The notes under the pieces: model-generated
Told to the model about the DNA's origin: nothing
Seen by the model: the letters and a program-made list of their open reading frames with translations, nothing else
Database searches by the model: none
Origin: Berberis thunbergii
Lineage: Eukaryota; Streptophyta; Magnoliopsida; Ranunculales; Berberidaceae
Direction: 5' to 3'
Length of the DNA: 64,000 nucleotides
Assembly: GCA_003290165.1 (NCBI GenBank)
Contig: QNQO01006267.1
Location: 432,044 to 496,043, forward strand
Part shown: piece after piece, positions 1 to 64,000 of the stretch
How positions within the stretch are numbered: the first letter of the stretch is position 1
Layout: every line of letters starts with the position of its first letter
Translations under genes and position numbers: made by a program

Positions 1-1849
1 AATCCTTACAATGACCAAGTCACAGTGAAACAATGAAAATATAAGAGAGCAACTGCACATTAACAAAAGCAAGAAATGAGATCGAGCTATTTGCAACTAA
101 TAGTCAGAAGGACGCAGAGATCAGTATTGTGAGAAAATGCTTCCTTCAGATAACTCGTACCATATGTCATCAGCAAGAAAGTCAACTTCAACTTCTGAAG
201 ATCATCGACACATACAAATGTTCCATTCTCTTTTTTTAAGACTAGAGCTAAGTTTACATGGATTGTGATAAGAAAAGGTTTTCATGGACTGAAGAGCTTC
301 CTGAGTGGTCAGGTCCATCCTTACGATCCTTTCCTGCTCCCGTTAGAGCAAGGAACCTTTTAAATCCAGTTGTATAAGAATCCTTCCAAGTGCAGTAGTT
401 CGAGTTAGCACATCCTCTCGGGAGGCAATTGCTCCAACTGAAGCTTGGTTCGTCACTGCAGCACGGGTAGGTGGGGCACTGGGGGATGCTGGCACGACTA
501 ATGGTGCTGCCAGAGAAGGTTGCATGATCACTGCTAGCGCATGCTTGTTGAATCATCAAGTATACTTTGGTGTTCTGTTTTCTTCAGGCCCTGTACATTT
601 CTGTTTGAATTAGTTCACATAGCATGTAAAGTAGTATAATCTGACAGACTGGTTTAGAGAAAGATGTGTTTGATTGTACAGAGATTCTGAAGCATTGTCA
701 ATTTCCTGAAAAAAAGTTACTTAAAATTAGTGTTTCATTTCCAATACTAGGCAGGAAATGATTTTCTTGTGAACCTTATTTTCTAACGTTTTCTTCACCA
801 CTCAAGAAAAGAAGCAGAATAACGTGGGGAACTTATTGAAAACCACAAAACATACTGAAGAAGATCAAACAGTGAAGAAATACCAATTAATATTATGTTG
901 TGAGAAAATAAAAAAAAAAAAAAAAAAAAAAAAAGACATCAATTGTGAACAATTGACCTGCTTACAAAATTGTCTTGATGAATTTGGAGGTCTAGAAATG
1001 ACAAAGAATTCTCAATTGGGTGAATGAGGTTCAAAGCGTAATAAATATTTCTAATTTGAAGTTAGTTTAAATTGCTTCGTAAATAAAAGAAAGATACAAC
1101 ATGTTGTCTCATGGTGAGCCCTATAACTGTCGATACAACTTTCCTAGGTGCCTTTCGAAAATCGCCAAAGATTGTTGACTGCCAACTATAAGGATTTGAA
1201 ACACTGGCTGCTTGAGCACACATGCCATGGTAGAACACTCCTAAATGGTAAACCATTTACTCTCAAATTGGGCATAACCCTTCTCGTTTTAATGTCCTTG
1301 ATCATTTCTTTTTTCATGGGATCCTATTCTTGAAGTACCAATGAACGTTCTTAGATAATTGCTTATTGTGGAAATAAATAAATAAAATAAAATAATCTTG
1401 CATAAGGCACATGTGTGCTTCGCTTGATCTACCCCAACTACCCAGGAAAGCAAGAGAATGGAAAAAAAAGGTGCATTTCAATGGTCAGTCAAGCCGTTAA
1501 TCCAAAAGAGAAAGGAAAATCTTATCTTGAACCTGAAAGAGTTGGCTTAATGACTTAAAAGACATAAATAGAACCTTAATATGTGGAACCATTAGCTCAA
1601 CATTCATGAAATACATAGAATCATCATACAAAAAAAGCAGGAGGCGACAAAATGAACCTTTAGCTCAAGAATTCGTTGAAACATAAAGATACAACAGGAA
1701 ACCCTAGATCTATAAAAATGTGCATTACCTTTTGATTTAGCCCTAACTCTAGTAGAAACCCTAGATCTATAAATCCCCAACAAGAAATCAGCCACAAAGA
1801 GGGAGAGAATGAGAGGGAAAATACAATTAGACAAAGGTAGCAGCTTTAC
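1..1849. other. Intergenic, no recognised gene
   Basis: No convincing gene is visible. A small minus-strand open frame at 343-531 is rich in alanine, proline and serine and could be an exon remnant, but it matches no family I know and has no clear splice context. A pure adenine tract lies near 909-934. Confidence 0.5.
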
Positions 1850-2160
1850 CTTTTGGGAGAGGGTGGCGATTCGTCTCCCACTTCTCTTATCTGTCGAGCT
1901 TCGTTGAGGAGAGGGAGGGCTTCTTTATCGAGCTTCGTTTGGGGAGAGGGAGGGCTTCAGCGGTCATGCTTCGTTTGGATTTCTTTTCTTCTCTTTCTAC
2001 TCCTCTGTCTCTGTCTGTCGAGATGGAAATGGGGAGAGGGAGAGAGGTTCCCTCTTCTTTTTCCCCCAAATTTCGATTCCCCCCCCCCCCTTTTTTTCGA
2101 AACGATGCTCCTACACGTGCGCAGGAGCCTCCCTCGCCCATTTCCTCGACATATAGAATC
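1850..2160. mobile_element. Degenerate foldback MITE remnant
   Basis: The right edge near 2133-2158 carries CTCGCCCATTTCCTCGAC followed by ATATAGAAT. This is the reverse complement of the terminal sequence of the foldback elements at 2414, 17499 and 32850. The interior is G-rich on the left and C-rich on the right, as in those hairpins, but no matching left end is visible. Long open frames here come from low-complexity sequence and are not coding. Confidence 0.35.
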
Positions 2161-2413
2161 TCTCATATATATATGCTTGAATCACATCAAGTTAGTTTTT
2201 CTTTCCAGTCTGTGTGTGTTGGTGTAAGTAAGGGTGTTGCTCATCTATTGATTGCATCATCTGAGTTTAGTTACCTAAACAATTTGCTAGCAAGAGAAAA
2301 ATGCAAACCCCCACCACATGCTTTTGATCAGAAACTCCAATTATTGTGCTTTGGGTCAAGAAGAAATGGATGTGTAATGTACTTGTTGTTGCTCATTCAA
2401 CTAATTTTTTTAT

Positions 2414-2534
2414 CGAAAATTCTAAATGTCGAGGAAGTGGGCGAGGAAAACAGTGAGAGAGGGAGGGGATGGACGGTCCCCTCCCTCCCTCCCTCGCAGT
2501 TTTCCTCGCCCACTCCCTCGTCAGGTAGAACGAC
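2414..2534. mobile_element. Foldback (MULE-like) MITE copy 1
   Basis: A near-perfect hairpin. The left arm reads TGTCGAGGAAGTGGGCGAGG and the right arm CCTCGCCCACTCCCTCG, around a short G/C-rich loop. The 5' edge TTCTAAATGTCGAGG is shared with the copies at 17499 and 32850. T-rich flanks (TTTTTTTAT on both sides) are compatible with a 9-bp target duplication. There is no coding capacity. Confidence 0.65.
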
Positions 2535-3299
2535 TTTTTTTTTATAACCTAGCTTTATATTAAAATCTACCCAGGACACAGAAAAACAAGAAGAAAATAA
2601 AATAAAAGGGGACCCTCAAACTTCTGCTTCACACCCAGTAAGACACTTTTTGACAATTTTACATTTTAGGTTGCTTATTATTACTTGTTTGAGCTCCGTT
2701 CAAGTTGAAATTTCACATTACCAATAGAAACAGCGTGTCAAAGTTGTGGACAGTTTCGACACCATTTTTTGAGATACGTATTTAGGTATTTGTCATTAAA
2801 TATATTGGTAAATGGTTTTTATGAATGCTTAAGGACCACCTGCTATTTGGCCTATTGGTCGGTTTTTGTCGCGCCCAAGTGAGCATTTGCTCGCTTCTTA
2901 ATATTTATAAAGAATTTTCCCTTATCCCATTTAGCGTGGATCTCAAGGCACGTGTGTCATAAAACTTTGGCACATTGTTTTTTGTGATTGGTATTTAATT
3001 TTCTTCGAAATTTTAACTCAAATGGAATAGGGAATGGCTATAAAATGTGAAGTGCAAACCAATTTTCTAGAGAGCCAGTCATTCAAATGAGGGATTTGAT
3101 GTACTATTTTTATAAAATAAATAAATAAAATTGATGCGTTTTATATGCCGCCACAAATCTCTCAGGGCAAACATAAATTGTGGAGTGGAGTGCATTCAAA
3201 ACTTTTTCTCACCAACAACTCGAGGATAAGAGAAAGATAGTCATAAAATAAAATCAACAAATTGAATGGAATGAAGGTAGAGATAGAGGTGATTTGAGT
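2535..3299. other. Upstream region of the CPBP protease gene
   Basis: No open frame of interest and no identified transposon. It probably contains the promoter and 5' untranslated region of the gene starting at 3300, but no TATA box could be assigned with confidence. Confidence 0.35.
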
Positions 3300-6200
3300 A
3301 TGGAACAACCCCTCTCTATTATCAAAACCAGTAGTAGTAGATTTGGACTCCATCATCATCTACACTCCAAGTTAGCCCCCCTTGCTCCAGGTTAGTTGCT
3401 TCCTTCCTTGTCAATTTTCATCTGCCATCTTAATATTATGACATAAATCCCATTCTATTAGTAGGTAATACAAAGTGCAAGAGCAAGCTTACACGTTTAC
3501 TTAACAAGGTCACCTCAGCTCTTCATTCGTTTTTTATTTTTTTATTGATTAGTATTTATGTTTGGTGCACTGAAAAAAAAAATTATTATGCAGAGCTTCG
3601 CGCCAGTTGTTGTAAGGTCATTCACAAGACGAAACTCCGGGGAGAAGAAATTGAAAAAAAATAATGGGGAAAGGAGAAGAACCCAGAAAAATAGCAATAC
3701 TAATGACTCTTGGGATGAAGAATATACAGCCATATTGGCAGATACTTCTTCTGCTTCCCCTGTTGGTCTTAATGTGATTTCTTCTCACGATACCTCCGCT
3801 CTAAACAATCCCACCCCTTCCCCTTCTAGAAGTGATGTACTCAAGTCTTGCACTGTTACATCCGGGTTCATGTTTGCCTTCGCTTTGGCAATTCGACAGG
3901 CAATTAACTTGTTTGCTACTTCACTATTTTTTGGTTTATTGCATGCCTTCCCTTGTTAATTTTGCAGCTCTTGGTCTCTTTACAAAGTGTTGATTTCTTT
4001 ATCCTAACCTGCAGGTATCTCATTTTGCATTTACACAAGGATGGCCAGTTCATGACTGCTCTACACAAGTATTATGTATGTACATATTTCCATGCTTGTC
4101 TTCGCATTTTGATATTGAACCTTTTGCTTATACTTTGGCCGTCAAGGTGGTTGTTAGTCGTTGACACCTGCCATGCCTGACCAAGGGATTATATGTCATG
4201 GCCATCATGGCAACAGTTGTACTAGTTGTAATAAGATAACCATTCTCTGTCTCATATCATTTTGTTAGACAATATTTCGAAGATTACATATGCACAATTT
4301 ATAAATAGAACTCATGATTAAATTCATCTTTACGCAATGGATGTCACGGTCCTTCTTGTTGGATGCATTGAGTATTGCTCACACTGTCACACATATTTCT
4401 CAAATAATGTTGTTTCTATAAATTAGCCTAAGTAATTATCAGTTGGACTATCATTTGGTTTTTCTTCTGCAATGAGCACCAAACATTTCTTATGCTTGAT
4501 AGTCATCGTCAGAATGTTTCTTTTATTGTATCTCGGAAACCAAATTCAAGAGACATATATCATATCGTAATGGCTTTTGATGATGATGATATCGTATCAT
4601 AATGTATATCATAAGAGATATAAATAAAATATACTAAATGCATATTTAAGCATATAAATGACACAAATAGGGTATATTTAAACAAAAGCGTCCAAAAAAA
4701 ACACTTTCATTCAACATATGCAATATTGCAATTAACTATCATTATCATCCAAAATAACCAAGCCATATACAAAACATAGGAACTCTTTCACGATATCGTC
4801 TTGCTAATTCATCATCACCACTAGTAGGATGCATTTTTGAGCTCACACAAACGCAAATAGTGGACAAGAAACTATAAAAAGTTTGGAAAAAAAAAATCAA
4901 AAAAGTAACACAAAGTTACCTACAATGGCCACTGATAAAACTTTCACATGGAAATTTCAAACCTTCGATCAAAGACATGCACTAAGTACTCCTTCGAAAA
5001 AGAAAAATACCCATTGATCATGATTCAGAGTTGTGAGATATGAGGATTTTTGTTTTTCTCTACATGAGAGCTCATTTTTTTTGTTTTTCTCTCAAAAGCT
5101 CTCTCAGAGAAGATGAAGTGGTGTTTTGTTGGGCTAAAGGGGTAGATAAAAGATAATAGAAAGGTCAAAAGTGGAAAAAGTAAAAAAAAAAATTTGATTT
5201 TTTTGAATTAAAAAATATGGGTCCCTACCGATACACAGTCATGTACCGGTAGGTACATGGGCGGATCCACTGTTTAGATAAGGGGGTCAATTGACCCCCT
5301 TAGGTTTTGTAAAAAATTCATTCAAGTAGTTAAAATTTCACTATTGTCCTCCTTTGAAAATTTATATTGCCCCCCTTTGAAAATTTATATTGCCCCCCTT
5401 GAAATTTCATATTGCTCCCTCTTATAAAAAAAATCATAGATCTGAATCACAAGAGAAACCGAGCCTTTTGTGCCTACGTCTTGCGATATCTTCTTCAGTT
5501 CTTCTTCATCTCCGTCTGAAATAAGTGAGTTTGTTTGATGTTCTTATTTCTCCATCTCCGACTTATTGATTTTATGCCCTGGTCTTGCAATAAAAATTAC
5601 GATGAATTTCTGAAACCTAAATTCCTGAATTTAATATAGTTTTTCATGTCAACCGATTCAGAGATTCTCCATCTAATATTACAACTGACAAGAAAAGAAT
5701 AAACAATGACAAACCTACATGTCCAATGAATGTTGTGTCAATCAAAAAAGCAATTGGATCAGCTGCTAAAGCCATTGCAGCAGGCAATACAATATGAAAT
5801 ATCTCCAAGCCAATCTCATCCTTCTTGAAACACAATCTCACAGAAAGCCTTAATGATTTTTCTATAAAAGCAAAAAAAATAAAAAATGCTCTACATAAAA
5901 TGTTACTAAGCAATCAATCTCACACTCAAAAGACAAACACACCACATGTACACATTCCACACTACACACATAATGACATACATAATATGTTTGCAATGTA
6001 CAGAAAAATTGAATTTTTTATGCTGTATATCTCCATCAGTTAAACAAAACCCAGAAAAGAAGACAAACTTTGATGCCTTTACTAATTTCTTGGAAACTTC
6101 TCATACAAATAACATCTTTTATGCTGTATACCGAGGAAATTTCTTGGAAATGTTACATCTTTTTTTGTCCCCATTTGTCTGCAATCCTGGATCCGCCCCT

Positions 6201-7709
6201 GGGTAGGTACATGCAAAACCTGTATATCCAACCGGTACATACCAGTTTTCATACAGTACGAAATGTACCGGACGGTACACGATATTTGACATCTATGTTG
6301 ATAGTCATTACAATTTTGTTGTCCCAGTTGAAGTTGAGTTGTGGCATCTAGAGTTGATCCTTGGTCTAGTTCTACTTATATCATCATGTAGATACCTACT
6401 TTTGCGGACGTGGCCCGACTTTGCTGAGTCAAGTGAAGCAGCTAATCAGCTGGTATGCCTTCTTTTATGAATTGTCACTCTTATCAATGAATTTAAAAAA
6501 TGTATATAACTTATGTATATTGCATGAGTTTTCCTGCAAATTTGTTGCTTATTCTCTTAATTCTGACATAGATGCTCTGACAGTTGATTTTCAAGATTTG
6601 GAATGCTTTTGAAACTGAAATCTGCTAAAGTTTTCATGAAAACTGTCTCAACGATCAAATCGCAAATCTGTAACAATGGATGGTATACGTGCCAGACTGC
6701 CATTAATTAATGTGAGAAGAACTAAAAAAGGTAGAATCACTTACTAAATCTGTCAACAGCTAGCAGTCATGGAGCAGCATCCAATTTATTACATTCACAT
6801 ATAACTGATTTTTAGAACATGTTAGCATATTACCCATTTGTGAAAATTTTATTAATGGCTATCCATTGAATAGTGGTATACCCTTCTATATGTGTATGCC
6901 AATGACAAGAATTTGTAGCCATCTGAACTTAATATTTTCTGTTTTAGAAATACGTTCCTCTTGTTTGCAATTTTTATCTTTCACAATGATCTGTTTTATT
7001 TTTCAATTTTTTTTTACAGGTCCTCAGTTCACTACAACCTTTGGATTACATTATAGTAGCATTTCTTCCTGGGATTAGTGAGGTAAACTTGAAAAACCTG
7101 AGTTATTTCTACCTTTTACAAACAGAACTGTGAGTTAGGTCATGTTAATTGTTCTGTGAAACCAGGAGTTCCTTTTCCGTGGTGCACTACTGCCACTATT
7201 TGGGCTCAACTGGAAGAGTGCTGCAGTTGTTGCAGCCATCTTTGGCCTTCTACACTTTGGTAGCGGCAGAAAATTTCCTTTGTTGCCTGGTAATTATCTA
7301 CTCGTACCAATGAAAGAATCACAATCTACAAAAGTCATGGCACGCGGGGGGGTTTAAAAAAAGAATAATTTGTTGGTTTTAGAATGTGCATTATTCCTAA
7401 CTGAGGCAAAATTTCCTTTAGAGGGAGGAGGTCCACCATGGATAAACTCCTTGTTCCTGACAATCAATCCTTATTGACATTTAACCCAATCATATTTGTT
7501 ACTACTTGGCTGATATAAGCATCTCATATCTGACCAATGCCTGTATTTTCTTGGCAATTGTTTCCAGGGCAACATTCGTTGGGGTTGCTTACGGGTATGC
7601 AACAATTGTGTCCTCAAGCATTCTTGTACCGGTTGTTTCTCATGCATTCAACAATCTTGTAGGTGGGATTATGTGGAACTACATGCCCAAGACATCAGAA
7701 GAAAAGTAG
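3300..7709 (+). CDS. CPBP (CAAX/Abi) intramembrane protease, plastid type, seven exons, one-base frameshift
   Basis: Exons read as 3300-3390, 3553-3899, 4015-4075, 6328-6452, 7020-7082, 7166-7289 and 7568-7709. The predicted protein is about 317 residues. It has an N-terminal region rich in Ser, His and Arg that resembles a plastid transit peptide, then hydrophobic segments with the CPBP motifs: SEEFLFRG (EExxxR, across the exon 5/6 junction), FGLLHFG and HAFNN. It resembles the Arabidopsis CAAX amino-terminal protease family protein At5g60750. Members are membrane metalloproteases; the substrate is unknown. Two oddities. Intron 2 appears to start with GC instead of GT (3900-3901). Exon 6 lacks one T in the run at 7274-7276, which breaks the frame after GSGRK; restoring one base makes all exon phases agree, down to the TAG stop at 7707. 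The gene is therefore either recently inactivated or carries a sequence error. Intron 3 is enlarged by transposons. Confidence 0.8.
5256..6201. mobile_element. Non-autonomous hAT element carrying a MATE gene fragment
   Basis: Terminal inverted repeats CATGGGCGGATCCA and TGGATCCGCCCCTG are flanked by a perfect 8-bp target duplication, GGTAGGTA (5248-5255 and 6202-6209). Length 946 bp. No transposase is present. The inside holds a piece of a MATE transporter gene with its exon/intron border, so host DNA was captured. Confidence 0.88.
5715..5835 (-). pseudogene. Captured MATE efflux transporter exon fragment
   Basis: The minus strand encodes DEIGLEIFHIVLPAAMALAA followed by DPIAFLIDTTFIGHVG. 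This is the typical first transmembrane segment of plant MATE/DETOXIFICATION proteins of the plastid FRD3/DTX42-45 type. The reading ends at a normal donor (ATGTAG|GTTTGT at 5714/5715), so exon and intron were copied together. The rest of the gene is absent, so it cannot make a transporter. It lies wholly inside the hAT element at 5256-6201. Confidence 0.78.
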
Positions 7710-8039
7710 TTTGTTATGGTTTAGAGTTTGATAGTAAGGAAGCACGATATTCAAAAATGTCATTTGCTTTAGCCTCACGCAGATTAGAGAGTGACATTTA
7801 TTATCTTTTGTGGATACAATGCAATAATGACTTTGATGTTAAAATTTTCTGCACAGATTTTGATCAATTTTCTAAAGGACATAGGATACACATTCCCTGA
7901 AGGCAGTTTGTGCCTGTAAAAGGGAGTACTCACTAAGAGCACCATCACTGAAATTGCCAACCCTAAACACAGTTTTGTGTTTCTATATATCACTACACCA
8001 AAACAATGTTTTTGTAACTGTTTTGAAGTGTAGCTGAAA

Positions 8040-8372
8040 ATATTAGAATCACCTATCAAATGATACTATTCTTGGTGATCCTAAATTTAGAATCATGTTG
8101 AAAGTGATACTATTTAAAATTAGTATCATTTGGCTAATGATACTATTTTTTATTAAATGATTCAACTTTACAAATTTGCATCTCAACAAAGATGATACTA
8201 ATTGTAAAAGAGAATCACATACTTAAAATTAGTATCATTATTTTTACTAAATGATTCAACTTTACAAATTTGCATCTCAACAAAGATGATGCTAATTGTA
8301 ATAGAGAATCACATACTTAAAATTAGTATCATTTGGCTAATGATACTAATTTTACTAAATGATTCAATTTTT
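8040..8372. repeat. Subterminal repeats of the CACTA element
   Basis: The motifs TGATACTA, TTAGTATCAT and AATGATTCAACTTTAC recur, including two copies of a block of about 110 bp (roughly 8150-8250 and 8240-8350). Such subterminal arrays are the expected transposase-binding sites of CACTA elements. A single copy of the motif lies near the right end (13858-13880). Confidence 0.75.
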
Positions 8373-8544
8373 TTTTTTTTTTTTTTGTATAAATATATTG
8401 TCATTATTACATAGGTTTTAGGGGGTTGTCTACAAAAAGATACATACCCTCGTATTTCTAACATAGCTTTTAGACTGATGTATTTGTATCCACCAACCTA
8501 AATCTTGATAGAATTCAACAGAGGAAATGAAATGATGTATTTAA

Positions 8545-8727
8545 AAATGCATTCTGGCGAATTCCCACTGAGTGAATTTACTGACACATCAAGATTCTGT
8601 AGCTTAGATTCTGTAGCTTTGGCAAGTTGCAAAGGCCTTCTGGTAATCGGCCATATAGTCCACATTGACTAATGTCTATTTTTGCCAAAGAAGACAAATT
8701 TGCCAAAAAATGAGGCACCTCAGAAGA
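8545..8727 (-). pseudogene. Captured leucine-rich-repeat receptor fragment
   Basis: Read on the minus strand, the DNA gives FLANLSSLAKIDISQCGLYG, then RLPEGLCNLPKLQNL and further on VNSLSGNSPEC. This is the repeat pattern of plant LRR receptor-like proteins and kinases. A 14-bp direct duplication (AAGCTACAGAATCT, twice in the minus reading) and a stop codon break the frame. It is isolated inside the CACTA element and cannot be functional. Confidence 0.6.
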
Positions 8728-9014
8728 CAGATTGTTACTTCTATCAACTTACTGACTACTGAAATGCTATATACTGGCAATAACAAGAATTTGATAGAAG
8801 ACAGATTGTTACTTCTTACTTCTATCAACTTACTGAAAATATTAGAATCAACTTAGTCATTACAATAACAAGACCAACATCAACAAAATTTATAGGTTCT
8901 TTCAACGTAACTGCTCATATGAAAACAGTAAGATAGTCATTGCAATAACAAAATCAAAAGTACAATCAGGTCTGGTCACCAACATCCAGACAATCCAAAG
9001 CTGTTCATGCAGTG

Positions 9015-9453
9015 TTAGTGAAATTCTCTGACAGACTCATATTGATCATTCTCCATTGCATACTCTGAACTTCTAGGTCCTTGTGCATTATTCCCTGCAA
9101 ATAAAGTAAAATAAAGCTCAATCAAAATGCTAAATATGAAATAGAGTGCACAAATGCAGACTAGACTAAGATCATCCTTCTTGAAATCATAAAGTTTTGA
9201 CAAGAATATCAGAAAATAAAGTGAGGTTTTAACCTTCAACTAAATAGTAAATTACTGATCCCAACATCTCCAAGACTCCAACTAGAGACCCGAACCATAA
9301 AAAGTGTAACACATTCAGGAGAGCAATTCCATAATTCAATATTATTGCCAATATAACTGTTTTTCCCATATCAGTAATATTTGATAGAATAAAAAGACAT
9401 GTATAGAATGGAACGTGACAATGGCATAGGCAAAATTTGACTGAGAAACGCAC
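9015..9453 (-). pseudogene. Possible captured membrane-protein exons, unrecognised
   Basis: Two adjacent minus-strand frames look like consecutive exons. The first has hydrophobic helices (NYGIALLNVLHFLWFGSLVG and IYYLVEG). The second is a short hydrophilic tail, NNAQGPRSSEYAMENDQYES, ending at a stop. The order suggests the C terminus of a small multi-spanning membrane protein taken up by the CACTA element. I do not recognise the family. Confidence 0.3.
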
Positions 9454-10099
9454 TTGAAGAGCCAGTCATGAATGCAACTAATGTGTAATGCTAGCATCGA
9501 AAGCATGTAGTAAGAAAGCATATTTTCTGCACAAACAAATTCTTAGAAAACATCGATAGAAAGCGCAGACATTAGACTGTATGCATCAGTTAGCTAAATG
9601 AGTTCATTCAATAACTTCCAATAACTTAATGCTAACATGTACAGACTACACAGGAAACATCACCAGAAAGTGCATGCTTTTGACTGTCTCATTTTAGAAA
9701 AATCTAGCTAAAGAACTGCTGAGCAGCATAGATAACATCGATGTACGTTAATTAAAGCACTGCAGTCACACCTTTTCAATACGAAAAACATTATTCTATC
9801 AGCCGAACAATCTCATTCTGTTTATATGCTTGGGAGCTAGAACTTGTTCTATTTGAACATCCATTCAGCTCCTTTAAATGGTATCCTGACAAGTTATGAT
9901 GATGCATGCATAACTACAATACATAAAAGGTTTAGAATATGCCATACCTAGAAGTTGTTCTATTCGAAAATCCATTCAGCTCCTTTAAATGGAAACATAT
10001 ATCAAGAGAATTAAACACGTTCCTGCAAAAAAATTAAGACGAAGGCATCAAAACAATGCACTTATACACTGATATAACGGAGTACAGAATTCCATACAG

Positions 10100-10200
10100 A
10101 TCACAGAGTATTTTCTCATAATTGCATTGTCTGGAAGCAAAATATAACAAAGTACAGAATTCCATGCATTGTCTGGAAGCAAAATATAACAGAGTATTAA
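10100..10200. repeat. Short tandem duplication
   Basis: GCATTGTCTGGAAGCAAAAT with AACA(A/G)AGTACAGAATTCCAT occurs twice in direct orientation, inside the CACTA element. Confidence 0.6.
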
Positions 10201-10664
10201 AATATAATTTGATTAATCAGGACTGGCACTACTATCTTTTTTTATGGGTACTAACAAAATAGATTAATCTCAAAATATAACAGAGTTCATTTTTCTACGA
10301 AAATGACAGATTCAAATTCTGCGGCAATAGATTAATCTCAAAGCAAACCACTTGAAATTGTTTATAAGCAATTAGAACAAAATACAGCACCAGAACAATG
10401 ATCTTAAGATACTCAACTTTCTTCTTATTGAATTTCAAGTAACTATCACCATAAAATGATCGAATCATGTCCAAAAAACATAAGAACAAGAACGCAGCAC
10501 TCAAATAATATGTACATATCTGAATAAAAATTACTACCTCTTCTAATTCGGATAAAATCAAGCAATTAACAACATGAAACTAAGCTTCTTCATGCGGCCT
10601 AAACTCAAAATACTATGACATGATACTCACTGTAGATCAAAACAATGTTCCATGAAATTTCTCC

Positions 10665-10760
10665 AGATTCAGCATTAGCACTCAGCAGCATTCCATCCAC
10701 ATTCAGCAGCATTCCATCCACATTCAGCATTAGCAACAACATTCACATTCAGCAGCATTC
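10665..10760. repeat. Minisatellite of CATTCAGCAGCATTCCATC units
   Basis: Four to five imperfect copies of a 17-20 bp unit, CATTCAGCAGCATTCCATC, lie in direct orientation inside the CACTA element. Confidence 0.75.
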
Positions 10761-12167
10761 CCTTAGTCCCCTGTTACTTGCTTCTTCCTTCTAGTATACG
10801 TAAAACGAATAGGGGGCCTATCATACATTTACCCTCAAGGTGCGATTCACTATTTTAAAAAAAATTTAATGCACAAGGCTCTATTCAATATAGTAAGGGT
10901 GGTATGAGAGTATTTGTAGAGTTTCCGCCATTATTAAGATAAACACCGATTCATTTGGTTTATTTACCACAATTAGGACAGTTTATACACAATGATGAGA
11001 TCCAGAAACCTGGATTAGTCTTTCTTAAACAATTCTTCTGATTTCTTATACACAATGAACGTGACAATTCTTCTGATTGTTTAAGAATTTCTTAAACAAT
11101 TCTTAAACAAATGTATAGAAAAAAACATAAAGTTATTTGGTTTTGAAGTTTAATAATGTGAGATGTGGATTGATTTGAGCGTTGAAGGTAGGCTCACAAA
11201 TATAAGAACGAGACATGCCTCTCATTTGCAAGATTAAGCCGAATGCTTAGAAGCCCGTAGATGGGTGGGTGATTAGGTTAAGAAAATATCGGTATGTAGG
11301 CTAGCGAAATTTTGTGAATAGACCAGCCTGGACTTTGTGATTATTGAACGGATACATTTGTGAAAACATACTAAGTGCAGTGGTTTTACACCATTCAGAA
11401 CCATCAACCATCACATGGAAGTCAATTATAAAAACATAAAAATAAAGATTACCAGTAATAAACTAACAAACAATCAAGTTCTTATATATATTAATTCTAC
11501 ACACTATATTCTACCTTTCCCATTTGAAACCAACTAAGCCCATCAAACAAACAATAAGTACTCACTCACTTGCTCTGTCTTGTTGTTTCAACATATTCAA
11601 GGATTCTATTTCTGTGAAAAAACCACCAAGTGAACCTCCATCTCTTCTCCCACCACAGGTTCATCTCTCTCTCTCTCTTTCAAACTCCATCTCTCACTAT
11701 CTCTCTCTCTCCAAATAATTCAACACATAACATGACACATTTTTGTTGCTTAGTTCTTGGACTAGGAATATTCCACATCTATTGTACTATTTTATTCCCT
11801 TTTCTTCATTTCTTACCGTCAAACTTCTTGTGCAACAATAAACAGTTAGGAGAACTAGGCCTCACTACACTACCCTGATAACCTTTAGCAACAATAAACA
11901 GTTGCACTGCACTATCACTACCGAACATTGATTTTTCTGGATAAACTGATTCTTCATATATACAATTCTAAAAGTACTCCATATAAACAAGATTACTCCA
12001 CGTCCCAAACCTATATATAATCTGCAAATCTGTCTGCTTCATTTCTGCTTCTGCAGCAGCAGCAGTAATGAAGGTTCCACGTATATAACGTGCGCACGAG
12101 TGCATCTAAGTTGTCCTGTCATGTAGCATAACATAGCTGGTCCTCCCTCTCACTCACTACACGCGCA

Positions 12168-12204
12168 TTCTCTCTTCTCTTCTCTTCTCTTCTCTTCTCT
12201 TCTA
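12168..12204. repeat. (TCTTC)n microsatellite
   Basis: Uninterrupted TCTTC units. An (ACTC)n run follows at about 12361-12379. Confidence 0.9.
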
Positions 12205-14141
12205 CCCTTCACAACCTATTTCATTTAATTCGTTTATTATTTCTACTTGTCTAATACAAGAACATGAGATTAGATTGGTCTACTCTAATTCATACTAACA
12301 TCTTTGTTTTGTTCAAGGTAACTATGTACTATAAGACACATTAGAAGACAATATATATATTCACTCACTCACTCACTCAGTGTTGTTTACTCATATTATT
12401 ATACAATAAAATTCATCTACTCCTTTTGTAACAGAGGTTAAATAAGAGGGCTTTTGTTTCCATCCGCATCTTTTACAGAGCCATGGAGATGATTATCACA
12501 GAATAGTACATTTGGAGTTGGGCCTCATCAGATCATCCACTACATGAGTGCAGTAGTGGGCAATCAATGTGTTTTGTCATTAAATTTCATCTAATCATTA
12601 CCCCATTCCTAGATATTTGTAAACTTTACCAATCAATATTATTTCAAGCATTTCCTTATCAAATTTATTTTTGTGATTTACCAGATTTAAGTATAGCTTA
12701 AATCTAAAAACAAACATCTAGTCTAAACAAAATTAAAAGAGTAGACTAAGATCAATCAAAACCAAACACACACAAGTATTCTAGGATCGTTTTCTGAATT
12801 TCATTTTCTTTGTAAACCTCATCTATTCTCAAAGACTTCATCAAACTATACAACAATGAGATCAAAAGAGTAGTAGGAGGAAGTAGAAACACTTCATTTC
12901 ACTTCAAATGTAAGAAAACACAGAACATTAGCATCCAATATCATCAAAATGGGGGAAAACAGAGCATTTGAAATGAACTTTCAAATTAACCATGGATATT
13001 AGAGTTCATTTCAAATTCAGAGCGTAAATATAGTATAAATTTGGGATGGTATTTATAGAAGTTCAGAACCAACAGAAATGCATATAAGAGAACTCACCTT
13101 CAACTTCTAGCAAGAGCTAGGGTTTCCACAAATAAGAGAGAACGATTGGAGAAGATAAAGTGCCATCGATTTATGAGCTCGCTTGTTTCTGAGATCGATT
13201 AGAGAGATGGAGAAGATTAGAGAGTCATCGATTGTACAAATGTGAGGAAGAATAGAGATTAGAAATCACCTTGTTAACCCTAAACTGTTTCTGAGATCGA
13301 TTAGAGAGCCATCGATTGCTCAAATGTGAAGTTGATTGCAGACGAGTGACTCAATCTGCAACAAATGCAAAGTTGATTGGAAAAATGATGAAACGAGACG
13401 AAGCCAGCTTCATGAAACCAGAGAGAGATGGCTTACAATTCTAGATCGAGTAAATGAACTTGGAAGAGATACAGAAATGGCGAAAGACGGAACAAGAGAG
13501 AGATGGCTTACAATTCTTTCTGCGAAGCTGATCATCGAGCACAATTTAGTTGAAATCTTGAAAGAGCGATTTGAAACCCTAAAATCGCCTTCGTTGAAGA
13601 AATTTGGATACGGTTTTGAGAGATTTTGAACTTCAACTGATAATGGAGTTATTTGGTTCTGAGACGCGCAAGTGAAAACTGATAAGTGATAGGTAGCTTT
13701 TTCAAATCGATTCCACTCGAGTATCAGTAACACTTTGTTTTTCTCCCAATTAGCAACACTTTACACTTTGTTTTACACGTGAATGTCACATGGCAATTTA
13801 ATAATGTCACAATTTTGAATAGTAACAGAAAATACATGATACAATATAATACAATGAGTATCACTAAAAATATGATACTAATTATCGTTACAGATTGCCA
13901 ATAATGGTGTAGTGTATGGTTTACTTTGACAACTGATCTGATCTTTTGTGTTGCAATCTTTCTTTTGATGCGAAGCAATGCATGTGCCATATTCTTGATT
14001 TGGACATCTGCCTTCTATAAGAGAGTAGTTCTGCCATCTATAAGAGAGTAGTTTCTGTTCCAGCAGAAGTTTCGTATTTCTTTTGGCAAAAAAAAACTCA
14101 AGAAAAACGTTTTGAAAAGCAAATGAACTCAAGAAAAAACT

Positions 14142-14197
14142 TTCGAGCCCGGGTTCGAGGGGGCCTCTAGTGTGATAACCGACTACACCACGGAAAC
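14142..14197 (-). pseudogene. tRNA-Val-like remnant without an anticodon arm
   Basis: The minus strand begins GTTTCCGTGGTGTAGTCGGT with TATCAC, a typical acceptor/D-arm and A box of plant tRNA-Val. It ends with GGCCCCCTCGAACCCGGG, a T-arm with B box, followed by a T-rich stretch. The anticodon stem and loop are almost wholly missing (only ACTAGA remains), so it cannot be a working tRNA. It could be a tRNA pseudogene or the head of a SINE. Confidence 0.55.
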
Positions 14198-14394
14198 AAG
14201 ATAGATTTTCCTTTCTCATTGATTCTAATAGGTAGTGTTTTACCAGGTGCGAATCCATAGATTTCGTCCATGACATTAAATATCAACCAGGGAGTATCAC
14301 TAAACTCTTTGATTCAGCAATGAACCATGGGATAGTAGTCATAACCTCTGAAGAATCAGTTCCGGCATGTAGCTCATGCTTTCTCAATTCTGAC

Positions 14395-14990
14395 TAGCAC
14401 GAGTCGGGATGGGACAAGATGGACCCATCCCGTTCATTTGGAATCGGGACGGGATAGACCTCATCCCGACCTAGTCCCATCCCAAACGAAATCGGGACGG
14501 GACAGGATGAGATGGGATGAGCACGTACTAAATAGTCCTTTAATAAAAAATAACAAAAAGAGTTTTATCTCACATTAGTCACACACCGATAATGTCAAAT
14601 TTATATACATATAACTTACATCATAAATAATAATAGATATTAAATAAATAAATATTAAACTTTTTTTTGGAAGGTAAATAAATATTAAATTTTATTTAGA
14701 ATTAATGATTCGATTCATTTAGATTTTATATAGAATTTCATCTTACATTTATTTAATTCAATACATCATAAACTTTAATTTAGAAGAGTATTTTGATTAA
14801 AAAAATAATAATAATTATTAAATAAATAAATTCGGGACGGGACGTGATAGGCGAGATTGAAAATCTTCATCCCGATTTCATCTCACTCTAGATCGAGACA
14901 AGACGAGATCGGGATGAGTTTGATCAATCCCAAAAGGATCCAAAAAAATCGGGACGAGATCGGGATCGTGGGATGGGATGCCCGCCCCTA
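14395..14990. mobile_element. hAT MITE of the GGGGCGGGCATCCC family, copy 1
   Basis: The element is bounded by the 8-bp duplication ATTCTGAC (14387-14394 and 14991-14998). The right end, read inward, is TAGGGGCGGGCATCCCATCC; the left end begins TAGCACGAGTCGGGATGGG. Many GGGACGGGAT-like motifs sit near both ends. Length 596 bp, no coding capacity. Related to 18338-19106. Confidence 0.8.
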
Positions 14991-15275
14991 ATTCTGACTA
15001 ATGCGTGCTGTGATGGAATAGTTGAACTTTATGCACTTCAAGTTGTTTTTTTTCAAGCTTTTGGGCAGCATTTAGAATAAGGGAAGGATCTTCTCTGACT
15101 GGCAGGTAAATAGTAAAGCTTGTGAATGGAGACGCTAGTATCCAGTCAGTCAGTCTGAGCTTGGCAACTATCAAATATAGTCTCAGGCTAAAACCTTATG
15201 TTGGTAGTTGGTACATGGAATCATGTGCAAGTTATATTAAGAGACATGGCTTATGCGTGTGAATTCTTGTTCTAA

Positions 15276-15957
15276 GAGCATTTTCAAGGGTAAAAGTTAA
15301 ATTGGGGTATCAACCATACCCCATTTTAACCAAAAGTTAATTTTAGGGATCTCTTATTTGTTCATCACTCCAACCACATTCCCTATTTTAACTTTTTCAT
15401 CATTATTTAAATATATAACAATTCTAGCCAACCAGGTTTGCTAACCATTTTATTGCCAAGTTTGAGATATTTTACACTTCTACCCCTTCTAGATGGTGTT
15501 TGTGGTTGTGTTTTAAAGAGAATGGGTAAAAAGTGTAAAAACACCAAAACTTGGCAAAAATAATGATTAGAAAACCTGGCTGGCTAGACTTGCTCTTAAA
15601 TATATCTTTCACTTTTTTATATTAATTTAATTTCAATTAAACTATGAAACTATTATTAATTTCAACTTAATATAATTATACTATTATTAGTTTCAATTAT
15701 ACTATTATTTAAATACTTTTTTAATTATATTATTATTAATTTCAACATATTTTAATTTGACAAATTGAAAGAGTTTAGAGTTTTTTTTTAATATTTTTTA
15801 AGATTTGGAGGATGGCATGGATGCCCACAAATATAAGGGAGGAGATACCAAGGTAAAATAGGGACATGTATAAGGGTTCCATTAGAACTTTTTTTTTTCT
15901 CACATGAGACACCAAATAAGCTTTTTGCCTAATTTAGGGGATCCCTTGGATATGCTC
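15276..15957. mobile_element. PIF/Harbinger-type MITE
   Basis: The left end GAGCATTTTCAAGGG and right end CCCTTGGATATGCTC are inverted repeats flanked by the trinucleotide TAA (15273-15275 and 15958-15960), as in Tourist/Harbinger elements. Length 682 bp, AT-rich interior, no coding frame. Confidence 0.7.
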
Positions 15958-17498
15958 TAAGACATAAGAGCTTTAACCAAAAAAATAAAAAAAGGTTTGA
16001 GCTCGCTAATGAGGCATCTTACTTTCGCCTCTAAAAATCAGGTTTCAGGCAAGCTAAAATGTCTTGTATTAGTCTAACAACACAACATCATTTAGACTGT
16101 ATTAGCATCACAGGTAGCTTCTTCATTTTCTAACAAGGAGTTTTCTCAAATAAAGTAGCCACAATAGCTAACCTTAAAATCCCGTGTGGCATAGTATTAT
16201 ACACTCTAATGCATAAAAAATGATAAATATTCAAATGAATGTTCGAGGAAGCCCTTAAAAAGAGATGCCCTCAGGAGAAAGAAGATGGAAGAAAGGAGGG
16301 GTGGGTGCCATTCAGGGTTAAAAAAATTAAACTTAATTAAAAAAAACCCAAATTAAGGGTAAAATTGTGCAAAAATTAGTCTTTAACTGTCAATGACATG
16401 GACTTAACGGTTTCGTAAAAAATGAGTATTAGAGAGTTTTCAAAACTAGGATCAAACTCTAATAGGTATAAACTAATAAGTGTCAAATTCAAAACAAACC
16501 ATTTCTTTTATTACCGGCCATTTGCTTCTCTATCTTCTATCGAGTGTTTTTTCTACCACCCATTTTGTTGCTTTCTCCATTTTATCCTTAGCTTTGGTTT
16601 CCTTGTTGTTGTTTTCTCTAAAGCTTTGTTCGCCATAAAGCGTTGGTATCACTCTCAAAACTTTCCATGAAGCTTTCAGTTTTATATAAAAAATTTAAGC
16701 AAAGACATATTTTTTTCGTTTCATTTTTTTTGCTTTGTGCTTGGGGAGATGGGGGATTAGTCGAGACTTCAACATCAACATCGTCATGATGGTTCAATGT
16801 TGGAGTGGTTGCAGTAGATGACTCAGTGTCATGAGTTCGAGAGGAACATATTGACATATGCTAGTTAATAAATAATTTGGAATGTCTTTCAAAACATAGT
16901 AATATTCTTCAAATTTTGAATCGCTTTTTATACATACTTTCATAATCTTATTTTGCGTGTGAAAACTATCAAATTTGAAGAAAAATATACAAATTAAAAA
17001 AAAAATGTTAAATTGATAAATTAAACATGAATGATTACTAAAAGTTAATTAAACAAATAAAAATAATAAATGTAAGTGTGTCATTGAAATATTAAGCAAA
17101 GTTACAAAATAATTGCCTTATCCGCATAAGTGGTTCCATTTTGAAACCGCAAAAGAACTTGTTGATATATATTTTCCAACAAAGTAAGAAACATGTTTTG
17201 AAATATCTTTGTAGAATCAAATTTTCAGAGATTGTTCATCGTGGATGAGCTTGTTAAATCAACCCAAACTGTAAAAATTCATTCCTAAAATGTGGTAGAA
17301 CCTTTGTCATTTGGGTAACCGGATCTTGACTAACCGCAACATGCGCATCACAAATTGTTCTATCTTTGGCAGTGCTAAACTTGTGGTCATAGAAAATTTT
17401 GCTTGAGAATCCATGAAGAAAATAAAAAATTTGATATTAGAGGATAAAAGATATTTTGAATTCTTTTAGTGATTTGTTAATTCTAAATTATAGGTTAT
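15958..17498. other. AT-rich intergenic sequence
   Basis: No gene or element with defined ends could be recognised. Short open frames lack splice structure or family resemblance. Confidence 0.4.
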
Positions 17499-17698
17499 GA
17501 AGAATTCTAAATGTCGAGGAAATGAGCGAGGAAACCAGCGAGGGGAGTGAGGTGGAGGGAGGGGAACCATTCCCTCCCCTCGGGATGCATGTAAAAAATT
17601 CAACGCGCCCATCCCGAGGGGAGGGAATGGTTCCCCTCCCTCCACCTCACTCCCCTCGCTGGTTTCCTCGCTCATTTCCTCGCCATCTAGCCTTACTC
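17499..17698. mobile_element. Foldback (MULE-like) MITE copy 2, perfect long hairpin
   Basis: The two arms (about 17514-17588 and 17612-17684) are almost perfectly complementary, starting TGTCGAGGAAATGAGCGAGG and ending CTCGCTCATTTCCTCG, around a short loop of about 25 bp. A 10-bp duplication, TATAGGTTAT (17489-17498 and 17699-17708), marks the insertion. Long target duplications and long arms point to a Mutator-like foldback element. Overlapping mirror open frames on both strands are by-products of the palindrome. Confidence 0.82.
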
Positions 17699-18281
17699 TA
17701 TAGGTTATATATAGAGTAGAATTATGGTCGTTAGAATGCTATGCTATGCTATGATTTAATACCTTTCCCATAATAATGTCGATTTTATCACCTAATTTGA
17801 ATTTTTTAACATTAGGGCCCACTTTAATGTCTTGGAGCAAATTGCAAATCGATGCCAAATGGGGAGGGTCCCGTCCCGTCCCTTATATGGTGAGCCTAAA
17901 TGACCCTTCAAAATATCAAAGATAAAACCTAATGGGAGAGAGACAAGATAAAAAGAGATCCACAACACTAAGATTCCCTTTTAGGTCATCACCATTGTTG
18001 CAACTATTTTAGAGGATCCTTATTATATGATAAACCATTTGTTTATTATTGCTTAGGGAAGATTTATGGGGGAAGCTGTTGGTGACGCTCTAAGTTGGAT
18101 ATCTGATCTCAATATTTTGAGGCGATGGGAGCAAGAGCAGGCCTAATTGGATTGAGGCCACACACAATACATCTTCTCGTTGGAGGAGATGGGAAAAGTA
18201 TTTCACAATAGGGATTTAGTACTCAAGGTGATTCTCTAATATTGACAACGAGTCGGCTCGGGTCAGAAATGTTGGTGGGTC
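17699..18281. other. Intergenic sequence
   Basis: A tandem GCTAT run lies near 17735-17752. No gene was recognised. Confidence 0.4.
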
Positions 18282-18337
18282 TAGGGGCGAACCTACTAAG
18301 GGGTGAAACTTTCAAAATATTTTTAATAAATATTTGA

Positions 18338-19106
18338 TAGGGATGGGCACAAGACAAAATGGAACGAGATGGACCTCATCCCAAATGTTCGGGACGGAAT
18401 ATACCTCATCCCAACCTCGTCACATCCCAAATGAGTTTGGGACAGAACGAGATGGAATGAGCATGTACTAAATAGTCTTCCAATGAAAAATAACAAAAAA
18501 AAATTGCATCTCACATTGCTCACACACCAATAATACATAATTTATGTACATATAACTTTCATCATAACAATATAAATGTCATATAAAATTTAAGCTCACG
18601 TTGCTCCAAATTGTAATTTGTATGTATTATATAAGTTCTCAAATTGTCTTAATATAAGTTAAAAATGAACGATATTGCTCATTGACCAAATTTTCAACTA
18701 CATAATTCATAGTGCAAAACTAAATCAAGCCATCATTTGCCTTAATTTTTTATAAGAATAATTATCCTATAACCAACCTAAAATGTGAAAAAAAAAATTA
18801 ATTCCATGGGTTCTATTTGACTTAAAATAGTTTCTAACTAAACAAAAAATACCAAATCAAACAAGTTTTAAACAATTGATGTTTTGATTTAATTCCTACA
18901 CATCCAAATTTTCCTTTAGAAGATTATTTTGATTAAAATTAATAATATTAAATAAAAATAAGTCGGGACTAGATAAAAAAATCTACATCCCAATCTAATC
19001 CCACTCTAAATCGGGATAGAACGGGATCGAGATGAGTTTGATTGATCCCAAAATGACAAAAAAAATCGGGACGGGATCAGGATCGTGAGATAGGATGCCC
19101 ACCTTA
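18338..19106. mobile_element. hAT MITE of the GGGGCGGGCATCCC family, copy 2 (nested)
   Basis: The left end TAGGGATGGGCACAAGA and the right end, read inward, TAAGGTGGGCATCC match the family of 14395-14990, and the subterminal GGGACGG motifs agree. The flanking octamers ATATTTGA and ATACTTAG match only in part. Inserted about 55 bp inside the left end of the larger hAT element. Confidence 0.72.
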
Positions 19107-19539
19107 ATACTTAGCCTTATAAAAAAAAATCAATTATATAAGGTATATAATACAATATGACAATCGTTTATTCTACCATTTCTACATGTCTCTGCAGGTG
19201 TAGTGGTTAAAAGTTTAACATTTTAGTAAAATGACCCGAGTTTGATACTCTTGGAGCGCATGATTTTTTATGGCTATTGACAATTATTATTTTTGCCATT
19301 GTGACATGCCACACTTTTTGTTTTCAATGCAATTTTATATGTAATTGCAAACATTAAAAAGATGAATTATTTGTTTGCAAATGGTATAAAACCTCAAAAA
19401 GAAATATTTGAAATTAATATCTCAAATAATAACTATATAATTCAATGAAAATATATATAATTAGCTAAAGTCAAAGAAAAATTTTGAGGTTCATATAAAT
19501 CATTTTTTTATATGAAATTGTATTAGGATCTTATTATTT

Positions 19540-21420
19540 TTTTTATTTTATTTGTTGTTCAAGCACAAAGATGTTTATTAATGAAAGAAAGGGAAACAAA
19601 ATACAAAGAGAAACATGCCTATATCAAGGACTGCCAAGACACTATGACAGTGTCAAAACCCAAATCCCTAAACAAATTACATGCCGTACCCATCCTCCAC
19701 AGCAATTCTCTAATCTCGATAAAGATAGAGTGTTCTGATCTGTTGAGTCCTTCAAATACCATTTTATTTCTTTCTTTCCACACACACCACATGAGAACGT
19801 GAGGGACCCTACGCCATAACCACTCCCCCGACGGGAAGGATTAGCTTGAGACCACCAACTTAGCCAATCTAAAATGGAGCCTTCAAACATCAAACTCAAA
19901 CCGAATTCCGCCAAGAAACTGCTCCAAATGGATTTGGAGAAACTGCAGTGAAGCATCAAATGGTCCAGTGTCTCGTCAAATGCATTGCAAAGCACACAAA
20001 GACTCCCTGTGAGGATTCCTCTTTTTCTTAACCTATCTTTAGTCAAGATCTTCTCATGCAATACTGACCAACTAAAGAAATTAATCCGAGGAAAAAGGTT
20101 TTTCGCCCATACCAGATTTTTGTGGGAGGAAATGAAGGGGTTAGAGTGGGTCTCATAATGAGATGCATCCAACATATCTGAAAATTCTTTCACCGAGAAA
20201 CCCACACCTTTACCCTTCCACACCAAACTATCTGATCCCTCTGAGAGCATTTGTCTATCCAACAAAAGCATTAGATTAGCGAACTCATCTAGTTCCCCAG
20301 TATTGAGGTGTCTGCGAAAAGAAAGATCCCAAGAATTGCCGATAGACCAAAAATTGCTCACACTCCCATATTGATTGTTGTTAATGATAAACAACATTGG
20401 AAACAGATTCTTCAAAGATTGGTTACTTCACCAAACATCATGCAGAAAGAGATGAGATCACCATTTCCACATTGGAAAGATGTGTGAGGGAAGAAACCAC
20501 TTGTGCACCGAGAGATGGACTTCCACAAAGAGCAGCCGTAGGAAGTGTACTTAGTTTTCTTTTCCCAAACCCATCTATTGCGCCCATATTTGTCCATAAT
20601 GAGAGATCTCCATAAATTATCATTTTCTTCTGCAAATCGCCAAAGCCACTTAGAAAGTAATGCAATATTGAAAGTGAGCACCTGACGAATGCCTAAACCA
20701 CCTCGAGATTTAGGGCAACAAATTTTCTCCCAGCCCACTAAATGCATCTTTCTAGAGTTATGAGTAGAACCCCAAAGGAAATCGCGCATGATCCGTTCCA
20801 TCTTGGCTGCTATTGAACAGGGAACCTTGATAAGAGACAGAATGAACACCGGGATAGAAGCTAATGTGGATTGTACAAGAGCTAGTCTGCTTGCTTTAGA
20901 GAGAAATTTGCGTTTCCAAGACGCTAGTTTCGATTCCATCCTTTCAATCGTCTCATCCCACACAACTTTACTTTTGAAACTAGCCCCCAAAGGCATGCCC
21001 AAGTACTTAATTGGAAGATGACCAGCTGAACAACCCAATAAACCCGCCAACTGGTGCAGATGAGGGACATCTCCAATAGGCAACACCCTTGATTTGTGAA
21101 AGTTGATTTTCAGTCCTGAAATAACTTCAAACCAAAGCATAATTCTTTTAAGAGAAAGAACCTGAGAAGCGGAAGCATCACAAAAGAGGATAGTATCATC
21201 CGCATACTGGAGAATAGAGACAGGCGGACTACCCTCCGCGACAGAAAACCCTCTCACTATGCCAGCATCAACCGCTTTAAGAATCATTTGAATTAAACCT
21301 TCTGCTGCTATAGTAAGAGAAGAGGAGACATGGGATCGCCTTGTCGCAGACCTTTCGAGCTATTGAAAAACCCGTGCAGCTGACCATTAATTTTCAGAGA
21401 GAAATTAGCAGTAGATATTC
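19540..21420 (-). mobile_element. 5'-truncated LINE (plant L1 type): reverse transcriptase end and zf-RVT domain
   Basis: On the minus strand an open frame (21287 to 20412) contains the YADDTILF polymerase box, SGLKINFHKS, the IKYLGMPLG block and SRGGLGIR, the usual order in plant LINE reverse transcriptases. After a frame break, a second frame (20415 to 19642) has the zinc-binding zf-RVT domain (CVLCNAFDETLDHLMLHC). The upstream endonuclease and gag-like parts are missing. An A-rich 3' end (T-rich on the + strand near 19530-19560) lies at the expected side. It is a dead copy inside the hAT element at 18282. Confidence 0.88.
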
Positions 21421-21652
21421 TAGTTATATACTTGCTAAGGTTATCGACTTTGTGACCTTATTTTGTCTTAAATTTGAATACACTGGATTCAATTTTGTAT
21501 GTGCAATATACTTTTGATAGTTGTATTTTTTTTTTTTGTTACTATCTCGGGTAGAAAACATTTTTTTTGTTCTGACTTTGATAACTACTATTATCAACTA
21601 ATAATTATTTGCCATCTCGCCCTTCTTGACTAAAATCCTAGGTCCACCACTG

Positions 21653-22057
21653 GGTAGGTCACATATACAGAACACGAACATGACCCGTCTCATTATTATG
21701 TCAGAAAAATGAAACACATACCTACAAATAATGGATGGACATGCACCACACGTTTCATTGTTTTAGCACAAAAAACTTGTTTCAACCCGACACAACATGA
21801 CCCAAAATCGACTGCTAGCTTGCATAAATGGACACAAAAATGCTTACTTGACCAGGAAATTAATCGCGAAACTAGGCCGACATGAGTCAAGGTGAATGAA
21901 CTCGAATATGTACTGACACATGTAACGAGTTATGCGAGTCAACTCAACGTGGCACCAAAATAAAAGACATATAACCCAAACTCATTTCCGTCATGCGATT
22001 GTGTTGGGGATAAATTGTTAGGCCTAATTGGTCTATCCTCTCAAATTGTAAGAAAAA
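21653..22057. other. Spacer between the hAT element and the Helitron
   Basis: Nothing recognisable. Confidence 0.4.
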
Positions 22058-23485
22058 CTAGTGTAATACCCGTGCCGTTGGCACTACCTCATAGTACATT
22101 CTATCTTCACGACTCTATTCATGAACACAACCCTCTTTGAATTGTTCATGAACATGATATATAAGCCAAAACTTATTAAGCTACATCACAGTGTTGTTAA
22201 GAATTTGGCCTATTCAACTAAAACCACATACCAATCAATGGTAGTTTTGTATGCTAAGAAACAATAAAAGTGAAACAAAACCTTATAGTTGAGCAAACAG
22301 ATATACAAACACCCTTCACTAAGATCAAATTGAAAAATACATGACGAATAAAATCATTTTTCAAATTTCCATTTTTCTATAATCTAAGTAGTGAATTATG
22401 ATAATGCTATGATGCAATATGTAATGGACTAACCAAACACCTTTCGACATACATTCAGCACACAAATATGGGATCCCCATTGAAATTTACACAAACCCCA
22501 TGATTGAAATTCAGGAAAAAACTTGATTGACTTCCTATATAAACTCATAACATAATGGAAAGATGAATAAACAACAATTGAGAAACGAAATGGGAATTCG
22601 CAGAAAAGCTTACCGACACCTAAGAGATAATTGATTGAGAAGAATCAAGTCAGTCAAGGATTTGTGGAGGTAATATCTTCTTCTATGAGGCTGCTCATCA
22701 AACACCTTATATGTAAAGTTCCCCAAGAAAATCATAACGTGCTACATGAACATGACTCTAATATCATTTCAAATTCAAAACATTCACATATAGTTCATTT
22801 TCAACACAAATTAAATTCCCCACTCCACCAACTAACGTAGAGATTGAGTGAAGGATAAAGAAGCTTACCTATTGGAGGGAGATTAATTACTTGATAATCT
22901 CCACCCGAGACCATTACACTGGGCAAGACCAAAAACACCAATCAATATTAGGAAGAGTGAAAGAATGGGTTTTGGAATAGTAAAATGAAAGATTAGAATC
23001 GAAATTAGGGCGAAATTAGGGAGAGATTGGGGAAACCTTGCGAGAAGCAGTAGAAGAGCTGGACATCTCCAAGAAAGGGGCTGAAGAACTTGAGATCCTC
23101 TCTGTTCCAAAAGTTCGACCACTTAGATAATAAAGGAAAGTGAAAAATGAAAAGAGGGGCTGCTCTGCGAGAAGGCTGCGAGAGGAAGAAGAGAATGGAA
23201 GAAGAAGAAGAAGAAGAAACAACTTCTGCCAAAAAAACAACTTCAGATCTGAAGAAGAAGAGGAGATGTAGAGGAAGAGGAGCTTCTTCTTTCGTCCTTC
23301 TTCTTCAATGCTTGGTGGGAGGGGTTTAGGTAGAGGAAGAGAGGGGAAATAAGAGAATGAGGAAAACATCGATTTTTTTTTTTCACTTAAACTTTTGCCA
23401 AGGATATAAGTGGTGCCACGTAGGACAAACACACTGTAATCACTGTTCATGAACAGTAAAAAACCTATATGTATTGTAAGATAGA
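22058..23485 (-). mobile_element. Non-autonomous Helitron, minus orientation
   Basis: Read on the minus strand it begins TCTATCTTACAATACATA after a host A and ends in the hairpin GTGCC-AAC-GGCAC, ten bases, then CTAG before a host T. These are the signature ends of plant Helitrons, which insert between A and T without a target duplication. Length 1,428 bp. No Rep/helicase frame is present. Ser/Lys/Glu-rich open frames inside come from CTT/GAA repeats. It is almost identical to the copy at 24099-25527. Confidence 0.87.
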
Positions 23486-24098
23486 TTGGTTTTTGAGGAG
23501 ATTTTACTCAACCTACATAGGATGTTGTAAACCAAGTTAATAATAAAATATTTTTACCTTCCTAACTAAAAACCACTTGCACTTTTTAGTAAATATATGG
23601 TGAATGTCTTCATCTTTGTACATTTTATTCCAAAATGAAAGCAAAATTTCTATAGCGTTAGAGGCAGATCACATGTGTGAGAAAAAAAAAAAACTCATGA
23701 TTCCTACTTTGCAATTCAATGTTGTATAGGTTTGTTGTTACAATTCAAACCTCGTAATCATCAAAAAATTGAAACCAACATAAAATTAAGCGAGCGGTCT
23801 TGATTGAAATCCTCTTGAACCTCAATCCTTTAGTTATTTTATATTGACCATAATATACAAAATAGATAATGTTTAAGGAGTGTGTTTTTTTTTTTTTTTT
23901 TGGGGGAGGGGGGGGCAATGATTTACTGTTTCTTTATCCATCAAACATCAATAATACACTCATGTACTTTATCCATTGATTTTTTTTAAAAACATAAACT
24001 GTAAGTAACCATTGACACTAGAAAATTAGAGAAATAGATAACTCGCCACCCTAAAAGAATGCAACACTACGATAAAGTGAGAGAATGAAAATAAATCA
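23486..24098. other. 613-bp spacer between two head-to-head Helitrons
   Basis: AT-rich, with a T17/G-rich run near 23887-23915. No gene or element ends were seen. Confidence 0.5.
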
Positions 24099-25527
24099 TC
24101 TATCTTACAATACATATAGGTTTTTTACTGTTCATGAACAGTGATTACAGTGTGTTTGTCCTACGTGGCACCACTTATATCCTTGGCAGAAGTTTAAGTA
24201 AAAAAAAAAAATCGATGTTTTCCTCATTCTCTCATTTCCCCTCTATTCCTCTACCCAAACCCCTCCCACCAAGCATTGAAGAAGAAGGACGAAAGAAGAA
24301 GCTCCTCTTCCTCTACATCTCCTCTTCTTCTTCAGATCTGAAGTTGTTTTTTTGGCAGAAGTTGTTTCTTCTTCTTCTTCTTCTTCCATTCTCTTCTTCC
24401 TCTCACAGCCCTCTCGCAGAGCAGCCCCTCTCGCAGCCCCTCTTTTCATTTTTCACTTTCCTTTATTATCTAAGTGGTCGAACTTTTGGAACAGAGAGGA
24501 TCTCAAGTTCTTCAGCCCCTTTCTTAGAGATGTCCAGCTCTTCTACTGCTTCTCGCAAGGTTTCCCCAATCTCTCCCTAATTTCGATTCTAATCTTTCAT
24601 TTTACTATTCCAAAACCCATTCTTTCACTCTTCCTAATATTGATTGGTGTTTTTGGTCTTGCCCAGTGTAATGGTCTCGGGTGGAGATTATCAAGTAATT
24701 AATCTCCCTCCAATAGGTAAGCTTCTTCATCCTTCACTCAATCTCTACGTTAGTTGGTGGAGTGGGGAATTTAATTTGTGTTGAAAATGAACTATATGTG
24801 AATGTTTTGAATTTGAAATGATATTAGAGTCATGTTCATGTAGCACGTTATGATTTTCTTGGGGAACTTTACATATAAGGTGTTTGATGAGCAGCCTCAT
24901 AGAAGAAGATATTACCTCCACAAATCCTTGACTGACTTGATTCTTCTCAATCAATTATCTCTTAGGTGTCGGTAAGCTTTTCTGCGAATTCCCATTTCGT
25001 TTCTCAATTGCTGTTTATTCATCTTTCCATTATGTTATGAGTTTATATAGGAAGTCAATCAAGTTTTTTCCTGAATTTCAATCATGGGGTTTGTGTAAAT
25101 TTCAATGGGGATCCCATATTTGTGTGCTGAATGTATGTCGAAAGGTGTTTGGTTAGTCCATTACATATTGCATCATAGCATTATCATAATTCACTACTTA
25201 GATTATAGAAAAATGGAAATTTGAAAAATGATTTTATTCGTCATGTATTTTTCAATTTGATCTTAGTGAAGGGTGTTTGTATATCTGTTTGCTCAACTAT
25301 AAGGTTTTGTTTCACTTTTATTGTTTCTTAGCATACAAAACTACCATTGATTGGTATGTGGTTTTAGTTGAATAGGCCAAATTCTTAACAACACTGTGAT
25401 GTAGCTTAATAAGTTTTGGCTTATATATCATGTTCATGAACAATTCAAAGAGGGTTGTGTTCATGAATAGAGTCGTGAAGATAGAATGTACTATGAGGTA
25501 GTGCCAACGGCACGGGTATTACACTAG
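24099..25527 (+). mobile_element. Non-autonomous Helitron, plus orientation
   Basis: It starts at A|TCTATCTTACAATACATA and ends with GTGCCAACGGCAC, GGGTATTACA and CTAG|T (hairpin 25501-25513, CTAG 25524-25527). Length 1,429 bp. It differs from the minus-strand copy by a few substitutions and a short CTCTCGCAGCCC-type duplication near 24425. A splice-like segment (CAG|TGTAATGGTCTCGGG to CCAATAG|GTAAGC, about 24666-24717) hints that part of a host gene was taken up, but I cannot name it. Confidence 0.87.
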
Positions 25528-26460
25528 TTCTTTACAAGGAGAACACTCACACTCAATTGATACCACCAAAGATCTAGCACATTGAAAACAAGAAGACACA
25601 ATTATTTTTGATAATTCAATAAATTTACTTAAAACATATATAACTTCTCTCTCTCTCCATATATATATATATATATATGGCTTTGGAAATTGGAACATCC
25701 TTCTAGCCATAGGTACATAAATAAAAATGAATTCTACACATATGAACATGAAAAAACAACAACTATAATAAATACTTATAGAGACTAGATTCATGAATTA
25801 CTCAAAATGTCGATTATAAGAAGTGAGGCACTGATTGGAATTGTTGTGATCTTTGTACAAAAAATTAGAGCCATAGACTGAAGGAAAGCTCTATAAGTTT
25901 ACTTTCAAATGCAAGAAACGGTTCGTCAACCGACCTTTCAGCAGAGAGTTATGATGATTTTTGTAACAAGTGTGCAACCCGATTTCAAGGTTAGTACCAT
26001 ACCATTCTTCCTTCTACATTAAACAATGCATATAAAACATGAGAATGGTAATTATGTAAACTTAAGTATCTCATTAATAGCTAAATGTGATTTTCGTTTG
26101 TCTTGATTCCTCAAACAAGTGTTTTTATCAATGAAGGAATCTCAAGAAGAGGAGATTCTTGGAGAAGGTATGAGATAGTCAGTTAACTCGAAAACACAGG
26201 ATTAGGAGTCACCTAAGGTCAGAGGAGGCGTTGTGAGTTATCAGACCCATGTTTTAAAGAAGAAGAAAAGTAGTCCAAACTTCCAAAGTAACTTCTTTTT
26301 CAAATCAAAACATCGACCATGGTCGCCTTCACTACTGTACGATTTCTAAAACGATCCGACAACGCAAATCCCAAGGTCCATCTAATGAAAGAGTGCCTTT
26401 TGTCATGTCATACATACCTTCCTCTCCCTCCTCTCGTTCGTACAAACATCAATATCCATC
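25528..26460. other. Intergenic sequence
   Basis: An (AT)n run lies at about 25659-25679. No gene was recognised. Confidence 0.45.
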
Positions 26461-26628
26461 CGAAAATTCTTTGTTGCACGGGGGTTTGCCTGGTATTTAG
26501 CCTGGTGCAAACCCCTCACCGTTCATTTTGCCTCGAGATGGGTGAAGCACATATCGCGAGGCTAAATGGATGGTGGGGGTAGCACCAGGCTAAACACCAG
26601 GCTAACCCCCAGTGCGCTGTAGCAATGC
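26461..26628. mobile_element. Foldback MITE with CCAGGCTAA arms
   Basis: GCACGGGGGTTTGCCTGGT with TTTAGCCTGGTGC on the left pairs with GCACCAGGCTAAACACCAGG and CTAACCCCCAGTGC on the right. The outer right edge, read inward, GAGCATTGCTACAGCGCAC, is a common plant MITE terminus; the outer left edge is degenerate. Flanking CCATC repeats make the duplication uncertain. Confidence 0.5.
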
Positions 26629-27062
26629 TCCCATCCATCAATGTCTCACTCACTCATATACCATTGTTTCTTGTTGTTTCTTCCGTTCTCCTTTCTTTCT
26701 TAAAAACCTAAGACTCCTCCGTTTTCGCATTATTTCCACTTGGCAACCATGAAACCAGGTTTGAAAAGAAGAAAATCATCCAAGCGAGCTTAGTTTTACA
26801 ACTTGTACTGCTTCAGAGCTTTGATTCTAGCCCAACCCTATTAGGGCTTTGGAGTCGAAACTTGAGTGGCCGTGTAATGACCCTACTTTAACACATAATA
26901 ATTTTTTATTATTTATTTATTTGTTTTGTTTTGTTTTGTTTGGCTTTATTAAATTTGAGGTGACGTCAAGTAATAAGGGGGTGTCACTAACCTTGAGCAA
27001 AACCCTAACAGGTAAGAGTTTTGTCTTTAGTGGGATTAAATAGGGGTTTGGGGTTTTCTTTT

Positions 27063-27225
27063 TCTCTCGCCGCTTAAACAAAAAAAAAAATAAAGGAGAA
27101 AAAGAGAGAGGGCAAGAAGGGAGAAAGAAAGAAGGAGAAAGAGAGAGAAAAGCAAGAAGGGAGAAAGAAAGAAGGAGAAAGAGAGAGAAAAGCAAGAGGA
27201 AAAGACATGGGAGAAGAAAGAAAGA
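27063..27225. repeat. Purine-rich tandem repeat in the solo LTR
   Basis: Two to three direct copies of an approximately 38-bp unit (GGGAGAAAGAAAGAAGGAGA with AAGAGAGAGAAAAGCAAGA). It creates spurious Phe/Leu/Ser-rich open frames on the minus strand. Confidence 0.8.
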
Positions 27226-27387
27226 AAAACAACAACTATGAGTCTCTTTGTTTCTTTAACCTTTTTATTGTGAGTTGTGTTTCTTTTTGTCATTTTTGTC
27301 CTTTTTGATTTGGTTGCATAAAATCAAGAATACAGTGTGAATGATTTGATACGGGGTTTGTGAGTTATTTTCTCTATTTCGCTTCTA

Positions 27388-27515
27388 TTCATGCTCATGT
27401 CAGATTCTCATGCTCGTGTCAACTTTATAGAAAGTATATTCATCATGCTCATGTCAGATTCTCATGCTTGATAGAAATTCTATCAAAGTGGTATTCATGC
27501 TCATGTCAGATTTTA
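27388..27515. repeat. CATGCTCATGTCAGATT repeats
   Basis: Three well-kept copies and one diverged copy of TTCATGCTCATGTCAGATT, spaced irregularly, in the solo LTR. Confidence 0.75.
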
Positions 27516-28997
27516 TCCAACGAAATAGTCCCTGGGTCCCACTGAGTCCCAATGCTTAATCAATCCAATGGTGTTATTTTATATGCTCACAAAAACCAAG
27601 AAAAAAAAAGGGACTTAGTTTGGACAATATGATTGAACCTACGTCCTTTTAGAGCCTTCATGAGTTGACAAAACTCTGAGAATGTCTCTTTGTCTTGATC
27701 TAGATTGACTTCTACTTTATCCATGAAGTCCAAAGCAGTTTCCTTTGAGGCTTTTGGCCTTGGGACGTTGGCGATGAGAATGAGGCCTTCATAAACAAAT
27801 TAATCCACGGGGTCCCACTGCAAGGATTTGTAATTTGCAATTTGAATTCATTCAATTAGAATTCCTGCATAATTAAATCCACTGGGTCCTAATTTGTTAT
27901 TTGCAATTAGAACTAGTATTCCTGAAATTATGTATTTGCAATGTCAAATCCTACGGTCCCACTCGCCAATTGGAAATTTTTCCTTCCTGCAATTTGAATT
28001 AGGATTCTTGTAATGCATCAGCTTATGACTCATAGAGTCAAAGAGTTTGGGTCCCACTGTATAATCAAATCTGTTCTGTGTGAATGTGAAATTGCAATAG
28101 TGTTATTTTAATTTACAATGATGTTATTTTGATTTACAATGGATTTAATTGCGATGGTGTTATTCTGTATGTATAAATATTTTGATTTGAGCTTATTTGG
28201 AGATTTGTATTATTATGCATATTGACTTGGTTATGCCTTATGAAGAATTTAGATATTTGAATTAAGGAGTGACTTGATTGCCATGTTGTTATAGAGCATG
28301 ATTAATGAATATGCTATGTTTTTCCCAAAAATGTGGGTGAATACGATTGTGAATCGATTTATGTATGACAAAATTTCAGTGTGGAGGAATTCTGAATTAT
28401 CAAAAATAAATGATATTGGTAAACCTTGATTTATGAAATATAAACCACTTGGACTTGTATCACTTAGAACTACCATACCTCTTTTGTTTATTATTTTCCC
28501 TATCTTACTAGAGAGACTAAATGACCTGCGGGTAGTCTTGCGGAGTTGGGGCACCCATTTCTTACTAGAAAAACTAAAATAACCATCGGGTTAGTCTTAC
28601 GAAAATGAGGTGAATTGTTATGCCTAAAATAGGCTTTGATATTTATCCGTAAAAAAATGTGACGTGAGTTTATGCGCATTGATAGCCCAAGGGTGGATTT
28701 TGGTACTCATATAGTTAGGAGTATCCGCGATGCATGCCTGTATGTGATGTCCCCACTTGGGCATGGATGACGGAGTAATCCTCCTATATATGAGAGAGAC
28801 ATACTGGCATGTATGTTCGACACTGAGGTGGTGTGAATGTGATATCGTCTAAGTGATCATTCCGTTAAAAAAATGAATCAAATTCAAATAAAAATGAATA
28901 AACTACGTTTATATTGTTTCTAATCCTTTTTCATGCAGGATGACAAATCCACTAATATTTCTGTAGGTTAGACTTGCCATAGTCAACTATCATCTAG

Positions 28998-29645
28998 CAG
29001 TATTTTAAAAATCACTAAGCGCTGGGCGGACGACGAGCAGGTGCCTAGCGCCCAGGGGCCTAGGCGGCACCTAGGCGGTCTTAGGTTTTGTATTATTACT
29101 TTAATAATTTACAAAAGTTAAACATAATACCTTATCAATTATATCCAATTTAATGGAAATATACATATGCAAAATTTAAAAACATGAAAAATTAACAATC
29201 GTGAACAAAATTTATCAAAACTCAAATGACTGAAGTTGGTCATGATTGGTACTTTATATAAATTTGAATTTGTGTACTCTTTTATTTTTCTTCAAATTGT
29301 ATGAATAACCTCAGTTATGTTTAATAAAATCTACATTAGTAAAATTGGTACAGCAGATCGTTTGAGAATTTCATTAAGTAATTATCATTTGCTACATTTA
29401 GACATATACTGAATAAAAAAAATTAAATAGTTTATTTCTAAAAAAAATAGGAAATAAAATAAATAAGAACACAATCAGCCTTATTAAAAAATTTTAAAAA
29501 TTAAAAAAAATTAAAATCGTCCAGACTGCCTAGACCCCGCCCAGACTGCCCAGAACCGCCCAGACTGCCCGCTCAGCCATTAATCTGGGCGATTTTCCAC
29601 CTTCTAGCGCCTAGGCGGCCGCCCAGGCCGATTTTTAGAACACTG
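28998..29645. mobile_element. hAT MITE with CAGTG...CACTG ends, copy 1
   Basis: The left end CAGTATTTTAAAAATC and right end CGATTTTTAGAACACTG are flanked by a perfect 8-bp duplication, TCATCTAG (28990-28997 and 29646-29653). Both subterminal regions are rich in CTAGGCGG and CCGCCCAGAC motifs. Nested in the solo LTR. A second copy lies inverted at 59737-60400. Confidence 0.87.
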
Positions 29646-30312
29646 TCATCTAGTAAGTACAAGTAAGTGCATATTTACTTATTAGAATTAAGATATGAAT
29701 GCCTCGTGGAGAAACTACCTGTGTGTTTTGATTTTTTTATCGTACTATTTTTTTCGGTCATATCCTGTAAATTTTCTTTATTGATTTTGGGGAATAAAGA
29801 GATTTCACACCAGCTTTATTGCTGACCCAAGTGGGCTTTGGCTTCTTGGGTACTTTCCTTCGAAAATGTAGACGACTAGCTTATTTTCAGGATAAAGTAA
29901 TCTCGGACAGGCTTAGAGCATTTCATACCATACGTGACAAGCATTTCTGGGAGTTGCGCGTTGTTCGAAAGATTAGATCATTTTTATTTATAGGTGTTAG
30001 TTTAATTCTTGTAATTAGAACTCAGAGTTATTTATTATTTTCTGGAAGAGATACATTCGTAAATTGTTGAATTTGTTAGCGTTGGCTCTACGAGTTTTAA
30101 AATTTTCTTCCTTTTGATGGACTTTCAGATTAGTTGTTTTATTTTTCCCTCTATTTGGTAAATGGTGCAATTGATTATTTCTCGTAGATGCCAACTGTTA
30201 TTTTCGTGAATGACAATTCATGTCCCGACTTTTGTGGAAACGGATAATCCTACGTGGATTTTGGGATTTTCGTTTTCTTTGAAAATCGGGGCGTGACAGG
30301 CCGAGTTAAGAA

Positions 30313-31113
30313 ATGGCGAGAGTTGAGTACAATTGGGAGCGATTAATTAGCGCTTCGATGCTTAGGGAGTATGCTGGAAAAGGGCAAGCAGAAAAAGTTG
30401 GTAGTGGGATGTTTGGTGTTGTTCCTGTCTCACTTAGCAGTGCCAAGAAGATTGAAGGAATCTTGCAGGCTATGTCACGATCCTAATCATGAACCTTCTC
30501 CTCTTAGACAACTTGTGCTTTTGGGAGACAACGTTCATGACAATTGGCATCAGAACCAAACCCCACATCCAATGTTCGATTCTCGATAAAAGCGACCTAT
30601 AGGCAGGATTAAAATAATTTAGTACAAGCTAAGTTGTTGAATACTGATGGGTGAGTGGAGCTACCCCAAAGAAGAAAAAAAAAAGGAGAACGACTACCAT
30701 CGAGCCAATGTCGATAGAGTAGGCTGACGAGGACGTCGACTTTGGAAGCGTGGGACAATGTCACGATCTTAGTCATGAACTTTGTGTTCTTGAACAGCTC
30801 GAACTTTTGGGAGAATTGGTTGGTTCATGATAGGCTGAGGAATTTATTATAATCAGTTATCTGCTTACCTTTTTTAATTAATAAAACAACCTAATTTTTT
30901 TATTATTATTTGGATTTCAAGTTTATTTTACAGATGTTTTACAAGTATCATTGGTGGCTAATTTTTGTTAGTGAGTTGGAGAAATCCCATGTTTTCTATT
31001 CACTCACACTATTCATTTATTTATTTTAATTTTGATGGCACAAGATTTGGACCCAAACAATGATGGTAGAGGTCTTACTCCAATTTAAAATTGGTTTAAT
31101 GTCAGTCATTAAG
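30313..31113 (+). pseudogene. CALS9: Callose synthase N-terminal exon remnants
   Basis: From the ATG at 30313 the frame reads MARVEYNWERLISASMLREY and on to SSAKKIEGILQA, then leaves homology at about 30473. A second remnant at 31034-31113 begins MAQDLDPNNDGRG, loses one base, then continues as LLQFKIGLMSVIK up to a GTATTG donor. The ADEIQ...AYS part between them is missing. Two imperfect copies of TGTCACGATC(C/T)TA(A/G)TCATGAAC (30473 and 30759) mark unexplained inserted sequence. Confidence 0.82.
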
Positions 31114-31319
31114 GTATTGCCTATACTTCGTGAGTGTACATTGCTATTGTTAGATGCACGTGAGTAAAATTTTAGGATGTGGTTTGTTTTGATCTTAAGA
31201 GTTGTGGGGTGGGTTCTAAGCATTTACAGACACGGAGCCACGTAGGGGCAAGTGGGGGCACTCTGACTCTTTTAAAAAAAACAATAAAAAAAAGTTTGGT
31301 GCCATTATTTTCTTGAAAA

Positions 31320-31363
<44 letters not shown>

Positions 31364-31733
31364 TGCCCCTAATTTTAAATACAATTTTGATTTGCCCAAC
31401 CCTCAACAGTTCAAATCCCCCAAATATCTCCAATAATCTGTCATAATTCATAACTTATCACTTCTCCTGAAAGGGAGCTTCAGAAGTATAGTAAGATTTA
31501 CTGTGTTCGTCTTCACAAGATGAGAAATCTTCTCTCCCTCATCACTCAGACATAAAAATCTCGTGTTCTTGGTAAACCCACAAATTTCACTTTTTTGGCG
31601 TCGGCGATCATTCGTTCCTCTTTTGCTTCGTGTTCACCATTCCAACGAGCTTTGAATTGAACGTAGTTCCAACTTTCAGGAAAGCAGTGATCTACCACCT
31701 CCAACCAAAAATAAAGATGACAATGATTTATCA

Positions 31734-32052
31734 GATCCAATCTCAAAGAAAAGTCATGTAGATGTTAATCTATCAAATCTTCTAATAGATCCTGGCTTAA
31801 TACTTTGTATTTTTTATTACCATTTGAATGATCAAGAGGTTGTTAGAAGAGTTTATTTGCAAAAGGAAACTACACATTTTCACAAAAAAAAAGAGGTGCA
31901 CTACAACGTTTTAATATAGCTTGGTTCAGTAAGTGTAGGAGTTGGCTAGAGTATAGCATAGCAAATGATGTCGCTTTTTGTTTTCATTGCTATCTTTTTA
32001 AAAGTGTCGGAAAGCAAAGGGATGGTAATTGTTTTGTTGTTGAAGTAATTTA
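31734..32052 (+). pseudogene. hAT transposase remnant, TTF-type zinc finger (ZMYM1-like)
   Basis: The translated pieces SHVDVNLSNLLIDPG, YYHLNDQEVVRRVYLQKE and FNIAWFSKCRSWLEYSIAND with VAFCFHCYLFK match the N-terminal TTF zinc-finger domain of plant hAT transposases (family pattern DPGLR..., WF...WLEYS, AFCL-C-YLF). Frameshifts separate the pieces, and the catalytic and dimerisation regions are absent. Confidence 0.8.
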
Positions 32053-32264
32053 AAAAAAAAAATTTGAAACTCATGTAGGAAAGCCTAATAGTTTATACAC
32101 TAAGCTTATATGAAGAGTCGAAATTTAATGAATCAAAACATCGTATCCAATCATTTATTCCCAAGCAATCTAATCGACTTATGTTAATTGCATCGGTGTT
32201 TTACATAATTATTCATGTATTGTTAAAGTTAAAAAATTATGATAAAATAATTAATTATTATATT

Positions 32265-32431
32265 GCCAAAGGGGGAGTGGTCGAGTGGTTAAGGAGTTGT
32301 GGACTTGTTCCATAGGTCCTTGCTTCGAGACCCACTGGAGGCATCTTTATTTCGGGGTGATATTTCGACCAGTAGGTCGCATCTCGGGAGTAGGTTACGG
32401 ATCCTATGCTGAAAAAACCGGCTTGCCTTTC

Positions 32432-32461
<30 letters not shown>
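32265..32461 (+). mobile_element. tRNA-derived SINE
   Basis: The 5' part contains an A-box-like GTGGTCGAGTGGTTAAGG and a B-box-like GCTTCGAGACCC at tRNA spacing, followed by an unrelated body and a long poly(A) tail (about 32431-32460). A 17-bp target duplication, TAATTAATTATTATATT (32248-32264 and 32462-32478), flanks it. It sits inside the hAT element at 31228. Confidence 0.88.
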
Positions 32462-32465
<4 letters not shown>

Positions 32466-32712
32466 TAATTATTATATTATGTATAATTAATTATGACTGA
32501 TCACTTCACCCCATCAATAAAAATCCTGGCTCCGTCCGCATTTACTCGGTGTTTTGCGGCAAAAGAGACAAGGAAAAGGTTGATCGCAATCGTGTAACGT
32601 TGAGCGTTTGGAGAGTGTTTACCTTGTATTGTTGTCAATTATTTTTCTTGAAGGCTTCTGCTATCATACAGTCTCGTTGGAGAGTATCTCATATGAAAGA
32701 ACCATATACAAT

Positions 32713-32825
32713 GAGCTTGTCCAACTTTGTCGAGGGAATGGGCGAGGAAAACAGCGAGGAGGCGCTACAAATGCTTCCCCCCTCGCTGTTTTCCTCGCCA
32801 ATTCCCTCGACAGTTCGAATTTTTC
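32713..32825. mobile_element. Foldback (MULE-like) MITE copy 3
   Basis: A hairpin with left arm TGTCGAGGGAATGGGCGAGG and right arm CCTCGCCAATTCCCTCGACA around a loop of about 35 bp. The outer left edge GAGCTTGTCC resembles the inward-read right terminus GAGCTTTGC of the copy at 32850. No target duplication was found. Confidence 0.65.
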
Positions 32826-32849
32826 TTGAGCAAATAGCAAATGAAATAC

Positions 32850-33039
32850 GGGAATTCTAAATGTCGAGGGAAAGGGCGAGGAAAACAGCGAGGTAAAAGA
32901 GGTGGCGGGGGGTGAACCGTTCACCCCCCTCGAGATGCGCGCGCGGCACATATCTCGAGGGGGGTGAACGGTTCACCCCCCGCCACCTCCTTTACCTCGC
33001 TGTTTTCCTCGCCCTTTCCCTCGACGCATAGCAAAGCTC
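32850..33039. mobile_element. Foldback (MULE-like) MITE copy 4
   Basis: A near-perfect hairpin of about 75-bp arms starting TGTCGAGGGAAAGGGCGAGG and ending CTCGCCCTTTCCCTCGAC. A 10-bp duplication, AATGAAATAC (32840-32849 and 33040-33049), supports independent insertion. It lies within 40 bp of copy 3. Confidence 0.82.
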
Positions 33040-33235
33040 AATGAAATACCATGCAAGAAACATAAACCCCCCTCTCCTCGCCTTTCTTCCATTTCTGCAT
33101 CAGGAGTAATCATTTCCACATGTTGTGGATGCATATAATTTGGCGGTCTGTAATTCGAAACTTGTGCTGCAGGCTGAAACACAGTATGTACTTGTTTATT
33201 ATTGAGCCAAATCTCAATTTCATTTCTTGTTTCAG

Positions 33236-35152
33236 GATGGAACAAAGGTATCTAGAAATGAAAAAAAAGTGTACCCCATCCTGAGGCCTTAATCGAGGTC
33301 ATGGAGGAACTTCTGATGGTGTGGTTGGATTAATTGCAGAAGAGGTACTATTTATAGTTTTAGTCACTCAAAATTATGGGTTGGAGTTGTACAGGTAGCA
33401 ATAGAGATTAAGTTGAATCATTGTCATAATGTAGAAGTTTATCCAACAGATATGATTCATCTTTGATGATACTTGATGGATGGAGTTGGTTGTTCTATGG
33501 AACTTTAAGATGGTCATAATGATTTAAAATAAACGTTGTTAAGCCTTAATGGCCCATAGGGCAAGTCAAACTATTGAGTGACAACTATTATTATGATCTG
33601 TTTCAGTTAAGAAGGATCAAAATGTCAGATGGGACATTGAGCGGTGAACTTCTTCCATTCAATATTGTAACATTGGATGCCCCGTCCTTAACAAATGTAG
33701 TTGGAACATTCCCAGAAGTGAGTTTCAACCTTCACCTCCTACATAATGCTATTCAATTATTCTTGGAGCTACAACATTAGTTCCATTTTCTGATGTATAT
33801 TGTTTATTGGATATATCCAAGTTGGGTACATTTTTTCGCTCAAGATGAAGCCATACTTTACATACATTGTTGTGCAGTTGAGCTGATTACTACTCTGCAA
33901 ATTTATTGAATAAAATCTTATCTTTGACTCAATTGGTTATCTTTCTTCAATGCTGTTAATTGCTATTATCTTAGTTCAATTGTTTATAATTGCTCTTTTT
34001 TGTTACCATTATTAATCAGGTTAGAGCTGCAGTATCTGCTTTAAGGTACACAAAATACTTACCAAAACTTCCTGCTGATTTTGAGGTTTCTGGTCTACAC
34101 AATTTAGATATTTTCAATCTCTTGGAGTGTGTGTTTGGTTTTCAGGTTTGTGGATTGATGTTATCGAATTTATCTACGGATAAACTGTTATAGTTATAAG
34201 TGTTTATAGTTTTGTTGTATTGGCATCAGTTGTATTAATTTCACCATCTGTATCCTCTAATGTGTGTATGGTAGGCTATGTCTTATTTTCATCTACTATC
34301 CCGAGCTTCTGCCATGTAATAGAAACGATTCATTATTGTTTTCCTTTACAGTCTCTTTGGAAACATAGTTTTCTGGATAAAAGAAGCCCCTGCATGAGTG
34401 AATTTTTCATTTGATCTCTGGCCCAACAGATGTTCTTTGTAAGGAAGCCTGACACCATTGATCACCTCTTCTTCACCTACCCTTTCTCCACCTCCATCTG
34501 GGCCGGCATTTGTACCGCCTCCTCAGCTCCTATTCCTAATAGCAACTCCTTTCCTGCTTGGGTTGCTAATTGGATCAAAGATGGCTGCTATCTTGGATTT
34601 GGTCCGAGTGTTGTTAACCGCTCTTTGGGTTATTTGGAAATAGAGAAATAGCAGAATCTTCAGAGATAAGAAAAAATATAGTTTCCCTCTTTGCAGGGAA
34701 ATCAAATCCCTGAGTTGGCATTGGGGACAAATGTGGGATTCCATGTATCTTTGATTGAGAAAGTTTGTTTAGGCTGTAATCTTTGTGTTGTTTTCACAGT
34801 TCTTCCCCTGCTTTGTACTCTGTGATTTTCTCAGTCACTTGTTTACAGTCCAACTCGTTGATGGGTGTGCGATGGGCATAGTACAAATCCTTGATGTTCC
34901 ATGGTTGCACTAACCGTTATGGACTTGTAATGCTAGTTGCCATCGCTTGTCTGTATTATACTTATTTGAAAAATATCATATATATAGCACATCTTTTTCA
35001 TTATTTAAATGCTGCATATAAGCTGTGCCACTGAGAAAAATTTGATGTCTTTGGGTTCTTTTTGTGCAGAAACACAATATTAGGAATCAAAATGTGGTCT
35101 CTCTTTAGCCAATGCACAATCTCGTCTTCAGGCACATGCTGAAGCTGAACCA
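33236..35152 (+). pseudogene. CALS9: Callose synthase exons, N-terminal cytosolic region
   Basis: 33236-33344 (acceptor TTTCAG) has KVSRNEKKVYPILR and ALIEVMEELL in different frames. 33607-33717 reads LRRIKMSDGTLSGELLPFNI through GTFPE. 34020-34145 reads VRAAVSALRYTKYLPKLPAD through CVFGFQ. 35070-35152 reads KHNIRNQNVVSL, then needs a shift to read LANAQSRLQAHAEAEP. These align in order with the GSL10 N-terminal domain. Splice sites remain, but the first and last exons are broken. Confidence 0.87.
34400..34980 (+). mobile_element. LINE 3' fragment (zf-RVT tail)
   Basis: The frame around 34430-34651 reads KPDTIDHLFFTYPFSTSIWA and on to AWVANWIKDG, the typical tail of the zinc-binding reverse-transcriptase domain of plant LINEs. 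It lies in the intron between callose synthase exons 34020-34145 and 35070-35152. The limits are approximate. Confidence 0.65.
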
Positions 35153-35639
35153 GTGAGTGCTGAACAGGATCCATTTTCTTACAAATATTTGAATTTGTCG
35201 TAGTGTATCTGGTTTCCTACTGAGGCACTTTGGACTGAACTGGGTTTGTCTAAATCTATTTTACGAACCCTCTAAGTTTGTTTCACTATGTTTCCACAAA
35301 TGATTTTAGATTAAACTTATACTTGTAAATATCTTATTGTCTAACTGCTGGACCTTCCCTGTGATACTTAAATTGAGGAGATCCTAGTCATAAGGATTTG
35401 TTATTTTGGTTCTTATATGATATGGTCGACCTCTGTAATTTGTTCTTCTAAGTTTGAAGGTAATTGAGATGACCTAATATTACTTATAGCCACTGTTGAT
35501 GATTTGGTCAAAGCAAGTTTGTGTGATCTTGATAGGCTGTATCAGTGGTTTAGGTTGATTTCCAAGAATCTGTTATTTGGTGGGAGTCTTACGGTAATCT
35601 CATTTTGTGCCGTGGGCTTCTCATTTGCAGGCACCATTA

Positions 35640-36180
35640 TCAATATATTGGCAAATTTATAAGAAGCTCTTCAAAACTGATCCCTTTGAAACTAGGCTTC
35701 TTAGCTGCCTTGTTCCAAATACAAGCATTTACATCCATCAATAAAGTTCTAAGATTCTCTTCCTTTCTGTCAAAGATTATGACTTTTTTTTTCACTCCAA
35801 ATAACACAAACAATTGCATAAAGGGTTAGCTTCTGCACCAACTTAGACCTCCTTATGGAGAAGGCCACACATCTCCAAAATCTAAAAAGCTCCAACATGT
35901 GCTAGGCATGACCCAAGACACCCAAAGAGGAGTCAAATCTGTACTTCTTGAGCAAAGCATGCCATAAAAGGAGATGATTGATCAATTGCAAACTCTCAAG
36001 GCATGCAACCCTTAGGGATAGTGGTTTGAAAACTCATCTTCCATCCAATGTTTGATCTAAAATTCTAAATCTCTAGAGTCTTCATCCTTGTTTCAAAGGC
36101 AAAAAATTGAAAAGACCGCAGATAGTGACTAGAGTAATTCACTTAAGCGTGCTTACACCAAAAACCTTGAGAAAACAAAA
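35640..36180 (-). mobile_element. Degenerate LINE C-terminal fragment
   Basis: On the minus strand broken frames give KLVQKLTLYAIVCVIWSE and NFIDGCKCLYLEQGS-like pieces, the pattern seen after the zf-RVT domain in plant LINEs. Several stops are present. It fills the gap where callose synthase exons are missing. Confidence 0.5.
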
Positions 36181-36392
36181 AATGCTTATATAAGACCAGT
36201 CAAATCGATCCAACCAGTTTTGGTCAATCCAAATATTTGTGATTTGATCCAACTGTTAAATCCTCCTATGTGATTGAAAAGGGAGCCCAAACTATGTGAT
36301 TGAATAAATCCTCCTCTATCTCTTGCGGATCGAGGGTTCCTTCTCCTTCCCCTATTCAAAATCCGATTCGTATTCTTCATTTTCATATAGAA

Positions 36393-36640
36393 ATGCATTT
36401 CTAATAATATCAAGTGTTATCCCTATTTTAGCATTTCTAATTTCCGGAGGTTTGGCCCCAATTAGTGAAGGACCGGAGAAACTTTCTAGTTATGAGTCGG
36501 GTATAGAACCAATGGGCAATGCTTGGTTACAATTCCAGATCCGTTATTATATGTTTGCTCTATTTTTTGTTGTTTTTGATGTTGAAACAATTTTTCTTTA
36601 TCCATGGGCAATGAGTTTCGACGTATTGGGTGTATTGGTC
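36393..36640 (+). pseudogene. ndhC: Organelle-derived ndhC fragment
   Basis: The frame reads [40 protein letters not shown] and [20 protein letters not shown]. This is the plastid NAD(P)H-quinone oxidoreductase subunit 3, which sits in the thylakoid NDH complex. The first residues and the C-terminal helix are missing, and the frame runs on into unrelated sequence. It is a nuclear copy of plastid DNA, direct or by way of the mitochondrion, and not functional. Confidence 0.9.
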
Positions 36641-36798
36641 AATCCATTTTTGCCATTGGAGAGGTACTTAGTAGCCAAATATGAGCACCGTGGTTTTTTA
36701 TTTTCCTTTGGAAATATCCATAGCCACTTCATAAAAAGGGCTGGCTTGGTTGAAGTCCACCTCCTTCGTTAAGGTGATTGAAAGAATTCAGACCATAA

Positions 36799-37638
<840 letters not shown>

Positions 37639-37967
37639 ATGATAGTCAATATGGGTCCTAACCACCCATCAATGCATGGTGTTCTTCGACTCATTGTTAG
37701 TCTTGATGGCGAAGATGTTATTGATTGTGAACTCGTATTGGGTTATTTACAGAGAGGAATGAAAAAAATTGCAGAAAATCGAACCATTAGTCTTGAGATT
37801 ATTTAGCTACTATGTTTACAGAGGCAATAACGGTAAATGCACCGAAACTATTGCAAAATATTCAAGTACCTAAAAGAGTAAGCTATATTAGAGTCATTAT
37901 GTTGGAATTGAGCCGTATAGCTTTTCATTTGTTACGGCTTGGCCCTTTTATGGTGGATATCGGTACT
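37639..37967 (+). pseudogene. ndhH: Organelle-derived ndhH fragment
   Basis: From 37639 the frame reads [20 protein letters not shown] and on to [17 protein letters not shown], then a stop. After a short deletion it continues with [20 protein letters not shown] and [17 protein letters not shown]. This is plastid NDH subunit H (49-kDa subunit homologue), cut at about residue 120. Internal stops and missing residues show long decay in the nucleus. Confidence 0.9.
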
Positions 37968-38640
37968 TGAAAAGGGTTTCTATCGATACAACCTGTTTAT
38001 TCTCATTTTGCTTATCATTTCTATCCTCTCTGCTCTTGATACTGCCATTCATTGCTCTCTTTCTCACGAAGCAATCTACATCATGTTGGATCTGAGCTGG
38101 TCTTCTTTCACCAAAGTTCTTTGCATTCATTTCATTTATCCAACCAACCTTTCTAAATTAGGCATTGAATCACTTTTATTTTTTATTTTTCGACTCTGAA
38201 ATGAAAATATATAGGGCATGTTGTTAACAATGTTTACAAAATGGGAGGCGTATGCCTTAAGGGCTCAAGATGAGCTTAGTCACAACGCGTCAAAGGTTTA
38301 AGCTAAGGCTTATATTACATCAAAGGCTCACGCGGTTATGCCTCACGCTTAGAATCGTGAAGCGTCGAGGTTTACGCCCTTCCTAAGCTCCATCGCCGAT
38401 TTTCCAACTTTGTTATTGTATAATATACATCTTTATTGTTTTAGTTACGAGGTAAGGTGTTAACTTACCTTCTATATGTAAGTCAGAATTACTTTAAAGG
38501 CTGGAATGCTTAGTTGTCAACTGGAATTCCATTGCTGTAATGCGTTAAGGCCTCCTTTTGTATATTTTATTTCCATTTGATGATACCGAACCTTTTGGGG
38601 TAAAAAAGGATATGATTGACTCTGTTATTTTGATATGTAG

Positions 38641-38768
38641 ATGGCAAAGGAGTTGGATGCAATATTGTACCATGATGAAGCTAAACCAGCCCCTAGTTGT
38701 ACAACTGAAAATGGTTCTGCATCTACCTTGATCAAGTTATTTGCCCCATATATGAGACAGTTGCAGCG
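38641..38768 (+). pseudogene. CALS9: Callose synthase exon around MAKELDA
   Basis: It follows a TATGTAG acceptor, reads MAKELDAILYHDEAKPAPSC with TTENGSAS, and ends at GCG|GTTAGT. GSL10-type proteins have MAKELDA...ENGSVSFLE here. The second half is out of frame (nucleotide similarity continues through CAAGTTATTTGCCCCATATA), so at least one indel is present. The next preserved exon encodes a part about 1,000 residues further on. Confidence 0.82.
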
Positions 38769-39142
38769 GTTAGTGTTTTTTTGGATTTAATTTATTTTTT
38801 ATTATTGAAATTTATTTCTAGTGTTGGTTTAATTGGAAAGTGGTACCATCCGTAACTTGCTATAAATCATTAATGCCTTCAATTTAAAAGTCAGAAACTG
38901 GAAGTGAAAGTTCTCCAATGGCTAAATCACTGCTCAAATATATCGCAATTTCTATCTGATTTGAGTACTGAACTACTAATATTGGATAATATTTGGCTGT
39001 AGAAGGATCAAATTGTATCCTCATATATTGAGAAGACATATTTCCGGTCCAAGAAACCCTATATATCAGCTGCATACTGCAATACGTCAATGATATTTAA
39101 TAAGATTCCATTATTAACAGGTTGTGAACCGAAAGCCTACTC

Positions 39143-39146
<4 letters not shown>

Positions 39147-39191
<45 letters not shown>
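39147..39191. repeat. (TA)n microsatellite
   Basis: Uninterrupted TA repeats of about 45 bp in a callose synthase intron. Confidence 0.95.
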
Positions 39192-39194
<3 letters not shown>

Positions 39195-41009
39195 AAAAGG
39201 ATTTAAAAAAAATTAACTATTTTTTTAAAGTAGTGCTAATTGGTTAATGCATGGGATAAATAATTACTTGCCATTTATTTAGATTATGTAAGTTTTCAAG
39301 CTAGTTGACGGTCCCTTTTTGCACGTATTTCTAGGGTTAGCAAACAAGCATTCCTAGTTAATTTTGTTTCTCTAGTTTTGAAGTTAGTTTTCTTAGATTG
39401 CGAGTGTTAGCCTATACAAATGTCATGGATAGCACATCAGTGAATTGAGTCAATTCAAGTTCAGTTATTTTTCTTTATCATCTAGAACACACAATCTCCC
39501 TTTAAATCCGGAGTTCCTGGTCCTTCCATTAATTCTATCCTTTCACACTCGTTTTATGTATAAGTTGTTTTTATGAATTCTGCTGTGTTGTTTTTCACGA
39601 TGCTGTGATGTTTTCATGTGGATAGATGATATTCTTACTGGATGAGCATTTTAACTCTTGATACTACTTAACAGGGTCCGCATGCACTATGGGCATCCTG
39701 ATATATTTGAAAGGATATTTCATATATCACGAGGTGGCATTAGCAAAGCATCCTATGTTATTAATATCAGTGAAGATATATATGCAGGTATGGATGAGGG
39801 ATCTTGCGTGTTCCTTTTCCTGTTTTGATTATGTTCATACTTAGGTTTCTATCCAAACACTTAGTGGTTTTGGTGCTTTTATTTCCTGAAACCTCAGAGA
39901 TTACAGCATACATATCATAGTTCAATTAATCTATACTTTGTAAGTACAGTTATATAAACATGGGCTTGCTAATTGTATGGAACCTACAGGTGTTCTGCCT
40001 GTGAAAGTGCAGATAATAGAAAATGTACTTCACTCAACCTACGTTTGGATGTTTTACTCGTGACACACAAGTTTTTGTTGCTATTGGAAAGAACTTGAAG
40101 CTTCTGTAGATTAAGAGAGTTGGATGCTCCAATTACAGCTCATAGTTGGACACTCTGTTTATTAGAAAATGGGAATGAGTTCTAATCAGGTAGGAGAAAC
40201 AATAAAAAAATTGTGGAAAATGATTGGCGAACAAGAAAGTTTTGTTGTTGAAAATAGTCATTCAACTTACAAGTCATACCCTATATCAAGACGTCAATTG
40301 GTGGAGTTTATGCTTTCACCCATCCATCTTGTTGCCATAGATTACATCTAATCCCATCAAAAGTGATATTAAAGTTACAATCTTTAGTTCTTAAACTTAT
40401 TAAGTGGTCAACTAATAAGGAGTTCATTGTCACAAAAAAGGAGGCCAATATGATCTTGTCCACCATTTAAACAAATCCATAGACAACCATGAAAGTCACC
40501 ATCGTATTTATTTAGAACGTGGGGCGCTCAGGTACGTGGTATCGGTGTGGGGTACAATACTTTACAGGTACACCATACCGTAAGGGTAGTTTCATTCAGA
40601 ACGGTTGTGCCACTTGTCGATTTGGAACTCTTGTTCGGGTTGTTGCTAGTATTATATGTAAATTATACATGTGTTATGCACCAAAACATCTATATATTGT
40701 ACAATAAATTGAGTGTCTAGTTAAAACAATTTTATTTTTTGTTTTCAGCTAAAATTAAAATTCCATTCTTGAAATAAGATTAAAAGTAAAAGGGTACAAT
40801 AGTATGAAAAGAAGTAGCTGCTTATTTTCTCTTTCAAAACCCCTCTTATGCAGTTCTAAAACGATATCTTTCATCTCCAACCGTCCAAGACTTGCTTTCC
40901 ATTGTTGATTTTTGAAATCTCTACCATCTACAGGATCTACGTGTTTTTTTACGTATGTTTTTGCCTCTTTTTCTTCATGTCTCATTGATGTTGTTATTAT
41001 TATTATTAC

Positions 41010-41768
41010 TTATGAGAGTAGCGAAGGTTTAAGTTGGAAATTAGATAAGTGGCGGGAGGCTTTAGTGAGTAAGGATTTTATAATTAGGCGTTCAAAGGCA
41101 AAATATGTAGTGTGCAACTTTAGTTGTGAATCACGAGGGAGGAGTAATGCAATTGAGATCGAAGGCATGGAGGTCCCAGAGTGTGAGCTTTTTTGATATT
41201 TAGGATCTATAATTCAAAAGCATGTGGCTATTGGAGAAGATGTAGACCATAGGATTAAAGCTAATTGGACAAAAGGAGTATTATGTGATAGAAGGACACC
41301 TGCAAGGTTAAAAGGGAAATGCCATAAACAATTGTTCGACCGACCATGCTTTACGGTTCAGAATGTTGGGCTATTACGGGACACTTACGCATAGGATGGC
41401 GGTAGTAGAAATGTGTATGTTAAGATGGATGTGTGGCAAAATCCGTTAGAATAAAATTAGGAATGAAAGAATTATGAGATACTTAGGTGTAGCGCCCATA
41501 GAGGACAAATTAGAGAAAAGTGTTTAACGTGATTTGGAGACCAAACACGACGCCAATTGTAAAATGTCGAGATGGGCAAGTTAATGGAGGGTGTAGACGG
41601 AAGGGACGACCGTTGAAAACTTGGATGAAAGTGGTGAAGGAAGACATCCTTGATCTTGGATTAGGCGAGGATATGTGGGAAGATCGCATTGCTTGGGGAA
41701 CCAAAATCCGTGTAGCCGATCACGAAAGTATCGAGAATGGGCTTTGATGATGATTATTATTATTGTCA
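41010..41768 (+). mobile_element. RTE-type LINE 3' fragment
   Basis: Broken frames read LDKWREALVSKDFIIRRSKA, then EIEGMEVPECELF, then CDRRTPARLKG, LRWMCGK and RRKGRPLKTWMKVVKEDILD, the usual C-terminal order of plant RTE-clade reverse transcriptases. The 3' end has the short TGATGATGATTATTATTATT repeat typical of the clade. Inserted in a callose synthase intron. Confidence 0.8.
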
Positions 41769-43018
41769 TGGTATCTAGTTTCACATCTTTTCGATATTTG
41801 TTGTTTATTTTCTCAAACTTTTATAGAGAATTATATAGGTCCTTTGATAAAATATAAGTTCGTACATCATTTTTGGTGAACTGGTGGCACTATGTTTGTG
41901 GTCGAAGTTCCCGGACATGGGTCAAAGGGAGGTTGGGGAATTTGGTGACTATGGTCTCAATCACTCCATCAAACTGATTTCTGCTGAAAGATGATTCCCC
42001 ACTGGATAATCAAGTGCATTAACAATAGGAAGTTATTTTTTGCTCCTTTTATTATTTTCTTATATTTTTCAAAAACTGATAGTTCACTCGAAAACTTTTG
42101 TGTGTTCAATTTCACTGATTTTGTCCCAAATCACTTATGAATGCATATTGGTTTTCATGGCAATTTATGTATTTGCAGATGATGTTAACAAGTTAAATAA
42201 TGATGCAGGTTTCAACTCTACATTACGACAGGGTAACATTACACATCATGAGTACATTCAGGTAACCAAATATGGAAGCATCTTGTTTATCCCTGCATAA
42301 TTTTCTTCCATTTTTTTGTTGGAATCTCCACTTTAAACCAGGTAGGAAAAGGCAGAGATGTTGGTTTGAACCAAATTGCGTTGTTTGAGGGGAAAGTGGC
42401 TGGTGGAAATGGGGAGCAAGTCTTGAGTAGAGATGTATACCGTCTTGGGCAGCTATTTGACTTTTTTAGAATGCTATCATTCTATTTCACAACTGTGGGT
42501 TATTATGTATGCACAATGGTATGTTTTTTCTTTTTTCATTTATTTCTTGTTCCTCATTTTGTTTCAAGGTTCAAGCTAACTTTGCTAGCCTCAACAAGTC
42601 AATAATGCAGTCAGTTATAATGCAGATGACTGTTCTTACCGTGTACATTTTCTTATATGGAAGGGTTTATCTGGTAAGTTTGCTTCTCAGCTTTACTCGC
42701 CATGATGTATTGAAAATATCAAGTAGATTTGTTTTGGTCTCCAATTTATTATTAAACTAACTGGCATTGTCGTGATTTGGTTGCTTGATCATTATAATAC
42801 TAGCTTGATTTGATCAACCAGAATTTGACTTGGAATCCTTGTAATGCTGAATTTATCAGGCTTTCTCCGGTCTTGATGAAGGAATTACACGTACAGCTAG
42901 GATTTTGGGTAACACTGCATTTGATGCAGCTTTAAATGCTCAGTTCTTGGTCCAGATTGGAGTTTTTACTGCTGTGCCAATGATAGTGGGTTTTATACTT
43001 GAATTCGGAATGTTGCAG

Positions 43019-45115
43019 GTTCATCCAAACTTATTCTTTTTACTCGTGTTTGCTGACATTTTATATTCATAAGTTTGGGTTTAAGTATCTCATCGAATAG
43101 TCAAGTTGCTAAGCGAAATCCATTTTTCCACAATTGGGCTCATATTTTCTAATTGTATGAGATTCTTTTTTTTTATCATATAAGAAAGGAATCTTACATG
43201 ACCTTTTTGTTTTGGAATTGGAATCTACTCAATCTAGTGTCTCTCTATGCCTTTACATGCTTGGGTTTAACATCATTTTTCCCGCTATTGTTATCTTATT
43301 CTTCCTCCTTATTTCTTAAATTTTGTTTTTTAGGCCATGTTTGTTTCAAATGAAAAAATTCCTAGGGAAACTAAAGAATGAGAAAGAGATAGGATAGGAT
43401 AGGACGAGAGAAAAAAAAAATGGTTTCCTAACAACAATTTTTTAGGTAAGCATATTAATACAGAATACTTGTAATTGTTGGGTAGTTGTTTGAAATCAAC
43501 TGAAACAGAAGAACAAAAGGCTTATAGGTAGTGGTTTAGATGGGACATTCAGAAGGAATTAACCATGGTTGAGGCAGAAATACTTGCAATGAGGGCCGAA
43601 GTGAAATTGAAGAGGTTGATCCCTCCTACTCCCACTACTACTTACTTAATCGAAGTGCTCCCAACACTTGTTCCGGTTGCTAATAAACCTTCGTCGCTTG
43701 TGTGTAACTTCAGATGCTGTGTTGTGGTTAAAAAGGTCATTTGCCCAAGGATTGTCCATAGGGAAGACAAACTTGGTTGTTGTAGGAGTAGGAGAAGATG
43801 TGCAACATGAAGTCCCATCAGGCCCCGCTCTTGGACGGTGCATGTGCATGTGCATGTGCAACTGCACAAGCCCTGAATCCAGAGGGCCACAAATTCATTT
43901 TTTAATTCAGTAAGGACGTTTGGTAGTTTAATTATTAAAAAATAATATGCATTCATGCATGCTTCAAACAACTTACCCTTTTTGACACGTTCATGAGCTC
44001 ATATTAAATCGGGGGTGTATAATATCAATATTTATTAAATTATTTAGTTTAAAGGTGTGTTATTTTTAGTCTTTTTTGCACAGGACCCCTCAAATCTCAA
44101 AGGCGACCCTGAGTCCCACTTGGGCTGGGCCAAATGAACATGATGTTGAACCTAATTTTGAGAATATCTCTCTCGTGGCATATGGGATGGTCCCTTGCTT
44201 TAAGCTTGAGGACGAGCTTCGGGTGAATTCATAAGTATTGGGTTCAATAAATTTGATTTAATTGTTTTATTTAACTCAGGAGTTTTGCTTGGAATACTTA
44301 TTAGTTTAGGGTTTTATGATGTTTGAGGAATTTAGGGCTATGATTTTGTATTTTCAGGAAAAATAAATTTTTCCTATGAATAGATCAATTATAAACCTTC
44401 TGGGGCAGAGTTGAAATAATTAGAGTTAATTCTCTTTCCACTGTTCTTAACAATATCCCATCTTACATACATATCATTGGATCATATATAATGACTTACC
44501 AAAAAATTTCAACTTATTAGAAAACAGGAAATCCAAATAAATACAATAAATTAAAAATAATTCCAAAGCCACTTAATTTTCTACAATCCAAATATCATAT
44601 TCAGGGACAATTTGGTTGCACTGTTGTTACAGTTAGTAGCACTTCAGTTTATTTGTCATATTCATTTAGCTGATACCAATGGATTTATTAATACAGTCAA
44701 ATGGAAATAACATCCCAAGATGACCATCATTTAAGTGAGATAATGAATTTTGCTTTAGTTATCTTTATCCAGAACATTGAAGAAGCAATTTCATAGTATG
44801 AATATCTTGACTCATTTGTGTTTGACTCAATCAATTTACCTTTGGATAAACCACATCTTATTCTATTTCTTGAACATATACAAAGCAAACTCTTCGAAAT
44901 ATAAAAAACTTGGTTTGGAATCTATGCATTTATAAGGAGTTTACTTGCAACTTCGCATTATGATCATGTGCAAAATGGCTCCAGTTGTGGATCTTTAGAT
45001 TTCATATTCTTTGTTGCTCACAAAAAAGTGGATCTTTATTCACTTGTCATTTGAATCATTAATGGAAAATATTTTTCTTTTCTGTTCTTTTTGTCACTCT
45101 TATCATATATTGCAG
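43019..45115. other. Callose synthase intron with unclassified sequence
   Basis: It contains an AGGATAGGAT-type repeat (about 43387-43408) and a CATGTGCATGTGCATGTGCA run (about 43837-43862). Short frames at 43565-43810 are not supported as a gene. Confidence 0.4.
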
Positions 45116-45402
45116 GCAGTCTTCATTTTCATCACCATGCAGCTCCAGTTGTGCTCTATTTTCTTCACATTCTCGCTTGGGACTAGAACTCATTATTTTG
45201 GGCGCACTATCCTACACGGAGGCGCAAAAGTATGCAATTCAATTCATTTTTTCGTTTACAATTAAGAATTTATCCTACATATGACGAATGACTATTTATA
45301 ATCTCACAAACAGTACAGAGCAAATGGCAGAGGCTTTGTTGTCCGTCACATCAAGTTTGCTGATAATTACAAGCTTTATTCACGGAGTCATTTCGTCAAA
45401 GC

Positions 45403-47266
45403 GTGAGTATTCTTTCCCTTGTTTGGTCGAGAATGGCTTACGTAATAGTGGAAGCTTCAAGATTTTGAATCAAAAGGGAGAAACAAATATCAATTGGGAT
45501 TTCAAGTTGGATATGCAATAATACTTTATGCCATGAGTATGCAATTTCAGACATATATATTGAGGTGGACTCCGTGGACTTTATTAAGTTAAGAAAATGC
45601 CATATATGTGGAATTAACTAATTAAGTATACAAAAACTGTTTGATTGCAATGAAAAATATTTCATGAGAAAAGCCTTTAAATTTTTCCTAGATTGCGTAT
45701 GCAAATCTAAGTGGAAGCATTAACTGATGCAAAATGACTTCAAACGACGCATGTGGTTTATGCATCATTTATGACTACAGCACATCCCCCACCCTAAGAA
45801 GCCTTTCACAACTGATAAAAATAAATAATAAAAGTTACAATAATAGATACCCAATTCGTGTAAACCTCGATGAATTTCAAATTGGGTCGTGCGTATCCAT
45901 TGATGTACTAGTTTAATAGCACACAACTTAATACCCTGTTTTGTAGTCGTAGTAAAAAATAAATAGGGATTGTTCTAGACTGGGGATTAGAGGGATCACT
46001 AACTAACACTAAATGTAACTAAAAGGCAACTAACAAACTAAATAAGAAATATTGGGGGATTTGATTTTTTCTAATTTGAACTAAGAAAATAACTATGAAG
46101 ATTACTATAAAAACTAATAAACCGTAAGAAAAGTAGATGATGAGAAATTAGCTAAGGGTTTATCTTCACACACCAAACATATGCTTATTGTAGTTAAGGC
46201 ATTGAGGAGGAAGGGCCTGAAAACGCCTGAGGCGTGAGGCAGTCTTAACATTTTTAAAGATACTTTTATAATAAATTTAAACATAGTAATATACGTCATT
46301 ATTTTGATAAGTATCATAAACAAATAAGTAAAAAAAATTTGACACAATTACCTAGAATCGAAATGAAAATATAATAAAGTTGTATAACATAGCGAAAAAG
46401 ATGTGTTAAGTGTCGAGTAACTTGCAAACACCTACAAAATAGAAACTTGAGAATATTGAACATTAGTTAGAAGAAATTGTTTGAATAGTTGGTAAAAATC
46501 CACAAGTATGATGACTGTTGGTATTCCAAAGCATGAAATCATTGAACTATGCTATGAAAAATCAAGATTGATGTTTATCAGAGACTCATCAAAACATGAT
46601 ATATTTTTTTTCAAAAAATATTTAAAAAAAAGTGACATATTTATCAAAACTTAAAATTTTTTTATCTTGTTTGTTTGTTTGTTATTTGGGAATACCTAAT
46701 TTTAAAGTGAGGAGATGAAGGCTCTGACAGCAGCAACAAATATTACACTAAAAATATAAAACCCTATTATAGAGTGGGCTGCAACCTCTTTTATTGCAAC
46801 TAGGCTAAAAATGGGCTGGTTGCAACTATTTTTAGGCTGAAGCGGTGATATAACTTGCTAATTGGAACAATGAAGAATATGATGATTTAGCACAAAGTAT
46901 GGAAGTCAAGAAAGAAAAACTGTTTGTATTATGAATGCAGGCTATTCGAGAGGCCTGAACTCTCCAATGAGCAATTGCTCTTGTACAAATGAGTTTACAA
47001 ATTGAATGAATCCCTCCCTTCCTACTGATCTCTCTTATATAGGACATATTTCAGTCCTTATTACACAAAACAACAACTTGCATTACAACAAAGCAACAAC
47101 TTGCAGTACAACGGGGCAACAACTTGCCTACTAAATGCAACAACTTGTACCACTTGTCTAACTGACTATTAACAGATCATCTACTTGCTAATTAACAGAA
47201 TACACTTGCTAATTATCAGAAAACTAACAGAGCACTGATTTACTGTTAGTACCTTGTATGCCTGTC
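45403..47266. other. Sequence between callose synthase remnant and CACTA terminus
   Basis: No further callose synthase exon was recognised. Direct repeats of the GCAACAACTTGC type occur at about 47070-47150. No gene was identified. Confidence 0.4.
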
Positions 47267-47468
47267 CATTACACCAAAAGGCTTGATTAGCTACACAGAG
47301 ATTACCACAGCTCAAAACTGTTAGTTTATTTGCCACGGTCCAAAACCGTGGCTAGAGCCTAAAACCATCACTACAAAAAAGACTTGATTAGCTACACGGA
47401 GATGGCCACGACTCAAAACCGTTAGATTATTTGCCACGGCCCAAAACCGTGGCTATATCCTAAAACCG
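47267..47468 (+). mobile_element. Tandemly duplicated left terminus of a CACTA-like element
   Basis: Two adjacent copies of about 101 bp, the first beginning CATTACACCAAAAGGCTTG and the second CACTACAAAAAAGACTTG at 47369. Both continue with GATTAGCTACAC and have inverted GCCACGG...CCGTGGC motifs, the subterminal structure expected of CACTA elements. The right terminus was not found before 54030. The cargo to its right carries several gene fragments on the + strand. Confidence 0.6.
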
Positions 47469-47573
47469 TGGCAAATGAAAATGTTGTAAAAAACTTGGGC
47501 GGGCTTTTTGGTGCTCGCTTTTTTCCTCTCTCGTTTTACTTGGCGCTCGACGTAGAGCTCGATGAAACTCCTT

Positions 47574-47765
47574 CACACTCCCCTCAATCTCGTCATCTCC
47601 CTCATTGCTTCCTCATCTCGCCATCTCCCTCCCCGCTCTCTCCATATCTCCATCTCCCTCACTGCTCCCTCCATCTCGTCATCTCCCTCATTGCTCCCTC
47701 CGTATCTTCATCTCTCCATCGCCCTCACTGCTCTCTCCGTATCTTCATCTCCCTCACTGCTCCAT
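47574..47765. repeat. Minisatellite of CTCCCTCACTGCTCCCTCC units
   Basis: Imperfect tandem units of about 27-36 bp, built from CATCTCCCTCA(C/T)TGCTCCCTCC. It opens several overlapping frames rich in Ser, Pro, His and Leu that are not genes. Confidence 0.8.
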
Positions 47766-48118
47766 GAGATGCCATGGCTGGCAACGCCCTCTTCACCCAT
47801 TACAGGTACTTCTTCTTGACATAAAATCCTATCTTTCATTGCCCATGAGACCAAACTTCTCAAAATTTCATTATTTGGAGAGAAATTTTTCAAACCCCAT
47901 TGCTTGAAACTGCGTTTTTAGGTCTAATTCCACATACCCATTTGTTAATTCTCTTTTATTTGCAGTATAAATTTGTGTTTTTGAATACCAACTTTTTAGT
48001 TTTTTAGGTTTAGATGTCTAATTCATCATTTTTTCATAGACTTCTTTAGCCCCAAATGTCATTTTTTCTTTGATCTCTTGACGGCATTCGGCATTTCAAA
48101 GTTGGTGTTGACCCATCT

Positions 48119-51100
48119 ATGGGTTCTTCTACTCAAAAGAGAAGCCATTTCTTTGCACTTGTTGTTGATGGTAGCGATCCAGCTGATTGGGAAAGTGTAC
48201 GAAAGATGATTCAAGAATGTTCTTTTAAAGGTAACAAACCAACTGACTTCTTGATTGGTACATTTTTCTCTATATGTGTTTTAAACTTAATTTTTATGAT
48301 GATTCGTATTTGGGTTTTGACCAGTTATTGATAAATTGAAGAAAATATAATGAATCTTCATCTTTGAGACACTGCAAAATGATTTCGGTTGAACTAAGAA
48401 CCTCTGTTATCTTTGTGGTTTGGTTGTTAAAATGTCTTTGGAATTCATAAAAAATAACATCTTCATTTTTGTTTCCAAGTCATATTTTGTGATCCTTTTG
48501 GAAGATTATGAGATATAGTACCATTTTTTTTGCTTATTCAAGGCAATGGGAAACAAAGATTTGTTAAAACATGCATAACGTTGAGTGGCAATTCAATAGA
48601 CATGAAGTTGATTGTAAGCCGACAATGTTGGATATCTTGTTACAGATGGTTGCTTGTAAATTATAACATTTTGGTATGTATCAGTTTCATGCAGAGAACT
48701 TGTTAAAGAGAGCTTTGCTATATATGCGGTTTATCACTGGCTAGGATGAGTTCTTCAGACAATCATCCAGTTATTTCTTGTAAAATGATGAATAAGAAGT
48801 TCACCTTAATAACTCAGAAGCTGAAATCAAATAACATATCAGTGTGGTGGGCATGTGGGATTGACCTTAAGCAAGATTTTCAGCATTAACAATTTTCCGA
48901 TTGTTTGATGAAATTCAAGTTAAAGGGAGTAGTGTTGAAATCTTGTCAAAAGTGGATACTTGTCCAAAAGTTGGCTTGAGATTGAATTTGGGATCTGCCA
49001 AATTAGTTGCAAGTTGAAACTGGACTTTTTCAACTGGTTGTTCTCAATCTTGTGCACTAGCTCAATCAGCCCTCTGTATACTGGTTGACAATGGATGTGA
49101 ACTTTGGGGGCCTATCATACAAATAATTGTTAGGAGATTATAAATTGTAGTTTTAGAGTAATAGTCAATTCAATTAGATCTTGGTTTTCTCAATTTGGGG
49201 TTCTCTGTGTTGTTCTCGGTTGTGATAGTGTTTAGAGTTGATTATGGGTCACTCTAGATTGTATTCTTTTTGTGATCACTGCATATCTGTTATGATCAAT
49301 GCGGTGCTGCATTATGATAATTTTTTTAGGCATAAAAAAACAGTTGTTTTCCCGATTATCCTTTTATTTGAGCGCAGTGTTGAGGATGACAACTGCAAAA
49401 AGTGCTTTGAAGTTTCTGGGATTGGCAAAGGAGAAAGAAATTGCTTACTCAGACGGATTATCCTCCAATGAGGTGAATTCCTGTAATTGGTTTTATATAG
49501 AATAGTGAAATACACTATCATCCTGGTCACACACTATCTTACATGTTGAGTCAACTCTTTTTTTTGTATCAATGCAGGTGGTTACTGCTGTTCCAACTGA
49601 TCTTCCTCCATCGTTATCTTCAAAACAAGGTCTGCTTTACTTGTTCTGGTCTTAATTTATTGGGTATTTCTTTACCGTTAAAAAGATCGATAAACATCAT
49701 TCTTGTTAGTTAAAATGATAGATAACAAGAGCAACACTGGTGAAGGAGTTGACGAAGTTACAATGGAGAAACAAAAAACAGATGACAAGTTAATGATGAT
49801 GGAGAAGAGCAAATCACATAGTTCAGAAGACTATATCAAATCATCTGTCAGTGAGGTGAGTGCCATGTAAAAAAAAATGTAGCAACTTTTGACGACATTG
49901 TGATATATGCACATTAAGTTATTGATGGTTCATGAACATTTTTCTTTTCTTGTTTTTGATGCAGGTAATTATTGTCTCTTCTGCTTCTGATGTTCCATTA
50001 AATCCTGTAAACAAAGGTCTGATTGAGCTCTCACAGGTTTTGATTCGACATTCTTCTTCTTGGCCTTTTGATAAGCATCGCTTGTAATCAAATTCATAGG
50101 TAATGACTGCACTTCTGATGAAGCACATGACAAGCAAATTAAGGTTAAAAGAGCAGCTATGAAGAAGATGACTAAGGAAGATCTAATGAAAGAGGTGAGT
50201 ACTTACCTATCTTCAATCCATGTCAAACTGCAGATCAGATAGTTTTATTGGAATTTTTTTGTTATTGTTGGTTTACCTGAAACATGGTATCAAAGTCAAT
50301 CTAGAAAAGGATCATTTCAAATTCAGATAAGAGTTACTTGTATCAGATCTGTTAAGTTATAGTAAAATTATGTATTCAATGTTTGCATGTTCTTATTTTG
50401 TTAGATTGTAAAACTAAAAGAGCAATCCCGGAAGATGAAATTTGCAATAGATGTGATTGAGACAGAAGAAGCGTGGATGAATTCAGAGATACAGAAAATG
50501 CAGAATGTAAGCAGTATACTTATGTTGAAAATATTATGTTTATGTTTTAAGTAAGATTCTACATTCATATACCTTCACCCCCTGGAATCTTTCGAATGAA
50601 GCCTTCCTATAGCATGCTAGACCCATTTATCAACTTGTGAAGGTGCATCATATTTCAGCTTTGGAGTCGCATTGTTTGAATTATTTTAGGGAAGAAAATG
50701 AATTGAGCTAGACACATAGTCCTATTGATCAGTAACCAAATTTTTTGTTAAATTTCTATATGTGCTGAAAGTCTTAACATGGTTAGTGATGATGTAAGTT
50801 GCGAATATTAGGGTGGAATAAGGCAAATTTACGTATTGAAGTGTTGGATATACCAATTCCAAGTGCATACTGGGGTACCTTATATTCAGGGTTGAGTTAT
50901 CAGGTTTAGCTAATTAACACAGACAAGGACAGGCTAAATATTTTTTTATAATTTATTTGCATGATTTTGTTCCATGTTTTTCACATGAAATTTTATATTG
51001 CACAAGAAGATAAAATACATGTACGTTGCAGATCATACTTTTAACTTGGTAACTGTCATTACCTATTCAGCAATCTAGTAACAACTAACTTGTGTTTGTC

Positions 51101-51312
51101 ACACAAATTTTGTAATCATTTTGCACTAAGCTTATGTGTACTTAGAGCTAAGTTTCTTGAATGTGCACATGAAATTTGTTTAAGGGGACCAAAGAAGCAC
51201 TCTGTTAACTTGTTTCTTTTCTGGTTTACAGGGAAGACCCCTGATGGATATAATTCTTATAGATTACAACTTGACAGAAATGACTGGGCTTCAACTTCTC
51301 AAAAAATTGAAG
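48119..51312 (+). pseudogene. Type-A response regulator (ARR8/9-like) receiver-domain fragments
   Basis: Exon-like pieces follow the receiver domain in order. 48143-48231 reads HFFALVVDGSDPADWESVRK then MIQECSFK, like the HVLAVDDSxVDRKVIE start of type-A ARRs. 49378-49471 reads MTTAKSALKFLGLAKEKE. 51232-51312, in the frame opening GRPLMD, reads DIILIDYNLTEMTGLQLLKK, which contains the phospho-acceptor Asp and the MTG motif. The first Asp-Asp pair is altered to VD, and the C-terminal part with the conserved Lys is missing. Between them are well-bordered exons I cannot place (49578-49629, 49710-49855, 49965-50015, 50100-50194, 50405-50506); the last two encode a Lys/Glu-rich probable coiled coil. 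It cannot phosphorelay as it stands. Confidence 0.55.
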
Positions 51313-52319
51313 GTAAACATGTGGTTAGCCTTATCGACATATCTGACAAAAATTTACCCATTAGAGGATATATATTTTCTTCAAATATTTGTATCAAATT
51401 GCCTGTAAAGATGAGGACTGAAGAGAATGGTATTGATTAATTAGAAAACCAAATTTGATCTAAAAGAAATCTTCTTGTTGTCATCTTAAGTAAATTTTAT
51501 GCAATCCTTAGTTTGAATCACTCCTTAGTTCAACAACACCATGTTAAGGAGATCCAAATGAGTAAAGATAAAGACACATCCTTCCAGCATCATTGCCAAC
51601 TCATAGATTGCTGTGGTGGAATCAAAGTATCATGTAGCTGTTGAATTCTGTTTCATTGATGAAGATCAATATTCTTCTGTTGTATGTACAGATAGAGAAT
51701 AGTGAAGCTGGTAACCACGGTGGTAGTTTTGTTGTTTTTCGGAAATTTCAGCATATTATACATACACAGATAATAACTTGACAGAGAAATGGAATATTAG
51801 ACCATTACAATGGTAATTGCCTTGTTATCAACAGTGAGAATGTCAGAGTTCTTTTCACTTTGTCAGACTGTTAATAAGGTTTGTGTGAAATAGTTAATCC
51901 TAGGAGATCTCATATGTACTTTGCTAATCATTGTCCCAAAGACATTAAAGTACTTAGCAGATAAACATCCCAACATTTTGTAGGAAGACACATTGTTTCC
52001 ATTAGAATTTAGAAGTATGTTCAAGGCTGGACCTCTTCTCTTCTTCCGCCTTTTCCCTCCTTGTACCAGTACCTCTCACTTCACTATGAGAAGCTCTTCT
52101 TCTATGGAGGAGAGTTTTTCAATTGAGGTGGTGTGATGGTAGCAATGGCGGAGTTGAAGTGGTGTGAATAAGAAACATTGAGGTTGAATTTCCATGTAAT
52201 AGGCCCTTTAAAATAAAACACTAGAGGTTGAATTTCCATACACAAATTTTCCTGATACAATTGAGTTTTTATCATCTGAGTTTTTATCAGATGGAAACTG
52301 ACATCCGTATATGTTGCAG

Positions 52320-52370
52320 GTTGCTGATCAGTTTTATAACATCTTGCACAAGTACTGTAACAAAGTTCAG
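52320..52370 (+). pseudogene. Isolated exon, unrecognised
   Basis: A clean 51-bp exon (TTGCAG acceptor, GTATGT donor) reading VADQFYNILHKYCNKVQ. The family is not recognised. It lies between the response-regulator pieces and the AP2 fragment and is probably another captured exon. Confidence 0.35.
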
Positions 52371-52420
52371 GTATGTACTACCACTATGTGGATACCTTGA
52401 AATCCCTCACTCCCTCAAGT

Positions 52421-52772
52421 GTCTGAAGATGGGGTAGGAGGTTTTAGGAACTGGGTTTCAAGGAATTATTGTCAAGAAATGGAGCAAAAGTTGGATGGGG
52501 GGTTCATGGTGGGTGGTGATGAAGGAGGAGGTTCTGGGTCAGTCTGTGCAATGGGGTATGGAGATTTGCCATCACTTAGCTTGTCAATGAGTCCTGGATC
52601 TCAATCAAGTTGTATTACAGCATCCCCACCCCAGCAAATTTCCCCAACTGGAGGAGGAAGAAATGAATGTGTGGTGGCTATGGAGACAACAAAGAAGAGA
52701 GGGTCAGGAGGGAAGGTGGTGGGACAGAAACAACCAGTTCACAGGAAGTCCATAGACACATTTGAAATTTTA
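52421..52772 (+). pseudogene. AIL6: Captured AINTEGUMENTA-like (AIL6/PLT3-type) AP2 factor fragment
   Basis: The open frame reads GGFRNWVSRNYC, MGYGDLPSLSLSMSPGSQSS and QKQPVHRKSIDTF. These are hallmarks of the region just before the first AP2 domain in AIL5/6/7 transcription factors (NWVSR, SLSLSMSPGSQSSC, VHRKSIDTFGQRTS). Homology is cut exactly after IDTF, before any DNA-binding residue. The frame itself is intact. A DNA-binding factor cannot be made; a peptide from a chimeric transcript is possible. Confidence 0.82.
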
Positions 52773-53000
52773 AATGTTGTGATTATTAGATGTTTGTTTA
52801 TTTATCCAAAGATCTCTTGTTAAATGAAATTATCTTAATTGCAAGTGCCTATATTTTGATGCCTATTTGTATTTCCTGCAAATAATTTTAACTGCTTGTA
52901 AAAAATTATGGATCCTAGTTAAAAATTTGTCTGGTGAACCTTTATGATGTTAGTATATTATTTCTTAACCATGGTTCCTTGACTTCACTCTTGATGACAG

Positions 53001-53462
53001 ACGATCTTCCTGCCTGTTGTTGGGCTTGTTGACCCTGACAAGCTAAAGCCTGGTGATATGGTTGGGGTGAACAAGGACAGCTACCTAATCTTGGATACTC
53101 TTCCTTCTGAATATGATTCCCGAGTAAAGGCTATGGAGGTTGATGAAAAGCCAACCGAAGATTACAATGACATTGGAGGATTGGAGAAGCAGGTCGGGTA
53201 TGCTTCATAAAATTTCCTTTCTAAGCATCCATGGTTTAGATTATGAACTCTTCTTTTTATTTCGATACAGATCCAAGAACTTGTTGAGGCCATTGTTCTT
53301 CCTATGACTCACAAGCAAAGGTTTCAGAAGCTAGGAATTCGCCCTCCAAAAGGAGTTCTTTTGTATGGACCTCCTGGGACTGGTAAAACATTAATGCCTC
53401 GTGCATGTGCAGCACAGACTAATGCCACTTTTCTCAAGCTAGCAGGTCCCCAGCTTGTGCAG
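53001..53462 (+). pseudogene. RPT5: Captured RPT5 (26S proteasome ATPase 6A) fragment, two exons
   Basis: Exon 53001-53192 reads [20 protein letters not shown] through DIGGLEKQ. Exon 53271-53462 reads [28 protein letters not shown] (Walker A) and [14 protein letters not shown]. Both are exactly 64 codons with correct splice sites and an intact frame. One substitution changes the conserved MARACAAQ to MPRACAAQ. The N-terminal coiled coil, Walker B and the rest of the AAA domain are absent, so no working subunit can form. RPT5 normally works in the base of the 19S particle. Confidence 0.93.
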
Positions 53463-53983
53463 GTTTGGTTTAAACCTTGATACTTTCTATATTGATGTTG
53501 CATTCTCTATTACTGTTTTAATCTATATTACTAATTCCTAAATCCTAACTATTTATATCTTTGTTCATAACTTATATAATTTTCATAAAATATATCCTGT
53601 ATATTTAGAAATACTTATTTATTGATGACAGAGATCAACTGTATATTTTCATTTAGTGTCACTCTTGTCTTCAAATTTTTACATGACTAAAGCAATGGTC
53701 TCAGAAGCACCCATAACACCTAAAGAGTCCAAAGAAATGTTTCCAAACCTAGAACTAGAATTGTCAAAAAATTAGAGTTAGGATGTGTGTCTTATTCAAG
53801 AACCCTTGAATAAGCTTTTGGCTTTTAGGATCTGTAGCAACCTATAAAATCAATTGACTTGTCAATCAAAGAGATCGCTTCTATGGTGAAGGTTCCATAT
53901 AGTCAGTCCTTGGTTCACTGTCGGTGCAGAAGTGTTAATTGTATCTCCTTTTCTTGTACTTAACGTTTACATTCCCAGGAGTA

Positions 53984-54033
53984 GCTTCTTGAGACATACA
54001 TATACACTTGCTTCTTGAGACATACATATACAG
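53984..54033. repeat. Tandem duplication at the edge of a hAT element
   Basis: GCTTCTTGAGACATACATAT followed by ACA occurs twice in a row, the second copy ending at the left end of the hAT element at 54031. Confidence 0.85.
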
Positions 54034-54686
54034 GAGCAGCCCCCCTCAATTTTTAAAATATTTTTAGTATATATATTTTAGTCTTAAAAAAAATTTATTA
54101 TATAATGTAGAATACCATATCAAACTTGTTTATACAAATATTTCAATATGTCTTTGTTGGTGTAGTGGTTGTAGGTTTACTATTTTTGGTAAAAGACATA
54201 TTCTTTGAGTGCATTTTTATTTTATTTTCAATACAATTTTATTAGTAATTACAAACATTATTATAGAATTCAATGAAAATATATACCATTAGCCAACTCG
54301 TACAAAATTTGAGCCGCATTTAAACTATTTTTTTCTATGAAATTGTATTATGATCATATTAGATTCGCAAATTTAAAAAAAAAAAATTAGCTTCACCTAG
54401 ATACAGATACCATTATTTTGCGATATTAGTTATATATTCTAATTATTATGCTCGTTTGCTCCTTGCTAAGGTTATCAATAGTCACCTTATTTTGGCTTTA
54501 AATTGGACTACATTAGATCTAATTTGGTATATGCAATGTATTTTTGATAGTTGTATTTTTTTATTAGTTACTAGCTCAGGTAGAAATAAAAAATTTGGCT
54601 TTACCATTGATAACTACTATTATCAACTAATAAGTATTTTTCATTTCACCCCTCCCCCCTCGACTAAAATCCTGGGTCTGCCCCTG
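54031..54686. mobile_element. hAT element, unfilled relative of 18282-21652
   Basis: It begins CAGGAGCAGCCCCCCTC and ends CCTGGGTCTGCCCCTG. The interior (TTGGTGTAGTGGTTGTAGG, then TATCAACTAATAAGTATTTT) matches the element at 18282-21652 without its LINE and nested MITE. The right flank, ATCTCCAT, is callose synthase coding sequence; the left flank does not show this octamer. The left junction has therefore been rearranged after insertion. Confidence 0.72.
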
Positions 54687-54731
54687 ATCTCCATCATACT
54701 TGCTGGAAACAAGGGCAACATTGAAGGTTGA
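54687..54731 (+). pseudogene. CALS9: Last callose synthase codons and stop
   Basis: Directly after the hAT terminus the frame reads ISIILAGNKGNIEG and stops at TGA (54729-54731). GSL10-type callose synthases end in the same way (ISIILAGN...). This is what remains of the final exon; the roughly 350 residues before it are missing. Confidence 0.85.
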
Positions 54732-54856
54732 CAAACCTCATTCCAGCTGCTGAAGAAACAATAGAAACAAAATTGAGCATTCTTTGGGACTCTACTTAAT
54801 TGTACATATCTTTATCCCAAATCAGAAAATCGCTCTGAATTTAAGTTTTATCCTTG

Positions 54857-55225
54857 CACTACAAGAAAATTCTGATTAATAGCGTTTAAGAAACGCTATG
54901 ACAGCCGGAGCTATAATAGAAACTGGGGCTATCATAGCATTTTTGAAACGCTTTGGTAGGTATATTATTTATAGCGTTTCAGAAACGCTATGGTAAGTAT
55001 ACATAGAATTTTTATTTTATTTTTTTTGCTATCAAATGACTTTTTATTACATCTTATAAGTTTTATTTCTATAAAATAAAAATTTTAATGTGTCAAACTT
55101 AAACATTTCCATGAATGGGGGCAAAATAATGTAATTAATAAGATAATGTATTACATTGAGTCATAAAATCTATCAAATAGTATCTCAAATACAATGACAC
55201 ACACAAACTTTAATATCGTCAATGC
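54857..55225 (+). mobile_element. Left terminus of a gene-fragment-carrying CACTA-like element
   Basis: CACTACAAGAAAATTCTG at 54857 is a standard plant CACTA terminus. It is followed by subterminal copies of ATAGCGTTT(A/C)(A/G)GAAACGCTAT in both orientations up to about 55000. No right terminus was found in the window, so the element, if intact, extends past 64000. Fragments of at least five host genes follow, all on the minus strand. Confidence 0.65.
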
Positions 55226-56313
55226 CTATTCTTCTGTGACTTCCTGAAGTTCTTCCTCTAAGCCATGGTTCCAATGCTCCATGTCCTTCAGCATCAGAAC
55301 CCCTTTTTGGAGCTCCATTGTAAGGGCTCTCTACTCTTGCTGAGATTGAGCATGCATATTCTGCAGAACTTTGACAGTGGCTTCAGCCTGCATGGAGCAC
55401 AAGCTCACTTCTTCTATGCGCTTATGGAGTCTCTCCAACTATTCCTGCTTCCCGGAAAGTGCTACTTTTACACCTCTGTCTTCTGTATCAAAGCTTCCAC
55501 CTCTGACTATAGAGACTGATTTTCTTTTTCCATCAAAAGATGCTTCTCTTGAGCATTGATTAATCTTGAGCCAGCCGCTACAATCTCGCTTTCAAGCCTT
55601 TTTCTCTCCTCTTTAGCAATAGACATCTCAGCTTCAAGATTAGATATTGTCTCCAAACAACTCTGGTACTGAAGTGCAGCAGCTTCCTTCTCTTCAATCA
55701 GTTTAGCAATGTCTTGCTTTAGCAATTCTACTTTATCAGCTCTCTGGCTAATTCTTTCAGCTTCCACCTTCGCATAAGAGAGTTTGGATTCAAGATCAGA
55801 TATGGTCCCCAAACACTGCGACAAAGTATTTTCAACTCTACTTTTCTCACCTTCCCTTCTGAAACTTTTGCATGGTGTATTGCACCCCTGCTTCTGATCC
55901 AAACAGATCATTGAGTTGTTTTAACCATCTTTTGCTTGTTATGGATTCAGACTCATCAGTGTGTGTTCCGTTCCTACTAAAAGCATGCTTATGTGATTCA
56001 TCAGGGTCAACCAGTCCACGAAGTGGATGTGATGTCTCAGGTGTGTGTGGTTCAGCCTCAGCAGCAGAAGAGCTTGATGGTGACTCGTCAGGCAGCATGA
56101 AGGGAACTTGTTTGGGAAAAGCTTCTGCCGTGGTTCGATGGGCTTCGCATGATCATATCTTTCTGCCAATGCACGGTATGCTCGATAGAACTCCTCAACC
56201 AATTTCATAAGTTCTGGGCGTTTCTTATACTACGTTTCTGCCCTTCTTGCAAAGGAATCTGCATCTTCTTCTATATATCAGCCTGATCATTGCTTTGACC
56301 TTGGAATCCATAT
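55225..56313 (-). pseudogene. NET1: Captured NETWORKED1 (NET1, NAB domain) fragment
   Basis: Read on the minus strand from an intron acceptor at 56314, it gives MDSKVKAMIRLI, a one- or two-base break, EEDADSFARRAE, a stop, then YKKRPELMKLVEEFYRAYRA with LAERYDH. This is the C-terminal half of the actin-binding NAB domain. The linker (AAEAEPHTPETSHPLRGLVD and SKRWLKQLNDLF) and the start of the coiled coil (LESKLSYAKVEAERISQRAD and VLQNMHAQSQQE) follow. Plant NET1 proteins link actin to membranes. The first NAB exon (WWWDSHISPKNSKW) is absent, and several stops and frameshifts are present. Confidence 0.9.
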
Positions 56314-56974
56314 CTGTTAGAACAGAGAGAGTATGTTTTAATTAGTGAATAATTTATGTATTCTACTGCAAGTAAGATCAGCCTCAAACTTACATACATC
56401 TAAAGAGTTGGAAATGATAAACTATTAACATAAGAATGGGAATTAGAATAAATGAACACAATACACCATCCATTTCTTCTCATGGACAAGCAAGCATGAA
56501 TCTATATCCCAAGATTAACAATGTTATGGCCTGGCATTCTTTACCAGTTTCACCAATGTTTAACTTTATAAGAATAATGCTTGTGTCATGAATCATGTCC
56601 TTTCATTCATGCGCAAATCACATTGTTGATACTTAGTATAGAAATAGTATCCAAGTCTTCACTGTTCCAAAAGAAGTGGAAAATTGATTCATAAGACACA
56701 TATTTCACCATAGGCTAAGCTAATGTAAAGCATTTACCTAGTGCCACCAATCATATGGTAGAGCGTGCACAAATAAGTCATAGCTAAATGATATCTTGCT
56801 ACCCAAGATACCCAAAATCATAAAAAAGGACAATCACGAGGATAAAATTAGATCAGAGCAACTCGTGTAGCTGTCCATCAAAGAATCTTTTGGGTTTGTA
56901 ATGGATCACATGCTGCGAACATTCATTTCATTAAAGCACGCCTTGTTATTTGTTAACAAAATTCCACCAAAGTA

Positions 56975-57494
56975 TGTTGGAATATTAAACACACTCTAAT
57001 TATTCATGGGCCTAAAATTGCCCATGTACTTATCCACGGTAGTACCGTGTGAATTTACGGTGTAGTTGTACGATTTGTACCCACCGATATAGTTATAATC
57101 TCACGACTCCGCTTGATATATGATTGGATTCACCTTCTCTACAAGTTCGAGCTTTTATAGAGTTGGCAATTTATCATGGTATCAGAGCATTGGTCCTCGG
57201 AGGTCGTGGGTTTGAGTCTCGTCCAGCGCAATCGCTGCGAGAATTTTCAGTATCTTCCTCGCGTTTGCGCTGAGGAGGAGTGTTGGAATATTAAACACAC
57301 TCCAATTATCTATGGGCCTAAAATTGCCCATGTACTTATCCACGGTAGTACCGTGTGAATTTACGGTGTAGTTGTACGATTTGTACCCACCGATATTGTT
57401 ATAATCTCACGACTCCGCTCTCGCTTCCGCTTGATATATGATTGGATTCACATTCTCTACAAGTTCGAGCTTTTAGAGAGTTGGCAATTTATCA
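56975..57494 (+). mobile_element. TRIM retrotransposon (terminal-repeat retrotransposon in miniature)
   Basis: Direct terminal repeats at 56975-57176 and 57283-57494 begin TGTTGGAATATTAAACAC and end GGCAATTTATCA. The primer-binding site TGGTATCAGAGC (tRNA-iMet complement) follows the left LTR at once, and a purine tract, GCTGAGGAGGAG, precedes the right LTR. A 5-bp duplication, AAGTA (56970-56974 and 57495-57499), flanks it. The internal part is only 106 bp, with no coding capacity. The right LTR has an extra 10 bp (CTCTCGCTTC). Confidence 0.95.
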
Positions 57495-57721
57495 AAGTAT
57501 TTATCCTTTCATCCTATCTTACTAGATTATAGTTTAACTTTAAAGTCGCAGACATTAGAAATTTGAATGTAAATAAACCTGCTACTTCTTCATGGTCTAA
57601 CAGAAACAATTTCACTGATGCATTCAACTATTGATTATTAAAAAAATACCCTGAAAGACATTTTATAATGCCAATAACATTTGCAAAGCAATAGAGAGTG
57701 CATCAAGTGACATATTCTTAC

Positions 57722-57872
57722 CTCTGTTGATAAGCATTGCAACTGTCAATGCCCTGATATCATGTGTATGAGCTCTCACATAACCAACATACACCCACTT
57801 CTTTATTCTTTCAGTGGAAGACTTATCATTACCAGATCCGGATGCATCACTGGAGAATTTATATAGAATAAC
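57722..57872 (-). pseudogene. UTP4: Captured UTP4/Cirhin exon
   Basis: One clean exon (acceptor CTATAG, donor GTAAG) reads [20 protein letters not shown] and [20 protein letters not shown] then TVAMLINRG. It matches the WD40 region of the U3 snoRNP protein UTP4/Cirhin (VGxVRAHTHDVRALTVA), which works in nucleolar 18S rRNA processing. The other exons are absent, so only a peptide within a chimera could be made. Confidence 0.8.
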
Positions 57873-58479
57873 CTATAGAGAAAAAACTTAGGAGTTTAGT
57901 CATTCATCTGTAAAACAATCATAGCAACATATAAATAAATAAATAAAACAACGTCAATAATTTTATTAGTGCACTAGAAGTTTCTTAATTACAACTGAAT
58001 GAAACCTCGTCCTCGTGCCTAAAGAAGCTTAACTAGAAAATTGTCATGATCTATTAGAATCTGTCAGGTTGTGTTTCATGTGTTGATTACTTGAGTATAT
58101 ACACTTTGAATCATACATTTAAGACAAATGAACAGTTCCATTATGTAAATAAATAAACACAGGACAAATGAATCATACATTCAAGACAAATGAACAGTTC
58201 CATTATATAAATAATAAACAACAGAGAGAAAGCACAGGACATTTAAGACAACTTTATCTTAGATGAATATAAGATATGTCATTGACAAGGGAAAAACTCA
58301 ATTCAAAATTCAATCCGACATACAAATAAGAGAAAGCGCAGGGCATTTAAGACAACTTCATCTTAGATGAATATATGATATGACATTGACAGAGGAAAAG
58401 TTCATCACAAAATTCAATTTGACTAACAAATAGGGGAAGTCAGATTCAACTACCTGACCATCAAACTTGCAGAAAACAC

Positions 58480-59606
58480 CCTATTATGGCTAGGAGCAAC
58501 TACCTTCTTTACAAGAAACAAATCTTACACCAATCAAAGTCACCAACTCCGAACCTGCAAAGTAAATTTACATTGTCGTGAACTGCAAGAGTATCCTAGG
58601 GTAGCAAAAAAACAGAAAAGGAAAACCTAATTAAGACAAAATTTTCAACATAACCAACCTCATCAATGTCAAGACAAAAGCAGTTCGATGCTGGTGATTA
58701 AAGCCAAGAACTCTAAAGGATTTCCCTTCACCTTCCATCAGAACTCACCTCTTCCATAGCAGCAAGGTCATCCTCATCAACAGACACCATCTAAACGTAT
58801 ACCCACAAAACATAGTAAATGACATATTACCATCCAGACAGATATTTGCAATTAACCTTTCTAAAACATAATTTTTGCAATCAACCAGTTTTAATTAAAA
58901 ACTTCAGTTTTTGTCCATGACTGTTAAAAACTATTCTTAAATTTCAATCACAAGAAATCCAACATTCTTGAGCAAGATATCAAGTCAGATTGACACTGTA
59001 AAGGTGGTCAAGAAAAGACCTCAGAACCTACTTACGGCTTCTAATGACAGAAAATGTGAGAACATACCTGCTTACGACTTCTATTTCCCTTCACCAAAGC
59101 AGTAGTCTCTTCAATTTGGTGAACTTCATATCTATCCCTCAGCAATTCTTCCCAATAACATTTAGACTCTGAGATACTGTCGATTGGTTTATTTGCAATG
59201 GATGCTTTCTGCGCTTCCTCCGCAGCTGCAGCTCCCACTTCATCTATAAATTCAAAATTTGCCACCTAAAAGAAGTAACAAGAGTGTCAACTCATAAATC
59301 ATAATATTAACAATACTACTATAAGAAGAATGAAATGCCATATTATGCTAGAGAACACATTTGTTGTTCAGGGTGCCGTCATACCAATAATTACAAGAAC
59401 AATTTTTAATCCTTTTTAATAGTCATGGTGAAATGTGGTTGAATGTTGAAACCAAAATAAGAAACAGATTTTGTGATTATTTGTAGTGCCTACATCAGGT
59501 CAGTACCAAATGTAAAACTAAAACACTTATGGTGGTCAATCATATACCTTTGCCTTCTTGAAGGCATTGTCACTGGTTGTAAATTGACCCCACGTCTGTT
59601 TATAAC
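58480..59606 (-). pseudogene. PKL: Captured PICKLE (CHD3 remodeller) exons
   Basis: In minus-strand order: 59548-59606 ends DNAFKKAK. 59068-59265 reads VANFEFIDEVGAAAAEEAQK through CYWEELLRDRYEVHQIEE to RSRKQ. 58659-58790 reads MVSVDEDDLAAMEE, then in another frame MEGEGKSFRVLGFNHQHRTA. About 58490-58554 reads FGVGDFDW. This is the region after the helicase in PICKLE, a nuclear chromatin remodeller (YWEELL, RSRKQ, EEDDLA and RSFRVLGFN blocks). The acidic stretch between EDVSSDGE and LMEGEG has been deleted, fusing two frames. No ATPase, PHD or chromodomain is present. Confidence 0.9.
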
Positions 59607-59736
59607 AGTTGTACTTGGGCATCAAGCATCTTAAAAAAAAAAGTCTCAAAGCATGTTCCCTTTCTCCTAACTGCACATACCCACAATCATGTATTCCATG
59701 TCACATCATTTATATTTGGGGACTTCATGGTACCAA

Positions 59737-60400
59737 CAGTGTTCTAAAAATCGACCTGAGCGGCTTCCTAGGCGCTAGAAGGTGGAAAACCGCCCAGATT
59801 AATGGCTGGACGGGCAGTCTGGGCGGTTCTGGGCAGTCTGGGCGGGATCTAGGTAGGTCTGGGCGGCCTAGACGGGGTCTAGGAGGTCTGGGCGATTTTT
59901 AATTTTTAAAATTTTTTAATAAAGATAATTGTGTTCTTATTTAATTTTTCTTTCCTATTTTTTAAAATAAACTATTTAATTTTTTTTTATTCAGTATATG
60001 CCTAAATGTAGCAAAGGATGATTACTTAATGAAATTCTCAAAGAATCTGCCGGTACCAATTTTACTAATGTAGATTTTATCAAACATAACTGAGGTTATT
60101 CATGCAATTTGAAGAAAATAAAAGAGTACACAAATTCAAATTTATATAAAGTACCCATCATGACCAACTTCAGTCATTTGAGTTTTAATAAATTTTGTTC
60201 ACGATTGTTAATTTTTCATGTTTTTAAATTTTGCATATGTATATTGGCATTAAATTGGATGTAATTGATAATGTATTATGCTTAACTTTGTAAATTATTA
60301 AAGTTATAAATTTATAATACAAAACCTAAGACCACCTAGGCCTCTGGGCGCTAGGCACCTGCTCGCCGCCGCCCAGCGCCTAACGATTTTTAGAACACTG
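59737..60400. mobile_element. hAT MITE with CAGTG...CACTG ends, copy 2
   Basis: CAGTGTTCTAAAAATCG and CGATTTTTAGAACACTG are perfect inverted ends. The octamer GGTACCAA (59729-59736 and 60401-60408) is duplicated. Length 664 bp. It is similar along its length to 28998-29645 but in the opposite direction. It lies between the PICKLE and NDP kinase fragments, so it probably entered the larger element later. Confidence 0.9.
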
Positions 60401-60999
60401 GGTACCAACATAATGAAGTGTATCCAAACCAAAAACTTCAAGTGAAGAAAGAGGTGATACCAATGTGGCCAATGGATCAAGTTCTTTCATCTCTTCTAAA
60501 TTTCATTACTATGATGAATAACAATTGTTAAAATTCATCTATTTTATCGATTAGAAGTAACATAGCCTGAAAACATAATGGTATCTCCCTTTTACCACAA
60601 AGCAGATTATCGTACAAGGCAGGGGTTTCAAGGGAACCCACAAAGTATAGTTTTTCCAGAAAGCATAATTGGATTAGCCACTTATATCCAAATCAAAACA
60701 ATTTGCACATTAAACGAATGCAAGCAACTCCCTATTTTCCATTGCCTACCAGTTTCTACATAACTAGTTCTATGCCCTTTTATTTGACTTGGATGAAACG
60801 AGATAGTGACCACAGTTCCAAGATGCATTTCCCCTAGATTCACCCGGGTTACCACATTTCATTACTAAAATCCTTGTTCTTCAATAAGAGACGAGGCATT
60901 ATTCAAAAGAATAGGCAGTATGGTTCTATAGAAAACAGAAAAAGACGAATGCTATTCTAACAACAACCATGTGAAATATGTTAAGAACAGTGATAATAC

Positions 61000-61755
61000 C
61001 TTCCTACAACGACAACGAGGTCACCCCTGATTGTTCCTGGCTCTGATTTCTGTGGGTCAGTAGCTCCAATAAGTTTGCGACCATATTTTATCACTCCTTC
61101 ACCTTCCCAGACCTAAAAAACAAAAACTTGTTTAAAGACTCACAATGCGGTAGAAACTAAAAGAAAAAAAGGTAAAGCCTTCATTTTCCTCACCATGGCA
61201 AGCATAGGGCCAAAACTAAGGAAATCACAGAGACCATTAAAGAAAGGCCTTTCCTTGAGATCATGGTAATATTTCTTGACAAACCCTTGGAAGAAACACA
61301 ACTTGATGGCAACTAGCTTAAAGTCTTTGTGTTCAAATCGGTGCTATCATTATGAACCTGTAAGGAAAAGAAAAACTATTAGGAAAGGGAAAGTTCTAAG
61401 ACAAAATGAAACAATATGAAAGAAAGCCAACTAGCATCCACAATAAATAACGCAGATCAAGTTTTCACGAATTGCTGAAAATCAGAGTCTTTAAGATGTG
61501 CATTTTTTCCCCTTTCTATTTGCAATACTGAGTTGTGCAAATCAGCAGGACATGAGTTTTGAAGACTTTTGCTTGCATGGATTTATCAATTCCCATTACA
61601 CACACCGTTATGCTTGATGAAATTCACATACTACAAAACAATATCATACTACAAAACAATAAAAGTGCACTGAAGGTACTAAAAAATCAGAAGGATTTTC
61701 TTACCAGACCTCTTTGCACACCATCAGGTTGAATTGCAATAAAAATTTGTTCCAT
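61000..61755 (-). pseudogene. NDPK1: Captured nucleoside diphosphate kinase (NDPK1-type) exons
   Basis: Three exons in order on the minus strand. 61705-61755 reads MEQIFIAIQPDGVQRGL. 61194-61357 has, after a frame break, [12 protein letters not shown] sequence and [20 protein letters not shown]. 61000-61112 reads [20 protein letters not shown], then [20 protein letters not shown] kinase transfers gamma-phosphate between nucleotides in the cytosol. The last exon with the active-site His (NxxHGSD) was not found, the usual MIKPDGVQRG is changed to AIQPDGVQRG, and exon 2 has lost its frame at the start, so it is dead. Splice borders are kept. Confidence 0.92.
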
Positions 61756-62444
61756 CTGAAGCGAGCAGTGAGTGTATGTTACAAACAGCGATAAAAAAAT
61801 AAAATAAAAATAATAGAACAAGCTGCTCTAAGTTGGAAATGATGTCATCAATGGTATTTGGAGTACCTCTGCAGCATGTGCTCTTGATCTTGTAGCATAT
61901 AAACTAGAGGAAACAAAAGCAAAATCAAAACTTGAAGAATAAAAATATTGCATAATGTAATAAGTACATGTTAAAGATGCCAGTTTTGTTAAGAGAGAAA
62001 CTAGTGAAGAATAAAATAGCTTCTGATACACAATGAAAAGACTACAAGTACCCTACCAAATAATTGAAATGGACAAGCAAAATGATTCCTAACAATGAAG
62101 AAATCTACGAAAAGGTAGGTCTGTTTGAAATATGCTGGGGTTTGCATCTCATTATCATAGAGAAGGAATGGCAACCATATTGACACATGCTGGATTGTGG
62201 GTTTCATAATTGGGCATTCAACCAAGGCTACAAATAATTATACACCTAGAACATCCATTATGAAGAGATAGCATGCTATTATATACTAAACATCTCCACA
62301 GCAACAGTTTAATTAAATATATATACTCCATTTGTAAGAGTGTTGGACTGAAATCTTTTAGGATACCATAGGAGCAACTATTTAGTACAGTATGAAATCT
62401 AATACAGCATAATAGTTGGAAAGATAAAGATGCGGTAGGAAAAC

Positions 62445-62575
62445 CTGCTGTGGGAAGGGCAAGTGCTCCTGAATACCATCCCCGAGCTGCATTCTTTGCA
62501 TCCTCCCTTGCATAAGAGGATTGGGATAGTAAAGATCCTCCTGTGGGAACCAGACCACTCAGACACTCCAAGTAT
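62445..62575 (-). pseudogene. Captured exon, unrecognised, fused behind GH31
   Basis: A 131-bp exon-like block with acceptor CATGCAG and donor CAG|GTTTTC. All three frames are open for long stretches (for example SGLVPTGGSLLSQSSYARED), so the true frame is uncertain and I do not recognise the family. It stands directly against the broken GH31 exon. Confidence 0.4.
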
Positions 62576-62583
62576 CTGCATGA

Positions 62584-63005
62584 AAAATCACAAGGAATAC
62601 CCTTCTTGCGAAATGTCTTGGACACTTGCAAAACATACACAATGTTCAGATAAACGAACAAATGTGGAGGAGAAAGAAATGTGATAGTAGGCCATAGCCA
62701 CAGTTTATTCTGAAACAACGCAGAATGCACAATTATTCTTTATTCCTTTTTTCAATTAACAAAGTCATATGAACTGGTATTATTTAAGACCATCAGATTG
62801 AGAAATTTTTTATATGAAAAACAAGAAATATGTTTATTTTATATAAATTAGTGAAATATAAAGCAGCAGGTAGTCACTTCTCTAGAGATTAAAGAAATTT
62901 CATAATTGATGAAATTACTCACCTCAAGCACTCTAACATCAGAGGCATAGCTCCATCGACATTGATGATAGCCAAGAGACCACTTAGGAGGCATAAATAC
63001 AGTTC
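62584..63005 (-). pseudogene. Captured GH31 alpha-glucosidase (heteroglycan glucosidase-like) exons
   Basis: Exon 62923-63005 reads GTVFMPPKWSLGYHQCRWSY then ASDVRVLEV. The next piece, 62584-62625, reads VSKTFRKKGIPCD. Together they give the GH31 block FMPPKWSLGYHQCRWSY...TFRxKGIPCDVIWMDIDY, but it stops just before the IWMDID segment near the active site. The acceptor before VSK is GCAA instead of GCAG. The protein most like it is the plant heteroglycan glucosidase At3g23640. The catalytic residues are absent. Confidence 0.88.
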
Positions 63006-64000
63006 CTGAACGTAAAATTAAAGACATCAAGTTCAGGAAGCAAACCACAAACAAGAACAAAACATGGAGACTACAACTAGGCAAACCGTGATTTATACAA
63101 CAATTAATAGATGGAAGAATCCCAATGAGTTTCTATTTCTTATGTAGTTCAAACAAGGTGCCCACATCCATAAAAAGGAACTGAGGTTCAAAAACCTATT
63201 TGTTGCTTTCCCCTTAATACGATGGATGTCAAGAGGAAACAAATGAATAAAGCAACCCCTATTTAAACAGTTTATTGGTTTGTTTTCAAAATTCCTATTG
63301 TTAAGAAATATGCTTTCGCATCACACCTGAACACTTCACCCCTATTTCTTGGGCTGCTTGTACATTTATTTTTTAACAGAAAACTTGTGTATTGTACATA
63401 CAAGTAACATAACTTCTTCAAAGTGTTTGCTTAGTTATCTATGATATACGAAGTCAACACCCACTTAACTCAAAATGACATGGTTCTCTCTGGTCTCTAC
63501 TTAAATCTTACATGACATGTTCTGAGAATCTCGAGCTGGTTACACTGTTTCCAACATTTATATAAGAAATGTAGATCCAAAATCAATTAGTATCCACACT
63601 TACATTATTTGTCTTATAATATATTCTATTTTACGTCGTTTTTGTTTCAAGTTGTTTTCCATGATTCTGCATCATCAAAATTGAACCTAGGAAATAGGCG
63701 CAACAAACCTAACTCACATCTTGTTCTTGCCATATACTGCAATGCAGTATTTCAAATATTTATATTCTCTAATTTGTGTTTTTTCTTTTGATTTTTAGCC
63801 CAAGCTAAGAACAGGTAAAGCACCCTTGTTGTCAAATTGAGATCATCTAACCCATGTAAACTCCCATTTTTATGATATATCATTTAAATAAATAAATAAA
63901 CAACATCTGAGTTAACATTGATGTTGATATCTGCAAATAGCCCAAAACGAAAGTATGAAAAAAGTAGTTAATAGACAGAAAATACTTGGATTCAAGTGTC
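63006..64000. other. No recognised gene to window end
   Basis: AT-rich sequence, possibly still inside the CACTA-like element that starts at 54857. No CACTA right terminus (...GTAGTG) was seen. Confidence 0.4.

Follow-up and report, generated by a model that had tools for sequence, protein, structure and literature searches.

The window, the whole 64,000-nucleotide stretch of Berberis thunbergii DNA that was analyzed, contains the left 9.1 kb of a CACTA element (element A) and, at lower coordinates, the terminus of a second CACTA element (element C). The window stops at 64000, the end of its own contig, and element A continues for about 3.5 kb past this point, as seen on the sister contig C142; position 63005 is not the end of the element. 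The features of the window were as follows.

47369..47763, plus strand: terminus of CACTA element C (CACTACAAAAAAGACTTG); other terminal repeats than element A, same leader-like module
52998..53477, plus strand: 26S proteasome ATPase fragment, two exons (PF16450 6.8e-8, PF00004 1.2e-9)
54857..64000, minus strand: left 9.1 kb of CACTA element A, truncated where the contig ends; complete on C142:777298-789968 (12,671 bp)
54857..54869, plus strand: left terminus CACTACAAGAAAA of element A; TTG before it (54854-54856) is the 3-bp duplication
54879..54991, no strand assigned: subterminal direct and inverted repeats of element A (ATAGCGTTT / AAACGCTAT)
55226..56320, minus strand: NET1-like fragment (KIP1/NAB domain and coiled coil), frameshifted (PF07765 4.7e-10)
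56975..57494, plus strand: TRIM-like element; two LTRs of about 200 bp, 92-97% alike by piece; AAGTA on both sides
57742..57872, minus strand: fragment presumed UTP4-like; copies elsewhere in the genome
58749..58790, minus strand: PICKLE-like fragment, second exon; AG/GT borders
59068..59265, minus strand: PICKLE/CHD-II-like fragment, first exon (PF06465 2.1e-19); AG/GT borders
59737..60400, no strand assigned: hAT-like MITE; perfect terminal inverted repeat of 17 bp; flanked on each side by GGTACCAA
61000..61112, minus strand: NDP kinase exon 5 piece (PF00334 5.7e-9)
61194..61343, minus strand: NDP kinase exon 4 piece (best PDB match 1w7w)
61705..61755, minus strand: NDP kinase exon 3 piece; GT donor
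61867..61902, minus strand: NDP kinase exon 2 piece, degraded; donor retained, no AG at the expected acceptor
62445..62584, minus strand: NDP kinase exon 1, read by eye (ARGWYSGALALP); abuts GH31 sequence at 62584
62585..63005, minus strand: GH31 glucosidase exon piece, intron and exon (62923-63005) (PF01055 1.3e-6)

The ends of element A were analyzed on C142, which matched the window at 99.2% and carried the whole element (CACTACAAGAAAATTC...ATTTGTGTTGTAGTG), flanked by TTG on both sides. An earlier sequence-only reading of this DNA had placed a CACTA terminus with subterminal repeats at 54857, and both CACTACAAGAAAA and the ATAGCGTTT-type repeats were seen there. The matching right terminus with its TTG duplication, on which that reading depended, was located on C142, where the element ends in ...TTGTGTTGTAGTG followed by TTG; ATAGCGTTT-type subterminal repeats were present at both ends. 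A paralogous empty site was also found, as the joined flanks of element A aligned across the junction in C1020 and C9618. The 13-mer CACTACAAGAAAA had 6,904 exact occurrences in the genome, compared with 197 for a reversed control.

The cargo of element A was examined by a strand-blind scan of ORFs of at least 36 aa, which covered 55230-64000 of the window and L026:1-2620; about 0.5 kb between these two stretches and the outermost ends lay outside it. Among the 64 minus-strand ORFs the Pfam families KIP1/NET, CHD-II/PICKLE, NDK and GH31 were matched, which bore out the pieces that had been named from the letters alone (PF07765, PF06465, PF00334 and PF01055), while the 90 plus-strand ORFs gave a single weak match (Integrin_alpha, 0.0026). 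No transposase family was matched among these 154 ORFs. The PICKLE-like fragment had no PDB match despite its Pfam match, and the presumed UTP4-like fragment at 57742..57872 matched nothing in Pfam or PDB. The claim that most fragments keep their splice borders also held: GT was present at 14 of 14 located donors and AG at 11 of 12 located acceptors of element A, with edges set by eye and one acceptor word not found.

Six gene sources had been counted in the window, among them an unknown gene. NET1, UTP4, PICKLE, NDP kinase and GH31 stood, but a separate unknown gene at 62445-62584 was rejected: this piece, although without a Pfam match of its own, reads as the first exon of that NDP kinase (ARGWYSGALALP, presumably NDPK3), and the window therefore holds five sources. 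Past the contig end, element A on C142 contains further GH31 exons, an auxin response factor (ARF) and a GARP factor. In total, six plant genes, and likely a seventh, are represented by pieces in the whole element. Two other transposons are nested in this cargo, the hAT-like MITE and the TRIM-like element, which has the primer-site-like motif TGGTATCAGAGC at 57177.

A second insertion with much of the cargo of element A was found on C7708. This copy, element B (9,956 bp), was about 94.6% identical to element A over 7.9 kb, had its own ends and its own 3-bp duplication, and lay in unlike flanks, with only ATCCTTG (which includes TTG) in common beside the left end. CACTACAA was present at both termini of elements A and B, and the inner terminal bases agreed only partly. 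The shared fragments followed the same order in both elements, GARP-GH31-ARF-GH31-NDPK. In element B, cyclin exons in sense direction filled the slot that most of NET1, UTP4 and PICKLE occupy in element A, the hAT-like MITE was missing, and one GH31 splice acceptor retained in element A was lost. The existence of other copies of the unit, which the sequence-only reading needed, was thus confirmed.

Element A is a Pack-CACTA, a non-autonomous CACTA element that carries pieces of genes: it has CACTA terminal inverted repeats at each end, subterminal repeats and no transposase family among the ORFs scanned, and a 3-bp duplication was found at elements A and B. Helitrons leave no target site duplication and Pack-MULEs leave one of about 9 bp; here the duplication is 3 bp and the termini are those of CACTA. 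That a Helitron or Pack-MULE captured the fragments, the CACTA end being incidental, is hardly credible. Both Helitrons and MULEs are known to carry gene fragments (PMC2773423), but the CACTA termini, the subterminal repeats at both ends, the duplication of 3 bp at each of two sites whose flanks differ, and the empty site that closes at the CACTA ends all argue against such an origin, and it was rejected on the duplication and the termini. It is also very improbable that the fragments lie in several adjacent, independently inserted elements. Single fragments do recur elsewhere (the PICKLE part at 27 or more other places, and UTP4 pieces in at least 44 matches, element A among them), and two other transposons are nested in the stretch. 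However, all the fragments lie between a single pair of termini with a single duplication, element B keeps the fragment order elsewhere, and NET1 and UTP4 occur together again in the contig pair L029/L030. Side-by-side insertion was rejected on the single end pair and element B, and together with the empty site these findings upheld the view that the fragments belong to one element.

The donor genes were searched for by DNA searches and by a protein search (139 matches). The NET1-like fragment and the NDP kinase exon 1 piece also had copies at other loci, and several of the NDP kinase copies that were read carried stops or frameshifts. Among the copies listed, none could be called a donor. The genome search thus yielded further copies, as element B and as recurring fragments, but not parent genes; the cargo was assigned to protein families and no intact donor gene was located.

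The uniform direction claimed for the fragments was seen in element A, where the families fell on minus-strand ORFs, and extended to sampled members of its family. Because the uniform direction was the reason for choosing element A, polarity is tested independently only by the family sample. The 19-mer of the right end had 419 exact copies, which probably count both haplotypes, compared with 0 in the control. The sampled right-end members shared a pyrimidine-rich, leader-like end, and their cargo was directed away from it. At 12 representative right ends, 134 sense ORFs matched 14 Pfam families and 112 antisense ORFs matched 1 (RFX5_N, 5.7e-4); the far ends of these elements were not located, and part of the counted cargo could fall outside them. 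The representatives were drawn from the first 20 right ends listed, with 8 near-duplicate or A-like ends omitted (L038, L039, L040, L041, L043, L048, L053 and L057); stretches common to the representatives were trimmed, and ORFs below 40 aa were omitted (36 aa for elements A and C). NDP kinase matches within 7 kb of any of 100 listed right ends were in sense direction in 13 of 13 cases, judged by eye; one of these is element A, and the rest mostly represent a single amplified arrangement. Separately, of 10 ORFs selected by eye, 7 had a family match and 3 had none, and one further weak match, to CapC (0.005), had no strand assignment.

The leader-like module was common to elements A, B and C and nine further members; L043 and L051 have a shorter form of it, and L045 an interrupted one. 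The leader also contains E2F-like and TATA words, but some copies lack them, and they were dropped from consideration. In element C, which has other terminal repeats, the 26S proteasome ATPase fragment is directed away from the leader-like end and appears to lie within the element, whose second end was not recognized in the window, L026 or L037. The polarity is not valid for every CACTA family here, because a Kelch piece at L002, which has the left 13-mer without the left end of element A, runs in the opposite direction, and an RVT_3 match among the left 13-mer loci, its position not placed, is on the opposite strand. Its composition and conservation make the pyrimidine-rich end a putative promoter with a 5' leader.

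With both its termini, its TTG flanks, the empty site, the second insertion, the splice borders and the polarity of the sampled family, element A is probably best described as a 12.7-kb Pack-CACTA whose pieces of six genes, and likely of a seventh, lie sense to a leader-like end and which is a predicted source of spliced chimeric RNAs. The fragments would have entered successively, with transposase supplied in trans, by the mechanism suggested for Pack-CACTAs, in which two insertions close to each other fuse into one hybrid element. Transcription from the pyrimidine-rich end, acting as promoter and 5' leader, would then yield spliced chimeric RNAs. Fragments captured antisense to the leader may be lost, since RNA from them would either silence donor genes that are essential or disrupt the chimeric transcript. 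Such a filter would leave one-way stacks. More tentatively, the family could be a mobile gene-assembly platform, in which host exons are stacked only in sense direction behind a conserved promoter-and-leader end, cassettes are swapped between members, the leader has been lent to a CACTA lineage with other ends, and every copy comes as a finished chimeric transcription unit.

The polarity might instead arise at the capture step. If the family inserts into genes in one direction, or if insertions persist in only one, the DNA between neighbours would always be sense and the leader need not be a promoter. This explanation seems rather unlikely, though it agrees with the co-orientation often described for neighbouring Pack-TYPE elements (12 of 15 hAT pairs and 12 of 13 PIF pairs; PMC8903248) and with the same polarity in members with unlike cargo and in element C. 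By itself, however, it leaves the conserved, constant pyrimidine-rich module unexplained. If the polarity reflects selection against antisense cargo, as in the reading with a promoter and leader, the family gauges the cost of antisense RNA to essential plant genes. Hundreds of right ends with a common leader-like end and nearly all-sense sampled cargo make gene assembly by transposons countable, and element A offers a test of plant exon shuffling.

Pack-type transposons have been invoked as exon shufflers, and the direction of the cargo is untreated in the accounts compared here. A Pack-CACTA is an already known kind of element; the polarity of the cargo is the new and unusual part. Like the Pack-CACTA and Pack-TYPE elements described (PMC8903248, PMC13317346), element A is non-autonomous, has CACTACAA termini and carries coding cargo from several loci, but the parts of those accounts compared here state no rule for cargo direction relative to the element ends. 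No report pairing capture with a sense or orientation bias was found in the literature consulted, and other papers may still treat cargo direction. In Jozin-type CACTA elements of Chenopodium, captured gene fragments have been described from the 5' part of the element, ahead of ORF 1 (PMC8978399), a placement that is regular by position; these elements keep their transposase and have few fragments each, and direction is not discussed in the sections compared. The Tpn1 family of Japanese morning glory comprises 339 CACTA elements (mean 7,081 bp) whose ends are conserved and which contain sequences taken up from the host; a 3-bp duplication flanks almost every one, and chimeric transcripts have been reported (PMC5105172). 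The family of element A resembles it in its conserved ends, captured gene fragments and 3-bp duplications, but Tpn1 has a known putative autonomous partner, TpnA1, unlike the family here, and cargo polarity is unmentioned in the portion compared. Tgm-Express1, a 5.7-kb CACTA element in soybean wp, contains fragments of five unrelated host genes, introns included (Zabala and Vodkin, 2007; PMC1947982). Its fragments were spliced as extra exons into chimeric transcripts with host gene exons, and amplification between exons 1 and 3 of F3H yielded the transcripts described, the element lying within the host gene. Element A is likewise a CACTA element with several unrelated gene fragments and introns; it is 12.7 kb long and has six or seven sources, and its chimeric transcripts are predicted. 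In contrast to that element, as far as it is described in the account compared, the sampled right ends here come with a leader-like module of their own and a polarity that is family-wide.

The contig that supplied the window (C6243) ends with it, the window being its final 64 kb, so no C6243 sequence lies further right. Contig C142 matched the window at 99.2% identity between 51953, where the stretch used for this comparison begins, and 63997. Because the match took in sequence flanking the CACTA end on its left, C142 is, as judged by alignment, the same locus on another contig. Matches in the 2.24-Gb assembly often fell on two contigs with the same or almost the same score, a sign that the assembly probably contains both haplotypes.

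On C142 the element, element A, was intact (777298 to 789968; 12,671 bp). It opened with CACTACAAGAAAATTC, which bore out the terminus claimed at 54857, and closed with ATTTGTGTTGTAGTG followed by TTG, the right end that the sequence-only reading had expected. TTG flanked both sides, and ATAGCGTTT-type repeats were present at either end. The flanks, joined without the element, matched C1020 and C9618 over the junction at 74% (TTTTATCCTTG and GGACAAAAACTTTCAAT on its two sides, aligned with -TTTATCTTGG and GGAAAAAAA-TTTCAAT); homology on C1020 ran about 130 bp leftward and, in pieces, about 1.9 kb rightward. Since this empty stretch is located shortly past an open frame that we take to be a callose synthase C-terminus, element A probably landed immediately beyond the end of a callose-synthase-like gene or gene copy. 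A MITE-like stretch (CAGGAGCAGCCCCCC ... GGGTCTGCCCCTG) and, after it, what are presumably the last codons of a callose-synthase-like frame lie immediately left of element A (54032-54728). Right of element A, NOI/RIN4-like and frameshifted fibrillarin-like frames were seen by eye on the plus strand (L026, 5286-5564 and 7774-8476).

Cargo of element A, from right end to left end, all in a single direction
Rightmost: unnamed terminal frame, with a GT donor
Second from right: GARP-type piece (PDB, PHR1 at 5e-6 and LUX; Pfam, no match), assumed by us to be KANADI
Third from right: first block of GH31 exons (PF01055, to 1e-15; PDB, alpha-glucosidase II)
Between the GH31 blocks: auxin response factor (ARF), two exons (PDB, ARF at 1e-10; Pfam, B3 weak, 0.015 and 0.11)
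Left of the ARF exons: second GH31 block, its intron a duplicate of that in the first (95%, 309 bases)
Left of the second GH31 block: NDP kinase exons (PF00334; best PDB match 1w7w)
Left of NDP kinase: PICKLE-like (PF06465, 2.1e-19; PF06461, 2.8e-8)
Left of PICKLE-like: presumably UTP4-like (Pfam and PDB, no match)
Leftmost: NET1-like (PF07765)

Database matches thus support six sources, and the UTP4-like piece is a putative seventh. Of the six minus-strand genes first read as far as 63005, the single direction stood; the count over that part fell to five, and the supposed separate unknown gene reads by eye as the first exon of NDP kinase. At edges picked by eye, GT was found at all 14 donors located and AG at 11 of 12 acceptors. 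In a strand-blind Pfam scan, the 64 minus-strand ORFs gave eight families, three of them weak coiled-coil noise, and the 90 plus-strand ORFs a single weak match. The NET1/UTP4 part also holds a TRIM-like element (56975-57494; LTRs 92-97% alike by piece, AAGTA on both sides). A hAT-like MITE occupies 59737-60400; its inverted ends are perfect over 17 bp, its duplication measures 8 bp, and a partial copy was found at the left-end locus L007.

A search for further copies found a second one, element B (9,956 bp), on contig C7708, in flanking DNA unlike that of A and with its own 3-bp duplication, likewise TTG; ATCCTTG beside the left end is common to both sites. Recounted without two within-element repeat blocks and one short end block, the shared parts had 94.6% identity across 7,879 aligned bases (unfiltered, 94.5% over 8,316). 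The hAT-like MITE was absent from B, and cyclin exons in the same direction (PF00134, 4.1e-22; PF02984, 2.2e-10) replaced most of NET1, UTP4 and PICKLE. Contig C396 is probably B's other haplotype, because its NET1 match scored the same as that on C7708.

Nine family members, A and B, and also element C next to A, carry a common leader-like module of up to about 380 bp with pyrimidine-rich repeats at its end; beyond these repeats the cargo diverged. In L043 and L051 the module was shorter, and L045 has an interruption in it. It may represent a promoter and leader. Element C had different terminal repeats and the same module, from which the adjacent proteasome-ATPase and weak response-regulator pieces pointed away. 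The far end of element C was looked for in the window, L026 and L037 and not found.

Element C and adjacent pieces
47369-54856, plus strand: weak response regulator, AINTEGUMENTA-like (by eye) and proteasome ATPase pieces
47369-54856: second CACTA end, CCACGG-type subterminal repeats

The right-end 19-mer had 419 exact copies in the genome, against none for the reversed control. The first 20 listed places were taken 3 kb inward and grouped by cargo, and 12 representatives, trimmed of shared parts, were scanned with Pfam (threshold 0.01); one of them, L046, was scored toward its end, which is of the left type. The 134 sense ORFs, pointing away from the leader-like end, gave 14 families, some of them overlapping models, including protein kinases, CTP synthase, Ca-ATPase, 6PF2K, ARF, DHHC, alpha-mannosidase and WD40, while the 112 antisense ORFs gave one match, RFX5_N. 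Of ten ORFs then chosen by eye, seven could be placed; matches to ribosomal L14, CTP synthase, 6PF2K and mannosidase were counted for the pooled sense ORFs. Assuming about 13 independent donors, 13 to 1 corresponds to P = 0.002. This is the fair test of polarity, because A was selected for its uniform direction; with the eight donors of A and B the ratio was 21 to 1 (P = 1e-5), and with a weak Integrin match also counted 21 to 2 (P about 7e-5, by hand), independence again assumed.

All 13 NDP kinase matches within 7 kb of any of 100 listed right ends, A among them, were sense by eye; for the most part they represent a single amplified arrangement. Genome-wide, exon 4 gave 139 matches, and a right end of A's family lay close to 13 or more of them. 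Ordinary paralogues appear to account for the weakest, and the NDP kinase cargo has itself become a repeat family. A smaller check took the left 13-mer at its first eight places; A's left end was shared by five of these. Cytochrome b561 and CMAS (Pfam; placed by eye in L004 and L006) lay in the predicted direction, as by eye did L001 (Ca-ATPase) and L005 (AlkB-like); L008 showed no clear direction. A Kelch piece in L002, whose left end is unlike A's, pointed the opposite way, and so did an RVT_3 match not assigned to one locus.

Cargo may have been captured by the merging of neighbouring insertions, as proposed for Pack-CACTA elements (PMC13317346 and PMC8903248). To this we add a putative filter, by which cargo antisense to a transcribed leader would disappear. 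The main competing explanation is a capture that is directional in its own right. A protein function of the cargo appears unlikely from the reading frames, because several NDP kinase copies read carry frameshifts or stops. In the open-licence literature searched, no report was found that links a polarity across a whole family to a common leader-like end. CACTA elements with several fragments, and spliced chimeric transcripts, have been described before (PMC1947982).
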